Assembly: GCA_030605565.1 (NCBI GenBank)
Contig: JAUWIB010000097.1
Location: forward strand, 1-61,914
DNA length: 61,914 nt
Direction of reading: 5' to 3'
Source: a bacterium
Lineage (GTDB): Bacteria; Zixibacteria; MSB-5A5; GN15; FEB-12
The notes beneath the pieces are model-generated. The model did not search any database, had not been told where the DNA came from, and saw only the letters and a program-made list of their open reading frames with translations. Below, one piece after another: positions 1-61,914 of this stretch (within the stretch, counting starts at the first letter, position 1; each line of letters starts with the position of its first letter). A program made the position numbers and the translations under genes.

Positions 1-8
1 GGCCGCGA

Positions 9-515
9 TTGATTAGCAGGATTGCGCTGTTCTCGGCCCTTATATACGTTCTCTCCTATGCGACATCATATCTACCGAATGTCAGTTTCGTTTTTTTCAT
101 AGTTTTCGCAGCCGGGTATCTGTGGGGTGCGCAGGCGGGCGTACTGGTCGGTCTGCTCGGAATGTGGCTGTGGAGTTCGTTCAATCCGTTCGGGCCGGCG
201 GCGATTCCGCTCATGGCGGCTCAGATGATCGGTGCGGCGGCCGGCGGCATCGTTGGCGCATTGTTTCGCAGAAAATGCAACCACGCGGTGGATCAAATCA
301 CGTCGTTGCAGCTAATCGCCGTCTCGGTCCTCTGCACGGCAGTTTTTTATTTGCCGGTTAATACGGTGGACGCCTGGCTGTATCAGCCGTTTTGGCCGCG
401 TTTTATTGGCGGACTACCATGGGCGGCGATCTCGCTGGTGTCAAACGCTGTAATTTTCCCTTTGCTTTTCAGCGTAGTGGTCCGTTTATATGGCCGGGAA
501 GGTAACCTTGAATGA
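9..515 (+). CDS. ECF-type transporter S component-like membrane protein (5' end uncertain)
   Basis: This is a small, very hydrophobic protein with about five membrane segments (near residues 5-27, 30-52, 60-85, 97-118 and 133-160) and no soluble domain. That profile, with the opening 'RIALFSALIYVLSY', fits substrate-binding S components of energy-coupling factor vitamin or metal transporters. The first available start is TTG at 9, but the frame stays open to the window edge, so the true start may lie upstream. It overlaps the following TonB-dependent receptor by 4 bases (ATGA), so the two are probably translationally coupled. One may carry a substrate across the outer membrane and the other across the inner membrane. 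No ECF ATPase or T component is visible here; a shared module elsewhere would be needed. The substrate cannot be read from the sequence. Confidence 0.6.
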   Translation: MISRIALFSALIYVLSYATSYLPNVSFVFFIVFAAGYLWGAQAGVLVGLLGMWLWSSFNPFGPAAIPLMAAQMIGAAAGGIVGALFRRKCNHAVDQITSLQLIAVSVLCTAVFYLPVNTVDAWLYQPFWPRFIGGLPWAAISLVSNAVIFPLLFSVVVRLYGREGNLE

Positions 516-2527
516 TCGCGCGTAGTTGCATACTGACCGTTATCACAACGATTCTCTTCTCCGCTGTATCGGCGCAGGAGGCTGACTCGACCTATGCGGA
601 CACTTCAGTGGACAGCCTGCCTCCGGTGTTGCTGGATAGCGTTGATATCTCTTCGCCGCCGGGTGACAGCCTCGCCGACACGAGCGCAGTTGGATTGAGT
701 TTTGAGGAGCGGTACGAACGTTACCGCCGGGATCATCCTGAGCGGACTCCGGCACTGTCATACTTTGACAGCCTGGCCCAGTACTTCACTTCTCCTCGTC
801 TGAACCTGAGAGCGCAGCGTGACCGCTCAATCTATCATGACGCCGGTGACTACTTTCGATTTGACCCATCTTACTTCACGCTGGATCACCAGATTACGCC
901 GATGCGAAAAACAGTGCAGCCTTTTGGGCTGTCGGGGGACCGTATGAATCTGGTTATCAACGGCATGAGTGTGCATCCTTTCGATCACGTTGTCGAACCG
1001 GATGGACTGGTGGACCTCAACGATATGCCGACAGCCTTCGATCACGATTTGTACGTTATGGCTGGACCGGTCGGTCGGTTGTTCGGCGGGCGGCAGGTGA
1101 TTGCCAGTTTGGTAACACTTCCCAGGAGACCGAACGGCAACGAACCCTCAACGGCCATATTGGCCGACAAGGGGGACGTCAGCTACTCATGGGTGCGGGG
1201 GCGTTACTCGCGACGGTTTCAGTCAGGCAAGCAGATTGATGCCTCGATCGGTTATCGAGAGTCGGAGGGTCCGTTCGTTGGCAGGGAGGACGATGGCTAT
1301 CATTATGTCGGTGATTTTTACTTCCCGATTGGAGCGCGTCACGGTCTGAGGGCCGCGGGCCAACTGTACGCTCGTGACGGTCGGTTGGCGGTACGCCCGG
1401 CGCTGGGTGGGGCGACGATCTCGCGGGATCGGTTCGACCGGTATGCCGAACTGTCCCTTGATCGAAACAGCGACGACGGGAAGGTTCATTACGAATTGGG
1501 CTATCGGCACGAGCGCCAGGGATCGTTCAGCGATGGCGCATACACCTCGCGCTATAACCACACCGCGCATGGAGCTTTTGTCAAGCGTGAATGGATAATG
1601 GGCCGGACGATTCTGCGGGCGCGCATCGATGGTGAGTATGTTGAGTACAGAAGTTATGATGATCTCTCCAGTCGTGCCCAGGCCGACGCCACGCTGGAAA
1701 TGGCTCGTTTGGTCGACGGTGTTCGGTATGCGCTGGCCGTTGGCGGGCGCTACGATGATGAGTTCTCGTTTATGCCGGATGCAGCGGCGGTGGTATCGAA
1801 AGAGAATTCCAAAATGCTGTTGCAATTGTCGGTCGGCTACTGTGAACGGGCGCCGAGTTTGCACGAACTGTTTCTGCCGTTTCAGCGGGCATCGATATAC
1901 TCCTCCGATATTCGCGATTATGCCAACGAAGGTAACCGGCAGCTACAGCCGGAGAAACAACTGACGGGAAGCCTTTTGTTCGAATGGGGCAGTCTTGACA
2001 ACGCGGTGAGGTTGAATGTGACGGGCGGACAAATTACCGATGGTATAGACTGGCAGCACCAGATGGTGGACGATAGTGTCGCGAGCTATCTGCTGTTCTC
2101 TCCCGTCAACGGCGACATCGACTTTGTTAATGCCTCCCTTCTGCAACGCCTTAAACTGGCGGACTTCCTGCACTTCACCGGCGGTGGCGCCTACCACCAT
2201 ATCGAGTACGACCGCTTTGACGACAAGGCGTACACTCCGGAGTATCAGGCCTTCGCCGGACTGGAATTGCACCACTACTGGGAGTCGAAGCTGCTCGATC
2301 TGTTCGCCTATGGCGAAGTCGTCTATGTGGGACCATATCACGGTTTAATCGAGGATGGCCTGGGTGAAGAGTTGGTCGCCAACGCCAAGCTTTCATTGGG
2401 CTTGAAGGACTTCCGTTTCCATCTCGTGTTCCAGAACGTCCTGAACCGGGTTTACCGGCAGCGTGATTATCTTACCCACAACGGCAGCTTCTTCTACTAC
2501 GGCCTGGTCTGGAACTTTGACGACTGA
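512..2527 (+). CDS. TonB-dependent receptor-like outer membrane protein
   Basis: The protein has 671 residues with a signal peptide (about residues 1-21, 'SAVSA' before Q). A Ser/Asp-rich linker follows, then a plug-like section near residues 140-210 ('LVINGMSVHP', 'YVMAGPVGRLFGG'), then a long run of alternating aromatic and polar strands typical of a 22-stranded barrel. It ends in 'YYGLVWNFDD', with aromatic residues in the last strand. A near-terminal 'FQNVLNRVYRQRDY' resembles the 'N.....Y....Y' strand of TonB receptors. I did not see a clear TonB box. It sits directly behind the S-component gene with a 4-base overlap, suggesting a two-membrane uptake route for one small molecule such as a vitamin or chelated metal. 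It is smaller than most siderophore receptors, and a plug-poor relative is possible. Confidence 0.7.
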   Translation: MIARSCILTVITTILFSAVSAQEADSTYADTSVDSLPPVLLDSVDISSPPGDSLADTSAVGLSFEERYERYRRDHPERTPALSYFDSLAQYFTSPRLNLRAQRDRSIYHDAGDYFRFDPSYFTLDHQITPMRKTVQPFGLSGDRMNLVINGMSVHPFDHVVEPDGLVDLNDMPTAFDHDLYVMAGPVGRLFGGRQVIASLVTLPRRPNGNEPSTAILADKGDVSYSWVRGRYSRRFQSGKQIDASIGYRESEGPFVGREDDGYHYVGDFYFPIGARHGLRAAGQLYARDGRLAVRPALGGATISRDRFDRYAELSLDRNSDDGKVHYELGYRHERQGSFSDGAYTSRYNHTAHGAFVKREWIMGRTILRARIDGEYVEYRSYDDLSSRAQADATLEMARLVDGVRYALAVGGRYDDEFSFMPDAAAVVSKENSKMLLQLSVGYCERAPSLHELFLPFQRASIYSSDIRDYANEGNRQLQPEKQLTGSLLFEWGSLDNAVRLNVTGGQITDGIDWQHQMVDDSVASYLLFSPVNGDIDFVNASLLQRLKLADFLHFTGGGAYHHIEYDRFDDKAYTPEYQAFAGLELHHYWESKLLDLFAYGEVVYVGPYHGLIEDGLGEELVANAKLSLGLKDFRFHLVFQNVLNRVYRQRDYLTHNGSFFYYGLVWNFDD

Positions 2528-2530
2528 GCC

Positions 2531-3142
2531 ATGCCGTTTGGCGGCTTGACTTTGACCATGCCGACGGCTTTATTGCCATCCATGCCACGATTGAATTTAT
2601 CCCGCGATACCGCCTATCAAATGGTGGTCGATAAAATCGGTGTCAACAACCTGTTGAAACACATTCTGGCTGTTGAAGCCGGGATGCGCCGGTTGGCCGA
2701 GCATCTGGGCGAGGATGTAGAGTACTGGGGTCTCACCGGTCTGGTTCACGATCTCGATTACAACGAGACAAAGGACGACGAAGCCCGTCACAGTTTCCTC
2801 ACCTGCGAGTGGTTGGCCGAGTACGACCTGCCCGAGGAGATGCTCAATGCCATCAAGGCGCACCCGGGTCATCAGCCTTGTCGCAGCCGACTGGATTGGG
2901 CGCTCTACAGTGTTGATCCGGCGACCGGGTTCATAGTGGCTTGCGCGTTGATGCACCCAGACAAGAAACTTGCACCGCTCGACGCTGAATTCATGCTCCG
3001 AAGATTCAAGGAGAAGCGATTCGCCGCCGGCGCCACACGCGAGAACATGGCGACTTGTTCCCAACTCGATCTCCAACTGAGCGAGTTCCTGATGTTAGTG
3101 CGCGACGGCATGCTCACCATATCCGATCAGCTTGGGCTCTAA
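2531..3142 (+). CDS. HD-domain phosphohydrolase-like protein
   Basis: A 203-residue cytoplasmic protein with HD-superfamily metal ligands: H44 in 'LLKHILAVEAGMR', the H73-D74 pair in 'TGLVHDLDY', H87 in 'ARHSF' and H111 in 'IKAHPG'. The family hydrolyses phosphate esters, often nucleotides, but the substrate is unknown. An internal ATG at 2582 (residue 18, 'MPRLNLSRDTAYQ') gives an N terminus closer to usual relatives. Neither start has a strong ribosome-binding site, so the start is uncertain. The gene follows the receptor by 3 bases and precedes the MFS gene by 3 bases, so it belongs to the same transcript. Confidence 0.75.
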   Translation: MPFGGLTLTMPTALLPSMPRLNLSRDTAYQMVVDKIGVNNLLKHILAVEAGMRRLAEHLGEDVEYWGLTGLVHDLDYNETKDDEARHSFLTCEWLAEYDLPEEMLNAIKAHPGHQPCRSRLDWALYSVDPATGFIVACALMHPDKKLAPLDAEFMLRRFKEKRFAAGATRENMATCSQLDLQLSEFLMLVRDGMLTISDQLGL

Positions 3143-3145
3143 GGG

Positions 3146-4471
3146 ATGGTTTCCCAACGCAGCCTGTTTCGCAAAGATATCATCGGCTGGTCGCTTTACG
3201 ACTTCGCCAATACGATCTATTCGATGAACATCGTGTCGCTCTATCTGAAGCGGTACGTTGTTGAGGACCTGGGATACGACGACCGCTATTTCGACATCCC
3301 GTTTTCAATCTCGATGTTCCTGGCGGCCCTACTGCTGCCGGCGCTGGGGGCGATGTCGGATCAGTCGACCAAGAAAAAGATATTTCTGTTTCTGTTTACG
3401 CTGACCTGCTGCATCGCGGTGGGAGGATTGACGTTCATCCCGCCGGGGATGCTTGTGATTACCATCATGCTTTTCATCATCGCCAACTTTGCCTATGAGG
3501 CGGGGCAACCCTTTTACAATTCATTGCTTTACTCAGTTGCGGAAGGGCGGCAGGCGCGATTCGTCTCCGGTATCGGAGTCGCTTTGGGTTACGTGGGGGC
3601 GATTCTGGGAATCGTGCTGGTGCTACCGTTTGTCACCGGTTCGGTTTTCTCTGTCGATATCCCGTTCTTGCAGGGTGGGGGGAAGGTTGCATCGTTTCTG
3701 CCGACCGCGATCCTGTTCATGCTTTTTGCCCTGCCGCTGTTCTTGTGGGTAAAGGAAGCGCCGGCCAAAGTACACAAGAAGCTGAGCATGAAAGCAGCCT
3801 ACCGCGATGTATGGGATGGCATCCGTCTGACCAAAAAATATCCCGGCGTGAGACGCTTCCTGATTGCGGATTATTTCTTCGAGGATGCTGTGGCAACGGT
3901 GATTATCAATATCAGCATCTTCTTGTCAATCGTCGTTGGTTTGGCCGAGCATCAAATCCAAACCTTCCTGATTATTACTCCGATAGCGGCGGTGGTCGGG
4001 TCCTTCTTGATCGGCAAGGTAGCGCAGTATTGGCCATTGAAACGTCTGGTCGATATCATCGTGATCGGCTGGGTGATGGTTCTGGTGCTGTTCGTGTTTG
4101 CGGAAAACATGACGGTGATCTGGATCCTCGGCTCGGTCGTCGGCATACTGCTCGGTGGCCTGTGGACCACGACCAGACCGCTGCTGGCCGAATTGGTGCC
4201 GCGCGAGGAGTTGGGTCGATTTTTCGGGCTGTTTTCTCTCTCGGGGAGAGCGGCGGCGATGATAGGTCCTTTAGTGTGGACTGCTATTGTCTATTGCTTC
4301 AACCCAACTCGCCCGCTTGGTCAGGCGACCGTTGAACTTCTGGGTATAAGTGACATGGACGCGGCCAAACTGCCATATCGAGTGGGCGTACTGTCGCTGG
4401 GGTTGATGATGCTGGTGGGTTTGTACATCTTCCGCAAGGTGCCGGCGCCTGAGGAGCGCGCTGATGGTTAG
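3146..4471 (+). CDS. UMF1-type MFS transporter
   Basis: A 441-residue integral membrane protein with about twelve hydrophobic helices. The opening 'IIGWSLYDFANTIYSMNIVSLYLKRY' is the hallmark of the UMF1 (Atg22-like) branch of the major facilitator superfamily. An MFS loop 2-3 signature follows ('PALGAMSDQSTKKK'), and a second half carries 'TTRPLLAELVPREELGRFFGLFSLSGR'. Eukaryotic relatives export amino acids from vacuoles; bacterial members are mostly uncharacterised, so the substrate is open. The 3' end overlaps the PHP-domain gene by 8 bases. Confidence 0.85.
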   Translation: MVSQRSLFRKDIIGWSLYDFANTIYSMNIVSLYLKRYVVEDLGYDDRYFDIPFSISMFLAALLLPALGAMSDQSTKKKIFLFLFTLTCCIAVGGLTFIPPGMLVITIMLFIIANFAYEAGQPFYNSLLYSVAEGRQARFVSGIGVALGYVGAILGIVLVLPFVTGSVFSVDIPFLQGGGKVASFLPTAILFMLFALPLFLWVKEAPAKVHKKLSMKAAYRDVWDGIRLTKKYPGVRRFLIADYFFEDAVATVIINISIFLSIVVGLAEHQIQTFLIITPIAAVVGSFLIGKVAQYWPLKRLVDIIVIGWVMVLVLFVFAENMTVIWILGSVVGILLGGLWTTTRPLLAELVPREELGRFFGLFSLSGRAAAMIGPLVWTAIVYCFNPTRPLGQATVELLGISDMDAAKLPYRVGVLSLGLMMLVGLYIFRKVPAPEERADG

Positions 4472-5513
4472 ACGGGTTGACGACTGGTACCAGTATACCG
4501 GCTGTGTTCACATCCACACCACGGAGTCGGACGGCACCCGATCGCTTGCGGAAGTGGTGGCGTTGGGGCAGGAGGTCGGGCTCGATTTCATGATGTTCTC
4601 GGATCACATGACCCTCAGCAACCGCGACGCCGGTAAAGAGGGGTTGTACAACAAAACGCTGGTACTGGTTGGCTATGAGCACAATGACCTGAACGATCAC
4701 CACCATTACCTGCTGTTCGGATCACCTCGAGTCTACGACGCCGACATGACAGCGGCCCAGTATGTAGCCGCTGGGGCGCGGGACGGCGCCCTGGGAATCA
4801 TGGCGCATCCTGACGAGGTGCGCGACGCCCTCAAGAATCATCCGCCCTATCCCTGGGACGACTGGTCGGTGGTCGGATTCGACGGTATCGAAATCTGGAA
4901 CCAGATGTCGGAATGGACCGAGAAGCTGACCCGGTTCAATCAATTGGCGATGGTGTTCTCACCCCGCAAATCGATCGTGGCGCCGACCGATCGCATCCTC
5001 GCCAAATGGGACGAGATTAGCCTGACCCGCAAATGTGTCGGTTTGGCCGGTGTCGATGCTCACGCTTTCGGTATTCGAATCTGGCCCTTTAGTTTCGAAG
5101 TATTTCCCTACAAGGTCCATTTCAAGTCGTTGCGGTGTTACCTGCTGTTTGACGAGGCGATGAGTACCGACTTTGAAAAAGCCAAAGCTCAGCTATATGA
5201 TGCCATCCGTGGTTGCCGGTTATTCTTCGCCAACGAGCGGTGGGGCTCGGCCGAGAAGTTCCGCTTTGTCGGTGAGTGCGGTTCGGAAACGGTGGTTTGC
5301 GGCGGCAGCCTTGCATCGGAACAAAATGCCAGGCTGATGGTGTCACTTCCGACCCGGGCCACGTTGCGCCTGATCCACAACGGTCGGAAGATCCTTGAAA
5401 CCGTATCGCACGAATTGGAGTATCAGGTCTCCGCCAAAGGTATCTATCGCGTCGAAGCGTTCAAGGACCATCGCGGCTGGATATTCTCGAACCATATCAG
5501 GGTGGGTTGCTGA
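4464..5513 (+). CDS. PHP-domain metal-dependent phosphoesterase
   Basis: A 349-residue protein with PHP-domain metal ligands: H16-x-H18, D23, 'SDH' at 46-48, 'YEHND' near 71-75, 'AHPDE' near 114-118 and 'GVDAHAF' near 195. This family hydrolyses phosphoesters with a trinuclear metal centre. Residues after about 220 form a beta-rich C-terminal region with no motif I recognise; it may be an immunoglobulin-like cap. The start overlaps the MFS gene by 8 bases and the next gene starts 2 bases after the stop, so all three are translationally coupled. Exact substrate unknown. Confidence 0.8.
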   Translation: MVRRVDDWYQYTGCVHIHTTESDGTRSLAEVVALGQEVGLDFMMFSDHMTLSNRDAGKEGLYNKTLVLVGYEHNDLNDHHHYLLFGSPRVYDADMTAAQYVAAGARDGALGIMAHPDEVRDALKNHPPYPWDDWSVVGFDGIEIWNQMSEWTEKLTRFNQLAMVFSPRKSIVAPTDRILAKWDEISLTRKCVGLAGVDAHAFGIRIWPFSFEVFPYKVHFKSLRCYLLFDEAMSTDFEKAKAQLYDAIRGCRLFFANERWGSAEKFRFVGECGSETVVCGGSLASEQNARLMVSLPTRATLRLIHNGRKILETVSHELEYQVSAKGIYRVEAFKDHRGWIFSNHIRVGC

Positions 5514-5514
5514 A

Positions 5515-5922
5515 ATGTCGGATGAGAGAATGCATGTGCTCTTCTATGGTGGCGAGGATGATTCTGCTCCCAACTCGCAGAACGGCAGCCTTGCCTGCAA
5601 GTTTCTGTTGGTGTCCAGCGATGGCTGTCTCTACCTGCTGTTTGGATCGCTCGCCGAATTCCCTTATCACGCCGGTTTGCTCGATCGTTTTTGCAAGGAG
5701 CAACAGATCGCGTCCAGTTGGGTCAAGCGGCCTGATCTGCTCGAGATATTTGATGAAAACTGTGAGGTCCGTGGCGGTGGGTATCTGGAACTTGACCCGG
5801 TGCTGCGAACGGTGTGCGTTAGTGGACAATCCACCGCGTATGGTGAGTTCCGTCAGGGTGAGATCAACCGTATTCTCTCCGGACATCCCATGTTTTCAGA
5901 GTTTACCTGGACTGTTGAGTAA
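5515..5922 (+). CDS. Janus/Ocnus family (PHPT1-like phosphohistidine phosphatase) protein
   Basis: A 135-residue protein starting at ATG 5515, one base after the PHP gene's stop. I align it from memory with the animal phosphohistidine phosphatase PHPT1. 'PYHAGLLDRF' (H52) matches PHPT1's catalytic-His segment 'EYHADIYDKV' (H53). 'CEVRGGG' (83-89) matches 'CECLGGG', and 'GQSTAYGEF' (105-112) matches 'GYSMAYGPA'. The C terminus 'FSEFTW' matches 'YEVTW'. The order and spacing of these blocks are conserved. Function in bacteria is not established; a phosphohistidine or phospholysine phosphatase role is inference. It closes the plus-strand cluster next to another phosphoesterase. Confidence 0.65.
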   Translation: MSDERMHVLFYGGEDDSAPNSQNGSLACKFLLVSSDGCLYLLFGSLAEFPYHAGLLDRFCKEQQIASSWVKRPDLLEIFDENCEVRGGGYLELDPVLRTVCVSGQSTAYGEFRQGEINRILSGHPMFSEFTWTVE

Positions 5923-6301
5923 CCGCTAGCCACGAGTGGCGTTCACTGGGGCGACACGCAAGGCCGCGCGAAGCGCATGAGACCCATTGATGGGCGGCTT
6001 GACCGTGTGGGCGGCAGACGTCCTGAGGCTGATCCTGTAAGTTGCTTTTTCTGTCGCGTAGCGGCGGGGCTTGTCTCCGCCGGTCACAGGTGACTTCCAT
6101 TGGGGCGACGCAACGCAAGGCCGCCCCCTGCGCGATGCTTGGGTTCCGGCGGGTGGCCGTCTCAAACTTGTTTGGGACGGGTTTGTGATAGAAAGCAAAT
6201 AGCCGATAAAAGTATTATGATGCTGTTGAACGTTCTTCAGCGAAAAGGGAACGGGAGCTTTATACGAAAACCGGATAAACATTAATTCACGAGAGCAATA
6301 A
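5923..6301. repeat. Intergenic stretch with local direct repeats and a dispersed hairpin repeat
   Basis: This 379-base gap has no convincing gene. It holds a local direct repeat: a 'GGGGCGAC(ACGCA)..CGCAAGGCCGC' unit near 5948-5967 recurs near 6102-6124. It also holds a compound palindrome near 5964-6000 ('CGCGCGAAGCGC', then 'GACCCATTGATGGGCGGC'). A close relative of that palindrome lies near 24828-24866, so this is a dispersed, BIME-like repeat. The gap separates the plus-strand cluster from the AT-richer nuclease pair. Confidence 0.55.
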
Positions 6302-6751
6302 ATGGATAAACCCTTTCAGCGCAAAGGTGGCAAAAGCAACTCTCACGTGGGACGGGAGTTTGAGAGAAAGGCAAAAGCGTTTTTTGCCAATCAGGGCTTG
6401 AGTCTCGAGGAAAACGTATCCATTGAAATCGGAATCAACGGCACAAAACCTCATAGCTTCGATTTAGGCAGCAGAAAGAAGAAGGTCCTTGTCGAATGTA
6501 AATCGCACACATGGACAGAAAGCGTTAAAGTCCCAAGTGCGAAAATCACCACTTGGGATCAAGCCATGTATTTCTTCTTCGTTGTCCCAAAAGGATACCG
6601 TAAGATTTTCTTTGTGCTTAAAGACTGGAACTCAAAGAGGAAAGAGACGCTTGCTGAATACTATCTCCGCATCAAGTCTCATTTGATCCCGAAGGATGTT
6701 GAGATATGGGAATTCGACGAAGTGAAAGACGAGGCGACGAGAATGAAATGA
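6302..6751 (+). CDS. PD-(D/E)XK nuclease-like protein
   Basis: A 149-residue protein with the core of a restriction-endonuclease-like fold. A helix carries acidic residues ('GREFERKAKAFF', E19/E21), then D54 ('HSFDLGS'), then E65-C66-K67 in 'KVLVECKSHTW'. That is the D...(E)xK metal-binding arrangement. A basic N terminus (K3-K11) could contact DNA. No methyltransferase or helicase partner is adjacent. It is followed 76 bases later by a small gene on the same strand. The pair is visibly AT-richer than its neighbours and lies between dispersed repeats, which suggests acquisition. It could be an orphan defence nuclease or a DNA-repair enzyme. Confidence 0.7.
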   Translation: MDKPFQRKGGKSNSHVGREFERKAKAFFANQGLSLEENVSIEIGINGTKPHSFDLGSRKKKVLVECKSHTWTESVKVPSAKITTWDQAMYFFFVVPKGYRKIFFVLKDWNSKRKETLAEYYLRIKSHLIPKDVEIWEFDEVKDEATRMK

Positions 6752-6827
6752 TAAGAGAATCTGTCAGTTGAGTCGACAACCAGAGCCATGCAGCTTTTCG
6801 AAGTTAGGCGTACTAAGGAGCAGAGAC

Positions 6828-7214
6828 ATGCGAGATTGGGAAGAAGTAGCTGAACGAATCCAAATTGAACTTACACCTGAACATCATGGCATCCTCAAGT
6901 GCCAGGGTGAGGACAGGCGGAAGATAGTCTCAAACGACGGCCAGACCATTAAAATGTATACGGGGAAAAATAATACAAAACCACCCAAACCCATTACCTA
7001 CGAAATGATAAAATACGCGTTTGACCGGCTGAAAGCAGGGCGTGTTTTCGACTCTCCCTACTTCCAGAAGCAATACCGGAAAGAGTATAAAAGCGGACCC
7101 TGCCGCTACTCAATGGTAGGTGGTGTCCTGGTGGAGCTAAAACTAGCCGACCGGCATCCAGCGCCCCATAGAAGTTGCTATTACGTTAAGGGAACAGGTC
7201 AATGGACTAAATGA
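6828..7214 (+). CDS. Hypothetical protein, possible winged-helix partner of the adjacent nuclease
   Basis: I place the start at ATG 6828 because AAGGAG lies 7 bases upstream, giving 128 residues. A longer form from TTG 6768 has no such site. I do not recognise the family. The C-terminal half looks helical and then beta-hairpin: 'ITYEMIKYAFDRLKAG' near 56-71, 'CRYSMVGGVLVELKLADRH' near 92-110, then 'HRSCYYVKGTG'. This is compatible with a winged-helix DNA-binding fold. The N-terminal half holds a charged strand-rich segment ('GILKCQGEDRRKIV'). Its closeness to the nuclease gene and its similar base composition suggest a joint function, but nothing proves it. Confidence 0.55.
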   Translation: MRDWEEVAERIQIELTPEHHGILKCQGEDRRKIVSNDGQTIKMYTGKNNTKPPKPITYEMIKYAFDRLKAGRVFDSPYFQKQYRKEYKSGPCRYSMVGGVLVELKLADRHPAPHRSCYYVKGTGQWTK

Positions 7215-7311
7215 CCGAAAGATTTGTTAGTGCGTGGCGGACGCCCTTCTCTGCGGCGTCCTGGACGTATGAGCCGGTGCACGAGGACATACACCGTCCA
7301 CCTAAAGATTT

Positions 7312-7360
7312 GTCATGCCGGACTTGATCCGGCATCCAGTTCCGGACTCGCAGACTGGAT
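7312..7360. repeat. Dispersed palindromic repeat (GTCATGCCGG family)
   Basis: An arm reading GTCATGCCGGACTTG-ATCCGGCATCCAG (7312-7339) recurs exactly, as its reverse complement, at 24718-24745. 'CTGGAT' just downstream suggests a second, degenerate arm. Related 'GTCATTCC...GGAATCCA' arms occur at 22379-22404 and 24674-24702. These are non-coding palindromes scattered between genes, like REP/ERIC-type elements. Confidence 0.75.
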
Positions 7361-7383
7361 ACCCTAAACTCACAAACGAAGTG

Positions 7384-7620
7384 CAACACCTGTATAAGGT
7401 GTTGTTATGGGAAAACGATACAGTCAGATCACCCCGCATGGCGGCGATTTCCCGCCGGTCTGAATACTCGCCGGGCACAAGACTTTATGTATTCCCGGGA
7501 CAGAACTATAGGGCTGTATGTGCTCCGTAACAGCCGGTCCCGCAAGGCAGTAGGTCTGTTGCGAGGTCACTGAACGCATGGCTATGGCTGCCCGCAGCCC
7601 GGCGGTAAACAAATTCAAAT
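7384..7620 (+). other. Structured non-coding stretch upstream of nuoA
   Basis: No credible gene is present. The stretch is dense in potential stems: AACACC/GGTGTT near 7386-7405; GGCGG/CCGCC near 7441-7457 inside TCAGA/TCTGA; CCGGG/CCCGG near 7471-7498; and GGGCACA/TGTGCTC pairing around 7473-7527. It lies upstream of the nuo promoter, so it would be a separate transcript or an upstream regulatory region rather than the nuo leader. It does not match RNase P, SRP or tmRNA features I know, and a 6S-like fold is not convincing. Confidence 0.25.
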
Positions 7621-7624
7621 TCTC

Positions 7625-7653
7625 TTGACATGCCTGTCTATTATGGCTACAGT
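7625..7653 (+). promoter_or_regulatory. Sigma-70-type promoter of the nuo operon
   Basis: TTGACA at 7625-7630, a 17-base spacer and TACAGT at 7648-7653. Transcription would begin near 7660, about 30 bases before the nuoA ATG. It is the only such promoter seen ahead of the 14-gene operon. Confidence 0.65.
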
Positions 7654-7691
7654 TGGGGCAATGTTTGGCGAGGAAATCAGTGGTGTGATGA

Positions 7692-8048
7692 ATGTTTGAG
7701 ACTTTTTACCCCATATTGTTTCTGCTGGTAGCCGCCTCCCTTCTGGCGGTCGTGTTCGTAGTGATGTCGGTTCTTATCGGCAAACGAACGAAACTGGGTC
7801 GCAAACTGGAGCCATACGAGTGTGGTATGGAGCCGGTCGGAACTACCCGGGAGCCGGTGCCGATCAAGTTCTTCCTGGTGGCTATCCTGTTCGTGATTTT
7901 TGACATCGAAGTAATCTTTCTATATCCCTGGGCGGTCATATCGCGCAGTCTGGGGTTGTTCGGCTTCATTGAAATGCTCGTGTTCGTGGTAATCCTGCTG
8001 GTTGGCTATTTCTATATACTTGGTCGGGGTGCGCTGAAATGGGAATAG
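7692..8048 (+). CDS. nuoA: NADH-quinone oxidoreductase subunit A
   Basis: A 118-residue membrane subunit with three hydrophobic helices. It shows the family's conserved loop '[36 protein letters not shown]', in which the acidic and Cys-containing loop sits at the quinone-channel interface. First gene of the complex I operon; the end overlaps nuoB by 10 bases. The ATG at 7692 is used because an upstream in-frame GTG is followed immediately by a stop. Confidence 0.95.
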
Positions 8049-8542
8049 AAGAGAAAATCCCTGATTCAATAATTCTGACCACCCTCGACAAGATGGTCAA
8101 CTGGTCTCATCGCCGCTCAATGTGGCCGCTGGGGTTCGGACTGGCCTGCTGCGCCATCGAGATGATGTCCACCTTTGCGCCGCATTTCGATCTGGCGCGC
8201 TACGGTATGGAAGTTATGCGTCCGTCGCCACGGCAGGCGGACCTGATGATTGTATCCGGCCGGGTATCGATGAAAATGGCCCCGGTGATCAAGACGCTGT
8301 ACGAACAGATGCCCAACCCGAAGTGGGTTATCGCTATGGGAGCATGTGCTTCGTGCGGTGGTGTGTTTAATAACTACGCCGTTTTGCAGGGGGTCGACAG
8401 GATTATCCCGGTTGATGTTTATGTCCCCGGTTGTCCGCCGCGGCCCGAGCAATTGATGGACGGTATTCTCAAGCTTTACGAAAAAGTCGACAAGGAATCT
8501 CTTAAGGACAAAAGGGAAGACTGGGGCCGTAAGGTCGGTTGA
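8039..8542 (+). CDS. nuoB: NADH-quinone oxidoreductase subunit B (N2 cluster)
   Basis: A 167-residue peripheral-arm subunit that holds the terminal [4Fe-4S] cluster N2, which passes electrons to quinone. The four ligands are visible: tandem C37-C38 ('[10 protein letters not shown]'), a Cys in 'GACASCGG' and the Cys in 'VPGCPPRPE'. Length is typical. It overlaps nuoA by 10 bases and is followed by a 70-base gap before nuoC. Confidence 0.96.
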
Positions 8543-8612
8543 TCGAGTCGAGTTGAGTCGGCTGGAAAGGCTGACCTGGCTGAGATTGTGAAATTCGGAA
8601 CAAGACGTTGAT

Positions 8613-9128
8613 ATGGAAGAGCAGGTCAGAGGTTTCATCAAGGATCGGTTCGGCGAGGCGGTAATCAGGGAAGATGATTTTCGCGGCGAGCAGTCTTTCT
8701 ATATCAAGCCGGAGGCTTTGATCGAGATATGCCAGGCCTTTCTGGAAGACAACGAACTTCAGGTCACGTTCCTCAGTGACATAACAGCCGTCGACTGGCT
8801 TGGTCACGAACGGGAGAACGAGGGTCGCTTTGAACTGATCTACAACTTGTACTCCCTGACTCACGCTCATCGCTTTTTCTTGAAAGTGCGTCTTCCCTCG
8901 GAGGCTCCCAGGATAGCATCGCTGTGCGATCTATGGCCCGGGGCCAACTGGATGGAGCGTGAGGTTTATGATCTGTTCGGGGTTGAGTTTGTGGGTCATC
9001 CCGATCTCACCAAGATATTGACGCCGGATGATCTCGAGGGACATCCACTCCGCAAAGATTTTTCGCTCACTTATGAGCAACCCCAATTCAGTTGGAACAA
9101 AGACGAGCCACCCGAGGTGATCAGGTAA
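8613..9128 (+). CDS. nuoC: NADH-quinone oxidoreductase subunit C
   Basis: A 171-residue 30-kDa-type subunit of the peripheral arm. It carries the family signature 'WPGANWMEREVYDLFGVEFVGHPDLTKILTPDDLEGHPLRKDF' near residues 108-150. It is separate from nuoD, unlike the E. coli nuoCD fusion. The TAA stop overlaps the nuoD start (TAATG). Confidence 0.95.
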   Translation: MEEQVRGFIKDRFGEAVIREDDFRGEQSFYIKPEALIEICQAFLEDNELQVTFLSDITAVDWLGHERENEGRFELIYNLYSLTHAHRFFLKVRLPSEAPRIASLCDLWPGANWMEREVYDLFGVEFVGHPDLTKILTPDDLEGHPLRKDFSLTYEQPQFSWNKDEPPEVIR

Positions 9129-10300
9129 TGCCCGAACAAAGAACCGTCACTCTCAATATGGGGCCGCAACATCCGTCCACGCATGGCGTCCTGCGGGTGG
9201 TGGTGGAGCTCGACGGTGAGCGAGTGGTCAAGGCCACACCGGTAATAGGGTATCTCCATACCGGCATCGAAAAGACGATGGAGTCGAAACTGTACTACCA
9301 GGCGCTGGTCTGCACCGACCGCATGGATTACCTGGCGCCGATGTCGAACAACCTCGGTTACTGTCTGGCGGTAGAGAAACTAATGGATATCGAGGTGCCG
9401 GAGAAGGTGCAGTGGGCTCGTGTTTGCCTGGCCGAACTGACTCGGATAAAATCACACCTGGTCTGGTTGGGAACGCATTCGATAGACCTCGGCGCTATGT
9501 CGATGCTTCTATATACCTTTCGGGATCGTGAGTCTATCATTGACGTTTACGAAGCCTGTGGTGGTCAGCGGATGATGACCAGCTATATTCGCATCGGCGG
9601 GCTGGCCCATGAGTTGCCGGTCGATTTCGATAAGAAAGTGCGCCGCGCCGTCAAGCAGGTCAACGAGGGTTTAGCTGATTATGAGAACCTTCTGACCAAT
9701 AATGAAATATTCATCAACCGCACGCGCAACGTGGCTGTCATATCGGCCGAAGATGCTATTGCGTGGTCGCTGTCGGGGCCGATGCTGCGCGGCAGTGGCG
9801 TCAAGCATGACTTGCGCAAAGCGAATCCATACAGCGGATACGAGAACTTCGATTTCGAAATCGCCTACGGTGAAAAGGGAGACGCCTACGATCGCTATCT
9901 GCTGCGGTTGAAGGAAATCCGCCAGTCGCTGCGGATAATCAACCAGGCCCTTGACGGTATGCCGGAAGGTCCCTATCGCGCCCGCGTACCGGGGGTGGTG
10001 CTGCCGCCCAAGGAAGATGTTCTGTACAAGATGGAATCGATGATCTTCCATTTCAAGATCATCACCGAAGGTTTCAAAGCGCCGGTCGGTTCGGTGTATC
10101 AGGCTATTGAGTCGCCCAAAGGGGAGTTCGGATTCTTGATCACCGGTGACGGGAGTAACAGACCGCGCCGGGTGCGAGTCCGTCCGCCGTCGTTCATAAA
10201 TTTGGCCTCGCTGCCCCGATTGGTGGAAGGCGGCATGTTCTCCGACGTTGTGTGCGCCATTGGGTCTATAGACATCGTGTTGGGAGAAGTGGATCGATGA
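9128..10300 (+). CDS. nuoD: NADH-quinone oxidoreductase subunit D (49 kDa)
   Basis: A 390-residue subunit of the quinone-binding pocket. The start is ATG 9128, overlapping the nuoC stop. The N-terminal 'LNMGPQHPSTHGVLR' and 'GYLHTGIEK' are conserved and contribute the quinone-site His and the Tyr-containing loop. The C terminus, 'EGGMFSDVVCAIGSIDIVLGEVDR', is standard. It overlaps nuoE by 4 bases (ATGA). Confidence 0.96.
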   Translation: MPEQRTVTLNMGPQHPSTHGVLRVVVELDGERVVKATPVIGYLHTGIEKTMESKLYYQALVCTDRMDYLAPMSNNLGYCLAVEKLMDIEVPEKVQWARVCLAELTRIKSHLVWLGTHSIDLGAMSMLLYTFRDRESIIDVYEACGGQRMMTSYIRIGGLAHELPVDFDKKVRRAVKQVNEGLADYENLLTNNEIFINRTRNVAVISAEDAIAWSLSGPMLRGSGVKHDLRKANPYSGYENFDFEIAYGEKGDAYDRYLLRLKEIRQSLRIINQALDGMPEGPYRARVPGVVLPPKEDVLYKMESMIFHFKIITEGFKAPVGSVYQAIESPKGEFGFLITGDGSNRPRRVRVRPPSFINLASLPRLVEGGMFSDVVCAIGSIDIVLGEVDR

Positions 10301-10773
10301 TTCTCACGCCGGAATCAATTCAGCGCATCAAAGACAAGCTGGCGCAATACCCTCAGCGCAAGTCGGCTGTTCTGCCGGCGTTGACAGTGGCCTATCGACA
10401 GGTGGGGCACTTGAACGACGATGTCTACCGGGAGATATCCCAGATCATAGGCGTCCCGACCCTGGAGATTGCCGAGGCGGCGACTTTCTACACCATGTTT
10501 CCCAAACAACCCGTGGGCAAGTATCTGATACAGGTTTGTCACAATATCTCCTGCTCGCTGTTGGGCGCTGATTCGCTGGTGGCCTACCTTGAGGACAAGT
10601 TAGGAATCAAGAAGGGTGACACAACTCCGGATGGCTTGTTTACGTTGATTTGTGTGGAATGTCTGGGTTCGTGCGCGACGGCGCCGATGATGCAGATCAA
10701 TCATGACTACTATGAAAACCTCACGCCGGAAAAGGTTGATGCAATCCTTCAGCAGTTGAGGTCAGAGGCATGA
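10297..10773 (+). CDS. nuoE: NADH-quinone oxidoreductase subunit E (24 kDa)
   Basis: A 158-residue thioredoxin-like [2Fe-2S] subunit of the NADH dehydrogenase module. Cluster N1a ligands are C81, C86, C122 and C126 ('VCHNISC', 'CVECLGSC'). The start ATG overlaps the nuoD stop, and its own end overlaps nuoF by 4 bases. Confidence 0.95.
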   Translation: MILTPESIQRIKDKLAQYPQRKSAVLPALTVAYRQVGHLNDDVYREISQIIGVPTLEIAEAATFYTMFPKQPVGKYLIQVCHNISCSLLGADSLVAYLEDKLGIKKGDTTPDGLFTLICVECLGSCATAPMMQINHDYYENLTPEKVDAILQQLRSEA

Positions 10774-12104
10774 CGTTCTACTCTCCGGTCATCACCAACG
10801 CGAAAGAGGCAGCCGACAATGAGAAGCTGCATCTGTTCAAGTATGTTGAAGATCCGGATCAGCCAAAGGTTGAAACGTATGAATCGCACGGCGGCTACCA
10901 GGCCTGGAGGAAGGTGCTGAGTACGATGTCGCCGGCTGAAGTGATCGATGAAGTCAAGAAGTCCGGCCTCCGCGGTCGTGGTGGCGCCGGGTTCCCAACC
11001 GGTGTGAAATGGGGTTTTGTACCCAACGACTCTACCAAGCCGCATTATCTGATCTGCAATGCCGACGAGTCGGAGCCGGGGACCTGCAAAGATCGGGTGC
11101 TGATGGAACGCGACCCCCATGGTATCATTGAGGGCATGGGGATAGGTGCATACGCCGTCGGGTGCCATCTGATGTTTATCTACATCCGAGGTGAGTTCGG
11201 ACACTGCGCCGAGATGATGGAGAAGGCGAAGGAAGAAGCGTATGCCCGTGGGCATCTGGGCAAGAACATTTACGACAGTGGCTATGACCTCGACATGATC
11301 GTGCATACCGGTGGCGGTGCTTATATATGTGGTGAAGAGACGTCGCTGTTGAATTCGCTGGAGGGCGAGCGCGGCATGTCGCGGATTCGACCGCCCTTCC
11401 CGGCCATCGCCGGGCTGTATGCCTGTCCGACCATCGTGAACAATGTCGAAAGTCTGGCCACGGTGCCGCACGTGATCAACCGCGGCGCCGAATGGTATAG
11501 TTCGCTGGGAACTGAGAAGTCGACGGGCACCAAGATTTTCTCCCTGAGCGGTCATGTCAACCGACCGGGCAACTACGAGGTCGAGTTGGGTTTCTCGCTC
11601 AAGAAACTGATCTACGACCCCGCTTACGGTAACGGCATCCGCGGCGACCGGAAACTCAAAGGCGTCATACCGGGTGGGTCGTCGACGCCGTTTCTCACGC
11701 CGGATATGATTGACGTCAAGCTCGACTACGAGTCGCTGGTCGAGGCCGGATCCATGTTAGGCAGCGGGGCGGTCATTGTGTTCAACGAAGATACATGCAT
11801 CGTATGGGCGCTCAAGAAGTTGATCCACTTCTATCGGCATGAATCGTGCGGCAAGTGTACCCCTTGTCGCGAAGGAACCGGTTGGCTGGAAAAGATCATC
11901 AGTCGTATCGAGGCGGGCCAGGGTCGACCCGGCGATATCGAAAAGATCGAAGAGATTTGCGAGAATATTATGGGCCACACGGTTTGTCCGCTTGGCGATG
12001 CGGCTGTGATGCCGATCCAGTCCGCGATCAAACACTGGCGCGATGAGTGGCAGTACCACATCGACCAGAAGAAGTGTCTCGTGAAATCGGAGTTTGCCTT
12101 TTAG
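10770..12104 (+). CDS. nuoF: NADH-quinone oxidoreductase subunit F (NADH/FMN-binding)
   Basis: A 444-residue catalytic subunit that oxidises NADH. The glycine-rich 'LRGRGGAGFPTGVKW' near residue 70 binds FMN and NADH, and 'GGGAYICGEETSLLNSLEG' follows. The [4Fe-4S] N3 ligands are in 'ESCGKCTPCREG' near 357-368, with the last Cys in 'HTVCPLGD'. It overlaps nuoE and is followed by nuoG after 6 bases. Confidence 0.96.
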   Translation: MTFYSPVITNAKEAADNEKLHLFKYVEDPDQPKVETYESHGGYQAWRKVLSTMSPAEVIDEVKKSGLRGRGGAGFPTGVKWGFVPNDSTKPHYLICNADESEPGTCKDRVLMERDPHGIIEGMGIGAYAVGCHLMFIYIRGEFGHCAEMMEKAKEEAYARGHLGKNIYDSGYDLDMIVHTGGGAYICGEETSLLNSLEGERGMSRIRPPFPAIAGLYACPTIVNNVESLATVPHVINRGAEWYSSLGTEKSTGTKIFSLSGHVNRPGNYEVELGFSLKKLIYDPAYGNGIRGDRKLKGVIPGGSSTPFLTPDMIDVKLDYESLVEAGSMLGSGAVIVFNEDTCIVWALKKLIHFYRHESCGKCTPCREGTGWLEKIISRIEAGQGRPGDIEKIEEICENIMGHTVCPLGDAAVMPIQSAIKHWRDEWQYHIDQKKCLVKSEFAF

Positions 12105-12110
12105 TGTGAC

Positions 12111-14681
12111 GTGAGTATGGCGGAAGATATCAAAAAGAACGCTCCGGCTGAAACGAAGCCCGACACGGTGACGCTTACTATCGATGGGCGTGAGACAACG
12201 GTACCTCGCGGTACCAGTGTTCTGATCGCCGCTAAGGAGATGGGTATTGACATACCTACCTTCTGCTGGCATCCCAAGCTGAAATCGGTCGGCGCCTGCC
12301 GCATGTGTTACGTTGAGATAGAGAAGCGACCAAAGCTGGAAGTGTCCTGCGCCACCGAGGCTATGGACGGTATGGTCGTCCGAACCAATAGCGACAAGGT
12401 GTTGAAAGGTCGTCGGGCGGTGCTGGAATTCCAATTGCTCAATCACCCCCTCGATTGTCCTACCTGCGACAAAGGTGGGGAGTGCACGCTTCAGAATCTT
12501 GTCGTGGCGCACGGTATCGATGACAGCCGGTTTGATTTCCGGAAGAACCGTTTTGTCGACGACGGCATGACGACTACTTTCGATGATCTCAAGATCGGGC
12601 CGGAGATTATTCTCAACCGCAATCGTTGTATCCTTTGCTACAAATGTGTCCGTGCCAACAAAGAAGCGTTTGGAGAGTACGATCTCGGTGTCTACGAACG
12701 TGGCAACATGGCCGAGATAAATGCGGCGCCCGGAGTACAGGTAGCCAATCCGTTCTCCGGCAATCTCACCGAGATCTGCCCGGTGGGCGCCTTGACCAGT
12801 GAGGAGTGGCGCTACAAGATTCGGGTCTGGCTGACTGAGACGGTTTCCTCTATATGCAACTTCACCAGTTCCGGAACCAATATCCTGTTCTACAAGGATC
12901 CACACAAGAACCATGTTTACCGAGTGCAGTCATCGTGCCATGACGACATTGATGACGGTTGGCTGGCTGATGTGACGCGGTATGGTTACCAGATGGTGAA
13001 CTCATCGGAGCGGTTGAAGACACCGTTGGTCAAGAAAGAAGGCAAGCAGGTTGAAGCGACTTGGGATGAAGCTCTTAATATTATCCACCAACGGTTTTCC
13101 GCGATCAAGGAGAAAAAGGGTGGGGTCTGTATCGGTGGCCTGGCCGCGCCGAATCTTGACAACGATTCGCTCTACTGTTTCTCCAAATTCTTCCGAACCG
13201 TTCTGAACTCTAACAATATCGATTTCCGTCAGGATTACAAGATGCTCCCCGGCGGCGAATCTGTCTTTGGCGCACTGTGTCGTCAGAAGTTTTCCATCGC
13301 CGATATCGACGATTCCGATGTGATCGTCGTTTTCGGCTCCGACATGATCAACGAGCATCGCAACGAGTATCTCAGGCTGCGCAAGGCGTATAATTCCGGA
13401 CGCGCCAGGATATTCTCGATCAACCCGTACGCAGTCAAGTCAGCCGACGTGGCCGAACTTGAGTTAGTATACAAAGCCGGCACGGACGAATTGTTGATTA
13501 ACGGACTCTGCCTCGCGGCGATGGAGGGGAACCTCGTCGATGCCCCAGCGGCAGCGGAGCTGAAGCAAGTGATAGCTCCTTCAACGTTGGCTGAAACGGC
13601 GACTGCCTGCGGGGTGTCGTCGGATGACCTGATGACGGTGGCTCGCGCGATCGCCGAAGGTTGCAAGGTGACCTTCCTGATCGGTGAATTGGTGACACGT
13701 TGCATTGAGCGGGAACGAATCGCAGCGGCCGTGGCCAATCTCGATCGTCTGTTGGGAGTAAGGCAGAAGGGCCAATTGGCGGTGCCTGCTTACTATGCCA
13801 ATTCACGGGGTGCTGAACAGCTTGGCTTGATGCCCGCGCCGCGTGGTCGCATCAGGAAAGAGTTGGAAGCTCTGTGGGGAAACTTCCCTGATTGTGAGGC
13901 GCACAACACCGATGCCATGCTGGCCCTGATGAAGAAGGAAGAGATCGACGGGCTCTTCATACTCGGCGCCAATCCGGTGATGCTCTATCCGGACAGAACG
14001 TTTGCAAAAACAAGTATTGAGAAACTGGATTTCGTGGTTGCATGTGATCTGTTCGAGACGGAAACAACCGCCCTGGCCGACGTTGTGTTGCCGCTATCCT
14101 CCTGGGCTGAGTACGACGGGTCGTATATCAATCTCGAAGGCAGAGCCCAAACGACGCGGGCGGCACTGAAGCCGATTGGTCAGTCCAGACCGGGGTTTGA
14201 GATCGTCCATGAAGTGGCTGAGAAGTTTGGTGTCACGCTGTGCGAGTCGACCGACGATCTCCGCACCGAAGTGGAACATCTCTTGAAAGTGGAAGAGGAT
14301 TTATCACTGCCGGACAAATTCCTGGAGGTGCGGGCGAATAACGTTCCTCCGATTGATGAGTATCGCCATCCACTGTTTGTGATGGACGATTCGCATCACT
14401 GTGGTCACTTGAGTGAGAAAGCTCCCTCGCTTGCCAACTTTGTCGGTGAGGCCTATATTGAGCTTTCTCCAAGTGTGGCGGGTGAGTACAAGCTTGCTGA
14501 CGGCGATCCTGTCCGAGTGGAATCGGAGAGCGGCAAGCTGATCCTGCCGGTGAAGATATCGAATTGGATCAAGGACGACACGGTGAAGATACCGCGGAAT
14601 TTTTATGCTACCCGGGTGACCTCGCTCTTGAGGCGCAAGATTCGTGTGGACCGAGTGAAAATAAGCAAGGTGGACGAATAA
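12111..14681 (+). CDS. nuoG: NADH-quinone oxidoreductase subunit G
   Basis: An 856-residue subunit from GTG 12111 (854 from ATG 12117). The N terminus holds a ferredoxin-like [2Fe-2S] site ('TFCWHPKLKSVGACRMCYV'), a His/Cys site ('CPTCDKGGECTLQN') and a [4Fe-4S] site ('RCILCYKCVRANKE', 'EICPVGAL'). From about residue 230 it continues as a molybdopterin-oxidoreductase-like domain without obvious catalytic use, as in other NuoG. It follows nuoF closely and precedes nuoH by 4 bases. Confidence 0.95.
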   Translation: MSMAEDIKKNAPAETKPDTVTLTIDGRETTVPRGTSVLIAAKEMGIDIPTFCWHPKLKSVGACRMCYVEIEKRPKLEVSCATEAMDGMVVRTNSDKVLKGRRAVLEFQLLNHPLDCPTCDKGGECTLQNLVVAHGIDDSRFDFRKNRFVDDGMTTTFDDLKIGPEIILNRNRCILCYKCVRANKEAFGEYDLGVYERGNMAEINAAPGVQVANPFSGNLTEICPVGALTSEEWRYKIRVWLTETVSSICNFTSSGTNILFYKDPHKNHVYRVQSSCHDDIDDGWLADVTRYGYQMVNSSERLKTPLVKKEGKQVEATWDEALNIIHQRFSAIKEKKGGVCIGGLAAPNLDNDSLYCFSKFFRTVLNSNNIDFRQDYKMLPGGESVFGALCRQKFSIADIDDSDVIVVFGSDMINEHRNEYLRLRKAYNSGRARIFSINPYAVKSADVAELELVYKAGTDELLINGLCLAAMEGNLVDAPAAAELKQVIAPSTLAETATACGVSSDDLMTVARAIAEGCKVTFLIGELVTRCIERERIAAAVANLDRLLGVRQKGQLAVPAYYANSRGAEQLGLMPAPRGRIRKELEALWGNFPDCEAHNTDAMLALMKKEEIDGLFILGANPVMLYPDRTFAKTSIEKLDFVVACDLFETETTALADVVLPLSSWAEYDGSYINLEGRAQTTRAALKPIGQSRPGFEIVHEVAEKFGVTLCESTDDLRTEVEHLLKVEEDLSLPDKFLEVRANNVPPIDEYRHPLFVMDDSHHCGHLSEKAPSLANFVGEAYIELSPSVAGEYKLADGDPVRVESESGKLILPVKISNWIKDDTVKIPRNFYATRVTSLLRRKIRVDRVKISKVDE

Positions 14682-14685
14682 CGGC

Positions 14686-15669
14686 ATGTTGGAAATCGTT
14701 CTCATATCATCGCTCAAGGTCGTGGTAATCATGGCAGCCGTTCTGACCGGCTGTGCCTATGCCACCTACATGGAGCGAAAAGTCGTCGCCAGGCTGCAAC
14801 ATCGCGTGGGACCGACCTACGCGGGACCTTATGGCCTCTTGCAGCCTATTGCCGATGCCGTCAAGCTCATCTTCAAAGAGGACATCGTCCCCAATCGTGT
14901 CGAGCGAATAACCTGGGGTCTGGCGCCTTTGGTTTCGTTTGTCCCGGCGCTGCTGACGTTCATAGTGGTGCCGTTCGGCGCCGACATCGAATTGTTCGGT
15001 CGGCAGATCAAGATGGTCGGGTCGGATCTGAACATCGGCATTCTGTTTATTCTTGCCGTTACCTCGCTGGGTGTCTATGGCATCGTCCTGGCCGGCTGGT
15101 CGTCGGGGTCCAAGTATTCGCTGATGGGTGGCATTCGATCCTCGGCGCAGATGATTTCGTATGAGGTTGGTTACGGCCTGTCGATTATCGGGGTCATCCT
15201 GGTGGCCAACACGCTGTCGCTGCGCGAATTGGTTGAGCAGCAGGCTTCGGTCGGCGACTGGTTCATCTGGAGGCAACCGCTGGGATTCATACTGTATCTT
15301 ACCTGCGCTATCGCCGAGACCAACCGCCTGCCGTTTGACATGCCCGAGGCTGAGTCTGAACTTGTGGGCGGATACCACACCGAATACTCATCAATGCGAT
15401 TCGCTATGTTCTTCATGGGTGAGTACGCCAACATGCTGGCGGTGTCGGCGGTGGGAGCGACGCTCTTCTTCGGCGGTTGGCAGGGTCCCTACTTGCCACC
15501 GGTGGTATGGTTTATTCTGAAAGTATTTATGTTCATGTTTTTCTATATTTGGCTACGGGCGACTTTCCCTCGGTTCCGCTATGATCAGTTGATGGCCTTT
15601 GGGTGGAAAGTACTGTTCCCGCTGGCGTTGTTGAACACGATGGTAACAGCTGCGTTGGTGATGTTGTGA
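14686..15669 (+). CDS. nuoH: NADH-quinone oxidoreductase subunit H
   Basis: A 327-residue membrane subunit with about eight helices that joins the quinone site to the proton pump modules. Conserved blocks include 'ATYMERKVVARLQHRVGPTYAGPYGLLQPIADAVKLIFKE' and 'CAIAETNRLPFDMPEAESELVGGYHTEYSSMRFAMFFMGEY', which carry the acidic E-channel residues. Length and order are standard. Confidence 0.96.
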   Translation: MLEIVLISSLKVVVIMAAVLTGCAYATYMERKVVARLQHRVGPTYAGPYGLLQPIADAVKLIFKEDIVPNRVERITWGLAPLVSFVPALLTFIVVPFGADIELFGRQIKMVGSDLNIGILFILAVTSLGVYGIVLAGWSSGSKYSLMGGIRSSAQMISYEVGYGLSIIGVILVANTLSLRELVEQQASVGDWFIWRQPLGFILYLTCAIAETNRLPFDMPEAESELVGGYHTEYSSMRFAMFFMGEYANMLAVSAVGATLFFGGWQGPYLPPVVWFILKVFMFMFFYIWLRATFPRFRYDQLMAFGWKVLFPLALLNTMVTAALVML

Positions 15670-15694
15670 TGTTACGGTTAAAGGTATTGCTGCG

Positions 15695-16201
15695 ATGAAA
15701 GAGATATTGAAAGCGTTCGGACATGTCATCTTCAAGATGCCGCTGGGTTTCGTCGTGACCCTGAAGCATCTTTTCAAGAAGCCGGTGACGCTTGATTATC
15801 CGGCGCGCAAGAAACCGATGGCGCCGCGTTATCGGGGACGACATTATCTGGAGCGGTATGATGACGGCACTGAGCGCTGTGTATGTTGTGGCCTTTGCGC
15901 CGCCGCCTGTCCGGCTGACGCGATTTACATGGAACCGGAGCAATCGGAAAATGGTGAACGACGGGCAAAGATGTATGAGATCAACCTGCTGCGGTGTATC
16001 TTCTGCGGCTTTTGTGAAGAGGCCTGCCCGGAGGAAGCGATCTTCCTTGGGCAGGACTATGAGTTTTCTGATTACCAGCGCGACTCGTTCATCTGGACCA
16101 GAGAGCAGATGTTAGTACCGCACCCGCGTCAGGACAATCCGTTCAAGCGGATTTACCGGCGGGTTCGAAGAGTGTATGGAGTGACGGACAAAACGAAATG
16201 A
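15695..16201 (+). CDS. nuoI: NADH-quinone oxidoreductase subunit I
   Basis: A 168-residue ferredoxin-type subunit with two [4Fe-4S] motifs, 'CVCCGLCAAACP' and 'CIFCGFCEEACP'. These hold clusters N6a and N6b in the wire toward NuoB. An amphipathic N terminus ('HVIFKMPLGFVVTLKHLF') anchors it to the membrane arm. It overlaps nuoJ by 4 bases. Confidence 0.96.
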   Translation: MKEILKAFGHVIFKMPLGFVVTLKHLFKKPVTLDYPARKKPMAPRYRGRHYLERYDDGTERCVCCGLCAAACPADAIYMEPEQSENGERRAKMYEINLLRCIFCGFCEEACPEEAIFLGQDYEFSDYQRDSFIWTREQMLVPHPRQDNPFKRIYRRVRRVYGVTDKTK

Positions 16202-16785
16202 ACCTCGACACGATCATATTTGCGATTTCAGCCGTGGTGGCCGTGTTCGGCGCCGTGATGATGATCGGCCAGCGCAACCCGGTGGCTTCGGTCTTGTACA
16301 TGATCGTATCGCTGGTGGCCCAGGCTGTGCTGTACATACAACTCGGGGCTTTGTTCCTTGGCGCCGTCCTGATAATTGTATATGCCGGGGCGATCATGGT
16401 GCTGTTCCTGTTTGTCATCATGCTGTTGAACCTGCGCGGGAGAGAGGATCTTGGCGCCGGATCGCCGCTGGTCAGCAAAGTTACGAAGTTTGTGGTGGCC
16501 GGCCTGTTTGTGCTTGAGTTGGGGTTCGTAGTGTGGAGTGGGGTGTTCCCTGACTCCGGCAGCACCGGTATACAGTCGTCGGCCAGTGAGTTCGGCTCGG
16601 TCAAAGTAGTGGCGGAACTGATCTTTATGAAATACCTGTATCCGTTCGAACTGGCATCGATCTTGTTGCTGGCGGCGATTGTTGGAGCGGTGGTAATGGC
16701 CGGTCGTGCTGCGGTGACAGAAACAGATGAGAGTGACGATGACGATCCGGTCAAGGAGCAGACCGTTGATGAGGTGCATGACTAA
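16198..16785 (+). CDS. nuoJ: NADH-quinone oxidoreductase subunit J
   Basis: A 195-residue, five-helix membrane subunit. The conserved third-helix region reads 'FLGAVLIIVYAGAIMVLFLFVIMLLNL'. The C terminus is unusually acidic ('TETDESDDDDPVKEQ'). It overlaps nuoI and abuts nuoK with no gap. Confidence 0.94.
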   Translation: MNLDTIIFAISAVVAVFGAVMMIGQRNPVASVLYMIVSLVAQAVLYIQLGALFLGAVLIIVYAGAIMVLFLFVIMLLNLRGREDLGAGSPLVSKVTKFVVAGLFVLELGFVVWSGVFPDSGSTGIQSSASEFGSVKVVAELIFMKYLYPFELASILLLAAIVGAVVMAGRAAVTETDESDDDDPVKEQTVDEVHD

Positions 16786-17088
16786 ATGGTAACGATTCCG
16801 GCCTTCCTGATTGTCGCGGTGGTGCTTTTCGGTATTGGCACTGTCGGCGTGATGATTTCACGCAACATCATCATACTCTTCATGTGTGTCGAGTTGATGT
16901 TGAATGCCGCCAACCTTGCCATTATCGCCTTCTCACGAGCCCTGAATGTGGTCGACGGCCATGTGATTGTTTTTCTTGTGCTGACGGTAGCAGCAGCCGA
17001 GGCGGCGGTAGGATTGGCTATGCTGATAACGATCTACCGTAACCGCGAAACTATGAACATCGACCGATTCAGCATTTTGAAGTGGTAG
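16786..17088 (+). CDS. nuoK: NADH-quinone oxidoreductase subunit K
   Basis: A 100-residue, three-helix subunit. Conserved acidic residues within the helices are visible in 'LFMCVELMLNAANLA' and 'VAAAEAAVGLAMLITIYR'; they form part of the proton-transfer axis. It starts directly after the nuoJ stop. Confidence 0.95.
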   Translation: MVTIPAFLIVAVVLFGIGTVGVMISRNIIILFMCVELMLNAANLAIIAFSRALNVVDGHVIVFLVLTVAAAEAAVGLAMLITIYRNRETMNIDRFSILKW

Positions 17089-17100
17089 GTAAGAAGCTGT

Positions 17101-19038
17101 ATGTTTGAGTACTTGTACCTGGTGCCGATTCTGCCGCTGGCAGGTTTCCTGATTAACGGTCTCCTGCTGGGTCGGTTGCCGCGACCGGTGGTTTCGTTCG
17201 TGGCTTGCACCACGGTCGGGTTGTCGTTCATCGTGTCTTTGTTGCTGTTTTTCGAACTAAAGGAACTCCCCGTCGAGGCACGAGTGATCGAGCAAGTCCT
17301 CTTCCCATGGATTTCAGCCGGATCATTACATGCCAACATTGGATTCCTGCTGGATCCGCTTTCAGCGGTGATGATTCTCGTAGTCACCGGCGTCGGCTTC
17401 CTGATCCACATATACTCAATCGGCTACATGCACCACGATCCGTGCTTCGGGCGGTACTTCACGTATATGAACCTGTTCATGTTCTCCATGCTGGTTCTGG
17501 TCCTGGCCGACAATTACCTGTTCATGTTCGTCGGTTGGGAAGGTGTGGGGCTGTGTTCGTACTTGCTGATCGGATTCTGGTACGAAAAACAGTCGGCGTC
17601 GGATGCCGGCAAGAAGGCATTCATCGTCAATCGAATCGGCGACTTCGGTTTTCTGATCGGTATGTTCATCATCTTCTGGCAAGTTGGTTCGCTGGACTTC
17701 AGGACTGTGATGCAGACGGCTCCGGAAGTGTTCGTGGCCGGGGGAGCGCTGATCACAGCAGCGTGTCTGCTCATGTTTGTGGGCGCCATTGGTAAGTCGG
17801 CGCAGATACCTCTGTTCGTCTGGTTGCCGGACGCTATGGAAGGTCCCACGCCGGTGTCGGCCCTGATACATGCGGCCACGATGGTCACCGCCGGTGTTTA
17901 CATGATTGCGCGCAGCAATGTGCTGTACCTTATGGCCCCGGACGCCCTGATGGTGGTAGCGATCATCGGCGGCGCGACAGCGTTGTTTGCAGCAACCATC
18001 GGTCTGGCCCAGAACGACATCAAACGTGTGCTGGCCTACTCTACGGTCAGCCAACTCGGATATATGTTTCTGGCGTGCGGCGTGGCTTCCTTCACGGCCG
18101 GGATATTTCACCTGATGACTCACGCCTTCTTCAAAGCGCTGCTCTTCCTGGCCGCCGGTTCCGTCATTCACGCCATGTCGAACGAACAGGACATGCGAAA
18201 AATGGGCGGCCTCAAAAAGTACGTCCCGATTACGTATGCCACCATGCTGATCGCTACCCTGACTATCTCCGGAATACCGGGGTTCAGCGGTTTCTTTTCG
18301 AAGGATGAAATTCTGTGGAAGGCGTTCTCGTCGCCGTATGGCCACCCGATCCTGTGGGTTATTGGTTTTGTCACGGCCGGCTTGACCGCTTTCTATATGT
18401 TCCGTCTGATCTATCTGACCTTCCACGGTCGGGAGCGCATGGACGATCACACGCGCAAGCACCTGCATGAATCGCCGAAGTCGATGACCGTGCCACTCAT
18501 GGCGCTGGCCGCGCTGTCGGTGGTCGGTGGCTTCGTAGGGATGCCGCACTTGTTCGGCGTGACCAATTACTTCGAGCACTGGCTTGAACCGGTGATGGCG
18601 GGCGCCTCACAGGATGCGGCTTCCCATGCTTTGGCGGCCGGAGGAGGTGACACGGGACTTGAGTTAGGTCTGATGTTCGCTTCGGTGTTGCTGGTTTTGG
18701 TTGCCATCTTCATGGCGCGGAAGTTCTATCATCAGAAACCCGAACTAGCTACACAGATGTGTGAAAGATTGAGCGGCGTGCATCGCATCCTGCTAAATAA
18801 ATATTACGTCGATGAAATATACGGCGCCGTCGTGGTTCGACCGCTGGTCAACGGGTCCAAGTTCCTGTGGAGAATAGTCGATGTTCTGTTTATCGATGGA
18901 TTCCTCAACGGCCTGGCCACGGTCTACTCCGATATTTCTCAGTTATTGCGCACAGGTCAGACCGGGCGCGTCCGAACCTACGCCACCGTATTTGTGACCG
19001 GGGTGGCGGTAATTTTGGCTTTGATGCTTTTTGGTTAG
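17101..19038 (+). CDS. nuoL: NADH-quinone oxidoreductase subunit L
   Basis: A 645-residue antiporter-like pump subunit. The core contains 'FVGWEGVGLCSYLLIGFWYEK' (conserved glutamate) and 'GKSAQIPLFVWLPDAMEGPTPVSALIHAATMVTAGVYMIAR' (conserved lysine and histidine). A long C-terminal segment is compatible with the lateral helix HL. nuoM begins at the next base. Confidence 0.96.
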   Translation: MFEYLYLVPILPLAGFLINGLLLGRLPRPVVSFVACTTVGLSFIVSLLLFFELKELPVEARVIEQVLFPWISAGSLHANIGFLLDPLSAVMILVVTGVGFLIHIYSIGYMHHDPCFGRYFTYMNLFMFSMLVLVLADNYLFMFVGWEGVGLCSYLLIGFWYEKQSASDAGKKAFIVNRIGDFGFLIGMFIIFWQVGSLDFRTVMQTAPEVFVAGGALITAACLLMFVGAIGKSAQIPLFVWLPDAMEGPTPVSALIHAATMVTAGVYMIARSNVLYLMAPDALMVVAIIGGATALFAATIGLAQNDIKRVLAYSTVSQLGYMFLACGVASFTAGIFHLMTHAFFKALLFLAAGSVIHAMSNEQDMRKMGGLKKYVPITYATMLIATLTISGIPGFSGFFSKDEILWKAFSSPYGHPILWVIGFVTAGLTAFYMFRLIYLTFHGRERMDDHTRKHLHESPKSMTVPLMALAALSVVGGFVGMPHLFGVTNYFEHWLEPVMAGASQDAASHALAAGGGDTGLELGLMFASVLLVLVAIFMARKFYHQKPELATQMCERLSGVHRILLNKYYVDEIYGAVVVRPLVNGSKFLWRIVDVLFIDGFLNGLATVYSDISQLLRTGQTGRVRTYATVFVTGVAVILALMLFG

Positions 19039-20637
19039 GTGATGGAAGATACCATACTGACACTAATAACGTTTTTCCCGACCATCGGTGTGCTTTTGCT
19101 GCTGATGGTTCCCAAGGAACGACACGACAGCATCAAAGCTGTGGCCCTGATCATTTCTTTTGTTACGATGTTGCTGTCGTTCATGCTCTGGTCGATGTTT
19201 GACCCGATGGCCAACGGTATGCAACTCGAGGTGAACCTGCCCTGGATTGTATCGTTTGGTATTCATTATCATATGGGTATCGACGGCATCTCTCTCGTGT
19301 TGATCGTGATGACCACGATTCTCAGTGTGCTGTCAATTCTATCTTCATGGCGATCGATAACGAAAGGTGTGAAGGGGTTCTTCATCTCGATGCTGCTCCT
19401 GGAGACAGGCATGCTCGGTGTTTTCTGTGCGCTCGATCTGTTCATGTTCTACGTTTTCTGGGAAGTGATGCTGGTCCCGATGTATTTCCTGATCGGCGTC
19501 TGGGGCGGACCGCGACGCATCTACGCGGCTATCAAGTTTGTGCTCTTCACCATGTTCGGCTCGTTGCTGATGCTGGTTGCTATCCTTTACATACTGTTTC
19601 AGTATCAAGCCTTCTCCGGGGAGTACTCATTTGACATGATAAAGCTGCTCTCCATGCCGATTCCGTACCGCGAGCAACTCTGGCTGTTCGGCGCCTTTGC
19701 TCTGGCCTTCGCGATCAAGGTGCCATTGTGGCCGTTCCATACCTGGCTGCCTGATGCTCACGTCGAGGCGCCCACCGCCGGCTCCGTCATACTTGCCGGT
19801 GTGCTTCTCAAAATGGGGACGTACGGCTTTCTGCGTATATGTCTGCCGATGTTTCCGGATGCTACCATGACCTACCTGCCGTACATCTGTGTGCTCAGTC
19901 TGATTGCGATCATCTATGGAGCGCTGGTGGCGATGGTGCAGAAGGATGTCAAATCACTGGTGGCCTTCTCGTCCGTTTCGCATATGGGCTTTGTGATGCT
20001 CGGCATATTCGCTCTGAATTTCCAGGGTTTGCAGGGTGCGGTGTTGCAGATGATCAACCACGGCATTTCCACGGGTGCGCTGTTTTTGCTCGTTGGAATG
20101 ATTTACGAACGACGACATACACGGATGATTTCGGAGTTCGGCGGCTTGGCCAAGGTGATGCCTTTCTTTGCCGCCGTGTTCATGATCATCACTTTGTCCT
20201 CAATCGGACTGCCGCTTACCAACGGATTCGTCGGAGAGTTCCTGATACTATTGGGTGTTTTCAAAGCGAACAGTCTCTACGGTATCATTGCAACCAGCGG
20301 CGTGATTCTGTCGGCCTGTTACATGCTGTGGATGTATCAGCGAGTTATTTTCGGCAAGGTGACCAAGCCGGAGAACGAGAAGCTCAACGACCTCAGTTGG
20401 CGTGAGAAGCTCATAATGGTACCGCTCGTTTTGCTGGTTTTCGGGATAGGTATCTATCCTCAACCGCTGCTGGAACGCATAGAGCCGGCTGTCAAACAGG
20501 TGCTTCAACACGTTAGTCGTGCTCAGACGGTGAGGTTGGACGAGCGATATCAGATACAGAAGGTTGTGCATCAGTCGGAGAACCCGACCAGGGCGATGTC
20601 TGGCTTGACGCAAGGAGATGAAGCGTGTCTAAGGTGA
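19039..20637 (+). CDS. nuoM: NADH-quinone oxidoreductase subunit M
   Basis: A 532-residue antiporter-like pump subunit. The start is GTG 19039 or ATG 19042. Signature blocks are 'FYVFWEVMLVPMYFLIGVWGG' and 'KVPLWPFHTWLPDAHVEAPTAGSVILAGVLLKMG'. The 3' end overlaps the glutaredoxin-like gene by 13 bases, so that gene is translated from the same message. Confidence 0.95.
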   Translation: MMEDTILTLITFFPTIGVLLLLMVPKERHDSIKAVALIISFVTMLLSFMLWSMFDPMANGMQLEVNLPWIVSFGIHYHMGIDGISLVLIVMTTILSVLSILSSWRSITKGVKGFFISMLLLETGMLGVFCALDLFMFYVFWEVMLVPMYFLIGVWGGPRRIYAAIKFVLFTMFGSLLMLVAILYILFQYQAFSGEYSFDMIKLLSMPIPYREQLWLFGAFALAFAIKVPLWPFHTWLPDAHVEAPTAGSVILAGVLLKMGTYGFLRICLPMFPDATMTYLPYICVLSLIAIIYGALVAMVQKDVKSLVAFSSVSHMGFVMLGIFALNFQGLQGAVLQMINHGISTGALFLLVGMIYERRHTRMISEFGGLAKVMPFFAAVFMIITLSSIGLPLTNGFVGEFLILLGVFKANSLYGIIATSGVILSACYMLWMYQRVIFGKVTKPENEKLNDLSWREKLIMVPLVLLVFGIGIYPQPLLERIEPAVKQVLQHVSRAQTVRLDERYQIQKVVHQSENPTRAMSGLTQGDEACLR

Positions 20638-20846
20638 CCATCTATACGAAGGAAGGCTGCCCCTACTGCGCCGCCGCCAAAAAGCACTATACGGAACAGG
20701 GCGTGGCGTTCGATGAAATTGACGTATTCGCCGAGGCCGGGGCCAAAGAAAAAGTGCTGGATATAACCAATGGGCAGCGGATCGTGCCGGTGATCGTCGA
20801 AGACGACGATGTTAAGATCGGGTTCGGCGGCGGCTGAGGATTCTAA
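20625..20846 (+). CDS. Uxx-star-type glutaredoxin-like selenoprotein (in-frame TGA read as Sec)
   Basis: The GTG start has AAGGAGAT upstream and lies inside the end of nuoM. The first 70 residues are a glutaredoxin fold: 'VTIYTKEGCPYCAAAKKHY' with the C12-x-x-C15 redox pair, then 'RIVPVIVEDDDVKIGFGGG'. A conventional reading stops at TGA 20835-20837. Reading it as selenocysteine adds U-G-F and then TAA (20844-20846), giving 73 residues that end U-x-x-stop. That is the ending for which, as I remember, the 'Uxx-star' glutaredoxin-like (seleno)protein family is named. A SECIS-like hairpin follows 14 bases after the TGA. A thiol/selenol redox role is likely. Why it sits between nuoM and nuoN is unknown. 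Confidence 0.72.
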
Positions 20847-20850
20847 ACTG

Positions 20851-20872
20851 TGGGCGACGAGGTCGTCGCCCT
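20851..20872 (+). promoter_or_regulatory. Bacterial SECIS-like hairpin
   Basis: GGGCGACG (20852-20859) pairs perfectly with CGTCGCCC (20864-20871) around an AGGT loop. The loop lies 22 bases beyond the TGA, and G is among its first two bases. As I recall, the bacterial SECIS consensus asks for an apical loop with G in its first two positions, 16-37 bases after UGA; this hairpin meets that. It overlaps a possible GTG start of nuoN at 20850. Confidence 0.68.
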
Positions 20873-20885
20873 GGAATATGAAAAG

Positions 20886-22334
20886 ATGATCGACTTCACA
20901 TCAGCATCGATAAACTTCGAACTCATCTATTCAGAGATATCGCTACTTGTGGCGGCTTTTCTGATTCTTCTGACGGCCTTCCAGCGGCATCTGGCGCGTC
21001 TGGCGCCGCTGGTCGCGCTGGTGGGCATAGCGGTATCGTTCTACTTCGCTCTTCAGCAGTGGGGCAACCAGATGTCCGGATTCTTCGGCATGATCACGTG
21101 CGACGATTTCGGAACTGCCTTCAAACTTTTGTTCCTCGTAGTTGCAGCGTTGACCCTGCTGATCGCGCATCGTTTTCTTATTGTCAAACGCATCGGCAGC
21201 CCGGAGTTTTACGCCCTTTTGCTGGTGTCGACGATGGGTATGATGGTGATGGCCAACACCACCGATCTGCTGGTGATGTTTCTCGGGTTGGAGATCATGT
21301 CGGTGCCGCTGTACGTGATGGCCGGCTATGCGCGCCGGTCGTTGGCATCAAATGAAGCCGGCATCAAGTACTTCATCATGGGCGCTTTCGCCAGCGCTTT
21401 CCTGCTCCTGGGCATCGCCTTCGTGTTCGGAGCTTCGGGAACGACCGACCTGAGACAGATCGTGGCCGATTATAGCTTCATCGTCTCGAACTTCCAGAAC
21501 TATCTTTACGCCGGCGCGGCCTTGATACTGATTGGCTTCGGCTTCAAAATCGCAGCGGTGCCGTTCCATGCCTGGGTACCCGATGTTTATCAAGGCGCAC
21601 CCACGCCGGTGACGGCGTTCTTCTCGGTCGGTCCCAAGGCGGCTGGTTTCGCGGTGATGCTGCGGGTATTCCTTTTCGGGTTTGAGCAAATGGGGATGTT
21701 GACCGAACTCTTCTGGGTGCTTGCGGTGCTGACTATGACGGTTGGCAATGTTCTTGCGTTGCGTCAGGACAACGTCAAACGCATGTTGGCGTACTCATCG
21801 ATTGCACACGCCGGGTACATTCTCGTGGCATTGTGTGTCGGCGGGAACGATGCTATCTCGGCGGCTGTGTTTTACCTGCTTGCTTATGCCATGTTCAATC
21901 TCGGCGCTTTTGCCGTCATCGTGCTTCTTGAGACGCGCTCCGGATGCAAATCTGATTTCTCCGAATTGTCCGGGCTGTCAAGCTCCGCGCCTTACTTGTC
22001 GGCCGTGCTGGCTTTGTTCATGTTTGCGCTGGCCGGGTTTCCGCCCACGGTTGGTTTCCTGGGCAAGTTCTACATCTTCTCGGCCGCGATCAAGTCCGGG
22101 TACATTCTCTTGACGGTGATCGGCGTGATGAACTCGTTCTTGTCAGTGTATTACTACTTGCGCATCGTCAAGACAAGTTACTTCGAGAAGTTCGAGGGGA
22201 CATTCGCACCTGCGCCGTACTCGCCGGCCATTATGGTCGTATTGTTCATAACTGTCATTGGCACCCTGGGTCTGGGCTTCTTCCCTGATCGCGTGCTCGA
22301 ATTCTCCCAATCCGCCCTCTTTGCATTCCTGTAA
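20886..22334 (+). CDS. nuoN: NADH-quinone oxidoreductase subunit N
   Basis: A 482-residue pump subunit from ATG 20886. The frame is open to GTG 20850, but that start would lie at the edge of the SECIS-like hairpin, and the ATG gives a usual N terminus. Conserved blocks are 'VMFLGLEIMSVPLYVMAGYAR' and 'FKIAAVPFHAWVPDVYQGAPTPVTAFFSVGPKAAGFAV'. It is the last gene of the operon. A perfect 9-bp stem (22340-22362) follows the stop. Confidence 0.94.
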   Translation: MIDFTSASINFELIYSEISLLVAAFLILLTAFQRHLARLAPLVALVGIAVSFYFALQQWGNQMSGFFGMITCDDFGTAFKLLFLVVAALTLLIAHRFLIVKRIGSPEFYALLLVSTMGMMVMANTTDLLVMFLGLEIMSVPLYVMAGYARRSLASNEAGIKYFIMGAFASAFLLLGIAFVFGASGTTDLRQIVADYSFIVSNFQNYLYAGAALILIGFGFKIAAVPFHAWVPDVYQGAPTPVTAFFSVGPKAAGFAVMLRVFLFGFEQMGMLTELFWVLAVLTMTVGNVLALRQDNVKRMLAYSSIAHAGYILVALCVGGNDAISAAVFYLLAYAMFNLGAFAVIVLLETRSGCKSDFSELSGLSSSAPYLSAVLALFMFALAGFPPTVGFLGKFYIFSAAIKSGYILLTVIGVMNSFLSVYYYLRIVKTSYFEKFEGTFAPAPYSPAIMVVLFITVIGTLGLGFFPDRVLEFSQSALFAFL

Positions 22335-22339
22335 GTCTT

Positions 22340-22362
22340 GTCGAAACCCCTGCGGTTTCGAC
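22340..22362 (+). terminator. Hairpin after the nuo operon
   Basis: GTCGAAACC (22340-22348) pairs with GGTTTCGAC (22354-22362) around CCTGC. No T-run follows, so it may protect the 3' end of the message rather than act as a classical intrinsic terminator. Confidence 0.4.
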
Positions 22363-22378
22363 ATAGATCTTCGACTCC

Positions 22379-22404
22379 GTCATTCCTGCGAAAGCAGGAA
22401 TCCA
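22379..22404. repeat. Dispersed palindromic repeat (GTCATTCC family)
   Basis: GTCATTCCTGC-GAAA-GCAGGAATCCA forms a tight stem-loop. It belongs with the arms near 7312 and 24674. Confidence 0.7.
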
Positions 22405-22454
22405 TCCGTCGAATCGTAGGGCAGGATCCCTGTGATCCTGCCGCAACGTCATGC

Positions 22455-22488
22455 TGAGCGGAGTCGAAGCATGAGCGGAGTCGAAGCA
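22455..22488. repeat. Two tandem copies of a 17-bp unit
   Basis: The unit TGAGCGGAGTCGAAGCA occurs at 22455-22471 and again at 22472-22488 with no gap. It lies in the gap between nuoN and the TPR gene. Confidence 0.8.
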
Positions 22489-22598
22489 TGAAGAACTTTG
22501 CCATTGACATGCCACTCGCACCGTCGTAACCTTCCATCAAGGAACCCCGATGGTTCAAACAGTAGGGAGATTCACAGCCACGTGAACGAGGAATACCA

Positions 22599-24083
22599 AT
22601 GACACGTACAATGATACTGCTCGCATTCCTATGTCTGGTACTGACGATAACGTTGCCTACACTCGCCCAACAACCCGACTCAACGCCACCAACCGACACC
22701 CTCCACCCGAGAATCCTGGAGGAACGGATCAAGCACTTGGAGGACGATCTCAAGTACCGCGACGGCGAGCGGAAGCGGGAACTTGATCAGCGGGTGGAGG
22801 TGCTTGGGGAGGAGATCGATAGGCGTTCTGGTGAACTAGGGACACGGATGAACCTGTATCTTGGGATTGTCTTCGCATTCCTTGCAATATTCGGATATCT
22901 AGGTCACAAGACGGTAGTCAGGTGGATACAGCAGACAATCCGAGAAAAGACGGACGAGCTATTTAAGGACAACGAGAAGGACTTCAAGAAACGCGCAGAG
23001 CGAGAAGCGGACAAGCTGTTGGGTGAGGTAATAGTGGAGGGTCGCCAAAGATTCCATACCGCATTGGCGGAGGAACAGATGAAATTCCGCACTCAGACGG
23101 CGCGAGTGGAGAAACTAATTGGCAAGCTCCCGACCAAACTTACGACTTCTGATAAGCCATTACCTCAGAGCACAGCCAGGAACCTGACTGAGTTGGCTGG
23201 TGAGCTGTCAACGACGAAGAGAGAAGATGAGTATACAGCAAAGGAGTGGTTTGTAAGGGCATACAAGGCGGACGAGGGGGGTGATTACGAATTGGCCGTC
23301 GAATACTACGGTCGCGCGGTTGATCTCGACCCGGATTATTATCAGGCCCATTTGAATAGAGGTGCTGCTTTCCACCAGCTAAAGCGCTATTCCGAAGCAC
23401 TGTCAGATTATGATGTCGCTCTAAGGTCCAATGAGCGTGACGCAGCTGCACACAGCAATCGCGGGGTTACCCTGACAAGGTTGAATCGCCTTGATGAGGC
23501 CCTAAAGAGCCACAATAAGGCGATCGAGATCGACGATCAGAGTCCGGGCTTGTTCGTCAACCGGGGTGGCACTCTATGGCTCATGAAGCGATTCAATGAG
23601 TCGCTCAAAGATATAGAAGCAGCTGTAGCACTTGATCCTGCTTTCGGTAAGGCCCACGAAAACCGTGCCATTGTTCTTTTCAGTCTCAAGCGCATCGATG
23701 AGGCGATAGATGCAGATGACATAGCGATCAAGATGAGTCCTGACTCTGTAAACGCTCGTCTTAACGCCGCAGAGCATGCCATAGCTGTGGGAAAGTACGA
23801 CTTAGCAATTACACGAACAGAATCGGTATTCCCCTTGAAGACCGATTCTGGCGAACGGGCCGTCCTTCTGTTTCTCAAGAGCATTGCCGAGAAGCTTTTG
23901 GATCGGGACACTTATCCGACAGATCAGGAATTCGAGAATCTTCTCGCGGCAGGTTTAGTGGTTACCTGGGAATTTGATGAAATCGAAAACTGGCTCAAGA
24001 CCGCCGACATCCCTGAAGACGCGCGCAAGTTTATCGAAGAGAAGACGGAGTTGCTAAAGGCAAAGCAGAAGAAGAAACAGTGA
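22599..24083 (+). CDS. Membrane-anchored TPR-repeat protein
   Basis: A 494-residue protein with a signal-like N terminus (residues 1-23), a charged coiled coil (about 36-80, 'EERIKHLEDDLKYRDGE'), a membrane helix (about 84-104, 'NLYLGIVFAFLAIFGYLGH') and a second charged helix. From about residue 205 to 405 there are five or six TPR units, for example 'GDYELAVEYYGRAVDLDPDYYQAHLNRG' and 'RLDEALKSHNKAIEID'. TPRs bind partner proteins; the partner is unknown. It is monocistronic between repeat-containing gaps and moderately AT-richer than nuo. Confidence 0.75.
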   Translation: MTRTMILLAFLCLVLTITLPTLAQQPDSTPPTDTLHPRILEERIKHLEDDLKYRDGERKRELDQRVEVLGEEIDRRSGELGTRMNLYLGIVFAFLAIFGYLGHKTVVRWIQQTIREKTDELFKDNEKDFKKRAEREADKLLGEVIVEGRQRFHTALAEEQMKFRTQTARVEKLIGKLPTKLTTSDKPLPQSTARNLTELAGELSTTKREDEYTAKEWFVRAYKADEGGDYELAVEYYGRAVDLDPDYYQAHLNRGAAFHQLKRYSEALSDYDVALRSNERDAAAHSNRGVTLTRLNRLDEALKSHNKAIEIDDQSPGLFVNRGGTLWLMKRFNESLKDIEAAVALDPAFGKAHENRAIVLFSLKRIDEAIDADDIAIKMSPDSVNARLNAAEHAIAVGKYDLAITRTESVFPLKTDSGERAVLLFLKSIAEKLLDRDTYPTDQEFENLLAAGLVVTWEFDEIENWLKTADIPEDARKFIEEKTELLKAKQKKKQ

Positions 24084-24879
24084 GCGGTTGCGTTCGTCCC
24101 CTTCGACTCCCCTCAGGGTGAGGAGTGTTTGCGTTCGGGATGAGGTTTGTCGTGCGCGTAGCGCAAAAAAGTGGCTTGCCACTTCAGCCCCTCACAAAAA
24201 CACTACCAATACCAATCAAGATGCGCCTGTACATTGGTTAAATAAGGACCAACACCATGAACCCTGAATGTCACGGATCAAGAAACGCGCCTCGACCGAA
24301 AACTCAACCGCGTCTACCAACTCATGGTTTATTCTTAGTAGGGTGGGTCCGTCTCGCGGAAGGCGCACCGTAGGAGGGGACCCGCCTTTGTCGGCAGGTC
24401 TGAAGACAAGCTACCCTACAAGATTTCGGTACCCCACCAAGAGCGAAGCGGCTGGTGGGTTACTTTCGTCACAAAAACAGTACCAATCCCTCCCAAAATG
24501 CGACTGTACATCCGTTAGCAAAAGGATCGGCCCAATGATTACCTGTACAAAACAGACCGCTGCGTTCATCACCGCCAAACCATGCCGGCCTCGTAATTAC
24601 CACCGATCCAATTATCCGAATACAAAAATACACAAAACGAACCCATTTCCCCGGCGCCAGTCAGTCCACCTCTGTCATTCCGGGCTTTGACCCGGAATCC
24701 AGTCTTCGTTTCCGCCACTGGATGCCGGATCAAGTCCGGCATGACCGGCAAGCCGGTTCTTCGCGCTTCGCGCATACTTTGACATCGATCATGCATGAGG
24801 TTGGATGACATAGCATGACATGAGGAACGCGCGAAGCGCGAAAGACCCATTTATGGGTGGCTTTCCACTAATAATTCGG
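24084..24879. repeat. Repeat-rich gene-free gap
   Basis: About 800 bases with no credible gene. It holds two related ~70-base units (24192-24260 and 24469-24538) sharing 'TCACAAAAACA(C/G)TACCAAT', 'ATGCG.CTGTACAT' and a 'CCAATGA/CCATGA' end. A palindrome GGTACCCCACC...GGTGGGT near 24428-24461 has a relative near 36251-36285. An inverted pair of GTCAT-family arms lies at 24674-24745. A compound palindrome near 24828-24866 matches one near 5964-6000. The gap looks like an accumulation zone for small palindromic elements. Confidence 0.65.
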
Positions 24880-24908
24880 TTGACAGGCGCCGAAAATAGT
24901 GGTAGAAT
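24880..24908 (+). promoter_or_regulatory. Promoter of tRNA-Ala
   Basis: TTGACA (24880-24885), 17-base spacer, TAGAAT (24903-24908). The tRNA begins 12 bases further on. Confidence 0.75.
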
Positions 24909-24920
24909 ACGCGCCGTTAC

Positions 24921-24996
24921 GGGGCCATAGCTCAGCTGGGAGAGCGCTTGACTGGCAGTCAAGAGGTCAGGGGTTCGATCCCCCTTGGCTCCACCA
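24921..24996 (+). tRNA. tRNA-Ala (anticodon GGC)
   Basis: A 76-base cloverleaf with encoded CCA. The acceptor is GGGGCCA/TGGCTCC with discriminator A. The D-arm is 'GCTCAGCTGGGAGAGC'. The anticodon stem CTTGA/TCAAG has loop CTGGCAG, which gives GGC, read as alanine. The T-arm is 'AGGGGTTCGATCCCCCT'. Confidence 0.97.
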
Positions 24997-25092
24997 AATT
25001 CGTAACTCCCGCGGGTCATCCGAATCCGCGGGGGTTGTTGCTTTTAGAGGCCCGCCGGTCGACGGGAGCATTTGGCACAGCAGGAGTAAGCG

Positions 25093-25890
25093 ATGGACAA
25101 ATCAGGCGGTTATACAGCATTTCCATTCGTGGCGGAGTTCTACGACGACACGGTTCCATACAATGAGCGTGGGGATGTAGCCTTCTTTGTTGAAGCCTCC
25201 GAAGCAGCGGTGGGCAAGACGCTGGAGATCGGCTGCGGCACCGGGCGGGTGCTGATCCCGACCGCGCGCGCGGGGTTTGAGATCGTCGGGATGGATCTTT
25301 CGACGGTTATGCTGGACATCTGCCGCGAGAAACTTGCCCAGGAACCGCCCGAAGTACAACAGCGCGTGCGACTGGAGATTGCGGACATGCGTGATTTCGA
25401 TATGGGTGAGCAGTTCGGCTTGGTGACAATACCGTTTCGTCCGTTCCAGCACCTTGAGACGGTGGAAGATCAGATGTCGTGCCTTCAGGCGATTCACCGC
25501 CACCTGGTTCCCGGCGGTAAGCTGATTCTCGATCTGTTCAACCCATCACTCAAGATGATTGTCAGCGACAAGACGAAAGAGGAGTTCGGTGACGAACCGG
25601 AATTCACTGTTGCTGACGGTCGTCGTGTCCTGCGTCGCATGCGGGTGTCGAACAAGGACCTCTTCAATCAGATCAACGACTGCGAGATCATCTACTACGT
25701 CACCCATCCCGATGGCCGCAAGGAGCGTTTGGTGCATGAATTCAAAATGCGCTATCTCTATCGCTGGGAAGCAGAGCACTTGTTAATCCGCTGCGGCTTC
25801 GAGGTCGAGCATTTGTATGCTGGCTACGACAAATCAGAGTTTGGTTCCAAGGACCCCGGCGAGTTGATTTTCGTGGCGCGGAAGGTGTGA
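25093..25890 (+). CDS. Class I SAM-dependent methyltransferase
   Basis: A 265-residue cytoplasmic enzyme. Motif I is 'LEIGCGTGR' (E45, G47, G49, G51), which binds SAM. D68 in 'VGMDLS' is the acidic residue for the ribose. 'LVPGGKLILDLFNP' is the post-motif strand. The substrate cannot be named; the C terminus has an extra beta-rich section ('RVLRRMRVSNKDL', 'VHEFKMRYLYRWEAEHLL') as in many small-molecule methyltransferases. An AGGAG site precedes the ATG. It lies just downstream of the tRNA. Confidence 0.85.
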   Translation: MDKSGGYTAFPFVAEFYDDTVPYNERGDVAFFVEASEAAVGKTLEIGCGTGRVLIPTARAGFEIVGMDLSTVMLDICREKLAQEPPEVQQRVRLEIADMRDFDMGEQFGLVTIPFRPFQHLETVEDQMSCLQAIHRHLVPGGKLILDLFNPSLKMIVSDKTKEEFGDEPEFTVADGRRVLRRMRVSNKDLFNQINDCEIIYYVTHPDGRKERLVHEFKMRYLYRWEAEHLLIRCGFEVEHLYAGYDKSEFGSKDPGELIFVARKV

Positions 25891-25907
25891 GCAATCGCTT
25901 GGTATCT

Positions 25908-25929
25908 CGGCAGATGTGGACATCTGCCG
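25908..25929. repeat. 22-bp near-perfect palindrome, copy 1
   Basis: CGGCAGATGT-GG-ACATCTGCCG. The same arms with a CC centre recur at 48423-48444. It sits between the methyltransferase and the M50 gene. Confidence 0.75.
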
Positions 25930-26038
25930 GGCACGTCGTGTTTGAGAAGTCCCCCCTATTCATCCCCGCTTCGAGTCGACCGGATAGCCCCCACTTTCAA
26001 ACCTTGCGGGTCGACCCGACCGGGCATAGGTTGGGTCC

Positions 26039-28348
26039 ATGTCGGACTATGCCAAATTGCGCGATGATCTGGTTGTCTCGCCCACGGTCATAGAAGGCGA
26101 GACAGTTTACAATATCAAGGACCCCATCAAGGGAACCTACTTCCGCCTGCGCGAGCCGGAATACTGGCTGATCAGTCAACTCGACGGCGTGACCTCGTAT
26201 GTTCAAGTCGCCGAGCGCTTCCGCAGCAAATTCCAGTTGAACATCAGCGAGGAAAACGTCCTGCAGTTCGTGCAGGCATTGGAGAAGCTCTACTTCCTCG
26301 ACAATGTGCGAGCCGAACAGGCCGTATCACGAACCAGCTACCTGATAGACAAGCATGGCTCCTTGTTCTCGAGGTTGCTGTTCGTCAAGTTCAAGGCGTT
26401 CAATCCGGGCAAGTTTCTGGATCGGCTGACATCGATCTACCGTCCGTTCCACAATCTTTACGGGTTCGCCTTGCAGGCTCTTCTGATTGTGCTGGGGATG
26501 TGGATTCTGTTGTTCAACTCTGACCAGTTCTCGGTCAGTTTGCACAGCATCTTCAATCTTGGTTCGATTATGGTGGTGATCACGGCGATTTTCATTTTCT
26601 TCATAGTGCACGAATTCGCCCACGCTATCATCTGTCGTTACCATGGGGGAGAGGTGCGCGAAATGGGTTTCCTGTTGCTGTACTTCCAACCGGCTTTCTA
26701 TTGCGATCTATCGGATGCCTGGCTGTTTAAGAAAAAGCGCCACCGCCTGGCTGTCACCGCGGCCGGACCGTACTTTCAACTGGTACTCATGGCCGTCGCG
26801 ACGATAATATGGCGGATCACAGTGCTCGGCAGCGGTCCCAACGATCTGGCTCGCATCGTCGTGATCATCAGTTGGGTCACGCTCCTGGTAAACCTGAACC
26901 CTCTGATAAAGCTGGACGGGTATTACCTTCTGTCGGACTGGGTGGACATTCCCAACCTGCGCCGCAAGTCATTCGGCCACCTGGGCAACGTGCTCAAGCG
27001 GCGACTGCTCGGCTGGCCGGTGGACCCAATCGAGGTATCAGATCGTCAGCGAAGGATCTTCCTGGTCTACTCCGTCTGTGCTGTGCTCTACACCGGAGTC
27101 CTGCTGGTGTGGGTGTTGTCGGTGGTGGCCGAGTTCCTGATGGGTATTGCCGGGGGGCTTGGATTATTGTTGTTGATTGCTTTCCTGTTTCTTACTTTGA
27201 AGTCAAGTATTGTAGGACTGAGTCGAGGAGTTGTCAGACATATCAGGTTTATGAAGACCCTATTGAGAAGCCCTTTGCGACTCGCTGTACACATTGCTCT
27301 CGCGGCGATAGTAGTTGTCGTGATGGTTGCCATCCCGTTCCCCAAACGGGTCACCGGCGAAGTTGCCATCCGGCCAATCGCTGAGTGTACCCTGCGGTTG
27401 AATAAACATGGCCTGCTGGAAACGGAATACCGGCGGCGCGGCGCCAACGCCGACCGCAAGACCAGTTTCCTCCAAATGACCTCAACCGACCTGGCCGCTC
27501 TGAAACTGGTGCGCCTCGTGAAGGATGGTCAGGAAGTGAAGGCTGGCGACTCGGTGGCTGTGCTCGCTTCCAATCAGGTGGCCACTGAGATTGCAGCGGA
27601 GACATCGGTGCTTGAAAAGGTGGAGAGTGAACTGGCGCTCTTGATGGCTCCACCTAAGAAAGAAGCCGTTGCTGAGGCGGAGGCACAGGTGACAGCAGCG
27701 AGAGCCAACTATCAGCAGCGGGACCGTGACCTCCAGAGGATTGAAGAACTGGCGTCCAAGAACCTAATCACCTACGAAGAACTGGATACGAAACGAGCCG
27801 AAGTGGCCATAGCCAAGGCGGAATTGGTCAATAAAGACGCGTCCCTCCAGTTGTTGCGGTCTCCGCCGAAACCGGAAGAGGTAGCAGTCCTCCAGGCTGA
27901 GATTGACAGGCAAATGGCGAAGTTGGAATTCCTGAGGTCCCAGCAAGCAGCGCAGACCATCAGAGCGCCGATGTCCGGTCGGGTAGATATCGGGCAGGCC
28001 GACGATGAGATACTCTCAATCGTGGACGACCATGAGGTCGAAATACTGGTGCCGGTTTCTGATTTCGATGTTGAGCTAATCAAGCTGGGTCAGGAAGTGC
28101 AATTGAAAGTACGCTCATACCCAAGCGAAGTTTTCCAGGGCAAGGTGATCCATGTACCGTTGAGCGCCGAGGTTGTTGACAACAATGCGATCTTTGCAGT
28201 ATCCGTGGTTGTCGACAATGAGGAAGGACGGCTTCGCAACGGGATGACCGGGTATGCCAAGATCGAGTGCGGACGATCGTCACTTATCATGAAAATAATC
28301 CGCAAGATCGCATCCAACGTGCGGGTTGAGTTCTGGTCCTGGTGGTAA
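26039..28348 (+). CDS. PqqD-like / M50 metalloprotease / HlyD-like adaptor fusion protein
   Basis: A 769-residue protein with three parts. Residues 1-90 resemble the PqqD/RRE fold that binds peptide leaders ('LRDDLVVSPTV', 'YFRLREPEYWLISQLDG', 'LEKLYFLD'). Residues 140-400 are a site-2-protease-type membrane domain with the zinc motif H191-E192-F-A-H195 and the second motif 'NPLIKLDGYYLLSD' (D293). Residues 430-760 are a HlyD-like periplasmic adaptor with a biotinyl/lipoyl-like half ('VKDGQEVKAGDSVAVL'), a coiled coil (about 520-640) and a second half ('IRAPMSGRVDIGQ'). Related fusions sit with peptide maturation and export systems. A 24-residue peptide gene with its own promoter follows 222 bases downstream. 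No ABC transporter is adjacent. Confidence 0.8.
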   Translation: MSDYAKLRDDLVVSPTVIEGETVYNIKDPIKGTYFRLREPEYWLISQLDGVTSYVQVAERFRSKFQLNISEENVLQFVQALEKLYFLDNVRAEQAVSRTSYLIDKHGSLFSRLLFVKFKAFNPGKFLDRLTSIYRPFHNLYGFALQALLIVLGMWILLFNSDQFSVSLHSIFNLGSIMVVITAIFIFFIVHEFAHAIICRYHGGEVREMGFLLLYFQPAFYCDLSDAWLFKKKRHRLAVTAAGPYFQLVLMAVATIIWRITVLGSGPNDLARIVVIISWVTLLVNLNPLIKLDGYYLLSDWVDIPNLRRKSFGHLGNVLKRRLLGWPVDPIEVSDRQRRIFLVYSVCAVLYTGVLLVWVLSVVAEFLMGIAGGLGLLLLIAFLFLTLKSSIVGLSRGVVRHIRFMKTLLRSPLRLAVHIALAAIVVVVMVAIPFPKRVTGEVAIRPIAECTLRLNKHGLLETEYRRRGANADRKTSFLQMTSTDLAALKLVRLVKDGQEVKAGDSVAVLASNQVATEIAAETSVLEKVESELALLMAPPKKEAVAEAEAQVTAARANYQQRDRDLQRIEELASKNLITYEELDTKRAEVAIAKAELVNKDASLQLLRSPPKPEEVAVLQAEIDRQMAKLEFLRSQQAAQTIRAPMSGRVDIGQADDEILSIVDDHEVEILVPVSDFDVELIKLGQEVQLKVRSYPSEVFQGKVIHVPLSAEVVDNNAIFAVSVVVDNEEGRLRNGMTGYAKIECGRSSLIMKIIRKIASNVRVEFWSWW

Positions 28349-28448
28349 TTCCGTTCCCCTCGCGGAAACGCTTTCCAGCTTTGAGGGCATTTGAAGGGAT
28401 TATAACAGCAAAACCACGATTTAGAAGGGGCTGAAGTCCACATTGCGC

Positions 28449-28477
28449 TTGACAAATCTCGTCTTGTCACCTATACT
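28449..28477 (+). promoter_or_regulatory. Near-consensus promoter of the 24-aa peptide gene
   Basis: TTGACA (28449-28454), 17-base spacer, TATACT (28472-28477). This is among the closest matches to the sigma-70 consensus in the window. The leader holds a perfect small hairpin, GTGTCA-TGG-TGACAC, near 28518-28532. Confidence 0.75.
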
Positions 28478-28570
28478 TGACTAAACTCTGGAGTCTGGTA
28501 CGTTGATGGTTGTGGTGTCATGGTGACACTTGCTCCAGGGTAAACCATAGGATAGCAAGGAGGTGAGTTA

Positions 28571-28645
28571 ATGAAAGATTACAAGCTCACAGTCGAGGTC
28601 TTGGAAGCGCGCATCGCTCCGGCATTCAGTCAGGGTGGTCAGTAA
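28571..28645 (+). CDS. 24-residue peptide, candidate exported or modified peptide
   Basis: A tiny gene whose ATG stands 3 bases after a perfect AAGGAGGTGA ribosome-binding site (28558-28567). The peptide reads MKDYKLTVEVLEARIAPAF followed by SQGGQ. It has its own near-consensus promoter about 95 bases upstream and two terminators directly downstream, so it forms an isolated, apparently strong transcription unit. 'LEARIAP' is reminiscent of the 'LEPRxLL'-type N-terminal motif seen on some large secreted surface proteins; that likeness is from memory. Given the PqqD-M50-HlyD gene upstream, it could be a processed or exported peptide. The core region is very short and lacks Cys, Ser-Cys clusters or a Gly-Gly leader motif, so a classical bacteriocin is not evident. 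Confidence 0.6.
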   Translation: MKDYKLTVEVLEARIAPAFSQGGQ

Positions 28646-28708
28646 GGCTTCAGGCCTTCTTTGTTTTTAAAGACTGGAGGCAGGTGTTTCAGGCACCTGC
28701 CTTTTTTT
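28644..28708 (+). terminator. Two tandem intrinsic terminators after the peptide gene
   Basis: First stem: AAGGC/GCCTT (28644-28658), then CTTTGTTTTT. Second stem: GGCAGGTG (28679-28686) with CACCTGCC (28694-28701), then seven T. The second stem lies inside the last codons of the convergent kinase gene, so its DNA is both coding and terminator. Confidence 0.85.
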
Positions 28709-31696
28709 CTGCGCGAGTGCCTGCGACAGTCTCCTTATTTCGAAGACGAGGTACACGATTGTGCGCCGATTCTGGTACCTCTTCCGATCTTGCGGGTTAT
28801 CAATGTCCCCGGCTATCTTCTTGGCGGCGTCGAGTGCTTCTCTAAAGTATGAGTATGCTTGCTCGAAATCTTCGAGTTCGGCGTGCATTCGTCCAAACTG
28901 CGTGTAAACGTCCACCGTCTCCGGGAGTAGCCCAGCCGTAGCAGCGACTTTCTGGGATCGTTGCAAGTATCGCTCGGCTGCTTCATACCGCCTGAGGTTG
29001 ATCATCAATTCTCCCGCCAGGTTGCATAGCGAAGGCGTCTCGATTTCGTCCGGCATTTTGTCCAGGTCGACCAGGATATCGACGTACTGATCCGGGTTTG
29101 CTGTTTGGTCTTCACAACGCAATGTTCGGCCCAAAGCATTGAAATCAATCAAGAGCTTTTCGCGTTCCAACTTGAGTTCTACGGCCAAAGCACGGGCGCG
29201 CTGGAGATACTGAGAATCATCGGATATTCTGGTAATCACCAGTAGAGCTTCCAACTCCGTCGTTTTCTCTTTGACCGCCGCTCGCTGCCGCATGGTTGCT
29301 ACCGCAATACGCATGGCGTCGTCGCTGTCACCGATTCGCTGGCGCAGATCGGCCAGACTTATTTCCAGTTGAGCACGTCCCAGATGATCTTCTACTTCGT
29401 CGTAGGCAACGGCTGCTTCACGATAAAGCGCTTCAGCTTCACTGAACCGCCCCAGTCGTTTGAGAGTTCTTGCCATGCCGGCCTTGAACGCTGCCAAGTG
29501 GGGGCGATCATCCAACTCAACCGCCAGCGCCATGCCTTCCGTGAGGTACTGGATTGATCGTTTCAACTGTCCGGTAGAAGCCATGATGGCTGTCAGGTTC
29601 TCCAGGTTGAAAAGAATCTCTTTCTGCGTTCCGAGGCGACGGTTGATTACAAGTGAGCGCTCGAGGCACTCGACGGCTTCCGACGTTTCGCCGCGCAGAT
29701 GATGAGCGTAGCCGAGATTATTGAGAATGCGGGCTTCCTCAAGCTGGTTAGCGACCTCTCGACAAATATCGATCGACAGACGATACAGACGCACCGTCCG
29801 CTGCAGGTTCCCTACAACGGCAAAGATCGAGCCTATGTTGCTCAAGGTAGAGGCGACATCGCCCATCGACCCGAGTCGTCGTTGAATTCTCAGCGCCCGG
29901 CGATAACTTTTCAAAGCCGCCGGGTAGTTCGATCCAACCCAGTGGATATTGCCGAGGTTATTGAGGGTATGTGAAAGCTCCAACTCGTCTCCGAGCTCGC
30001 CGTAGATGCGTTGAGCACTTTCCAACGCCGCCAGACCGGCGAGGTGGTCCTGCTTCATCTTATACAGATCGCCGAGGTCCTTGTAGGTTTCGGCCAGGAG
30101 TTTGTCGGCCGGACGATCATGATACTGCTCAATGATGACGTTGTAGGTGACCATAGCCGCTTCGATCGCGCCGGTCTCTTTGAGTATGTCGCCCCGGATC
30201 ATCAGCAGTTGGCGAACATCGAAGGTCTTCCCGATCATCTCAGCATAGCTGATCACACTGTTCAAGAGGTTGAGAGCTGTCTCGTTGTCGTGGCTCTTGT
30301 TCAGCGTGATGGCAGCCTGATAGGCGCAGCGTTCGCAGGCGACAAGATCACCGGCCTGTAAATAGAGCCGTGCGGCCAACTCCAACCATTCGCGTTTCTC
30401 CGCCCTGGGAGCCGCTTTTGCAGACAAAGCTCTAACAGTCGACGGTTTCAGGAGCGGCCGGATGAGTTCGGTCAGTGCCCCGGACCCGGCCGGCGCCTCG
30501 CTGATGCTGAACAGTTCGAGAGCGGTGTCGGGTGACGGTCGTCCCGCAACGGCGGTCTGTATCATCCGGCGTCGTTCACGGAAGGATGCGTCCCCGAAGA
30601 CACCAAGCGTCTCGCGACGAGAACGTAACGGCCAGTAGATGTTTCTGGTGAAGACGAACCTGCCCTGGTCAAACACCAGGTTGCCTTTGAGGAAGTTGGC
30701 TGTCAGAACGGCCCGGAGTTGTTTCGAATCAGAGTCGGTCAGGAGATCGAGCCTGCGATGTTGCCGTGGATCGAGGTTCAGCGCGGCCCTGATGTTATCG
30801 AGATAGGAATCCTGTGGATCAACCAGGTGCTTTGGTTGCAGCGCCCGCTCAAACGGATAGGTAGCCCCGATGTCACGCAGGCGTTGGCATACTTCCCATC
30901 CATCGGCGGGACGATTCTGAGGGTTCTTTTCCAACAGGGCGGCCACTACTTCCCATACGGCTGAATCCATGTCCTTGCGATAATCGACCACCGGTGTTGG
31001 ATCGGTCTCGCTAACGCGACTGTTGATACGTACCGGATCGGCGTCATTACCCTCGATAAATGGATGTCGTCCGGTCAGAAGAGAATAGGCCGTCACTCCG
31101 AACGCAAACAGGTCGGAGCGATGGTTACAGATCGAGTCAGCGATAACCTCCGGTGCCATATAACCTACTGTGCCCAAACCGGCGCGAGCTTCTGAAGTTT
31201 CATCAACGTGTCGACCCAACGAGAAATCCGACAGCTTCAGATAAAACAGGTCGTCGTCGGTTCTATCGGACCACGTTGACGGGAGAAAGACGTTTTGTGG
31301 TTTGAGGTCACCGTGGACCAATCGGTGCTGCTGCAAGTATTGCAGGTTCAGCGCCAGAGCACTGATGAGATTCAGCATCAGCGGGACATTATCCACCCGT
31401 TCGGTCTGGTCCAGGGTGGGACCCTGGCACAACTCCAGCAATAGATAGGGCTGCCGGCCATCAGAGTATTCGAGTATTCGTACCAGCCCGGGGAATCTCA
31501 GGTTGCCGACAAGCTCATTTTCGCGATGGGCGAGATGAGCAAAGGATGATACGGTCTCAGGATTGCTGTCCAGGGGATACTTGAGGGCTGCTTCACGCCG
31601 CCGGTCGGTAACGTAGACCCTGATGACATTGGCCGTTCCCCCGCGACCGAGATGATCCAGGTATTGGAGACCGGGCGGCAGGGGCGGACGATTCAT
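28667..31696 (-). CDS. Serine/threonine protein kinase with TPR array
   Basis: A 1009-residue soluble protein. The N-terminal kinase has a glycine loop ('GRGGTANV', 17-24), the ATP lysine K39 ('AALKY'), a catalytic loop 'HGDLKPQN' (D130, K132, N135; the usual HRD reads HGD), 'DFS' at 157-159 in place of DFG, and 'APE' at 181-183. D157 is kept, so activity is plausible; HGD marks a kinase without the activation-loop Arg switch. Residues from about 480 to 990 are a long TPR array ('LAETYKDLGDLYKMKQDHLAGLAALESAQRIY'). The start lies 1 base after the stop of the histidine kinase gene, so the two form an operon. Confidence 0.88.
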   Translation of the reverse strand: MNRPPLPPGLQYLDHLGRGGTANVIRVYVTDRRREAALKYPLDSNPETVSSFAHLAHRENELVGNLRFPGLVRILEYSDGRQPYLLLELCQGPTLDQTERVDNVPLMLNLISALALNLQYLQQHRLVHGDLKPQNVFLPSTWSDRTDDDLFYLKLSDFSLGRHVDETSEARAGLGTVGYMAPEVIADSICNHRSDLFAFGVTAYSLLTGRHPFIEGNDADPVRINSRVSETDPTPVVDYRKDMDSAVWEVVAALLEKNPQNRPADGWEVCQRLRDIGATYPFERALQPKHLVDPQDSYLDNIRAALNLDPRQHRRLDLLTDSDSKQLRAVLTANFLKGNLVFDQGRFVFTRNIYWPLRSRRETLGVFGDASFRERRRMIQTAVAGRPSPDTALELFSISEAPAGSGALTELIRPLLKPSTVRALSAKAAPRAEKREWLELAARLYLQAGDLVACERCAYQAAITLNKSHDNETALNLLNSVISYAEMIGKTFDVRQLLMIRGDILKETGAIEAAMVTYNVIIEQYHDRPADKLLAETYKDLGDLYKMKQDHLAGLAALESAQRIYGELGDELELSHTLNNLGNIHWVGSNYPAALKSYRRALRIQRRLGSMGDVASTLSNIGSIFAVVGNLQRTVRLYRLSIDICREVANQLEEARILNNLGYAHHLRGETSEAVECLERSLVINRRLGTQKEILFNLENLTAIMASTGQLKRSIQYLTEGMALAVELDDRPHLAAFKAGMARTLKRLGRFSEAEALYREAAVAYDEVEDHLGRAQLEISLADLRQRIGDSDDAMRIAVATMRQRAAVKEKTTELEALLVITRISDDSQYLQRARALAVELKLEREKLLIDFNALGRTLRCEDQTANPDQYVDILVDLDKMPDEIETPSLCNLAGELMINLRRYEAAERYLQRSQKVAATAGLLPETVDVYTQFGRMHAELEDFEQAYSYFREALDAAKKIAGDIDNPQDRKRYQNRRTIVYLVFEIRRLSQALAQKKRQVPETPASSL

Positions 31697-31697
31697 G

Positions 31698-33506
31698 TTA
31701 TTCTCGTGCGGTTGGGGTGGTGCGTAAGCGGGGCAGGATCACCGTAAAAGTAGTACCTCCAGCGGCGAATGACCTGACCGTCAACTCCCCCTTGTGGTTT
31801 TCAATTATCCTCTTGCAGTTGGACAACCCCAGCCCATGACCACCTTTCTTCGTGGTGAAGTGCGGCGTGAAAACCTTGGCCAGAGTTTGTTCCGACATGC
31901 CGGCGCCATTGTCGGATATCTCGATAGAGATTCGTTCTGTTCGATCACTGTAGTCGGCAACAATACTGATTTCGCGCTTGAGATCCTTGCCGGTGTCCTG
32001 CTCCTTGATAGCTCTTTCTTCGATAGCGTCCGCAGCATTGTTGAGTAGGTTCATCAGCACCTGCTGAATCTGACCTACATCCATCTCCAGATTGGGAATG
32101 TCTTGACCAAGGTCGATTGTGAAGTGCATCCGTTTGAACCTCGGTTGCACCCGCATCGTGAACAGAAGATCCTCGATCAAGTGCTTGACGTCGTAGCTGA
32201 TGTACTCCGGCTCCGGCTTGGAGAAGTCCATCAGGTTGTCGACGAATCGCTTGATTTTGAAGACATTCTCAACTATCGACTTGGCGTTGAAGCGGGCCTT
32301 ATCGTACTTCTCGCGATCGAGATTCATCCCCATCAGTTCGGCGTTGGTTGAGGCGATGGCCAGATAGTTGTTGAGTTCATGTGCGATGGAGGCAGCCATT
32401 TCACCTTTGGCGGCAAGTTTTTCTGAGAGGATGACGTATTTTTCCATCACCACTTTCTCGGTGATGTCTTCAATCGTTACAATCAATCCATTGTCACCTT
32501 GCGGTAAGGCGTTAATAGAAGAGATTTTTATCGACAGTACTTTTTCGACATAGCCGGTATTGTGAAAATAGCGCGGGTCTGAAAAACCTTCAGCGGTAAC
32601 AAGAGCTGTGTTAATCATGCTCTGCCAACTGCCCTGCTGATCTGACGGCAGGAGATCGAAGAACATGGTCGGCGGTTCACCGTTGCCCAACGTCCTGACG
32701 GTATCAACGTTTACCTCAAGGATCTCCAGGGCGCTCGAGTTGATCGTGACCACCCTGCCGCGCTCATCTATTACAACCATCCCGATCGGAGACTTGCTGA
32801 TCACCGACTCATTGTACTTCTTCAGCCTTAGCAGCGAATCGTAGTGCGCGGCATTACGAAAAGCTCCCGAAACCGCCTGTGCGTACAGTTCGAACAGGTA
32901 CAGGTCGGACTTGAGAAACATCCGCGCTTCATTCGAGTTGTCGACGTATATGACGCCGATGATCTCATCCTTATCCTTGATCGGTACGCACATGATCGAG
33001 CGCAGGTGCAATTCGACAACCGACGCCTGCTGAGCGTAGCGTTCATCGGAGAGGGCATCGGAGGTATAGACCGACTTGCCGGTGGCCGCCACTTGTGAGG
33101 TCACGGAATTTGATATCCTGAACTCCTCCTCCATCATCTCTTCCTGACACAGGTTGTAGGCGGTGCGGATCTGAAGCGCTCCGTTCTCGTCCAGCAGCAT
33201 GATCAAGCCGCGCTCAGCTTGCATCAGTTCAATCGCCTTGCGCATCACGATTTGCAGCACATCGTCCAGGAGTAGCGACGAATTGATAGCATGCAGAACG
33301 GTCAGTAGCGCCTGAAGATCGGCGGTTGCCTTGGCGCCGTCAGGGTTTCTCAGATCGATGCGCGGATTGGTATCGGCTACCTCATCCAGTGTTGCTTCCA
33401 TGTCGGCGAAGATGTCAGCGGTATCCCCGGACGACACGGTCTTATCGCGTGGATCAGGAGGCTTATTGGAGCTCTTGTAGGTCTTATTTTGGTCAATAGA
33501 TGTCAT
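31698..33506 (-). CDS. GAF-PAS sensor histidine kinase
   Basis: A 602-residue cytoplasmic kinase with no membrane segment. It has a GAF domain (about 65-215, 'ERGLIMLLDENGALQIRTAYN', 'SIMCVPIKDKDEIIGVIYVDN'), a PAS domain (about 230-350), an H-box with H376 ('ASIAHELNNYLAIAS'), an N-box ('LMNLLNNAADAIEERA') and G-boxes ('DNGAGMS', 'GGHGLGLS'). No response regulator is adjacent. Instead the Ser/Thr kinase gene follows 1 base downstream, suggesting that histidine and serine/threonine phosphorylation belong to one pathway. Confidence 0.9.
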   Translation of the reverse strand: MTSIDQNKTYKSSNKPPDPRDKTVSSGDTADIFADMEATLDEVADTNPRIDLRNPDGAKATADLQALLTVLHAINSSLLLDDVLQIVMRKAIELMQAERGLIMLLDENGALQIRTAYNLCQEEMMEEEFRISNSVTSQVAATGKSVYTSDALSDERYAQQASVVELHLRSIMCVPIKDKDEIIGVIYVDNSNEARMFLKSDLYLFELYAQAVSGAFRNAAHYDSLLRLKKYNESVISKSPIGMVVIDERGRVVTINSSALEILEVNVDTVRTLGNGEPPTMFFDLLPSDQQGSWQSMINTALVTAEGFSDPRYFHNTGYVEKVLSIKISSINALPQGDNGLIVTIEDITEKVVMEKYVILSEKLAAKGEMAASIAHELNNYLAIASTNAELMGMNLDREKYDKARFNAKSIVENVFKIKRFVDNLMDFSKPEPEYISYDVKHLIEDLLFTMRVQPRFKRMHFTIDLGQDIPNLEMDVGQIQQVLMNLLNNAADAIEERAIKEQDTGKDLKREISIVADYSDRTERISIEISDNGAGMSEQTLAKVFTPHFTTKKGGHGLGLSNCKRIIENHKGELTVRSFAAGGTTFTVILPRLRTTPTARE

Positions 33507-33614
33507 TAAGCCGATCTCTCAAACAGACGTTTACACTGTTTCAGTTATCGGCCTTAAGGGGCGAAGCATTAACCGACCCAAAGTTCCAGGCCTTCTTAAC
33601 CGATGTTCTCTTTG

Positions 33615-34250
33615 TTACTTGCGACGAACCTCGGCTGGCGAGAACGGCAGGGTACGGCCGGAGAAACTCTCTCGACCAAAACCGGTGAGTTTTAAGAAAT
33701 GTCGAAAGAGGTACTCGATAGCCGACTCATCGTTCTCGAGGGAGTCGCTTCTCGGTGCTAAGGTATAGCCGGTCATGGAGATACACGTTAATTCGAAACT
33801 GAGGTAGTAGCGGCTGAGACTATCCAGTCGGGCGTAATCGATCAAGTCGATGACGACTGAGTCAGCCAGGAATCGATGCATCCCGGCCAGCGTGGCGAAT
33901 CTGCCGGACTGTTGGAAATCTCTGCCGCCCGTCTGGAGAACGAAATCCTCGGTGATTATTCGATATCCGATTCTCACCATTCCACCCTTGACTTCTATCG
34001 TCTCAGCGCCCCAGAGGCGTCGAGGACGTTTCAGGGTCAATTGGAAATCAATGACCAGGTCGATTCCGTCGCGGATCTCGTCGACCCGGGCTGACGACAC
34101 CAGTGGGGCCAGGTCCAGCCAGGCTGCCAACTGTGGTTCGTTGTCGAAAACACCGAAGTCCAGTTGCTCGGCGCTATGCCCGTCAGGAGCCAGGGCGATG
34201 AAAAGTGCCGCCACCGCCAACAATCGCGTTAGATGCAAGATTCTCTGCAT
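33615..34250 (-). CDS. Exported DUF4390-like protein
   Basis: A 211-residue protein with a signal peptide (about residues 1-26, 'RLLAVAALFIALAPDGHSA'). The remainder is beta-rich with the pattern 'VDEIRDGIDLVIDFQLTLKRPRRLWG', 'RIGYRIITEDFVLQT' and a C-terminal 'YYLSFELTCISMT', which resembles DUF4390. The function of that family is unknown; in other bacteria it is often found near NtrY-type kinases. Here it lies between an outer-membrane barrel gene and a histidine kinase on the same strand, with a gap of about 108 bases to the latter. Confidence 0.6.
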   Translation of the reverse strand: MQRILHLTRLLAVAALFIALAPDGHSAEQLDFGVFDNEPQLAAWLDLAPLVSSARVDEIRDGIDLVIDFQLTLKRPRRLWGAETIEVKGGMVRIGYRIITEDFVLQTGGRDFQQSGRFATLAGMHRFLADSVVIDLIDYARLDSLSRYYLSFELTCISMTGYTLAPRSDSLENDESAIEYLFRHFLKLTGFGRESFSGRTLPFSPAEVRRK

Positions 34251-34276
34251 ACTTGGTGCAGCCTGATTCTATCCTC

Positions 34277-36025
34277 CTAAAAAACCTGGGCCAGGCGGAC
34301 ATAGATTTTGGGGTCGTCGTCGTCGGAACTGTCCAGCCGCTTGGCGAGGCTGATACGGAAATCACTGCCGAACGACAGGGCAATCCCCAGCGAGTGTTTA
34401 AGCTCGATGTCATCGCCTAGGCTTGTCTCGTTGGCGATCTGGCCCATATCCCAAATGATCGACGCCGCGATATCGGTGGCCGGAAAACGCGTACGGTATT
34501 CAGCGTTGGCCATCCAGAAGCGGGTACCCATGTACTCCTTGTGGTCATAGCCTCGCAGGGTGCCGAGACCCCCCAGGAAGAACCGCTTGTAGATTGGAAG
34601 GTAGCCGTCGCTGCCGCCGTACATCCCCCGCAGAATCAACATCGAGCGCCGGTGCACTTCTTGAAAACGAGTAAGAGCAAGAGTGTACCGACGGTAGTCG
34701 AAGTCTGACGACAAGTCAGGGTGAGCGTACTCCAGCGAAGATTCGAGCCGCCATGAGGAACGGCCGAACCGATCATCCGGATCGCCGTTATCCCAGTCAA
34801 GGTCAATGGACAGGTAGGCATTGGTTGTCGAGTCGATTTCGCTAATCAGGGCAGTTCGGTAGCTGCTGTCGACGGTGGCGTAGTTGTCGCAGAATCTCTT
34901 GTCGCCGTCGAACAGATGCCACAGATTGTGGTGAGCCGCGAGCCACTTGGTTTCCTCATAACTATAGCCAACTTGAAGCAGGGTTGTGTTCACAGGGCGG
35001 AAACGCGCGTAAGCCCAACCGCCCTCTGCTTCATAGTAATCCTTGTAATCCTCACCGGCCAGCAACGCGAAGGCGGTGTTCTCGCAGTCACTCAACAGCC
35101 AGTCATCCTCCGAAACCAGGTGGCGGTAGTATTCCCCACCGACAGCCAGCGCCGGTGTCCGCAGGATTGTCTGCTCCAGGCCGAAATCGAAGCGCCACCT
35201 CTCCGAAGCAAAGGCGTATGCTCCATCCATCCAGATTTGTGGCAGGAGCGAATCTGGATCCTCGAACTCCCCACCGAGACCGAGCAGCAAACCATCGACT
35301 CGGTTGTACTCGAGGGCTCCGGTCATGTCAAACCGGTCTACTCGGCGCCGGAAGCGATGACGGCGTTCGACGCGGCGTTCGTCATGAGTGTACATCTCGC
35401 CGTACACGGTGGCATCGCGCGCCGCGTCGATCCGGCCGGTCAGGGTAGCCAGATCACCTCGAGCCACCGCTGCCGGTCCTACGTACACATTTCCGAAAAG
35501 AGACAGTACGTCCTTGTTGACCTCGCCGTAGACCTCGATATCGCCAATGACACTGAGCGCAAGCCCTCGAACAAACTCGTCCTCCTCAATGACAATGGGT
35601 TGATCGAAGCTGATTCGATTGCCTTTCTTGAGACGGGTCACGCGGCTCGATTCGCCGGGGATGGTCAAGAACGAGATGGCGAAGTACTCCCCCTCATCGA
35701 GAATACCGACATCAATGACCTCCTCAAGATTGCGCCTTACTCCCTCCAGAATCAACCCGTCCTTGTCGAAGATGGGTACGCCGTCGGCACTGACGACCCC
35801 GTTCTTGATCGTCACGCTCTTGCGAGCGAATTGAGTCGTGATTTCGCGATTGGAATCGGTAACGTGAATTGAGATATCGTCCTTGTGATAGACAATGCGA
35901 AACAGTTCTTCGTAGCGATCCGACCGTTGATAGTCCTGATAACCGGTTTCACCCGGAGCCGCCGCCGCATAAGCTGACAGGATTATTAGCGTTGTTGAAG
36001 CGAGAACCACTATCCGTTTGGTCAT
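34277..36025 (-). CDS. Omp85/D15-like outer membrane protein with a polymer-like passenger
   Basis: A 582-residue protein from the ATG at 36025, chosen for the GGAGGAT site just upstream; a longer form would begin at 36058. There is a signal peptide (about residues 1-23). Residues near 150-205 form a short repeat-like beta segment ('GDIEVYGEVNKDVLSLFGNVYV...GDLATLTGRI'), like bactofilin or polymer-forming beta helices. The C-terminal half is a barrel with the Omp85 lid-loop motif 'GGLGTLRGYDHKEY', and the last residue is Phe. No POTRA domains are obvious, so it is unlikely to be BamA itself. It may serve surface export or a capsule-like layer. Confidence 0.7.
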   Translation of the reverse strand: MTKRIVVLASTTLIILSAYAAAAPGETGYQDYQRSDRYEELFRIVYHKDDISIHVTDSNREITTQFARKSVTIKNGVVSADGVPIFDKDGLILEGVRRNLEEVIDVGILDEGEYFAISFLTIPGESSRVTRLKKGNRISFDQPIVIEEDEFVRGLALSVIGDIEVYGEVNKDVLSLFGNVYVGPAAVARGDLATLTGRIDAARDATVYGEMYTHDERRVERRHRFRRRVDRFDMTGALEYNRVDGLLLGLGGEFEDPDSLLPQIWMDGAYAFASERWRFDFGLEQTILRTPALAVGGEYYRHLVSEDDWLLSDCENTAFALLAGEDYKDYYEAEGGWAYARFRPVNTTLLQVGYSYEETKWLAAHHNLWHLFDGDKRFCDNYATVDSSYRTALISEIDSTTNAYLSIDLDWDNGDPDDRFGRSSWRLESSLEYAHPDLSSDFDYRRYTLALTRFQEVHRRSMLILRGMYGGSDGYLPIYKRFFLGGLGTLRGYDHKEYMGTRFWMANAEYRTRFPATDIAASIIWDMGQIANETSLGDDIELKHSLGIALSFGSDFRISLAKRLDSSDDDDPKIYVRLAQVF

Positions 36026-36450
36026 AACATCCTCCGTTTTTCTAAAAGCATGAAACAAATTCCGTGCCGGCGAGTCAAGTTGTGATTATGCCGCCGTTTA
36101 TGACGCACTCCTGTTGGTGAGCGTGGTATCTTTACACACCCATGAACGGAATTTGTTCACGATGTCGTGCATGCGGGAGGCGTGAACTCTTGTAGGTCAG
36201 GAGGCCTGTCCTCCTGACGCGGAATGTCAGGACCGCAAAGGTTCTGTACTCGGTACCCCACCTAAAGCGGAGCTACAGGTGGGTTCCTGATTTCTTGATG
36301 CTGTTTAACCGACACCTGACTCCCCCTCAAAATGCGGGCGACCTGGGACGCATATCGAACTCTGATTGCTAACCAAGCTGCCATGGTCCGACGATACTAC
36401 TAGGGTGTTACAGTAGAAGAGTTCGACTTTCGCGGCTTCGACCTAACTTA
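36026..36450. repeat. Gene-free gap with palindromic repeats
   Basis: About 425 bases without a gene. It holds GTCAGGAGG-CCTGT-CCTCCTGAC (near 36197-36219), a strong hairpin, and a GGTACCCCACC...GGTGGGT palindrome (36251-36285) related to the one near 24428. The 'CCTCAAAATGCG' tail near 36325 also echoes the 24469-24538 unit. Upstream signals of the Omp85-like gene (minus strand) must lie at its left end. Confidence 0.55.
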
Positions 36451-37983
36451 CTAGTACACATGAAGATCCTCTAGAGGCACTGAGCCTGATATCGGTCTGT
36501 GGTCTTCGAGGTGTAGTGTATAGTTGACACTATAGCGCAGCTTTCTGGACTCAGCCCACACGCTGTCATCGAACCTGTATTCGAGGCAATAATCGGGCTC
36601 CCGGCCTAATAACTCAACTTCCTCACCAGGGAAAACGCGTTCATTCCAGTCGAGTGAGTACACTCTTGAGTCAACACTGCCTTTAGTGATGTTCCGCTTG
36701 GCCATTTTCAGACCTGCGGTTTTGGTGATCGGCACAATCGATGGCCATTCGAGTTTCAAGCGCAAGCGTCCCTGATCAGGTGGTTCGTTCAGTTTCAGCT
36801 TGACAGTTAATCCATATGTATGTAATCGATCAGATATCTGAAGCTCCTTGAATCCGATAGTCAACTCCGCGACTTCAGTGCTACTTGAGGGAATAATATC
36901 GTTCTTGTCGCGACTGGTGCGAGCAATAGAGGCCCTCAGTATTTCATCAGCAACGTTTTTGATTCCTGTTATTGTGCTTACGGCCAGTCGATCAGCCAGG
37001 GTGGGAGAATACTCCACTATGTCTTCATGTCCAACGTTGTGCCAGATAGGCAGAATGACTTTGGCCCCGTCAATCTCTTTCTGCACCAGTCCTGACAGTT
37101 CTCTCTCTGGCCAATGTTTGCCAAAGAAGCTCGGGCTGAGGACGACGATCCCAAATCGTGACCTTTTGAGACCATCATCGATCTTTCGAGACAGACTGTC
37201 TCCAAGAGTCAGAGATGCTTGGTCTAACCATACCTTGGCGTCATGACGCTGTAGTTCCTTCGAGAGAGGTAATACAACACTGTCCTTATCTTCCGATGCG
37301 TGGCAGATGAAAAAATCCCATTCCACATTTCTCTCCGACGATGAAGGTCTGTAAGGGGAGTAATCCCCTTCTTTCCTGAGACGCTGTAGGTTATCGTAGT
37401 TCTCCTTTGAGACGGTGAAGACCTCGATCAACCACTCCTCCTCATTACCCTTTTGTGACCAGATATGAGGCGCCCATGCAAAGCTTATCATCCCGTGTTT
37501 ATGAAGAAAATGCAGTTCCCGGACTATTCTTGAAGGTCCTGATTGAATAGCAGTTACCACTTCGACAACTGTGAATGGGCTCTCAAAGTCATGATCGTAA
37601 CGCCCGAGAATATATGCTGCTATTTCTTGCCGCAGTAAGTCATGAGAATCACTCGTATACCTATCCTTATAGAACGCCTCGAAGTTGCCAGTATCGATGG
37701 TTTCAGGATCCTTCTTCGCAAGTAAGGCATCCTTTAATACTCTGAGAAGGACGAGTTCTAAGGCACCAGCGGGTTTCTCTGATGCCAGAAGAATGTCAGT
37801 CGCTAGAACCACAGATTCCCTTGCACCTTCCAACGTCGAGATACCGAATTTGAAGGCTTTTGCGGTGCGACTGTCGATTCTACGTCCATGGCTTGGACAA
37901 GTTATCTCAACTACGTCATTATTAACAAGCAGATGAAGTTCAAAGGTACTTAAGCAACTGCTGAATTGGTTACCTTGTATCAT
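36451..37983 (-). CDS. TIR-domain protein with C-terminal beta domain
   Basis: A 510-residue cytoplasmic protein. The N-terminal part (1-215) is unrecognised, with a possible winged-helix segment near 135-175. The TIR domain spans about 221-345: 'WDFFICHASEDKDSVVLPL', 'VWLDQASLTLGDSL', 'SRFGIVVLSPSFFGKHW'. E295 stands four residues after W291, the same spacing as the catalytic glutamate of SARM1, so NAD+ hydrolysis is plausible. Residues 365-510 are strand-rich. The gene is AT-richer than its neighbours and monocistronic, between repeat-containing gaps. Bacterial TIR proteins often act in anti-phage defence; that role here is inference. Confidence 0.82.
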   Translation of the reverse strand: MIQGNQFSSCLSTFELHLLVNNDVVEITCPSHGRRIDSRTAKAFKFGISTLEGARESVVLATDILLASEKPAGALELVLLRVLKDALLAKKDPETIDTGNFEAFYKDRYTSDSHDLLRQEIAAYILGRYDHDFESPFTVVEVVTAIQSGPSRIVRELHFLHKHGMISFAWAPHIWSQKGNEEEWLIEVFTVSKENYDNLQRLRKEGDYSPYRPSSSERNVEWDFFICHASEDKDSVVLPLSKELQRHDAKVWLDQASLTLGDSLSRKIDDGLKRSRFGIVVLSPSFFGKHWPERELSGLVQKEIDGAKVILPIWHNVGHEDIVEYSPTLADRLAVSTITGIKNVADEILRASIARTSRDKNDIIPSSSTEVAELTIGFKELQISDRLHTYGLTVKLKLNEPPDQGRLRLKLEWPSIVPITKTAGLKMAKRNITKGSVDSRVYSLDWNERVFPGEEVELLGREPDYCLEYRFDDSVWAESRKLRYSVNYTLHLEDHRPISGSVPLEDLHVY

Positions 37984-38207
37984 CCTATTGAGTTCCTTTT
38001 CAAGTTCTGCTCCACATAGCTTGCTCCAGAGGCTAATTATAAACTCTCCTACTTAGAGTATTCGAAATCTACCCAGCTGTCAACAACTTCGGAGACATTT
38101 CAGCAGGATGGCCGGGTGGCCGAGGGCTTTCCCTGGGTTTCCAGAGAACATGTTGCTATGCCTCGTATTAGTCAAAAGTGGGCAAGGCGGGATTCGAAGG
38201 CACCGAT

Positions 38208-39548
38208 TCACCTGTCTTTCAGGCCGAACTCCTTTATCTTCCGGGAGAGATTGGATCGATCAACCTCAAGCAGGCGCGCAGCCTCGGAGATGTTCCCTTT
38301 GCATCTCTGCAGCGTAGTCTGTAGCAGGTTCTTCTCAAAGGTGCGAAGTTGTTCGGCCAGCGAGGCAGCGTTCGGCGCTGGGGCGGCAGGCGTTCCCGAG
38401 CCGGGTTGAGAAGTCAATTCCTCGAGATTGATAGTACGACCATGGGCGACTATGGTGAGGCGTTCGATGATGTTCTTCAATTGCCGCACGTTCCCCGGGT
38501 AACCGAGAGTGGTCAGGTAGGCCAGGGCGTCGCCGGAGAGAGTGGTTTGCGACGATGGATCGAACCGCCTGAGGAACTCTCCCACTAACAGCGGGATATC
38601 GTCCGTTCGTTCACGTAGTGGCGGCGCCTTGATCTGAAACACCGACAGGCGGTAGAAGAGGTCCTCACGAAACTGTGCCTGAGCGATCAGTTCGGACAGG
38701 TTGCGATTGGTGGCGGCGATCACGCGTACATCGACCAGGTGGCAATCGGTGGCGCCTAACGTTTCCACCTCACCCGTTTCCAACACGCGCAGCAGTTTGG
38801 CCTGACACGACCGGGGGAGATCACCTATCTCGTCGAGAAAAATGGTGCCGCCGTCAGCCAGGACGAATTTGCCGGGGTAGTCCTTGACGGCGCCGGTGAA
38901 AGCACCCTTGCGATGCCCGAACAACTCCGACTCGAAAAGCGTTTCCGGGATGCCGGGACAGTTGACTTTGACAAACGGTCGGTCGCGGCGACGACTTTCA
39001 AGATAGATGCGAGTGGCCACCAGTTCTTTGCCGGTACCGTTCTCACCTTCGATCAGAACGGTAACGTCGGTCGGTGCGGCCTGGCTGATGACACTCGAAA
39101 GTTGCTTCATGGACGCCGACTGTCCGATCATCTGCGAACCGGCATCCACCTCATCGGCCATGATCGAACGTTGCCGTTCGGCCTGCATTAGCATCAAGGT
39201 GGCGCGCACCGATGAGATCAGTCGTTCCGGCGCGACCGGTTTTTCCAGATAATCGACGGCGCCGAGCTTCATGGCTTCCAGAGCGATTCCGATTTCAGAC
39301 TGTCCGGAGATAACCAGAACCATCGGTGCGGTAGGTTCCCCCTTTATCCGCTTTAGAAACTCGATTCCGGAGAGTCCCGGCAGGTTGAGATCAAGCAGGA
39401 CCAGATCGTACCTGCTCCGCGCAATTCGTTTGAGGCCGGTCTCAGCGTCGGATGCGCCTTCAGCGAGGTGTCCTTCGTCGGTCAACAGCGAAGCGAAGGA
39501 ACTGGTGATGTTGGGTTCATCATCGATTATCAGGATTCTATTCTGCAT
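38208..39548 (-). CDS. NtrC-type sigma-54-dependent response regulator
   Basis: A 446-residue regulator. The receiver domain (1-120) has D9-D10 and the phosphoacceptor D53. The AAA+ domain has Walker A 'GENGTGKE', the sigma-54 contact loop 'GAFTGA' ('GHRKGAFTGAVKDY') and Walker B 'GGTIFLDEIGDL'. A Fis-type helix-turn-helix ends the protein ('NISEAARLLEVDRSNLSRKIKEFG'). It overlaps the upstream kinase gene by 11 bases, making an NtrY/NtrX-like pair. Confidence 0.95.
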   Translation of the reverse strand: MQNRILIIDDEPNITSSFASLLTDEGHLAEGASDAETGLKRIARSRYDLVLLDLNLPGLSGIEFLKRIKGEPTAPMVLVISGQSEIGIALEAMKLGAVDYLEKPVAPERLISSVRATLMLMQAERQRSIMADEVDAGSQMIGQSASMKQLSSVISQAAPTDVTVLIEGENGTGKELVATRIYLESRRRDRPFVKVNCPGIPETLFESELFGHRKGAFTGAVKDYPGKFVLADGGTIFLDEIGDLPRSCQAKLLRVLETGEVETLGATDCHLVDVRVIAATNRNLSELIAQAQFREDLFYRLSVFQIKAPPLRERTDDIPLLVGEFLRRFDPSSQTTLSGDALAYLTTLGYPGNVRQLKNIIERLTIVAHGRTINLEELTSQPGSGTPAAPAPNAASLAEQLRTFEKNLLQTTLQRCKGNISEAARLLEVDRSNLSRKIKEFGLKDR

Positions 39549-40992
39549 CCGATTCGTCCTCCCGCTGCAGCGTGATAGTGATTGTCGTGCCCGATCCTTC
39601 TTTCGAGTCGATAGTGAGCCGGCCGCCGCTTTCAGTTACGACTTTCTCTACGATTGCCAGTCCCAGTCCCTTGCCCTTTTTCTTGGTAGTAAAGTACGGT
39701 ATTCTGGCCGAAGAAATCGTCTCGGGCGACATGCCGGCGCCATGATCCTCCACGATGATGTCGATTCGGTCCTCACTTGCGATGAGAGCCAGACGAACCA
39801 GGTCACCCTGAGATGAAGCATCGGCGGCGTTCTGTAACAAATTGTGCAAGGCCTCTCGAAAATAGGTAACGTCCAGTTTGGCTGTTACGGTGTGGTCCGG
39901 TAGTTCGATGTCAAAGCGATAGCTATCCATGCGATCACGATAGAGAGCAGCGATCGATTGCAGGAGATCCGTGAGATCGACTGTCTCCAACCTGGGCGGT
40001 GGGAGTTTGGCCAGGTGAGAAAAACGGTCGGCCAGATCGACCAGGTGCTTCAGTTCTTCCGTAGCTGCTCGCAATGGTTCCGCAGCTTCGGAGTAATGAT
40101 CGGAGTCTTTCAGCAGTTTCTCCAAACGGTGCAGCGAGATCATGATCGGTTGCAGGGGGTTCTTCAGTTCGTGAGCAAACCGTCGTGCAACGCTGCGCCA
40201 GGCCGCGACGCGTTCCGTCTGCGCCAGGCGGGTGGTAGTGAACTCCAGGCGTTCCGACATGCGGTTGAAACTGTTGATCAAGGTGCGTACCTCGCCGACA
40301 CCGGCCGGTTCAACCTTCCGTCCGAATTTTCCCTCGGCGATCTCTTCGGAGGCACTGCTCAGGCGGATCAACGGACGCGACAGTGATCCTGCCAGACGAG
40401 AAGAAAAAACCCAGGCCACAACGACCGTGACGCATCCCACCAGCAAGAAGAGGAGGGCCAGAAAGTAAAGGTATCGAGAACGAAGCTCTTTGCTTGACGA
40501 TCTTCCGGCCTGTTCTCTTTGTATTCGTTCCAGCATTCGTGAGTACTCGCGGTCGTGGAGATACCCGCCGCAGATGAGTTCCGACGTCGCGGAGACGCGA
40601 CAGTGATACTGCAGCACACCGTACGGTGTCTCCAGCATACCACCGTGGTTTTCGAGGATGCGGGTGCGCAGGTCCTTGCTACCCACCGATGCGAGCAGAG
40701 AGTCGCCAAGGTGCGTTGTCATCACGGTATCATCCAGCGTGAACAAGAAATCCAGGTCTGTCCGGAGCGGTGAGGCTCCCAAAGTGAATACGTTGATGCC
40801 AGTCTCTATTCTCGAAACCACGAAGGTCTTGTAGTAATTGTCAAGCTCAGTGGTTCCACCGGCAGTGGTCGATGTTTGGAAGGCCGTTGACTCGGTAGTC
40901 AGGTAATAACCAAAGAGGGCCAAAGCTGCTGCTGGTATGAGGGAGAACAGCAGGAAAAGCCTGAACAGTTTTCTGCCAAACCCGGATTTCAT
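39538..40992 (-). CDS. NtrY-like membrane sensor histidine kinase
   Basis: A 484-residue kinase. A membrane helix near 10-30 and another near 170-193 enclose a periplasmic sensor of about 140 residues. A HAMP-like segment follows ('RPLIRLSSASEEIAEGKF'). The H-box is 'RRFAHELKNPLQPIMISL' near residue 273, with N-box 'LHNLLQNAADASS' and G-boxes 'DHGAGMS' and 'GKGLGLA'. It starts 6 bases after the Nudix gene and overlaps the regulator, so it is the middle of the minus-strand operon. Confidence 0.93.
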   Translation of the reverse strand: MKSGFGRKLFRLFLLFSLIPAAALALFGYYLTTESTAFQTSTTAGGTTELDNYYKTFVVSRIETGINVFTLGASPLRTDLDFLFTLDDTVMTTHLGDSLLASVGSKDLRTRILENHGGMLETPYGVLQYHCRVSATSELICGGYLHDREYSRMLERIQREQAGRSSSKELRSRYLYFLALLFLLVGCVTVVVAWVFSSRLAGSLSRPLIRLSSASEEIAEGKFGRKVEPAGVGEVRTLINSFNRMSERLEFTTTRLAQTERVAAWRSVARRFAHELKNPLQPIMISLHRLEKLLKDSDHYSEAAEPLRAATEELKHLVDLADRFSHLAKLPPPRLETVDLTDLLQSIAALYRDRMDSYRFDIELPDHTVTAKLDVTYFREALHNLLQNAADASSQGDLVRLALIASEDRIDIIVEDHGAGMSPETISSARIPYFTTKKKGKGLGLAIVEKVVTESGGRLTIDSKEGSGTTITITLQREDESDAE

Positions 40993-40997
40993 TGGAC

Positions 40998-41564
40998 TCA
41001 GTTTAGAAAGCGGTGAATGTATTCCTGAAGCGCCTGGCGGTGCGATATGAAGGCGATCTTGTCCGGCAGATCGTCAAAGGGGAAGTAACGAACCTCCATA
41101 GCGTCATCAGCCGCCTGCATTTCACCGCCGACCACATCACCCAGGTACAGGATGAGAACAGCATTGGTGCGCGGGTCGTCGTTGCCGTGGTAGACGTCGA
41201 ACATCGAAGTCAAACGCACTGTCAGTCCCGTCTCTTCGGCCAACTCACGCACGGCGGTTTCCTTGGGATGTTCGCTCCACTCCATAAAACCGGCCGGAAT
41301 ACACCACCAACCTATCCGCGGAGGATGCGCCCGCTTGACCAACAGAACCTCTTCCTCCCGGACCACAATCACTCCGGCGGCCGGGATTGGGTTTTGATAG
41401 AAGATGTACCCGCACTCTTCGTCAGGACAGACCATGCGCTGCGCATGTTCGACCTCGCGTTCCACCAGCGGTCCGCCGCACTTCGGACAGTATAGGTAGC
41501 CGCAGTGCATGTTCTTCAGTTCAGTCAGTTTGCGGTCGTCGAACAGATCATGTTTCTTACTCAT
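40998..41564 (-). CDS. Nudix hydrolase with zinc ribbon
   Basis: A 188-residue protein. A Cys4 zinc ribbon (C26, C29, C46, C51, 'YCPKCG...CPDEECG') precedes a complete Nudix box, G92 to L114 ('GFMEWSEHPKE...RELAEETGL'). The arrangement resembles NudC-type NADH pyrophosphatases, though shorter. It hydrolyses a nucleoside diphosphate derivative that cannot be specified. It overlaps the phosphatase gene by 8 bases and sits inside a signalling operon. Confidence 0.88.
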   Translation of the reverse strand: MSKKHDLFDDRKLTELKNMHCGYLYCPKCGGPLVEREVEHAQRMVCPDEECGYIFYQNPIPAAGVIVVREEEVLLVKRAHPPRIGWWCIPAGFMEWSEHPKETAVRELAEETGLTVRLTSMFDVYHGNDDPRTNAVLILYLGDVVGGEMQAADDAMEVRYFPFDDLPDKIAFISHRQALQEYIHRFLN

Positions 41565-43815
41565 GAGTGCTGATTATCCCGTTCATTTTGAGGGCTACTA
41601 TCGTCGTGTCATCGCGCGGTGGGCTGGTCGGATCATGGGAACGCACGTCTTTCAGCATTGTCTCCATGATTTCGTGAGCATCCTGATTGCGATGACTGCA
41701 CACAAGCTGGCGGAGGCGGTCTTCGCCATACTCCACCTCGTTTTCGTTCATGGCCTCGGACAGACCGTCGGTGAACAACACCAGCATGTCATCCGGCCCG
41801 AGTATCACCGTATCCTCCTCATACTCCAGGTGGGGAAGAGCACCGACAATCGGCCCACCGGTCTTCAGCAGTTCAATAGTGCCGTCAGACCGGGCCAGAA
41901 TAGGATAGTTGTGCCCGGCGTTGGCATAGTGGAACGTACCGTGCCTGGTATCCAATTCGCCGTAGAAAAGGGTTACGTATTTCTCGGCCGAGGTGGCGTC
42001 GGCGAGCTGTTGATTGACATTCTTGAGCATACTGGCGATGGGAGTTCCGTTGTTAACTTCGGTGCGGATCATGGCTTGTGTTTGCGCGATCATCAAGGCC
42101 GCCGGCATCCCCTTACCCGACGCATCGGCGATAACCACGCCCAACCGATCTCCATCGATCTTGATGAAGTCGTAAAAGTCGCCTCCCACCGTCCGTGACG
42201 GTGTCGAACGGGCACAGATAGTGGAACAGTCGATACTCGGAGGATTTGAGGGCAGCAGGTCGAGTTGAATCTGCCGCGCCATGTTGATCTCTTCCTGAAG
42301 ACGCGTGCGCTCAAGAGACTCGACATATAACCGGGCGTTGGTGAGGGCGCTGACCATCTGGTTTGACAGTACCCCCAGCAGGTTGAGGTCCTCAGATGAA
42401 TAACGATACCCGGCTGCCTTTTCCGTCAGGGCCACAAACCCGAGCAAGTGGTCGGCGTCTTTCATGGGCAGCACCATTCGTACGCCGCGAGTCTCCAACA
42501 TCGTCGCCAGGTCGGAGCCGGGACTGTAATCGGTCAGGCTGCGGTAATAGGTCGGGGCGTCAAGCAGGTTTATTCCGCGCAGCATCAGGTCCTGGCGGTC
42601 TATGACAACCCGTCGCGGGTGGTCATCGCTGGGCAGCATGGCGTACTCGGTAATGCTGTCATCATACAAAACGAAATAGACGCGATTGACCAGAAGAGTC
42701 GTTTTGAGTGTCTCTTCGATAGTCTGGCGGAGTTGCGTCGGGTCGAAAAGCGATATCACCTGACGCGAAAATCGTTCGATCACATTGCGATGATCGGTAC
42801 GGGTCCGCATGAACATGGAACGAATCAGATCGTCCACCCAGTTATTGATGGGTTGAAAGAACAACAGGAGCAGGATGATGAAACCGTAGCTGACCAGTTC
42901 GGCCTCGACACCAAACATGGAAGCCACGATGGCCCGACTCTGAACCACCATGACAATGTAGACACCCACCAGCAGAGCAGATGTAATAGTGTTGACGAAA
43001 GATTGGCGGAACACCATCTGAACATCCAGGAACTGATGTCGTATGGTGGCGAAAATGAACAAACCCGACCCGGCCAGCAGTGCGATCACCAGCAGTGTGG
43101 AGGTAACCCCCTCGGTAAACTGTCTGGGGAACAGCAGCCAACCGATCTGCGAGATGAGATATAAGCCCAGACCGATTCGTGTGCCGGTCAGCACCCATCG
43201 CGTCTGGGTCAAAATCTTTGGGTTGGTGACACGCTTCCGGCCTGTCTCGAGAAAGTAACCTGCCGCTACTACGTAGGCTATGCTGATCACGGCAAAAATG
43301 GATCTCTCATATCCCCGAAGCACGTTCAGAGTTAGTTTCAGCCAGGAAAACAATGTCGCCAGCGGCTGCACGACCAGGCTGGAAAGCCCCTCGTCACCGG
43401 GGTCGACATGAAATATGTCGAGGGCGGAGGATAGCTGGTCAAAGAAGAGCACGATCACGCTGTGCATCAGCGGGGGCAGGAAAATCGCAAGGCGGATATA
43501 ACGATAGCCGGCGCGACTCAGGCGGTCAAAGGGAAACAGGCAGGAGAACAGGAGCAGAAGGGGGAAGAAAAACTCCCACAGGTGGCGCAGCTTGTAAACA
43601 GGTGACGCTTCGAAACCAAGGGGGGCGGTCGCCGATTGCGCGAGAACGGAGCCTAAGGCCATGAACAATGGACCCAGTCCCGCGAAAAATAACATGGCGC
43701 CGGTGACACGATTCAGCCTGCTGCGGAAATTGTCACGCGTAATAGTGATGGCCAGAAAAATCAGAAAGCCACCGGTTAGGAAATAGCACAGTGTTCTTAG
43801 AAGTTCTGCGCTCAT
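41557..43815 (-). CDS. Membrane SpoIIE/RsbU-type PP2C serine phosphatase
   Basis: A 752-residue protein. The first 310 residues carry about eight membrane helices. A GAF-like domain (about 335-500) follows, then a short coiled coil and a PP2C phosphatase ('RTVGGDFYDFIKIDGDRLGVVIADASGKGMPAALMI', 'TLFYGELDTRHGTFHYANAGHNYP', 'DDMLVLFTDGLSEAMN'). Metal-binding Asp residues are in place. The expected target is the phosphorylated STAS antagonist encoded upstream in the same operon, so this is the input of a partner switch. Confidence 0.92.
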   Translation of the reverse strand: MSAELLRTLCYFLTGGFLIFLAITITRDNFRSRLNRVTGAMLFFAGLGPLFMALGSVLAQSATAPLGFEASPVYKLRHLWEFFFPLLLLFSCLFPFDRLSRAGYRYIRLAIFLPPLMHSVIVLFFDQLSSALDIFHVDPGDEGLSSLVVQPLATLFSWLKLTLNVLRGYERSIFAVISIAYVVAAGYFLETGRKRVTNPKILTQTRWVLTGTRIGLGLYLISQIGWLLFPRQFTEGVTSTLLVIALLAGSGLFIFATIRHQFLDVQMVFRQSFVNTITSALLVGVYIVMVVQSRAIVASMFGVEAELVSYGFIILLLLFFQPINNWVDDLIRSMFMRTRTDHRNVIERFSRQVISLFDPTQLRQTIEETLKTTLLVNRVYFVLYDDSITEYAMLPSDDHPRRVVIDRQDLMLRGINLLDAPTYYRSLTDYSPGSDLATMLETRGVRMVLPMKDADHLLGFVALTEKAAGYRYSSEDLNLLGVLSNQMVSALTNARLYVESLERTRLQEEINMARQIQLDLLPSNPPSIDCSTICARSTPSRTVGGDFYDFIKIDGDRLGVVIADASGKGMPAALMIAQTQAMIRTEVNNGTPIASMLKNVNQQLADATSAEKYVTLFYGELDTRHGTFHYANAGHNYPILARSDGTIELLKTGGPIVGALPHLEYEEDTVILGPDDMLVLFTDGLSEAMNENEVEYGEDRLRQLVCSHRNQDAHEIMETMLKDVRSHDPTSPPRDDTTIVALKMNGIISTHE

Positions 43816-43852
43816 ACTTCAGCCTCAATCGATACGATCAGACCTTACTAAA

Positions 43853-44272
43853 CTAAATGCATTTGGTGACAATGACAGTGGTGCCTCTATCGGAGGCCTC
43901 AATCTCCACTTGGTCCATTAACGATCGCACAATGAATATCCCACGCCCGACCTCTTTCATCAGGTTGGCGTCATCGATCGGGTTCTCAATATCACAGGGA
44001 TCAAACCCGGCGCCCTGATCGGTCACAGATATCTCAACACAACCGTCGCTTTTTGAGATCGTCACGGTAACCGCCTTATCCGAGGCTGACTTGTTGCCAT
44101 GAAGGATGGCGTTGTTGACGAGTTCGGAGACGGATATGGCAATATCGGCTACGGCCGATTCGTCGGCGCCGAAACCGCGCAGGATGCCCTCAATGAATAC
44201 GTCAACGTCCGACAAGTACTCCTGGTTGGATGGAATCCAAATGCGGTTACCTTTGATCACTGGTTTCATCAT
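43853..44272 (-). CDS. RsbW-like anti-sigma serine kinase
   Basis: A 139-residue GHKL ATPase. The N-box is 'SVSELVNNAILHGNKSA', and G-box features are in 'VTDQGAGFDPCDIENP' and 'GRGIFIVRSLMDQVE'. Such proteins phosphorylate a STAS antagonist and may bind a sigma factor; the antagonist gene is next upstream. The cognate sigma factor is not in this operon. Confidence 0.9.
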   Translation of the reverse strand: MMKPVIKGNRIWIPSNQEYLSDVDVFIEGILRGFGADESAVADIAISVSELVNNAILHGNKSASDKAVTVTISKSDGCVEISVTDQGAGFDPCDIENPIDDANLMKEVGRGIFIVRSLMDQVEIEASDRGTTVIVTKCI

Positions 44273-44359
44273 GTTGCGGCGGTCTCCAAAAAAACAGGCA
44301 GGCTACGTCCGCGCCCACCCGTCATCGTGAACAACCATTCTCAGTCGACTTGCCGATAG

Positions 44360-44698
44360 TTAGTTGAATGACGCAATCGCATCCTCGACCGTGTCATAAG
44401 CGTCGAACACCGATACCAATTTCGTAATGGTCAGAAGCGACTGGATCTTGTCCGTCACTTTGGCTAGTTTTAGCTGGCCGTCACTGTTACGAAGGGTCGT
44501 GTATCCCTGAATGAGGATACCCAGACCGGTAGAGTTCATCCACTCAATACGCGACAGGTCGATAACCACTTTGGTTCTGCCCTGCTGGATAAACTCGTAC
44601 AATTTGTCGTGAAGCAGTGTGGCATCCGGTCCACCCATGATCTTTCCCCTGGGTTCAAGAACTACTACCCCATCCTGCTCACGGTCGGTAAGCTTCAT
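44360..44698 (-). CDS. STAS-domain anti-anti-sigma factor
   Basis: A 112-residue STAS protein. The phosphorylation site region reads 'RIEWMNSTGLGILIQ', with S56/T57 as the likely target of the neighbouring kinase and phosphatase. It is the first gene of the six-gene minus-strand operon. Confidence 0.92.
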   Translation of the reverse strand: MKLTDREQDGVVVLEPRGKIMGGPDATLLHDKLYEFIQQGRTKVVIDLSRIEWMNSTGLGILIQGYTTLRNSDGQLKLAKVTDKIQSLLTITKLVSVFDAYDTVEDAIASFN

Positions 44699-45395
44699 CT
44701 TAGTCGGGCCTCCGCTATGTTAGCTCGTTTTTTCCTTCTACGTCCCGGGCCACAACCATGTTTCCACGCGGACCGGTTAATCAACTCGGTTGCTGTCGGC
44801 AGGAAGTGGTTCACAGTATCAGGATGCCAACAACGCCGTATGACCAATTACCCTATATCAACATCTCAAGTCAAGGTCTTTTTGCTTGGGCTGAACGATA
44901 AGGTGTTGGTGAATAATAAGTTGGCCGACACGTCCGGCGGTCCGCCCGTCTGACGCATGTTGTGCTGTCACCAGATGATCATACTCGCTCAGCGTGTCTG
45001 TTGGACGCTGCAGAAAGCTGACGTGAAACCTTTGCGCTGTGAGACCGCCGAGTGTGGCCGCGTTGAACTCCGCAGCGCAAGATTCGCGCTTGACAAGAAA
45101 CCCTATAGAGTCTATATTTCGGTGGAGTCGCCTCAGTCTGTTTGCGCTGCCTGAATCCTCACGCGGGTAGGTGCTGTTGAGATGACCCAGGGGAAGACAG
45201 GGCAGACGGGATTCGCATCTTCAAGTGTTCTTCCTCATGATCGGTGATCGACCAACCCACCTAATGGCACCCTCCGCCTTTGTCGGAAAGGTCGCGTCGG
45301 GATAATCGGTAGCGGCCGTATATGCAGCAGACCGAGACCGGTTCTTGCCTGCGAGTTTTGCAGCCGGACCGCGTAGTGACAACAAGGAGGTATAT
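44699..45395 (+). other. Gene-free stretch with a promoter and long leader for the dockerin protein
   Basis: No credible gene in 697 bases. A promoter at 45090-45118 would give a leader of about 270 bases before the ATG at 45396. The leader has GC-rich segments such as 'AATCGGTAGCGGCCG' near 45306 but no riboswitch I can name. The left part probably holds the upstream signals of the STAS-led operon on the minus strand. Confidence 0.4.
45090..45118 (+). promoter_or_regulatory. Sigma-70-type promoter upstream of the dockerin protein
   Basis: TTGACA (45090-45095), 17-base spacer, TATATT (45113-45118). Confidence 0.65.
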
Positions 45396-47108
45396 ATGTA
45401 TCGCAGGGTCTTTCAACTGTTGGGACTGACGGTTGTCGTTCTTGCTACGGCACCGATGGCCTTTGGCGCGGCATCTGACGTCGATCTCAGACTTCCGCCG
45501 CCTGACCTGTTCGACATCGGGTGGCCGACCTGGACTCCCCACGGAGTGCCGTTGGATACGCCCTGGACTTTGTATAACTGGGGGGACACGGGTTTGGCGA
45601 TAACCATTACTCCTGTCCAGGACAACGGGCCGGCCGGGTGGTTGACCATTTCATCGGAATTGCAAGGGACGGTGGTGATTCCATCCGGCGAGAATAACAG
45701 CGTCACTGGTACTATCACGCTGAACACTGGCGGAGTAGTGAACGCACCGGGGACCATCGTCTATCTGCGCGGACGGTTCGATCTGGACCCCGATGGATAC
45801 GGTTATGGCCCAGACCCTCTTGAAGTGGAATGCTGGGTGGCGGATACTGTTTACCTTCCCGCCTACGATACGATTACTACCGGCTGTCTATCACTGGTTA
45901 TTCAGAGCGACGGCAACTTCGGCAACCAGGGGGCCGGCCGGGTCAACATGGACTTCTTCGACTACGGTGATTGCGACAGCCTGCCGCCGCCCGAAGACAC
46001 TATCCCCGGCGACGCGACTGTTTACATCTACGACGCCTCACCGGTGATCTGCTGGTCCGAGGGTGACTCGGTGGTATGCAACTGGTCGATATTCGGGTGG
46101 GGTATGACCCACCGGAGCGGCTTCATACCTATGGAGTACGAACCACCGGTCGATTCTGGTGACTACAAAGTGTACCAGTCTCAGTTCGTTGCCCATGACA
46201 CCTCCGTGCTGATAACGAGAAAGTGGATAGTCCCGCAGCCAATGTATGATAGCTGCAACTTCCTCATTCAGGCCACGGAATACCGGTCGGCCGACGGCCA
46301 GACGCACTCGGGGTTAACTATCGGTGAAGCGATCGACTGGGATATCCCGGCTGATACCGTTTTCCGCAACCGTTCCGGTTACGATCTCTCTAACCGGCTG
46401 ATCTGGCAGAACGGGTCGGAGTACAACGACGACGATGATGTCGAGTGCCAGGAAAACAGCGATCGCTACGGCGGTATTGCGCTGTTGGAGATCATCGAGA
46501 TCGATGGTGAGGATACAACCTGCAATGAGGAGTGCTACGGTGCCTATACGGAGGACAACTACGCATGGGTCTATCTCGCCGGTGGTTTTGTACCGGAAGA
46601 GCTTGATAGTATGATGACTGCAAACGCGGGCTATGTGCTTGAGTCGGACTCGTTGGATACCGACCTGCACACGGTGATGACATTTCGAAGCAACTACACT
46701 CTGACGCCGGACAAAACACTGATAGTCGTCAGTTGCCTCATTTCCGGTCGGTTGGGCTATGCCGACTTTATCTCTTCCGCTGCGGCCTGTCACCAGTGGT
46801 ATACGAGTTTCAAGCCCCCGGACTCGGCTGATTGCTGTATGGGGCCGATTCGCGGCAATGTGGACTACGACCCTGAGGACGACATCGACATAAGCGATCT
46901 GGTGTACCTGGTGGATTACATGTTCACCGGCGGTCCGGCGCCGGCGTGTTATGAAGAGGCTGATCTGAACGCGACCAATAGCATTGACATAAGTGATTTG
47001 GTTTACCTTGTGGATTACATGTTCACCGGTGGTCCTCCGCCGGAGCCCTGTCCATACTCGACCGGGGACGCATGCAAAGGTATTTGGACCTTGCTGGGAT
47101 CGCGATGA
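45396..47108 (+). CDS. Secreted protein with two dockerin-like repeats
   Basis: A 570-residue protein from ATG 45396, with AAGGAGG 6 bases upstream. It has a signal peptide (about residues 1-24, ending 'MAFGA'). The middle is an unrecognised beta-rich region with Asp/Tyr-rich segments. The C terminus has a pair of calcium-binding dockerin-like repeats ('DYDPEDDIDISDLVYLVDYMF', 'DLNATNSIDISDLVYLVDYMF'). The DNA of the two repeats is similar, pointing to duplication. No cohesin or cellulosomal partner is nearby; in this group such repeats commonly end secreted proteins. Function unknown. Confidence 0.75.
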   Translation: MYRRVFQLLGLTVVVLATAPMAFGAASDVDLRLPPPDLFDIGWPTWTPHGVPLDTPWTLYNWGDTGLAITITPVQDNGPAGWLTISSELQGTVVIPSGENNSVTGTITLNTGGVVNAPGTIVYLRGRFDLDPDGYGYGPDPLEVECWVADTVYLPAYDTITTGCLSLVIQSDGNFGNQGAGRVNMDFFDYGDCDSLPPPEDTIPGDATVYIYDASPVICWSEGDSVVCNWSIFGWGMTHRSGFIPMEYEPPVDSGDYKVYQSQFVAHDTSVLITRKWIVPQPMYDSCNFLIQATEYRSADGQTHSGLTIGEAIDWDIPADTVFRNRSGYDLSNRLIWQNGSEYNDDDDVECQENSDRYGGIALLEIIEIDGEDTTCNEECYGAYTEDNYAWVYLAGGFVPEELDSMMTANAGYVLESDSLDTDLHTVMTFRSNYTLTPDKTLIVVSCLISGRLGYADFISSAAACHQWYTSFKPPDSADCCMGPIRGNVDYDPEDDIDISDLVYLVDYMFTGGPAPACYEEADLNATNSIDISDLVYLVDYMFTGGPPPEPCPYSTGDACKGIWTLLGSR

Positions 47109-47266
47109 GGATTACCGGTGGGTCTGATTCGTCTCGTGTAGATCAAAGGTCCGTCAAGTCAGTTAGTCCGTCGCAGTACTCCTACAGAATCTGCGCAGTT
47201 TCTCGGTCTGTCCTCTATGATGTGATATGCGAAGACCGATGTTTCCTGCAGACCGGCGCGTACAAC

Positions 47267-47914
47267 TCATTGTGGGATGAACAGCGCTGTGAAATCCTGG
47301 AAGAAGTGCGCTATGATACAGGGCCACAGGCTGCGAGTGCGAAGGTACAACAAAGCGAACATGAACCCATACGGGGTCAGCAGTATCAACCCCGGCCAGC
47401 CCTGATAGGCGTGGCAAACGCCGAACGCCAGCGATGACACTACCACCGGCATCACCCACGTTTTGGTTCTGGCGAGGATCCGTAGTCGCGTCATTAGGTA
47501 GCCCCTGAAAGCTATCTCCTCGCAGAAGCCGGCTGTCATCGAAACCACCACCCAGACTATGCGCCCGGCCGTGTCCTGGGGAACCAGCAATGCGATTTCC
47601 CCCGGCATCGGCAGGCCTACCTGGGCCAGGAACCAGGCCAGCCCGGCGAGGATCACATTGGCCACCAACAGGAAAGAGATGGCCCATGCGAAGTCGACAG
47701 CCCGGAGCGGTTTCAAGCCGACGCCGAGCAGCCCTGTCTGCTCTCGGAAGGTGGCTACAAACAGCACCAGAAACAGCAGCCATTGCATCATGATCGTGAC
47801 CACCAGTGTGAAAAGCAGAATGGTGTCGTTGAGCAGTTCGGCGAGGTCTTCCGGGTCACCTGCGAAGACCACTGAGAAAACGGGGTAGACTACCAACAAC
47901 AGGAACAGCACCAC
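47267..47914 (-). CDS. CPBP-family intramembrane protease (5' end unclear)
   Basis: At least 215 residues with about six membrane helices. CPBP motifs are present: 'CEEIAFRGYLMTRL' (EExxxR), 'AFGVCHAYQG' and 'CIIAHFFQD'. Such proteins are homologues of Rce1-type proteases. The only usual start is GTG 47914, just before the first helix. The frame is open about 47 codons further upstream to a TGA near 48047 and encodes a plausible acidic N terminus ('VDLDIPDYERIPVYDAEIPS'), yet has no ATG or GTG there. The gene may use a rare start such as CTG or ATT, or may have lost its true 5' end. Confidence 0.75.
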   Translation of the reverse strand: MVLFLLLVVYPVFSVVFAGDPEDLAELLNDTILLFTLVVTIMMQWLLFLVLFVATFREQTGLLGVGLKPLRAVDFAWAISFLLVANVILAGLAWFLAQVGLPMPGEIALLVPQDTAGRIVWVVVSMTAGFCEEIAFRGYLMTRLRILARTKTWVMPVVVSSLAFGVCHAYQGWPGLILLTPYGFMFALLYLRTRSLWPCIIAHFFQDFTALFIPQ

Positions 47915-48196
47915 CCAAGTGGCTCTGGAACGACGAAAGTCGCCGTTGCCGGACCAGCGCAGGAACCGAGTGAAGGCATTCTCGCTGGGGATTTCAGCGT
48001 CGTATACGGGGATTCGCTCGTAGTCGGGAATGTCCAGATCAACCTCTCAGGCGCCGTTTCTTCCGGTTATCAACGTTCACCTGAAGTTAGGTACACGATG
48101 GAGGCAAAGCGAGCGAAAAATCCATCCTTTCCGCGCCCGTAGATGTTCGGCTAAATCGCCCTCGTGCGTCACGTGGATACAGGGGGCAGACGAGGA

Positions 48197-48370
48197 GAGG
48201 CTGTCCCAAAAGGTAGTTGCGACGGGTCTTGCGCTCGGCGAAGCCAAGCGTGTGACCTGTCGCTCCTTTGTAAGTTGTTGTCCAAGAGGTAGACAGACAG
48301 CCGTCGGTTCACACCCCCGCCTCCGGCGGGTCCAAGAACCGACGGAACATGGCACTTATGGGACAGCCTC
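48197..48370. mobile_element. MITE-like element, 174 bp
   Basis: Perfect 12-bp terminal inverted repeats: GAGGCTGTCCCA (48197-48208) and TGGGACAGCCTC (48359-48370). There is no coding capacity inside, only a further inner GC-rich hairpin ('CCGCCTCCGGCGGG' near 48319). The ends resemble transposase-recognised termini of IS elements. A target duplication is not clear. It lies upstream of the 5'-unclear CPBP gene. Confidence 0.6.
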
Positions 48371-48422
48371 AGGAGGTCTGCGTCCACAAAATACGGACCT
48401 GGACCCCGGGGTTCTATGTGAA

Positions 48423-48444
48423 CGGCAGATGTCCACATCTGCCG
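48423..48444. repeat. 22-bp near-perfect palindrome, copy 2
   Basis: CGGCAGATGT-CC-ACATCTGCCG. The arms are identical to the copy at 25908-25929, with only the central dinucleotide changed. Confidence 0.75.
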
Positions 48445-48642
48445 CCCGATCAAGTCGAGTCTCACCGCGGCGCATGTAGATATACGCCGTCAACAGAAGT
48501 ATAGATATGTGACTCACGTGATACGCCATTGTCGTCATTGTCAGATAGTCATGTGAAACCGATGTGGTAGCCATCATGCCGGGATCGTTGTTTCTTGGAC
48601 CAGCAGAACCAGGCGACCGACAACCAGGAACGAGAAAGGGGA

Positions 48643-49218
48643 ATGATGCCCAGCAGCCGAATAGTGTACCAGAACTGGATCGTCGAGATCGGTCACGATC
48701 CGGACACAAAAGTGGCGCCGGACGGCGGTGATCTGTTTCGCACCGACTTCATATCGCTTGACCACCCGGCGGCGGCAGGTCTGTCCGACGCCGAGGCCGT
48801 GTCAACCTGCGTCGAACGCCGAGAGTTGATCCGTCGGAGTGTTACCGAGGCTTTGAACAACCTCGATGATGACGAGCGCGAGTTCGTTATTCGGTTTCAT
48901 TTCATGGGGGAGAGTTATCGTCGGATTGCCGAAAAGTCCGGGCGCAGCATTCACAAACTGGAGGTGCTGCATAAACGCAGCCTCAGGAAACTGAAGAAGC
49001 AACTTGCCGGGTTTGTGCATGAGACTTTCGGGCTTGGCCGCGAGGTGATACCTGACTGTCCCATATGTCGATCACCGTTCGCCGCCGAACTCGACGAAAT
49101 CATCCGCAACCGCGACCGAACGGCCACCTGGCGTCCGGTCCTGACGGTGCTTAAGAACAAGTACAACCTGTCCATCAGTTCGCCCCAGCTTCTGATCGGA
49201 CATGAGAAGTATCACTGA
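48643..49218 (+). CDS. Sigma-70 region 4-like DNA-binding protein with Cys-containing tail
   Basis: A 191-residue protein from ATG 48643, chosen for the GAAAGGGG site just upstream. The centre carries a sigma-region-4-like helix-turn-helix ('LDDDEREFVIRFHFMGESYRRIAEKSGRSIHKLEVLHKRSLRKLKKQL'). A tail with 'CPICRSPFAAELDEIIRNRD' has one CxxC and may bind zinc with other ligands. It has no evident region 2, so it is not a complete sigma factor. It may be a transcription regulator. A ribbon-helix-helix protein gene follows 67 bases downstream. Confidence 0.6.
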   Translation: MMPSSRIVYQNWIVEIGHDPDTKVAPDGGDLFRTDFISLDHPAAAGLSDAEAVSTCVERRELIRRSVTEALNNLDDDEREFVIRFHFMGESYRRIAEKSGRSIHKLEVLHKRSLRKLKKQLAGFVHETFGLGREVIPDCPICRSPFAAELDEIIRNRDRTATWRPVLTVLKNKYNLSISSPQLLIGHEKYH

Positions 49219-49285
49219 TGCGGCCGACTTTTGTCGGACGCTATCAGAGCTGTTTCAGAGTTTCTGCAAAACGAGGAAAGGAGTT

Positions 49286-49546
49286 ATGATGACTGAAAGT
49301 ACCAAGGAGACCAGACGCTTAAGAGGTGATCACTGCCTCAATGTTTTCGTGTCGTACGAACTGAAAGAGAAATTGAAAGCCCTGGCCTCGAAGTATGATC
49401 GCACGACCTCGGATATGGTTCGCGCGGTGCTGCGTATCGGCATTCCGATGATGGAAGGGCTTTCCGAGGCGGAGGAGATCATGGTCCGCGAATACATAGC
49501 GCTTTTTCGAAAGCTGCGCCAGGTCAAGTCACTGAAGGAGATCTAG
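49286..49546 (+). CDS. Ribbon-helix-helix (CopG/MetJ-type) protein
   Basis: An 86-residue protein from ATG 49286, preceded by GGAAAGGAG. The fold signature is a short strand 'HCLNVFVSYELKEKLKALASKYDRTTSDMVRAVLRIGIPMM', typical of dimeric ribbon-helix-helix DNA binders. An acidic and basic C-terminal helix follows. No toxin gene is adjacent, so an antitoxin role is not supported. It probably shares a transcript with the preceding DNA-binding gene. Confidence 0.7.
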   Translation: MMTESTKETRRLRGDHCLNVFVSYELKEKLKALASKYDRTTSDMVRAVLRIGIPMMEGLSEAEEIMVREYIALFRKLRQVKSLKEI

Positions 49547-49550
49547 CGGA

Positions 49551-49706
49551 CTGTTGAAAAAGTCCCAACTGATGTCATTGCGAGGTCACGCGTTTCGCGT
49601 GGGCGTGGCAATCTCTAAGTGGCTGCTCCATAACAATTGGAGATTGCCGCGTAGCGGAAGAAGCCATTTATGGCCTCGCAATGACGATTGCGGCGTTTTT
49701 CAACAG
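49551..49706. mobile_element. MITE-like element, 156 bp
   Basis: Terminal inverted repeats CTGTTGAAAAA (49551-49561) and TTTTTCAACAG (49696-49706) enclose a second, inner inverted pair, TGTCATTGCGAGG and CCTCGCAATGACG (near 49573-49686). The whole unit can fold into one long hairpin and has no coding capacity. The outer repeats resemble the 'GGCTGTTGAAAAA' ends of some IS elements. Confidence 0.65.
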
Positions 49707-49807
49707 CCCCTTGGAAGACTTGGGGAACGACTTGCCGCCGAGAAAAAGCTTGAGGGTGCCGGCGCTTCTTAGTATACTTTTGCCGATCTGAAACAGGGAA
49801 CTCGGCT

Positions 49808-51199
49808 ATGTATGTGAAGCAGAGAACGGCGAAAAAAGAGAGCACGTTGACCGGAGCCGGTTTACATACCGGCAACAAATGTACCATGACTTTCAAGCCG
49901 GCGCCGCCCGGCACCGGGATTCGGTTTGTCCGCACCGATTTGCCGGAGCAACCGTGGGTCCAGGCGGATATCGATCATGTGGTAGATATCTCGCGGGGTA
50001 CGACTCTCCAGGCGGGTGAGGCAATAGTCCACACGGTGGAACATGTGCTGGCGGCCTTCGCGGGTTTGCAGATCGACAATCTGATAGTCGAACTCGACAA
50101 CAACGAACCGCCGGTTGGTGATGGCTCGGCCCGGCCGTATGTCGACAAGTTGCTTGAAGCCGGTATCGAGGATCAGGATGCCGACAAAGTCTATCTCGAA
50201 ATCGACACGCCCATGGCGTACAGCGAGCCGGACCGAGGTGTCGATGTGGTGGTGACGCCGTCGGATGAAATGCGCATCACCTTCATGATCGACTACAAGA
50301 ACCCAGCCCTCGGTACCCAGTATACGTCATTGGTTGATCTGGAGCAGGAGTTCGTGGAAGAGTTTGCCCCGGCCCGTACTTTCTGTTTCCTTTCCGAAGT
50401 GGAACAACTCAAGGAGGCGGGGCTGATTAAAGGGGGCGGTCTTCATAACGCGGTTGTGATCTACGATGGCGATGGCGGTCAGGTCGAAGTAGACCGCATC
50501 CGCAAGGCGCTTGGTCTCAAAGAGAAGGCGTTCGTCGGTGAAACCGGCATTATCAACGACATCCCCTTGCGCTTCCCTAACGAACCAGTGCGGCACAAGG
50601 CGCTCGATCTTTTGGGGGACCTGTTTCTGATCGGAGTGCCGTTCAAGGGTCACGTTCTGGCGGCACGGTCAGGGCACAAGGCCAACGTTGCGCTGGCCAA
50701 AAAGATGCGTGATCTTTACAAGAAAAAGAAACTGGCCGGCCGTTACGCCGGCAAGGGCGGGGATGTCTTTTTCGACATCAATTCGATTCTGAAGATCATG
50801 CCGCACCGCTACCCCTTCCTGTTGATCGACCGCATCCTTGATCTGGAACCGGGCAAGCGAGTGGTGGCGATGAAGAACGTGACTATCAACGAACCGTTCT
50901 TTCAGGGGCATTTCCCCGGACATCCGATAATGCCGGGCGTGTTGATTCTTGAGGCGATGGCGCAAGCGGGCGGCGTGTTGTTGTTGCACGAGATCGAAGA
51001 CCCGGAGACCAAGGTAGTCTATTTTATGGGTATCGACAACGCGAAATTCCGTAAGCCGGTTATGCCGGGTGATCAGTTGCGTTTCGAGTTGGAGATGAAG
51101 AGTTTTCGACGCATGACCTGCAAAATGTCGGGTACGGCGTATGTGCAAGACAACGTCGTGGCGAACGCCGACTTCCTGGCCATGGTGGTGGACCGATGA
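49808..51199 (+). CDS. lpxC/fabZ: Bifunctional LpxC deacetylase / FabZ dehydratase
   Basis: A 463-residue fusion. Residues 1-305 are LpxC, the zinc deacetylase that commits UDP-3-O-acyl-GlcNAc to lipid A. The zinc ligands are in 'VHTVEHVLAAFAG' and 'KALDLLGDL', and the catalytic His is in 'RSGHKANVA'. Residues 320-463 are FabZ, the 3-hydroxyacyl-ACP dehydratase ('MPHRYPFLLIDRILDLE', 'FFQGHFPGHPIMPGVLILEAMAQAGG', with catalytic His and Glu). The fusion is known from FCB-group bacteria; it ties the use of 3-hydroxyacyl chains for lipid A to fatty-acid elongation. The stop overlaps lpxA by 4 bases. Confidence 0.95.
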   Translation: MYVKQRTAKKESTLTGAGLHTGNKCTMTFKPAPPGTGIRFVRTDLPEQPWVQADIDHVVDISRGTTLQAGEAIVHTVEHVLAAFAGLQIDNLIVELDNNEPPVGDGSARPYVDKLLEAGIEDQDADKVYLEIDTPMAYSEPDRGVDVVVTPSDEMRITFMIDYKNPALGTQYTSLVDLEQEFVEEFAPARTFCFLSEVEQLKEAGLIKGGGLHNAVVIYDGDGGQVEVDRIRKALGLKEKAFVGETGIINDIPLRFPNEPVRHKALDLLGDLFLIGVPFKGHVLAARSGHKANVALAKKMRDLYKKKKLAGRYAGKGGDVFFDINSILKIMPHRYPFLLIDRILDLEPGKRVVAMKNVTINEPFFQGHFPGHPIMPGVLILEAMAQAGGVLLLHEIEDPETKVVYFMGIDNAKFRKPVMPGDQLRFELEMKSFRRMTCKMSGTAYVQDNVVANADFLAMVVDR

Positions 51200-51969
51200 C
51201 CGACATTCACCAAACAGCGATTGTGTCTCCCGGGGCCGAACTGGCCGATGACGTGATTGTCGGGCCGTACACGATTATCGAAGAAAACGTGCAGGTCGGG
51301 TCGGGCAGCAAGATAGCCTCGTCGGCGTTGATTGCTTCCGGTGCACGGTTGGGGGAGAACGTGACAGTGGCGCACGGCGCTGTAATCGGTACGGTGCCGC
51401 AGGACTTGAAATTCGGGGGAGAGGACTCAACGGCGGTAATCGGTGATGACACCGTGGTGCGTGAGTATGCCACGATCAACCGTGGGACCAAAGATCGGGG
51501 CGAAACTACGATCGGGAAAAACTGTCTCTTGATGGCGTACTCGCACACAGCGCACGATTGCCTCATCGGCGATCACGTGATCCTGGCCAACTCGGTCAAT
51601 CTGGCCGGGCATATCGAGATCGGCGACTATGCCATTCTCGGCGGGGTGTTGCCGATACATCAGTTTGTCAAGATCGGCATGCACGCCATGATCGGAGGCG
51701 GCTTCCGTGTGCCGCAGGATATTTGTCCCTACGCCCTGGCGGGTGGCTATCCTTTGAAGATAATGGGTCTCAATGCGACCGGGCTGAAACGTCGCGGTTT
51801 CCCGAAAGAAACGATAGCTGGTTTGCACAAAGCCTTCAAGCTTCTCTTCAACAGCGGCCTGAACACCACGCAGGCGGTTGAACGCATCACAAGCGAACTT
51901 GAGATCACACCCGAGATACAGATCATTCTCGATTTCATTGCACAGTCCACGCGCGGGCTGGTGAAGTAA
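51196..51969 (+). CDS. lpxA: UDP-N-acetylglucosamine O-acyltransferase
   Basis: A 257-residue left-handed beta-helix acyltransferase that performs the first lipid A step. Hexapeptide repeats fill residues 1-190. The catalytic His lies in 'MAYSHTAHDCLIGDH'. The C-terminal helical domain ('GLNATGLKRRGFPKETIAGLHKAFKLLF') is typical. It overlaps lpxC/fabZ (ATGA). Confidence 0.95.
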   Translation: MTDIHQTAIVSPGAELADDVIVGPYTIIEENVQVGSGSKIASSALIASGARLGENVTVAHGAVIGTVPQDLKFGGEDSTAVIGDDTVVREYATINRGTKDRGETTIGKNCLLMAYSHTAHDCLIGDHVILANSVNLAGHIEIGDYAILGGVLPIHQFVKIGMHAMIGGGFRVPQDICPYALAGGYPLKIMGLNATGLKRRGFPKETIAGLHKAFKLLFNSGLNTTQAVERITSELEITPEIQIILDFIAQSTRGLVK

Positions 51970-52017
51970 AGCGTAGCATTTCACAACAAGAGACAGACGT
52001 TGTCAGGTGTCAACTGG

Positions 52018-52545
52018 ATGGAGACGCTCCCCACCAACATCCTCATCACCGGCCCACCCGGGGTCGGCAAGACGACCGTTATCAAAAAGCTGTGCGCCCA
52101 AGTCGCGTATCTCAACCCGGTAGGGTTCTACACTGAAGAGATTCGCGAGCGAGGCGTCCGCAAGGGTTTTGCGTTGGTGTCGTTGGATGGACGCAGGAGT
52201 ATTCTCTCGCACGTTGACATCCGGTCGCACCATCGTGTTGGCAAGTATGGTGTGGATATTGCTGCCTTTGAGCGATTTCTGGATACGATAGATTTCAATG
52301 GACCTGCGACCGGCTTGATCGTGATTGACGAGATCGGTAAGATGGAGTGCCTGTCACCGAAGTTTCAGACGCTCCTGACTCGGTGGCTCGATGCCGAAAA
52401 GCGACTGATGGCCACGGTAGCGTTCAAGGGTGGCGGTGTTATCGATCAAACGAAAAACCGAGCCGACGTCAGGCTCCTGCAGGTCACGCCGAAGTCACGT
52501 GACGGACTGCCCGCGTGCATCGCCGAGATGCTGGCCGGCGAGTAA
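52018..52545 (+). CDS. THEP1-type nucleoside-triphosphatase
   Basis: A 175-residue P-loop protein from ATG 52018 (TTG 52000 is an alternative). Walker A is 'ITGPPGVGKTT', Walker B is 'GLIVIDEIGKMEC', and 'VGFYTEEIRERGVRKGF' is the THEP1 family block. It hydrolyses nucleoside triphosphates in vitro in homologues; the cellular role is unclear. It follows lpxA closely and probably shares its transcript. Confidence 0.87.
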   Translation: METLPTNILITGPPGVGKTTVIKKLCAQVAYLNPVGFYTEEIRERGVRKGFALVSLDGRRSILSHVDIRSHHRVGKYGVDIAAFERFLDTIDFNGPATGLIVIDEIGKMECLSPKFQTLLTRWLDAEKRLMATVAFKGGGVIDQTKNRADVRLLQVTPKSRDGLPACIAEMLAGE

Positions 52546-52728
52546 TATCCGTCAGCCGTGGCGCGAAGGAACGGTTTCATCGGTCCGCATGTGGTTATAA
52601 TTCTCCATTTTGTGCTGTACAAACGAGTGGCTCCGGTGTAAATTTCTCCCGATGAGTCGGCCGTAGGACAATGCTTCATCAAGAAAAGGTTAAACGCTCT
52701 ATGGGTTCGTTTGCCGGGTTAGCGTAAT

Positions 52729-55512
52729 ATGGCTCTCAAACACGTGCTCTTAGTTCTGTCCGTCGCCTTGGTGGGACCAATCCGGGCGGCCGAAACTGAT
52801 TCATGGCAGGAACTGCTTCATCAGGCCGACTCGCTTTCTGCGGAATTGCAGCAGGACACGGCCATTGTCCTCGGTACTCTCGCCTTGTCGAAGGCTGAAG
52901 CCGAGTTGGGCACTGAGGATACCGCCGTGGCTCGCGCCCTGCACCGAATTGGCAACTATCACTTCTACAAACAGGAGTATTCAGAGGCCGAGTCGTTTCA
53001 TAAGCGTGCTTTAGCCATTCGTCAAAAGATTCTTGGCTCGAGGCATGAGACGGTGGGATATAGTTTAACGAGTCTCGCCGTGATCTATCGACGGCTGGGC
53101 AAGTACGCTGAAGCTGAGCCGCTTCATGAGCGCGCTTTAGAGATTTGGGAGGACGTCTACGGTCCGAACCACGAGTATGTAGCCTGGGTGCTGAACAATC
53201 TTACTACCCTGTGCGAGTATCAGGGCAAGTTTGCCGAAGCGGAAGCACATTGTCAACGAGCGATGGCCATTTATGAGAATCTCCACGGCAAGGAGCACCA
53301 TTTGGTGACTGGATGTCTAAGTAATCTGGCTACCTTGCATAAGGAGCAGGGCAAATACGCGAAGGCGGAGTCGCTGTTCGTGCAAGCACTGGCCATCCGC
53401 GAGAAAGTCCATGGCCCGGATAGCTCGTGGGTAACGCACACTCTGAACGACCTGGTCAATCTCTATCAACTCCAAGGCAGGATTTCAGAGGCTGAAGCCT
53501 ACGCTCGCCGAGCCCTCGCCTTGGCCGAGAAAAGCCAGGGACCGGATCACCCCCTGGTGGCGGGGTACTTGCATAACCTGGCCGATCTGTATTGTGACCA
53601 GGGCAAGTATGCCGAAGCTGAGCCCTTGCTTGAGCGAGCTCTGACTCTCAAGAGGAGTGTACTGGGAAGCGAAAATTACGATGTGGCGTCAATCGAAGAA
53701 ACCTACTCCAAGCTGTTTCGCTTGCGAGGAGACACTGCAAAGGCGATGGAAACGGCGGCGCGAGCTTGTAAGACAATGCACAAGAGCTTCGTTGACAATG
53801 CGATGGTGCTGTCGGAAAAGGACGCGCTCAGCTTCTCACAACGGCTGTACAATTCAGTTGACAACTTCATAAGTTGCTATATAGAGCTTGGCTCTGGTGA
53901 CCTCTCAGTCATGAAGACAGCCGCGAATCTCATTCTCGCCACCAAAGGACGAGTGTCAGATGGTTTGTTTGATCGTCAAAGGACTCTGGTACAAGAGACG
54001 GATTCAGCTACTTTGGCGGTGGCGGAAGCCTTGAGAGTTGCCAAGCTGCGATTGTCGCGACGATATGTCAAAGGTCCCGGCGAAGATTCGGACCGTTTCC
54101 GCAGCGGCCTGGATTCCCTAACCACTCTGGTAAACGAACTGGAGACCGATCTCTCTCGCCTCAGCGCCAGTTTCAGAAAGAAACGGCAAATAAGAGAATT
54201 AAACGTAGACAGCATACGCGCATCGCTCCCGGAAAACTCATGTCTGATTGAGTACCTGAAGTATGACTACCTTAGCCTCCAACCGAACAGTGCCACACCT
54301 CATTATCTTGCCGTCGTGGTGTCGGAAAGCGCCGAGCCGGTGATTCTGAATATCGGACCGGCAGCACCGATCGATAAGCTGATTAACTCATACCGGCAGC
54401 ACATGCTGCGGGTGCCGTTGGCAGGCCTCCCATCAGATGAGGATGTGGAAGAATACCGAGGCCTTGCCAAAGAATTGTATCGGAGGATCTGGAAACCTGT
54501 GGAAAACCACACCGGTGCTAGGAAGTTGATCTTGATTGCCCCTGACGGTGGATTGAACCTGGTTTCATTTGCGGGCTTGCTGGACGACACAGGAACCTAT
54601 TTGATTGAACGGTACCCGATACACTATCTCTCGGCCGGACGTGATCTGGTTCGGTTGAAAGACATTGCAACACCGGCGGTCGGTCTGTTGGCCCTTGGAG
54701 ACCCTGATTACGATGCCTCCGTCACTGATCGGCTATTGATTAATGCTCCTCTTCGGGACAAGGTCGCCAGCCCTGAATACGATGTATCCCAGAGCACTCG
54801 AATGGGCCGTGGTGAGTTCAGAGGGTTAAAGGTAAGCCCTTTGCCCTGGACGCGTCGAGAAGTGAAGCGAATAGCTCGGGCATGGACGACAACCTGGCAC
54901 GAGCCAGTCGAAGTGTTTTGCGGTTCGGACGCCAGCGAGGAGAGATTGAAAGCCGAAGCTCCGGGCAAGAGAGTGATTCATCTGGCGACTCACGGCTATT
55001 TTCTTCAGGACACTGCTTCTTCGGAAAACACTGGGCGAGGAACCAGGCAGGATCATGGCCCGGCGGTGCGAAATCCGCTGCTCAAGTCGGGGCTGTTTCT
55101 CGCCGGAGCGAATCAACGTGGTCAGATTGCGGATAGCGCTGGGGTGGACGACGGCATCCTTACCGCTTTCGAGGTGTCGGCAATGAATCTCCAGGGTACC
55201 GAGTGGGTGGTGTTGTCGGCTTGCGAGTCGGGTCTTGGCGAAGTAAAAGCCGGCGAGGGCGTCTGGGGACTACGTCGCGCCTTCCAAATGGCCGGGGCGC
55301 GGACCGTGATAAGCTCGTTGTGGTCGATACCCGATAAGCAAACGGTGTCGATTATGGAGCAGCTATACTCCTCCCATGACACAGATCTTGCCAGTGTTAT
55401 GCGGCAGATGGCCAGGAATGAAATCGAGAAGATTCGCAACCGCGGCTTGCCGGATCATCCGTACACATGGGCTGCTTTTATCGCGGTGGGTGATTGGCGA
55501 ATCTACCAGTGA
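52729..55512 (+). CDS. Secreted TPR-CHAT (caspase-like) protease
   Basis: A 927-residue protein with a signal peptide (about residues 1-20, 'VLLVLSVALVGPIRA'). Residues 40-370 are a kinesin-light-chain-like TPR array with about 42-residue spacing ('GKYAEAEPLHERALEIWEDVYGPNHEYVAWVLNNLTTL'). A linker with helical content follows, and a CHAT domain spans about 590-927. The catalytic dyad is visible: H755 in 'VIHLATHGYF' and C832 in 'VVLSACESGLG'. CHAT proteases cleave partner proteins when the TPR part is engaged. It ends 1 base before the convergent anti-sigma gene. The signal peptide makes a periplasmic or cell-surface location likely. Confidence 0.9.
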   Translation: MALKHVLLVLSVALVGPIRAAETDSWQELLHQADSLSAELQQDTAIVLGTLALSKAEAELGTEDTAVARALHRIGNYHFYKQEYSEAESFHKRALAIRQKILGSRHETVGYSLTSLAVIYRRLGKYAEAEPLHERALEIWEDVYGPNHEYVAWVLNNLTTLCEYQGKFAEAEAHCQRAMAIYENLHGKEHHLVTGCLSNLATLHKEQGKYAKAESLFVQALAIREKVHGPDSSWVTHTLNDLVNLYQLQGRISEAEAYARRALALAEKSQGPDHPLVAGYLHNLADLYCDQGKYAEAEPLLERALTLKRSVLGSENYDVASIEETYSKLFRLRGDTAKAMETAARACKTMHKSFVDNAMVLSEKDALSFSQRLYNSVDNFISCYIELGSGDLSVMKTAANLILATKGRVSDGLFDRQRTLVQETDSATLAVAEALRVAKLRLSRRYVKGPGEDSDRFRSGLDSLTTLVNELETDLSRLSASFRKKRQIRELNVDSIRASLPENSCLIEYLKYDYLSLQPNSATPHYLAVVVSESAEPVILNIGPAAPIDKLINSYRQHMLRVPLAGLPSDEDVEEYRGLAKELYRRIWKPVENHTGARKLILIAPDGGLNLVSFAGLLDDTGTYLIERYPIHYLSAGRDLVRLKDIATPAVGLLALGDPDYDASVTDRLLINAPLRDKVASPEYDVSQSTRMGRGEFRGLKVSPLPWTRREVKRIARAWTTTWHEPVEVFCGSDASEERLKAEAPGKRVIHLATHGYFLQDTASSENTGRGTRQDHGPAVRNPLLKSGLFLAGANQRGQIADSAGVDDGILTAFEVSAMNLQGTEWVVLSACESGLGEVKAGEGVWGLRRAFQMAGARTVISSLWSIPDKQTVSIMEQLYSSHDTDLASVMRQMARNEIEKIRNRGLPDHPYTWAAFIAVGDWRIYQ

Positions 55513-55513
55513 G

Positions 55514-56374
55514 CTACCGTTTGAGCTGGATATCAAACGGTTGAACGATCTGCAGACTGTCTGCTTCAATGATGTCATACAGAATGAGCTTATACTGTCC
55601 CGGTCTCAATGCAAGTTCAAACCGGGCGAATCCGAGATTATCGAAATCCGTAACCTGATCCACGCCAAAAATGAGGGAGTCTGCAGCTCTGTCCACGACA
55701 TGGATACTATAGGTGTGGGATTCTTCCGGGTCGACATAAACCCGCCCCTTGAACGTGAACTCCTCCGTCTCGGCCTCGAAAACAGTTCGCTCGCCGAGGC
55801 TACGGGTCATTGCGGGGAATAGTCCCTCCACCTCCGCGGTTGGTGCGGGAGGTTCATGCCTTACCAGGGTCACAGCGACAAACACGACTATAGCGGCGGC
55901 CGCAAAGGCAGTCAGTGGCCGCCAGACCCGGCGGGTCAGATCGGTTAGTTTGGTGGTAGTTGCAGTTTGATCGCTGACTTGCCGGTCCAGGGCAGCGATG
56001 GTCGGAACTTCCTCATCGGTCGCGAGTGCTTCCAACTGGTCCGGCAGGGCGGCCAGTTTCTCGACAGCCTCGCGGCAAAGCCGACACTCGGAGATATGAG
56101 ATTCCAGTTCGCGACGTTGAGTTGGTTCAAGCGAGCCGGGGTCGCGGGCCAACCGGTCCAGCATGTTGCTTTCGATGTGGGAATCGAGTGCGCCTGACTG
56201 TGAATCGCCTCCGGCTATTGCAAAAAGCATCTGCTCTCGGGCGAAAACCGACCGGCAGGCCGGGCACTCATCCAGGTGTGCTTTCACTTTTTCGGCCTCG
56301 TGCGATTCCAATCTGTCGTTGAAGTACATTGGAAACTGCTCCTGATATTCTCTACATCTATCACGCTGCCTCAT
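55514..56374 (-). CDS. Anti-sigma factor with two zinc-binding motifs and one membrane helix
   Basis: A 286-residue protein. It has two zinc-binding anti-sigma motifs, H33-x3-C37-x2-C40 and H93-x3-C97-x2-C100, where one is usual. A membrane helix (about 153-171, 'PLTAFAAAAIVVFVAVTLV') separates this cytoplasmic part from a periplasmic beta-rich domain of about 110 residues ('FKGRVYVDPEESHTYSIHVVD', 'FELALRPGQYKLILYDII'). It lies 80 bases downstream of the ECF sigma gene on the same strand, so it should hold that sigma factor. The periplasmic domain would be the sensor or the cleavage target. Confidence 0.85.
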   Translation of the reverse strand: MRQRDRCREYQEQFPMYFNDRLESHEAEKVKAHLDECPACRSVFAREQMLFAIAGGDSQSGALDSHIESNMLDRLARDPGSLEPTQRRELESHISECRLCREAVEKLAALPDQLEALATDEEVPTIAALDRQVSDQTATTTKLTDLTRRVWRPLTAFAAAAIVVFVAVTLVRHEPPAPTAEVEGLFPAMTRSLGERTVFEAETEEFTFKGRVYVDPEESHTYSIHVVDRAADSLIFGVDQVTDFDNLGFARFELALRPGQYKLILYDIIEADSLQIVQPFDIQLKR

Positions 56375-56454
56375 CTTGCTTGCCTCATTTATCCACTTCC
56401 ATACCGGATCATGTCATCTACACATGATTAGTCTGCGATTCATCAAAAAGGTTC

Positions 56455-57012
56455 TCACTTTTCGTAGAATTCCACTTTCTCTCTGGCCAACTGGCGGCAT
56501 TCCCACATTTTGCGCTTCACGCTCCCCTCGCTAAGTCCAAGTTTCTCAGCCGCTTGTCTATAGTTCCGCTTTCCGAAGAAAACTGCCCGCCAGAGTCGCC
56601 GGCAGTCTTTGGGCAATGACATAAGCACCCGATATGCCGTCTTTCGCCGCTCGGTGGCGATCACCTGCTCCTCCTGAGAATAGGCTGGATCGGCCAGCCC
56701 AACATCCTCAATGGCAGTAGTCTCCACTGCCCGCGCAGCCTTATAGTAGTCGATGCAAGTCCGGCGCGTTATGGTATAGACATATGTCTTGAATGATGAC
56801 CGCCCCTCGAATCGGCCGCTTGACAAGCTCTCCAGCAACTTGATAAAACAGTCCTGGGCGATATCATTCACCGAATCCGCATCCGTCCAATTCCATTTGC
56901 GGGCAATACGTTCGATGATCTGCCTCAGATCCGCGATGAACTCACGGTCATGCTCGCGGATACGGTGCAGCAGCAGTTCTGCAACAGCTTGTCCCACAGT
57001 ATCAATATACAC
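56455..57012 (-). CDS. ECF-type sigma factor
   Basis: A 185-residue sigma factor. Region 2 is 'ADSVNDIAQDCFIKLLESL...SFKTYVYTITRRTCIDYYKA', and region 4 is 'LPKDCRRLWRAVFFGKRNYRQAAEKLGLSEGSVKRKMWECRQLA'. The only usual start is GTG 57010-57012; an in-frame stop lies just upstream. It is followed by its anti-sigma factor. The divergently transcribed large surface-protein gene at 57371 is a natural candidate target. Confidence 0.88.
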   Translation of the reverse strand: MYIDTVGQAVAELLLHRIREHDREFIADLRQIIERIARKWNWTDADSVNDIAQDCFIKLLESLSSGRFEGRSSFKTYVYTITRRTCIDYYKAARAVETTAIEDVGLADPAYSQEEQVIATERRKTAYRVLMSLPKDCRRLWRAVFFGKRNYRQAAEKLGLSEGSVKRKMWECRQLAREKVEFYEK

Positions 57013-57370
57013 GGCCAGTCAGGCGTAGCAACCAATTTGGCGGTGGATGTCATTGAACAAAAAAGCATGAAATAACCCGGTTTTATTCCGAACCATCCAC
57101 CGCTGGGCAGGACTAACCGGGTGAAATGACCAGAAAAGGCAACAAAGGAACAAGGATACACAGGATGAAACAGCAAAACATAAGGAAAGGAAGGATATGG
57201 CTAAACAGGTTTCCCGCAATCAATGACACGCCACAGGGGAATCACACCCCAAGCCTGAGTGACGGGCAATCTAAGAACGAAAATGAAGAAAGCAGAGGGA
57301 ACAAGTCATGTTAGGAAAGACATTTCACGAGTCAGATCGGGGGCAAACAAACCAAGAATGGAGTTATGTA
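57013..57370. promoter_or_regulatory. Divergent intergenic region with interleaved inverted repeats
   Basis: A 358-base region between the sigma factor gene (minus) and the surface protein gene (plus). GCGGTGGATG (57040-57049) pairs with CATCCACCGC (57094-57103), and ACCCGGTT (57075-57082) pairs with AACCGGGT (57115-57122). The two pairs interleave as in an H-type pseudoknot or two overlapping operators. The remainder is A-rich. A reading frame at 57126-57314 looks spurious. Confidence 0.45.
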
Positions 57371-60300
57371 ATGTGTAAGTACGTTATCAGTTTACTGCTC
57401 GTCGCCGCAGTTCTGCTGCCGGCGACTTCCGGCGTCCAGGCCGGGGTTTATGTAACGCTGACCGACCCGGACTATCAGCGTTTTTACATCGACATTCCGG
57501 ACAACACGCCAGTGGTCATCAATGTCAGGATGGACAACGATGCGGGCGAAGATGTTACCGCGATTTCAAACGGTATCCGCATTTACTCACCCACCGGCGC
57601 AACCTGGCAGACGCCTACGTACGATGCAGGTCCGAACCTGGCCACCTATTTCGATGGCGGTATTGCTGTTTATGGTGGGAGCGTGGACGGCACCAACGAT
57701 GATACTATCGGCGTTAGTGCCTATGCGATGATGGAGCCGGGCGTGCCGAACGGCTACGACGACGTCATCCTTACGGTTCAAACCATGGGTTACTCAGACG
57801 GCGATACGCTTTGTATCGACTCGGCCTGGTTCCCGCCTGCAGGCGTCTGGGGATGGTCCACGCTGAGCGGTACCGTTACGCCAAGCTGGGGTGGACCGTA
57901 CTGCTTCGCAGTTGTACCCTCCGCCAGCATCTCAGGCACCAAGTTCCACGACGAGAACGGTAACTCAGTCTGGGATGGGGGCGAAGGGGTTCTGGACAAC
58001 GTAACCATAAAACTCCACGGCTGGTTAGACGCGGGAGGCACAATAGACTTGTCGACGGTAACCGATTTCCAGGGCGATTACTTGTTCTCCGGCTTAGCGC
58101 CGGGAGATTACCGGGTGTTGGAGGACCTTGATCCTGCGCGGGGTTGGCAGACATATCCGCTGACCGTGTTTCACACTGTCGAAGACGTACAGTGGGGAGA
58201 ACATCGAACTGATCTTGACTTCGGAAACGACACCTTGTGCGATGATGACTCCTTCGAAACTACCGAAACCTGTCTCCACGGTACCGATGACGACTTCGAC
58301 GGACCCGAGCCATCGAACATGAGTCAGGGGCTCTACGACTGGATAGTTGCCAATGTAGTCCCAGCCACCGTACTCACTGAGTTCGACCAACCGGCTAATA
58401 ATCAGTGGTTTGGCCACACTTTTGAGGGATGCTGGGACGACGATTGTGAGGTGATGGCCGCCACCTTGCGCATCAAACTCCGTGCTTGCAGCGGACAGAC
58501 CTCGACCGATGTTCTCTATCTGGGTGATTACAGCCAGGGACCACTGGTAAACGGCCGAATCTGGGGTATGAGTATGAACGAATTGGATGGATTAATGGGC
58601 GGCGACGGGGTTTGGAGCCCCGGTGAAACAATGACCGTTGTACTCGACCTCGCGAATCTTCCTCCGCACGGTTGGGAGCCGACCAATATCCTGGGAGCGC
58701 TTCAGGACAGCAACCTCGATTGCATTGTCGCGGACGAGACCGAGGTTGATTTCATCGAGTTATATGTCGAGTTGTGCTGCCCTCTCGCCAGCATCGCCGG
58801 CACCAAGTTCCACGACGAGGACGGTAACTCTGTCTGGGATGGGGGCGAAGGCGTTCTGGACAACGTAACCATAAAGCTGCACGGCTCGTTAGACGCGGGA
58901 GGCACGGTTGACCTGTCGACGGTAACCGACGCCCAGGGCGATTACTTGTTCTCCGGCTTAACACCGGGAGATTACAACGTGGTTGAGGAAGTCAAATCCT
59001 GGTGGGCGGCGCAGACCTACCCTCTTAATGTTTTTCACACTGTCACAGATGTGCAGTGGGGAGACAATATAACAGACTTAGACTTCGGTAACGACACTAT
59101 GTGCGTGAACTCGGAGTTTGTCACTTGCCTTCACGGCACGGATGATGACTTCGTCGGCCCTGAGCCGTCCTACGTAAGTCCCAGTCTGCTGGCCTACCTG
59201 CAGCAGCAATACGACTATATTACAGATTTCGACCAGCCAGCCAACAACCAGTGCTTCGGCCACACCTTTGAAGGCTGCTGGGACGATGAATGTCTCGTTG
59301 TCGCCGCCACTCTTCGCATGAAGCTGCGGGCTTCAGGAGGAGGGGCACCCTCTGATTGGTTGTATTTTGGCGACTTCACCTACCCCGAGCCCGACTGGAG
59401 AGTCTATTCAATATCACTGAACGCCCTGGAGACATTAGCCGGTGGTGATGGATCCTGGAACAACGGCGATGAGATGATAGTAACGCTCGATCTGAAGAAC
59501 CTGCCACCGCGGGCCTGGCTGCCGACCAACATACTCAGCGCCCTTCAGGACGGCAACCTCGACTTTTTCTTGGAGGATGACACCGAAGTTGACTGGATTG
59601 AGTTATCCGTCGAACTCTGCTGCCCCGACGGGACCATCTGCGGGTACAAGTTCAACGATCTCAATGGCGATGGGATACAGGATGCCAATGAGCCGGGATT
59701 GCCGAACTGGACGATAACACTCGATGATGGGTACATGTTATACCCTCAAGTGACCGGACCAAACGGCGAATACTGCTTCACCGGACTGGCGGCGGGTCAC
59801 TATTCAATCTACGAGATGGGTCAAGCTGGCTGGACGCAGACGTACCCACAGTTTGTGGCCTATGAGATCGATCTGCCGACCAGTGGAACCGGTGATTGGA
59901 ACTTGCAGAATATTGATTTCGGCAACTACTTCTGTGACACTTCAGAGTATGAGATTATCCTCGATTCCTGTCTTGCCGGTATAAAAGACAACTTTGCGCT
60001 ACCTACAGAACCGGCGTCACCCAGCCCGGGACTTTTGGCCAATCTGCAGAACTGCAGCGGCGGAGCTGACCCGAACTTTGATTCGGACATCATCGATCGT
60101 TGCTTTGGCCACAGTTTCGATGAGTGTTGGACTCAGGATTGTCCGGTTATCTCTGCTCAACTTCACTTCAAGGTGCAGGCGCTCAGCTACGGATCGTCCA
60201 ACGATGCCATCTACTTAGGCGATTGGAGTGCGGGACCGGGACCGTCAACCTGGTGGATTCACTTAAACGACCTTGCCCCATACTCGTCCGGAACAGTTTT

Positions 60301-61318
60301 GGATTACACGTTTGACCTAGGCAATATGCCGGTGGCCGGACACGGTCCGAGAAACCTCCTGCCATACCTGCAGGACAAGAAGCTCGACGTGCTGATTGAA
60401 GACGACACCAAAGTTGACTTTCTGGAACTGATTTTCGAACTGTGCTGCCCTGATTGCTGTGAACTCCGTGGCGACTTCAACCACGACGGTGTCATCGACA
60501 TTGCCGATCTGGTGGCCCTTGTCGATTACATGTTCGCCAGCGGTCCGCCTCCGCAGTGTCCCGAGGAAGCCGACCTCAACGGCGACGGTCAGATCGATAT
60601 CGCCGACCTCGTCTACCTGGTCGACTACATGTTCAACGGCGGCCCGGCTCCGGTGCCCTGCGATCAGAAGGCTCCTGCGGCCAAGCCGATCTCTCTGCAA
60701 TCCGACATTTCCTTCGACGTTGAGTATGCCAATGGCATTTCGACCGTTGTCATGAACTCGCCGATCGACCTGCGCGGTATCCAGCTTGAACTCAAGGGTA
60801 CTGGTTTGGCCCCGGCGAATCTGGTCGGCGAACATGTCGACATGATTCACGGCCGCGACGGCTGGGCGGTTAGAGTTGGTCTGCTCGATCTGAACGGTGG
60901 TGAGATTATCAGCGCCGACACTCGTGAGGTCGTACGTTTCGAGGGCAAGTACACGCTCGAAGCAGTTATTGTTGCCGATGTGAACGCGCGCTCGATCACG
61001 CCGACCATTGGTACTGCTCTCAAGCAGAACGAACTGCCGACGGTGTATACGTTGAGCCAGAACTACCCGAATCCGTTCAACCCGTCGACCTCGATCAGTT
61101 TCGCGCTGCCGGAAGCGGCCGAGGTCAGGTTAGAGGTGTTCAATCTCCTGGGTCAACGGGTGACGACATTGTTGAATCAGCGGCTGGACGCCGGTAACCA
61201 TACGGCCGAATGGAATAGCCAAAACGAACTTGGCCAAACGGTAGCCAGCGGTGTTTACTTCTACCGCCTGGAGACGCCACGTTTTACCGAGAGCAAGAAG
61301 ATGGTACTGCTCAAGTAG
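57371..61318 (+). CDS. Large modular surface protein with SdrD-B-like modules, dockerin pair and sorting domain
   Basis: A 1315-residue protein from ATG 57371, chosen for GGAG 8 bases upstream and a clean signal peptide ('ISLLLVAAVLLPATSGVQA'). After an N-terminal domain of about 180 residues come three modules. Each has an SdrD-B-like part ('SGTKFHDENGNSVWDGGEGVLDNVTI', 'GTICGYKFNDLNGDGIQDANEPG') and a second part with paired Cys ('CLHGTDDDF', 'CFGHTFEGCWDDEC', 'ELCCP'). A dockerin-like pair follows ('DFNHDGVIDIADLVALVDYMF'), then a cohesin-like strand region. The last ~90 residues are a Por/T9SS-type sorting or FlgD-like domain ('LSQNYPNPFNPSTSISFALP', '...VASGVYFYRLET'). It is probably displayed on or secreted from the cell surface. 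Adhesion is a guess. Confidence 0.85.
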   Translation: MCKYVISLLLVAAVLLPATSGVQAGVYVTLTDPDYQRFYIDIPDNTPVVINVRMDNDAGEDVTAISNGIRIYSPTGATWQTPTYDAGPNLATYFDGGIAVYGGSVDGTNDDTIGVSAYAMMEPGVPNGYDDVILTVQTMGYSDGDTLCIDSAWFPPAGVWGWSTLSGTVTPSWGGPYCFAVVPSASISGTKFHDENGNSVWDGGEGVLDNVTIKLHGWLDAGGTIDLSTVTDFQGDYLFSGLAPGDYRVLEDLDPARGWQTYPLTVFHTVEDVQWGEHRTDLDFGNDTLCDDDSFETTETCLHGTDDDFDGPEPSNMSQGLYDWIVANVVPATVLTEFDQPANNQWFGHTFEGCWDDDCEVMAATLRIKLRACSGQTSTDVLYLGDYSQGPLVNGRIWGMSMNELDGLMGGDGVWSPGETMTVVLDLANLPPHGWEPTNILGALQDSNLDCIVADETEVDFIELYVELCCPLASIAGTKFHDEDGNSVWDGGEGVLDNVTIKLHGSLDAGGTVDLSTVTDAQGDYLFSGLTPGDYNVVEEVKSWWAAQTYPLNVFHTVTDVQWGDNITDLDFGNDTMCVNSEFVTCLHGTDDDFVGPEPSYVSPSLLAYLQQQYDYITDFDQPANNQCFGHTFEGCWDDECLVVAATLRMKLRASGGGAPSDWLYFGDFTYPEPDWRVYSISLNALETLAGGDGSWNNGDEMIVTLDLKNLPPRAWLPTNILSALQDGNLDFFLEDDTEVDWIELSVELCCPDGTICGYKFNDLNGDGIQDANEPGLPNWTITLDDGYMLYPQVTGPNGEYCFTGLAAGHYSIYEMGQAGWTQTYPQFVAYEIDLPTSGTGDWNLQNIDFGNYFCDTSEYEIILDSCLAGIKDNFALPTEPASPSPGLLANLQNCSGGADPNFDSDIIDRCFGHSFDECWTQDCPVISAQLHFKVQALSYGSSNDAIYLGDWSAGPGPSTWWIHLNDLAPYSSGTVLDYTFDLGNMPVAGHGPRNLLPYLQDKKLDVLIEDDTKVDFLELIFELCCPDCCELRGDFNHDGVIDIADLVALVDYMFASGPPPQCPEEADLNGDGQIDIADLVYLVDYMFNGGPAPVPCDQKAPAAKPISLQSDISFDVEYANGISTVVMNSPIDLRGIQLELKGTGLAPANLVGEHVDMIHGRDGWAVRVGLLDLNGGEIISADTREVVRFEGKYTLEAVIVADVNARSITPTIGTALKQNELPTVYTLSQNYPNPFNPSTSISFALPEAAEVRLEVFNLLGQRVTTLLNQRLDAGNHTAEWNSQNELGQTVASGVYFYRLETPRFTESKKMVLLK
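57937..58975 (+). repeat. Near-identical internal DNA repeat in the surface protein gene
   Basis: About 176 bases at 57937-58112 recur at 58800-58975 with few differences, including many silent positions left unchanged (for example 'GATGGGGGCGAAGG' and 'GATTACTTGTTCTCCGG' in both). The third module, near 59640, is much more diverged. Confidence 0.8.
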
Positions 61319-61369
61319 ATCAAAGGCGGTTGAAGTAGCTCCCGCTTCCCCCTCAGCGGGAGAGTCAAA

Positions 61370-61403
61370 AGCCCGGTGGCGCCAGTGCTCGCGCCGCCGG
61401 GCT
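61370..61403 (+). terminator. Long hairpin after the surface protein gene
   Basis: AGCCCGGTGGCGC (61370-61382) pairs with GCGCCGCCGGGCT (61391-61403), 13 pairs including one G-T. A smaller stem, CTCCCGC/GCGGGAG (near 61339-61362), precedes it. No strong T-run follows. Confidence 0.6.
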
Positions 61404-61567
61404 CCTTGTATTGGTCGGCTTGTCGGTGCACGTTGCTGCAGGCGCCTGGCCAGTTCTTCCAGTTTGGCTGCGACAGTCTTTGATGCTTCGCGGATCTGAC
61501 TGCAAAGTTACGTTGCCTGCTCCATTTTACCCGATGTCATAGCCGCCCCTGCCTCGTTGGACACAGA

Positions 61568-61603
61568 AAAGAGGCGGGTCGCCAGATACCGACCCGCCTC
61601 TTT
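61568..61603. terminator. Bidirectional terminator between convergent genes
   Basis: AAAGAGGCGGGTCG (61568-61581) pairs with CGACCCGCCTCTTT (61590-61603), 14 perfect pairs, with an A-tract on the left and T on the right. It lies between the plus-strand surface protein and the minus-strand cheW-like gene. Confidence 0.75.
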
Positions 61604-61664
61604 ATGCGGCTTGTGTCAGGACAAGTTGCTAACGGACACTACCACTCGTACTGAGTGAAATTAT

Positions 61665-61914
61665 CTACGCCATAACCTCTTCAACAGTCTCCATGTTTTC
61701 CATGTTTTCGTTCAACTCATTGGCGATTTTGGTGATGTCCAAAAAGATCAACAGTCGCTTTTCCATCTTGGCTACGCCCTTGATGTAATCGCAGGCGGCG
61801 CTGGTGACAATCTCCGGTGGCGGTTCAATCGTGGAACTTTGAATCCTGAGAACCTCCTCGACAGCATCGACGATCACACCGACGACATTGCCGTTGACAT
61901 CGCAGACGAGAATC
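61665..61914 (-). CDS. CheW-like chemotaxis coupling protein (partial, cut by window edge)
   Basis: The last 82 or so residues of a CheW-type domain are present; the 5' part lies beyond the right edge. 'DVNGNVVGVIVDAVEEVLRI', 'IEPPPEI' and 'YIKGVAKMEKRLLIFLDITKI' are standard CheW C-terminal blocks. It couples receptors to the CheA kinase, or it may be the CheW part of a larger protein. A Glu/Met-rich tail ('NENMENMETVEEVMA') follows. Confidence 0.85.
   Translation of the reverse strand, partial: ILVCDVNGNVVGVIVDAVEEVLRIQSSTIEPPPEIVTSAACDYIKGVAKMEKRLLIFLDITKIANELNENMENMETVEEVMA

Follow-up and report, generated by a model that had tools for sequence, protein, structure and literature searches.

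When a reading frame of only 24 codons carries strong expression signals, is it a gene and, if so, what becomes of its product? The question is raised by a locus in a 3.39-Mb MAG of Candidatus Zixiibacteriota, which we analyzed within a window of 61,914 nucleotides (the whole stretch of DNA under study, to which all coordinates refer).

The peptide gene, its signals, and its conservation

The frame and its signals are arranged as follows:

28449 to 28477, forward strand: sigma-70-type promoter of the peptide gene, TTGACA-17 nt-TATACT, with 11 of 12 consensus bases.
28557 to 28566, forward strand: perfect Shine-Dalgarno sequence, AAGGAGGTGA, by direct reading.
28571 to 28645 (stop codon included), forward strand: putative precursor peptide gene of 24 residues, product MKDYKLTVEVLEARIAPAFSQGGQ, then stop (profile match in 104 of 132 phylum genomes; pN/pS about 0.3).
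28644 to 28658, forward strand: first terminator-like hairpin, overlapping the peptide stop codon (hairpin search against shuffles).
28676 to 28704, forward strand: second terminator-like hairpin, which reaches into the 3' end of the convergent kinase gene (conserved in L003-L006).

By themselves, the promoter, Shine-Dalgarno sequence, and hairpins are only moderately unusual against shuffled sequence; the promoter control gave a mean of 0.3 expected sites in the region, and the two terminator-like hairpins compare with a mean of 0.7 in shuffles. A chance origin of the gene is ruled out because of conservation, not signal statistics. Most same-genus relatives keep the promoter, the Shine-Dalgarno sequence, the frame, and the hairpin at 28676-28704 (L007 is without a perfect Shine-Dalgarno sequence). 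TTGACA with a TATA-like -10 element also lies upstream of the peptide gene in same-genus relatives and many other genera, and an AGGAGGT-type ribosome binding site precedes the ORF in nearly all relatives. The preliminary description had claimed an isolated 24-residue gene with strong expression signals. The gene and its signals held, with ORF, promoter, Shine-Dalgarno sequence, and both hairpins confirmed and conservation decisive. The isolation did not: the gene starts 222 nt downstream of a gene for an RRE-M50-HlyD fusion protein, and a kinase-TPR gene converges on it, 21 nt away.

Of the upstream gene's same-family orthologues, we inspected the first 25 and found, just downstream of 23, a short same-strand ORF with [LI]ExRIAP. 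A relaxed motif recovered the 24th same-family peptide (L010, ...LEARIVP...), and the same search added members in two other families of the order. A profile built from 33 peptides was then searched against 132 genomes of the phylum (threshold E <= 0.01) and matched in 104 of them, including 64 of the 78 high-quality genomes, almost always as a single copy in a short open frame. The gene is small enough for routine gene calling to skip, yet most genomes of this little-known, uncultured phylum have it, which suggests that the peptide probably does something basic.

Across 73 peptide ORFs, mean entropy at codon positions 1, 2, and 3 was 0.70, 0.51, and 1.57 bits, and pN was 0.24 against a pS of 0.77, with pN < pS in 99.8% of pairs. 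The LE...P positions were invariant over these ORFs, yet every synonymous codon was used; a degenerate DNA pattern for the motif did no better than its backward control. Because third codon positions vary freely while the amino acids are fixed, the protein is what is selected. The coding frame is real, and purifying selection acts on the encoded protein.

A rival explanation gives the ORF a regulatory role, as an upstream or attenuator peptide, or makes it an sRNA that is not translated and is conserved at the RNA level. In its favor, the gene's own promoter, 5' hairpin, and terminators would give a short discrete transcript, and 5' hairpins occur in many relatives. Against it stand the free third codon positions beside fixed amino acids, the lack of a same-strand downstream gene to regulate, the absence of an Rfam family at gathering score, mostly weak folding z-scores of the 5' UTR (L024 reaches -3.2; the hairpins differ in shape and rarely beat shuffles), and the recurrence of the peptide in other phyla in different contexts. 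Conservation of RNA rather than frame had been set beforehand as the result that would refute the peptide. The test favored the peptide, the frame being kept across the phylum with third positions free, and the 5' UTR sequence showing no conservation beyond the genus. We hold this explanation to be highly improbable, and RNA-only conservation is ruled out by codon-position statistics and Rfam.

Two observations on gene structure stand apart from this question. In the 5' UTR (window 28478-28570; also L005, L006, L009, L017, L022, and L024), a hairpin of variable sequence lies shortly before the Shine-Dalgarno sequence in many relatives, and its outer stem, CTGGAG/CTCCAG, has apparently compensatory changes within the genus. 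The second concerns genus g30 (L090, L106) and L012: the peptide genes of g30 form tandem arrays of 2-7 similar copies, each behind a ribosome binding site of its own, in which the ends SRYGAE/SRWGAD replace SQGGQ, and the genus has no kinase-TPR gene.

The fusion protein and the predicted leader and core

The gene upstream and the predicted parts of the peptide are these:

26039 to 28348, forward strand: RRE-M50-HlyD fusion protein, 769 aa, predicted leader-recognizing protease and export adaptor (family matches, AF2 model, co-occurrence with the peptide).
26039 to 26290, forward strand: N-terminal RRE/PqqD-like domain, residues 1-84 (PqqD matches, AF2, Foldseek).
26609 to 26920, forward strand: M50 catalytic motifs HEFAH (residues 191-195) and NPLIKLDG (residues 287-294) (residue conservation).
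27500 to 28345, forward strand: HlyD/membrane-fusion-protein adaptor region, C-terminal half (HlyD_D23 and RND_mfp matches).
28571 to 28621, forward strand: predicted leader MKDYKLTVEVLEARIAP with RRE-binding motif (L, E, A, and P invariant across phyla; same frame as the daptide leader motif ELExMEAP).
28622 to 28642, forward strand: predicted released core AFSQGGQ, 7 aa (inferred from daptide cleavage after the conserved Pro).

The best whole-protein family match of the fusion protein was NF041824 daptide_HExxH (3.2e-70, below the equivalog cutoff), with a weak match also to the epipeptide protease model NF058609; its AF2 model has a mean pLDDT of 80. Pfam PqqD was matched in 27 of 39 homologues (best 1.2e-5), and NCBIfam daptide_HExxH in 34 of 39. 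In the AlphaFold2 model, the RRE domain has a core pLDDT of >90 and the strand-strand-strand-helix-helix-helix order of RREs. Foldseek ranks 1-6 in the PDB were TbiB1 and lasso B1 RREs with bound leader (target TM 0.66-0.72); E-values were weak (about 0.007-0.02) despite a probability of 1.00. The N terminus thus has, as a predicted model, the RRE leader-binding fold; binding itself is inferred.

The protease motifs are established by conservation, with H191, E192, H195, N287, P288, D293, and G294 invariant in 17 homologues of 32-100% identity. The Peptidase_M50 match (1e-5) scored just under its cutoff (25.4 versus 27.2), and the M50/site-2 criterion of HExxH and NPxxxLDG motifs within transmembrane helices is met by motif conservation and the AF2 model. 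For the adaptor region, HlyD_D23 matched at 1.8e-9, PF16576 and PF13437 scored above their cutoffs, MFP structures such as MacA, ZneB, and EmrA were matched by profile, and the model contains a long helical hairpin.

Aligned across phyla, the peptides read L-x-x-E-E-L-E-x-R-I-A-P, with L, E, A, and P invariant, and conservation ends at the Pro; this trans-phylum motif is a plain result of the alignment. Behind the Pro, Zixibacteria have mostly 7-8 residues, typically xGLSQGGQ, some with a short, Gly-rich tail, and the S-x-G-G-Q of the core is conserved in most members of the phylum in the peptide alignment. Other phyla have 25-110 residues rich in Gly/Asn/Pro/Ser at this place. Recurring core units such as GYEGQPGNQGG and GNPGNNNPPLNNTNNPGNEGTGG are common to different phyla, a recurrence that could reflect transfer or strong constraint on the core. 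The C-terminal residue is Gln, Gly, Ser, or Asp in this peptide and almost all of its relatives, with no conserved Thr, and no recurrent Cys was found in the cores. A linked precursor gene with a conserved leader and a variable core meets the general criterion for an RRE system. Loci at which the core units GYEGQPGNQ and GNPGNNNPPLNNTNNPGNEG were seen behind LExRIAP, in different phyla, are L146, L154, L157, L158, L159, L163, L165, and L173.

Three readings of the peptide had been put forward from the sequence alone. Those of a new small-protein family and of a peptide precursor are supported, with chemical modification of the product not established and no constant modifying enzyme; that of a classical signal peptide is not, the peptide having no hydrophobic stretch and LExRIAP fitting an RRE-recognized leader instead. 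A related alternative takes LExRIAP for an N-terminal sorting tag of the same kind as the planctomycete extracellular motif (PF07595/LEPR-XLL type), with small peptides as just one class of cargo. LExRIAP does resemble N-terminal motifs of large planctomycete secreted proteins, sharing the LExR..P flavor of PF07595, and one planctomycete peptide matches that family weakly. However, this match is not significant (best E 0.11, 1 of 31 peptides), the profile found essentially only short ORFs in 132 Zixibacteria and 16 other genomes, and the PF07595 motif occurs on large proteins, unlike here. The LEPR-XLL and Planc_extracel literature that we searched held nothing on an LExRIAP/RRE-M50-HlyD system. 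We consider a sorting tag improbable and an RRE-recognized leader the better account.

Pairing, neighboring genes, and the proposed mechanism

Peptide and fusion protein occur together. Both were found in 97 of the 132 phylum genomes and neither in 24, with 7 having the peptide only and 4 the fusion protein only (121 concordant, 11 discordant; Fisher p = 3e-16, without correction for phylogeny). Most of the six or seven peptide-only genomes are incomplete, and in G025 the fusion gene is cut by a contig end. The peptide lies downstream of the fusion gene on the same strand, 152-1208 nt apart, in 58 genomes, and on a different contig in 29. In seven genomes of family f4 (G042, G048, G050, G055, G056, G059, G039) it is found upstream instead, 20-24 kb from the fusion gene and on its strand, and still adjoins the kinase-TPR gene.

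Scanning genome contigs for the fusion protein turned up relatives in Acidobacteria, Verrucomicrobia, Eisenbacteria, Planctomycetota, Rokubacteria, Bacteroidetes, a betaproteobacterium, and Aminicenantes. One to five LExRIAP ORFs lay near the fusion gene at 23 of 26 distant loci, nearly all outside Zixibacteria, and of the 39 leader peptides that a whole-genome search detected in 16 distant genomes, 37 belonged to the cluster of the fusion gene. The link of LExRIAP peptides to M50/HlyD genes in relatives, suggested beforehand, thus held in neighborhood and co-occurrence searches. Among sampled genomes the protein is patchy in Acidobacteria (16 of 199 in that phylum, that of L149) and near-universal in Zixibacteria. 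The recurrence of leader and fused protein in at least seven other phyla, with closely matching cores (e.g., GYEGQPGNQ), suggests a widespread class of short exported peptides.

Two features were noted at individual distant loci. In L162 and L167 (Aminicenantes-like), MAKKSTKKVVKLNVERLEKRIAPTRAAIAMG is present in three to four near-identical copies, downstream of the RRE-M50-HlyD gene but on the other strand, and in L151, L153, L161, L170, and L174 a conserved protein of ~350 aa follows that gene.

From these results we propose that the 24-residue peptide is most likely the precursor form of a ribosomally made, secreted peptide of very small size; binding, exact cleavage site, modification, export, and function are inferred. 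Residues 1-17, ending in LEARIAP, would be the leader, to which the N-terminal RRE domain of the neighboring membrane protein would bind. That protein's M50 domain, an intramembrane metalloprotease, would cut after the conserved Pro, and the fused HlyD adaptor would pass the short core (AFSQGGQ) across the envelope together with transport partners whose genes lie elsewhere. Cleavage after RIAP, releasing AFSQGGQ, is predicted by analogy, because in daptides an RRE-site-2-protease accompanies ELExMEAP-leader precursors that are cut C-terminal to that Pro (PMC10036551; PMC12670281). The M50 protease EpeP is likewise thought to cleave and export its epipeptide (PMC10885120). Points against the mechanism are the separation in f4, the 29 split-contig genomes, the discordant genomes, the sub-cutoff M50 and daptide scores, the weak Foldseek E-values of the RRE domain, the lack of cleavage or product data, and the lack of a constant transporter: neither an inner-membrane transporter nor an outer-membrane channel was constant at the loci examined. 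If the design in which one protein recognizes, cuts, and exports is true, it would offer a compact tool for releasing arbitrary short peptides.

Alternatively, the product of the pair could be a true RiPP, chemically modified by enzymes whose genes are located elsewhere in the genome. RRE domains and several precursors per cluster are typical of RiPP loci, and the closest characterized proteases, DapP/MpaP and LiaK/YydH, serve modified peptides. Against this, no modifying enzyme is constant at the loci of any phylum examined (the upstream methyltransferase, 25093-25890, accompanies the pair at just one further locus), and the cores have neither recurrent Cys nor the daptide C-terminal Thr. The daptide RRE enzyme model NF041823 was also unmatched in the genome, which is weak evidence, as the control was silent too. 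We find a modified product doubtful and retain release of the core as the preferred reading.

Two syntenic neighbors lie on the other side of the peptide gene:

28667 to 31696, reverse strand: convergent Ser/Thr kinase-TPR gene (Pfam Pkinase, TPR_12).
31698 to 33506, reverse strand: GAF/PAS histidine kinase gene, further neighbor (Pfam; synteny).

The first of these is a conceivable though unproven sensor. One reading, which would add a function to peptide release, makes the released 7-8 residue peptide an intercellular signal that is re-imported or sensed, with the TPR of the convergent kinase as receptor (RRNPP-like, with kinase output). TPRs bind signal peptides in RRNPP systems. The kinase-TPR gene converges on the peptide gene at a distance of 25-370 nt in 72 of the 78 genomes with both, even where the fusion gene has moved away, and about ten genomes of the order (g3, g6, g21, g23, g27, g44, g50) have lost both kinase and peptide, with the histidine kinase staying in three. 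However, g30 keeps tandem peptides and mostly the fusion gene without the kinase, G017 and G073 have the kinase but neither peptide nor fusion protein, no kinase accompanies the pair at the loci examined outside Zixibacteria, and the core is somewhat variable, with Gly-rich tails in some members. On this evidence the signal reading is possible but not likely. A bolder version also seems improbable to us: a new trans-phylum class of ribosomal peptides that one fused protein recognizes, cuts, and exports, whose product in Zixibacteria, 7-8 residues long, acts as a cell-to-cell signal sensed by the adjacent TPR kinase in a phylum-wide system. Because the pair is near-universal in the phylum and the core is short and conserved, we favor signaling or another housekeeping envelope role over antibiosis, the function of the product being inferred.

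Some candidates were set aside. The kinase-TPR protein as an obligate partner was ruled out by g30 and g12, and ClC channel genes near some peptides (L090-L093) were judged incidental. Elsewhere in the window (36451-37983, reverse strand), a 510-aa ORF has a TIR-like stretch (WDFFICHASEDKDSVVLPLSKELQ...), recognized by eye only, and could be a defense or signaling protein.

Comparison with known systems

No published description of the peptide family was found in the literature and family databases searched; in the literature, motif and core-string searches gave only spurious word matches. As a working comparison only, RRNPP systems (Rap/PlcR/NprR) and Eep-processed pheromones share a short linear peptide, a membrane metalloprotease, and a nearby TPR protein; here, however, the envelope is of Gram-negative type, the leader is RRE-guided, and a receptor is neither shown nor obligate. 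Lasso peptide B1 and PqqD proteins share the RRE fold and PqqD sequence matches, whereas the RRE here is part of a membrane protease, and there are no lasso cyclase or PQQ enzymes at the locus. Epipeptides (EpeX/YydF, EpeP/LiaK, NF058609) likewise have an M50 protease to which the cleavage and export of a small peptide are attributed. Their precursor differs from ours, in which RRE and HlyD are fused to the protease, and no radical SAM epimerase, the epipeptide hallmark, was recognized among the neighbors examined.

Daptides (mpa/dap; MpaP/DapP, NF041824) likewise have an N-terminal RRE fused to an intramembrane M50/site-2 protease and short precursors, often several per cluster (PMC10036551). 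Their leader motif ELExMEAP and the ELExRIAP/VLEARIAP found here are of equal length, with L, E, A, and P in common and M-E replaced by R-I. The differences lie in the peptide, which has no invariant C-terminal Thr and no core rich in branched-chain residues, its core being 7-8 aa or Gly/Asn/Pro-rich; in the added HlyD domain of the protease; and in the locus, where no daptide decarboxylase, aminotransferase, ABC genes, or DapB/MpaB RRE enzyme was found. In its sequence features, the system resembles daptide leader processing, with processing itself inferred by analogy, yet it is not a daptide because it lacks the C-terminal Thr and, at the locus, the daptide enzyme set, and carries the added HlyD domain. 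With cleavage and export inferred, the system most probably represents RRE-guided ribosomal peptide release in a variant that, as far as the literature and databases searched go, has not been described before.
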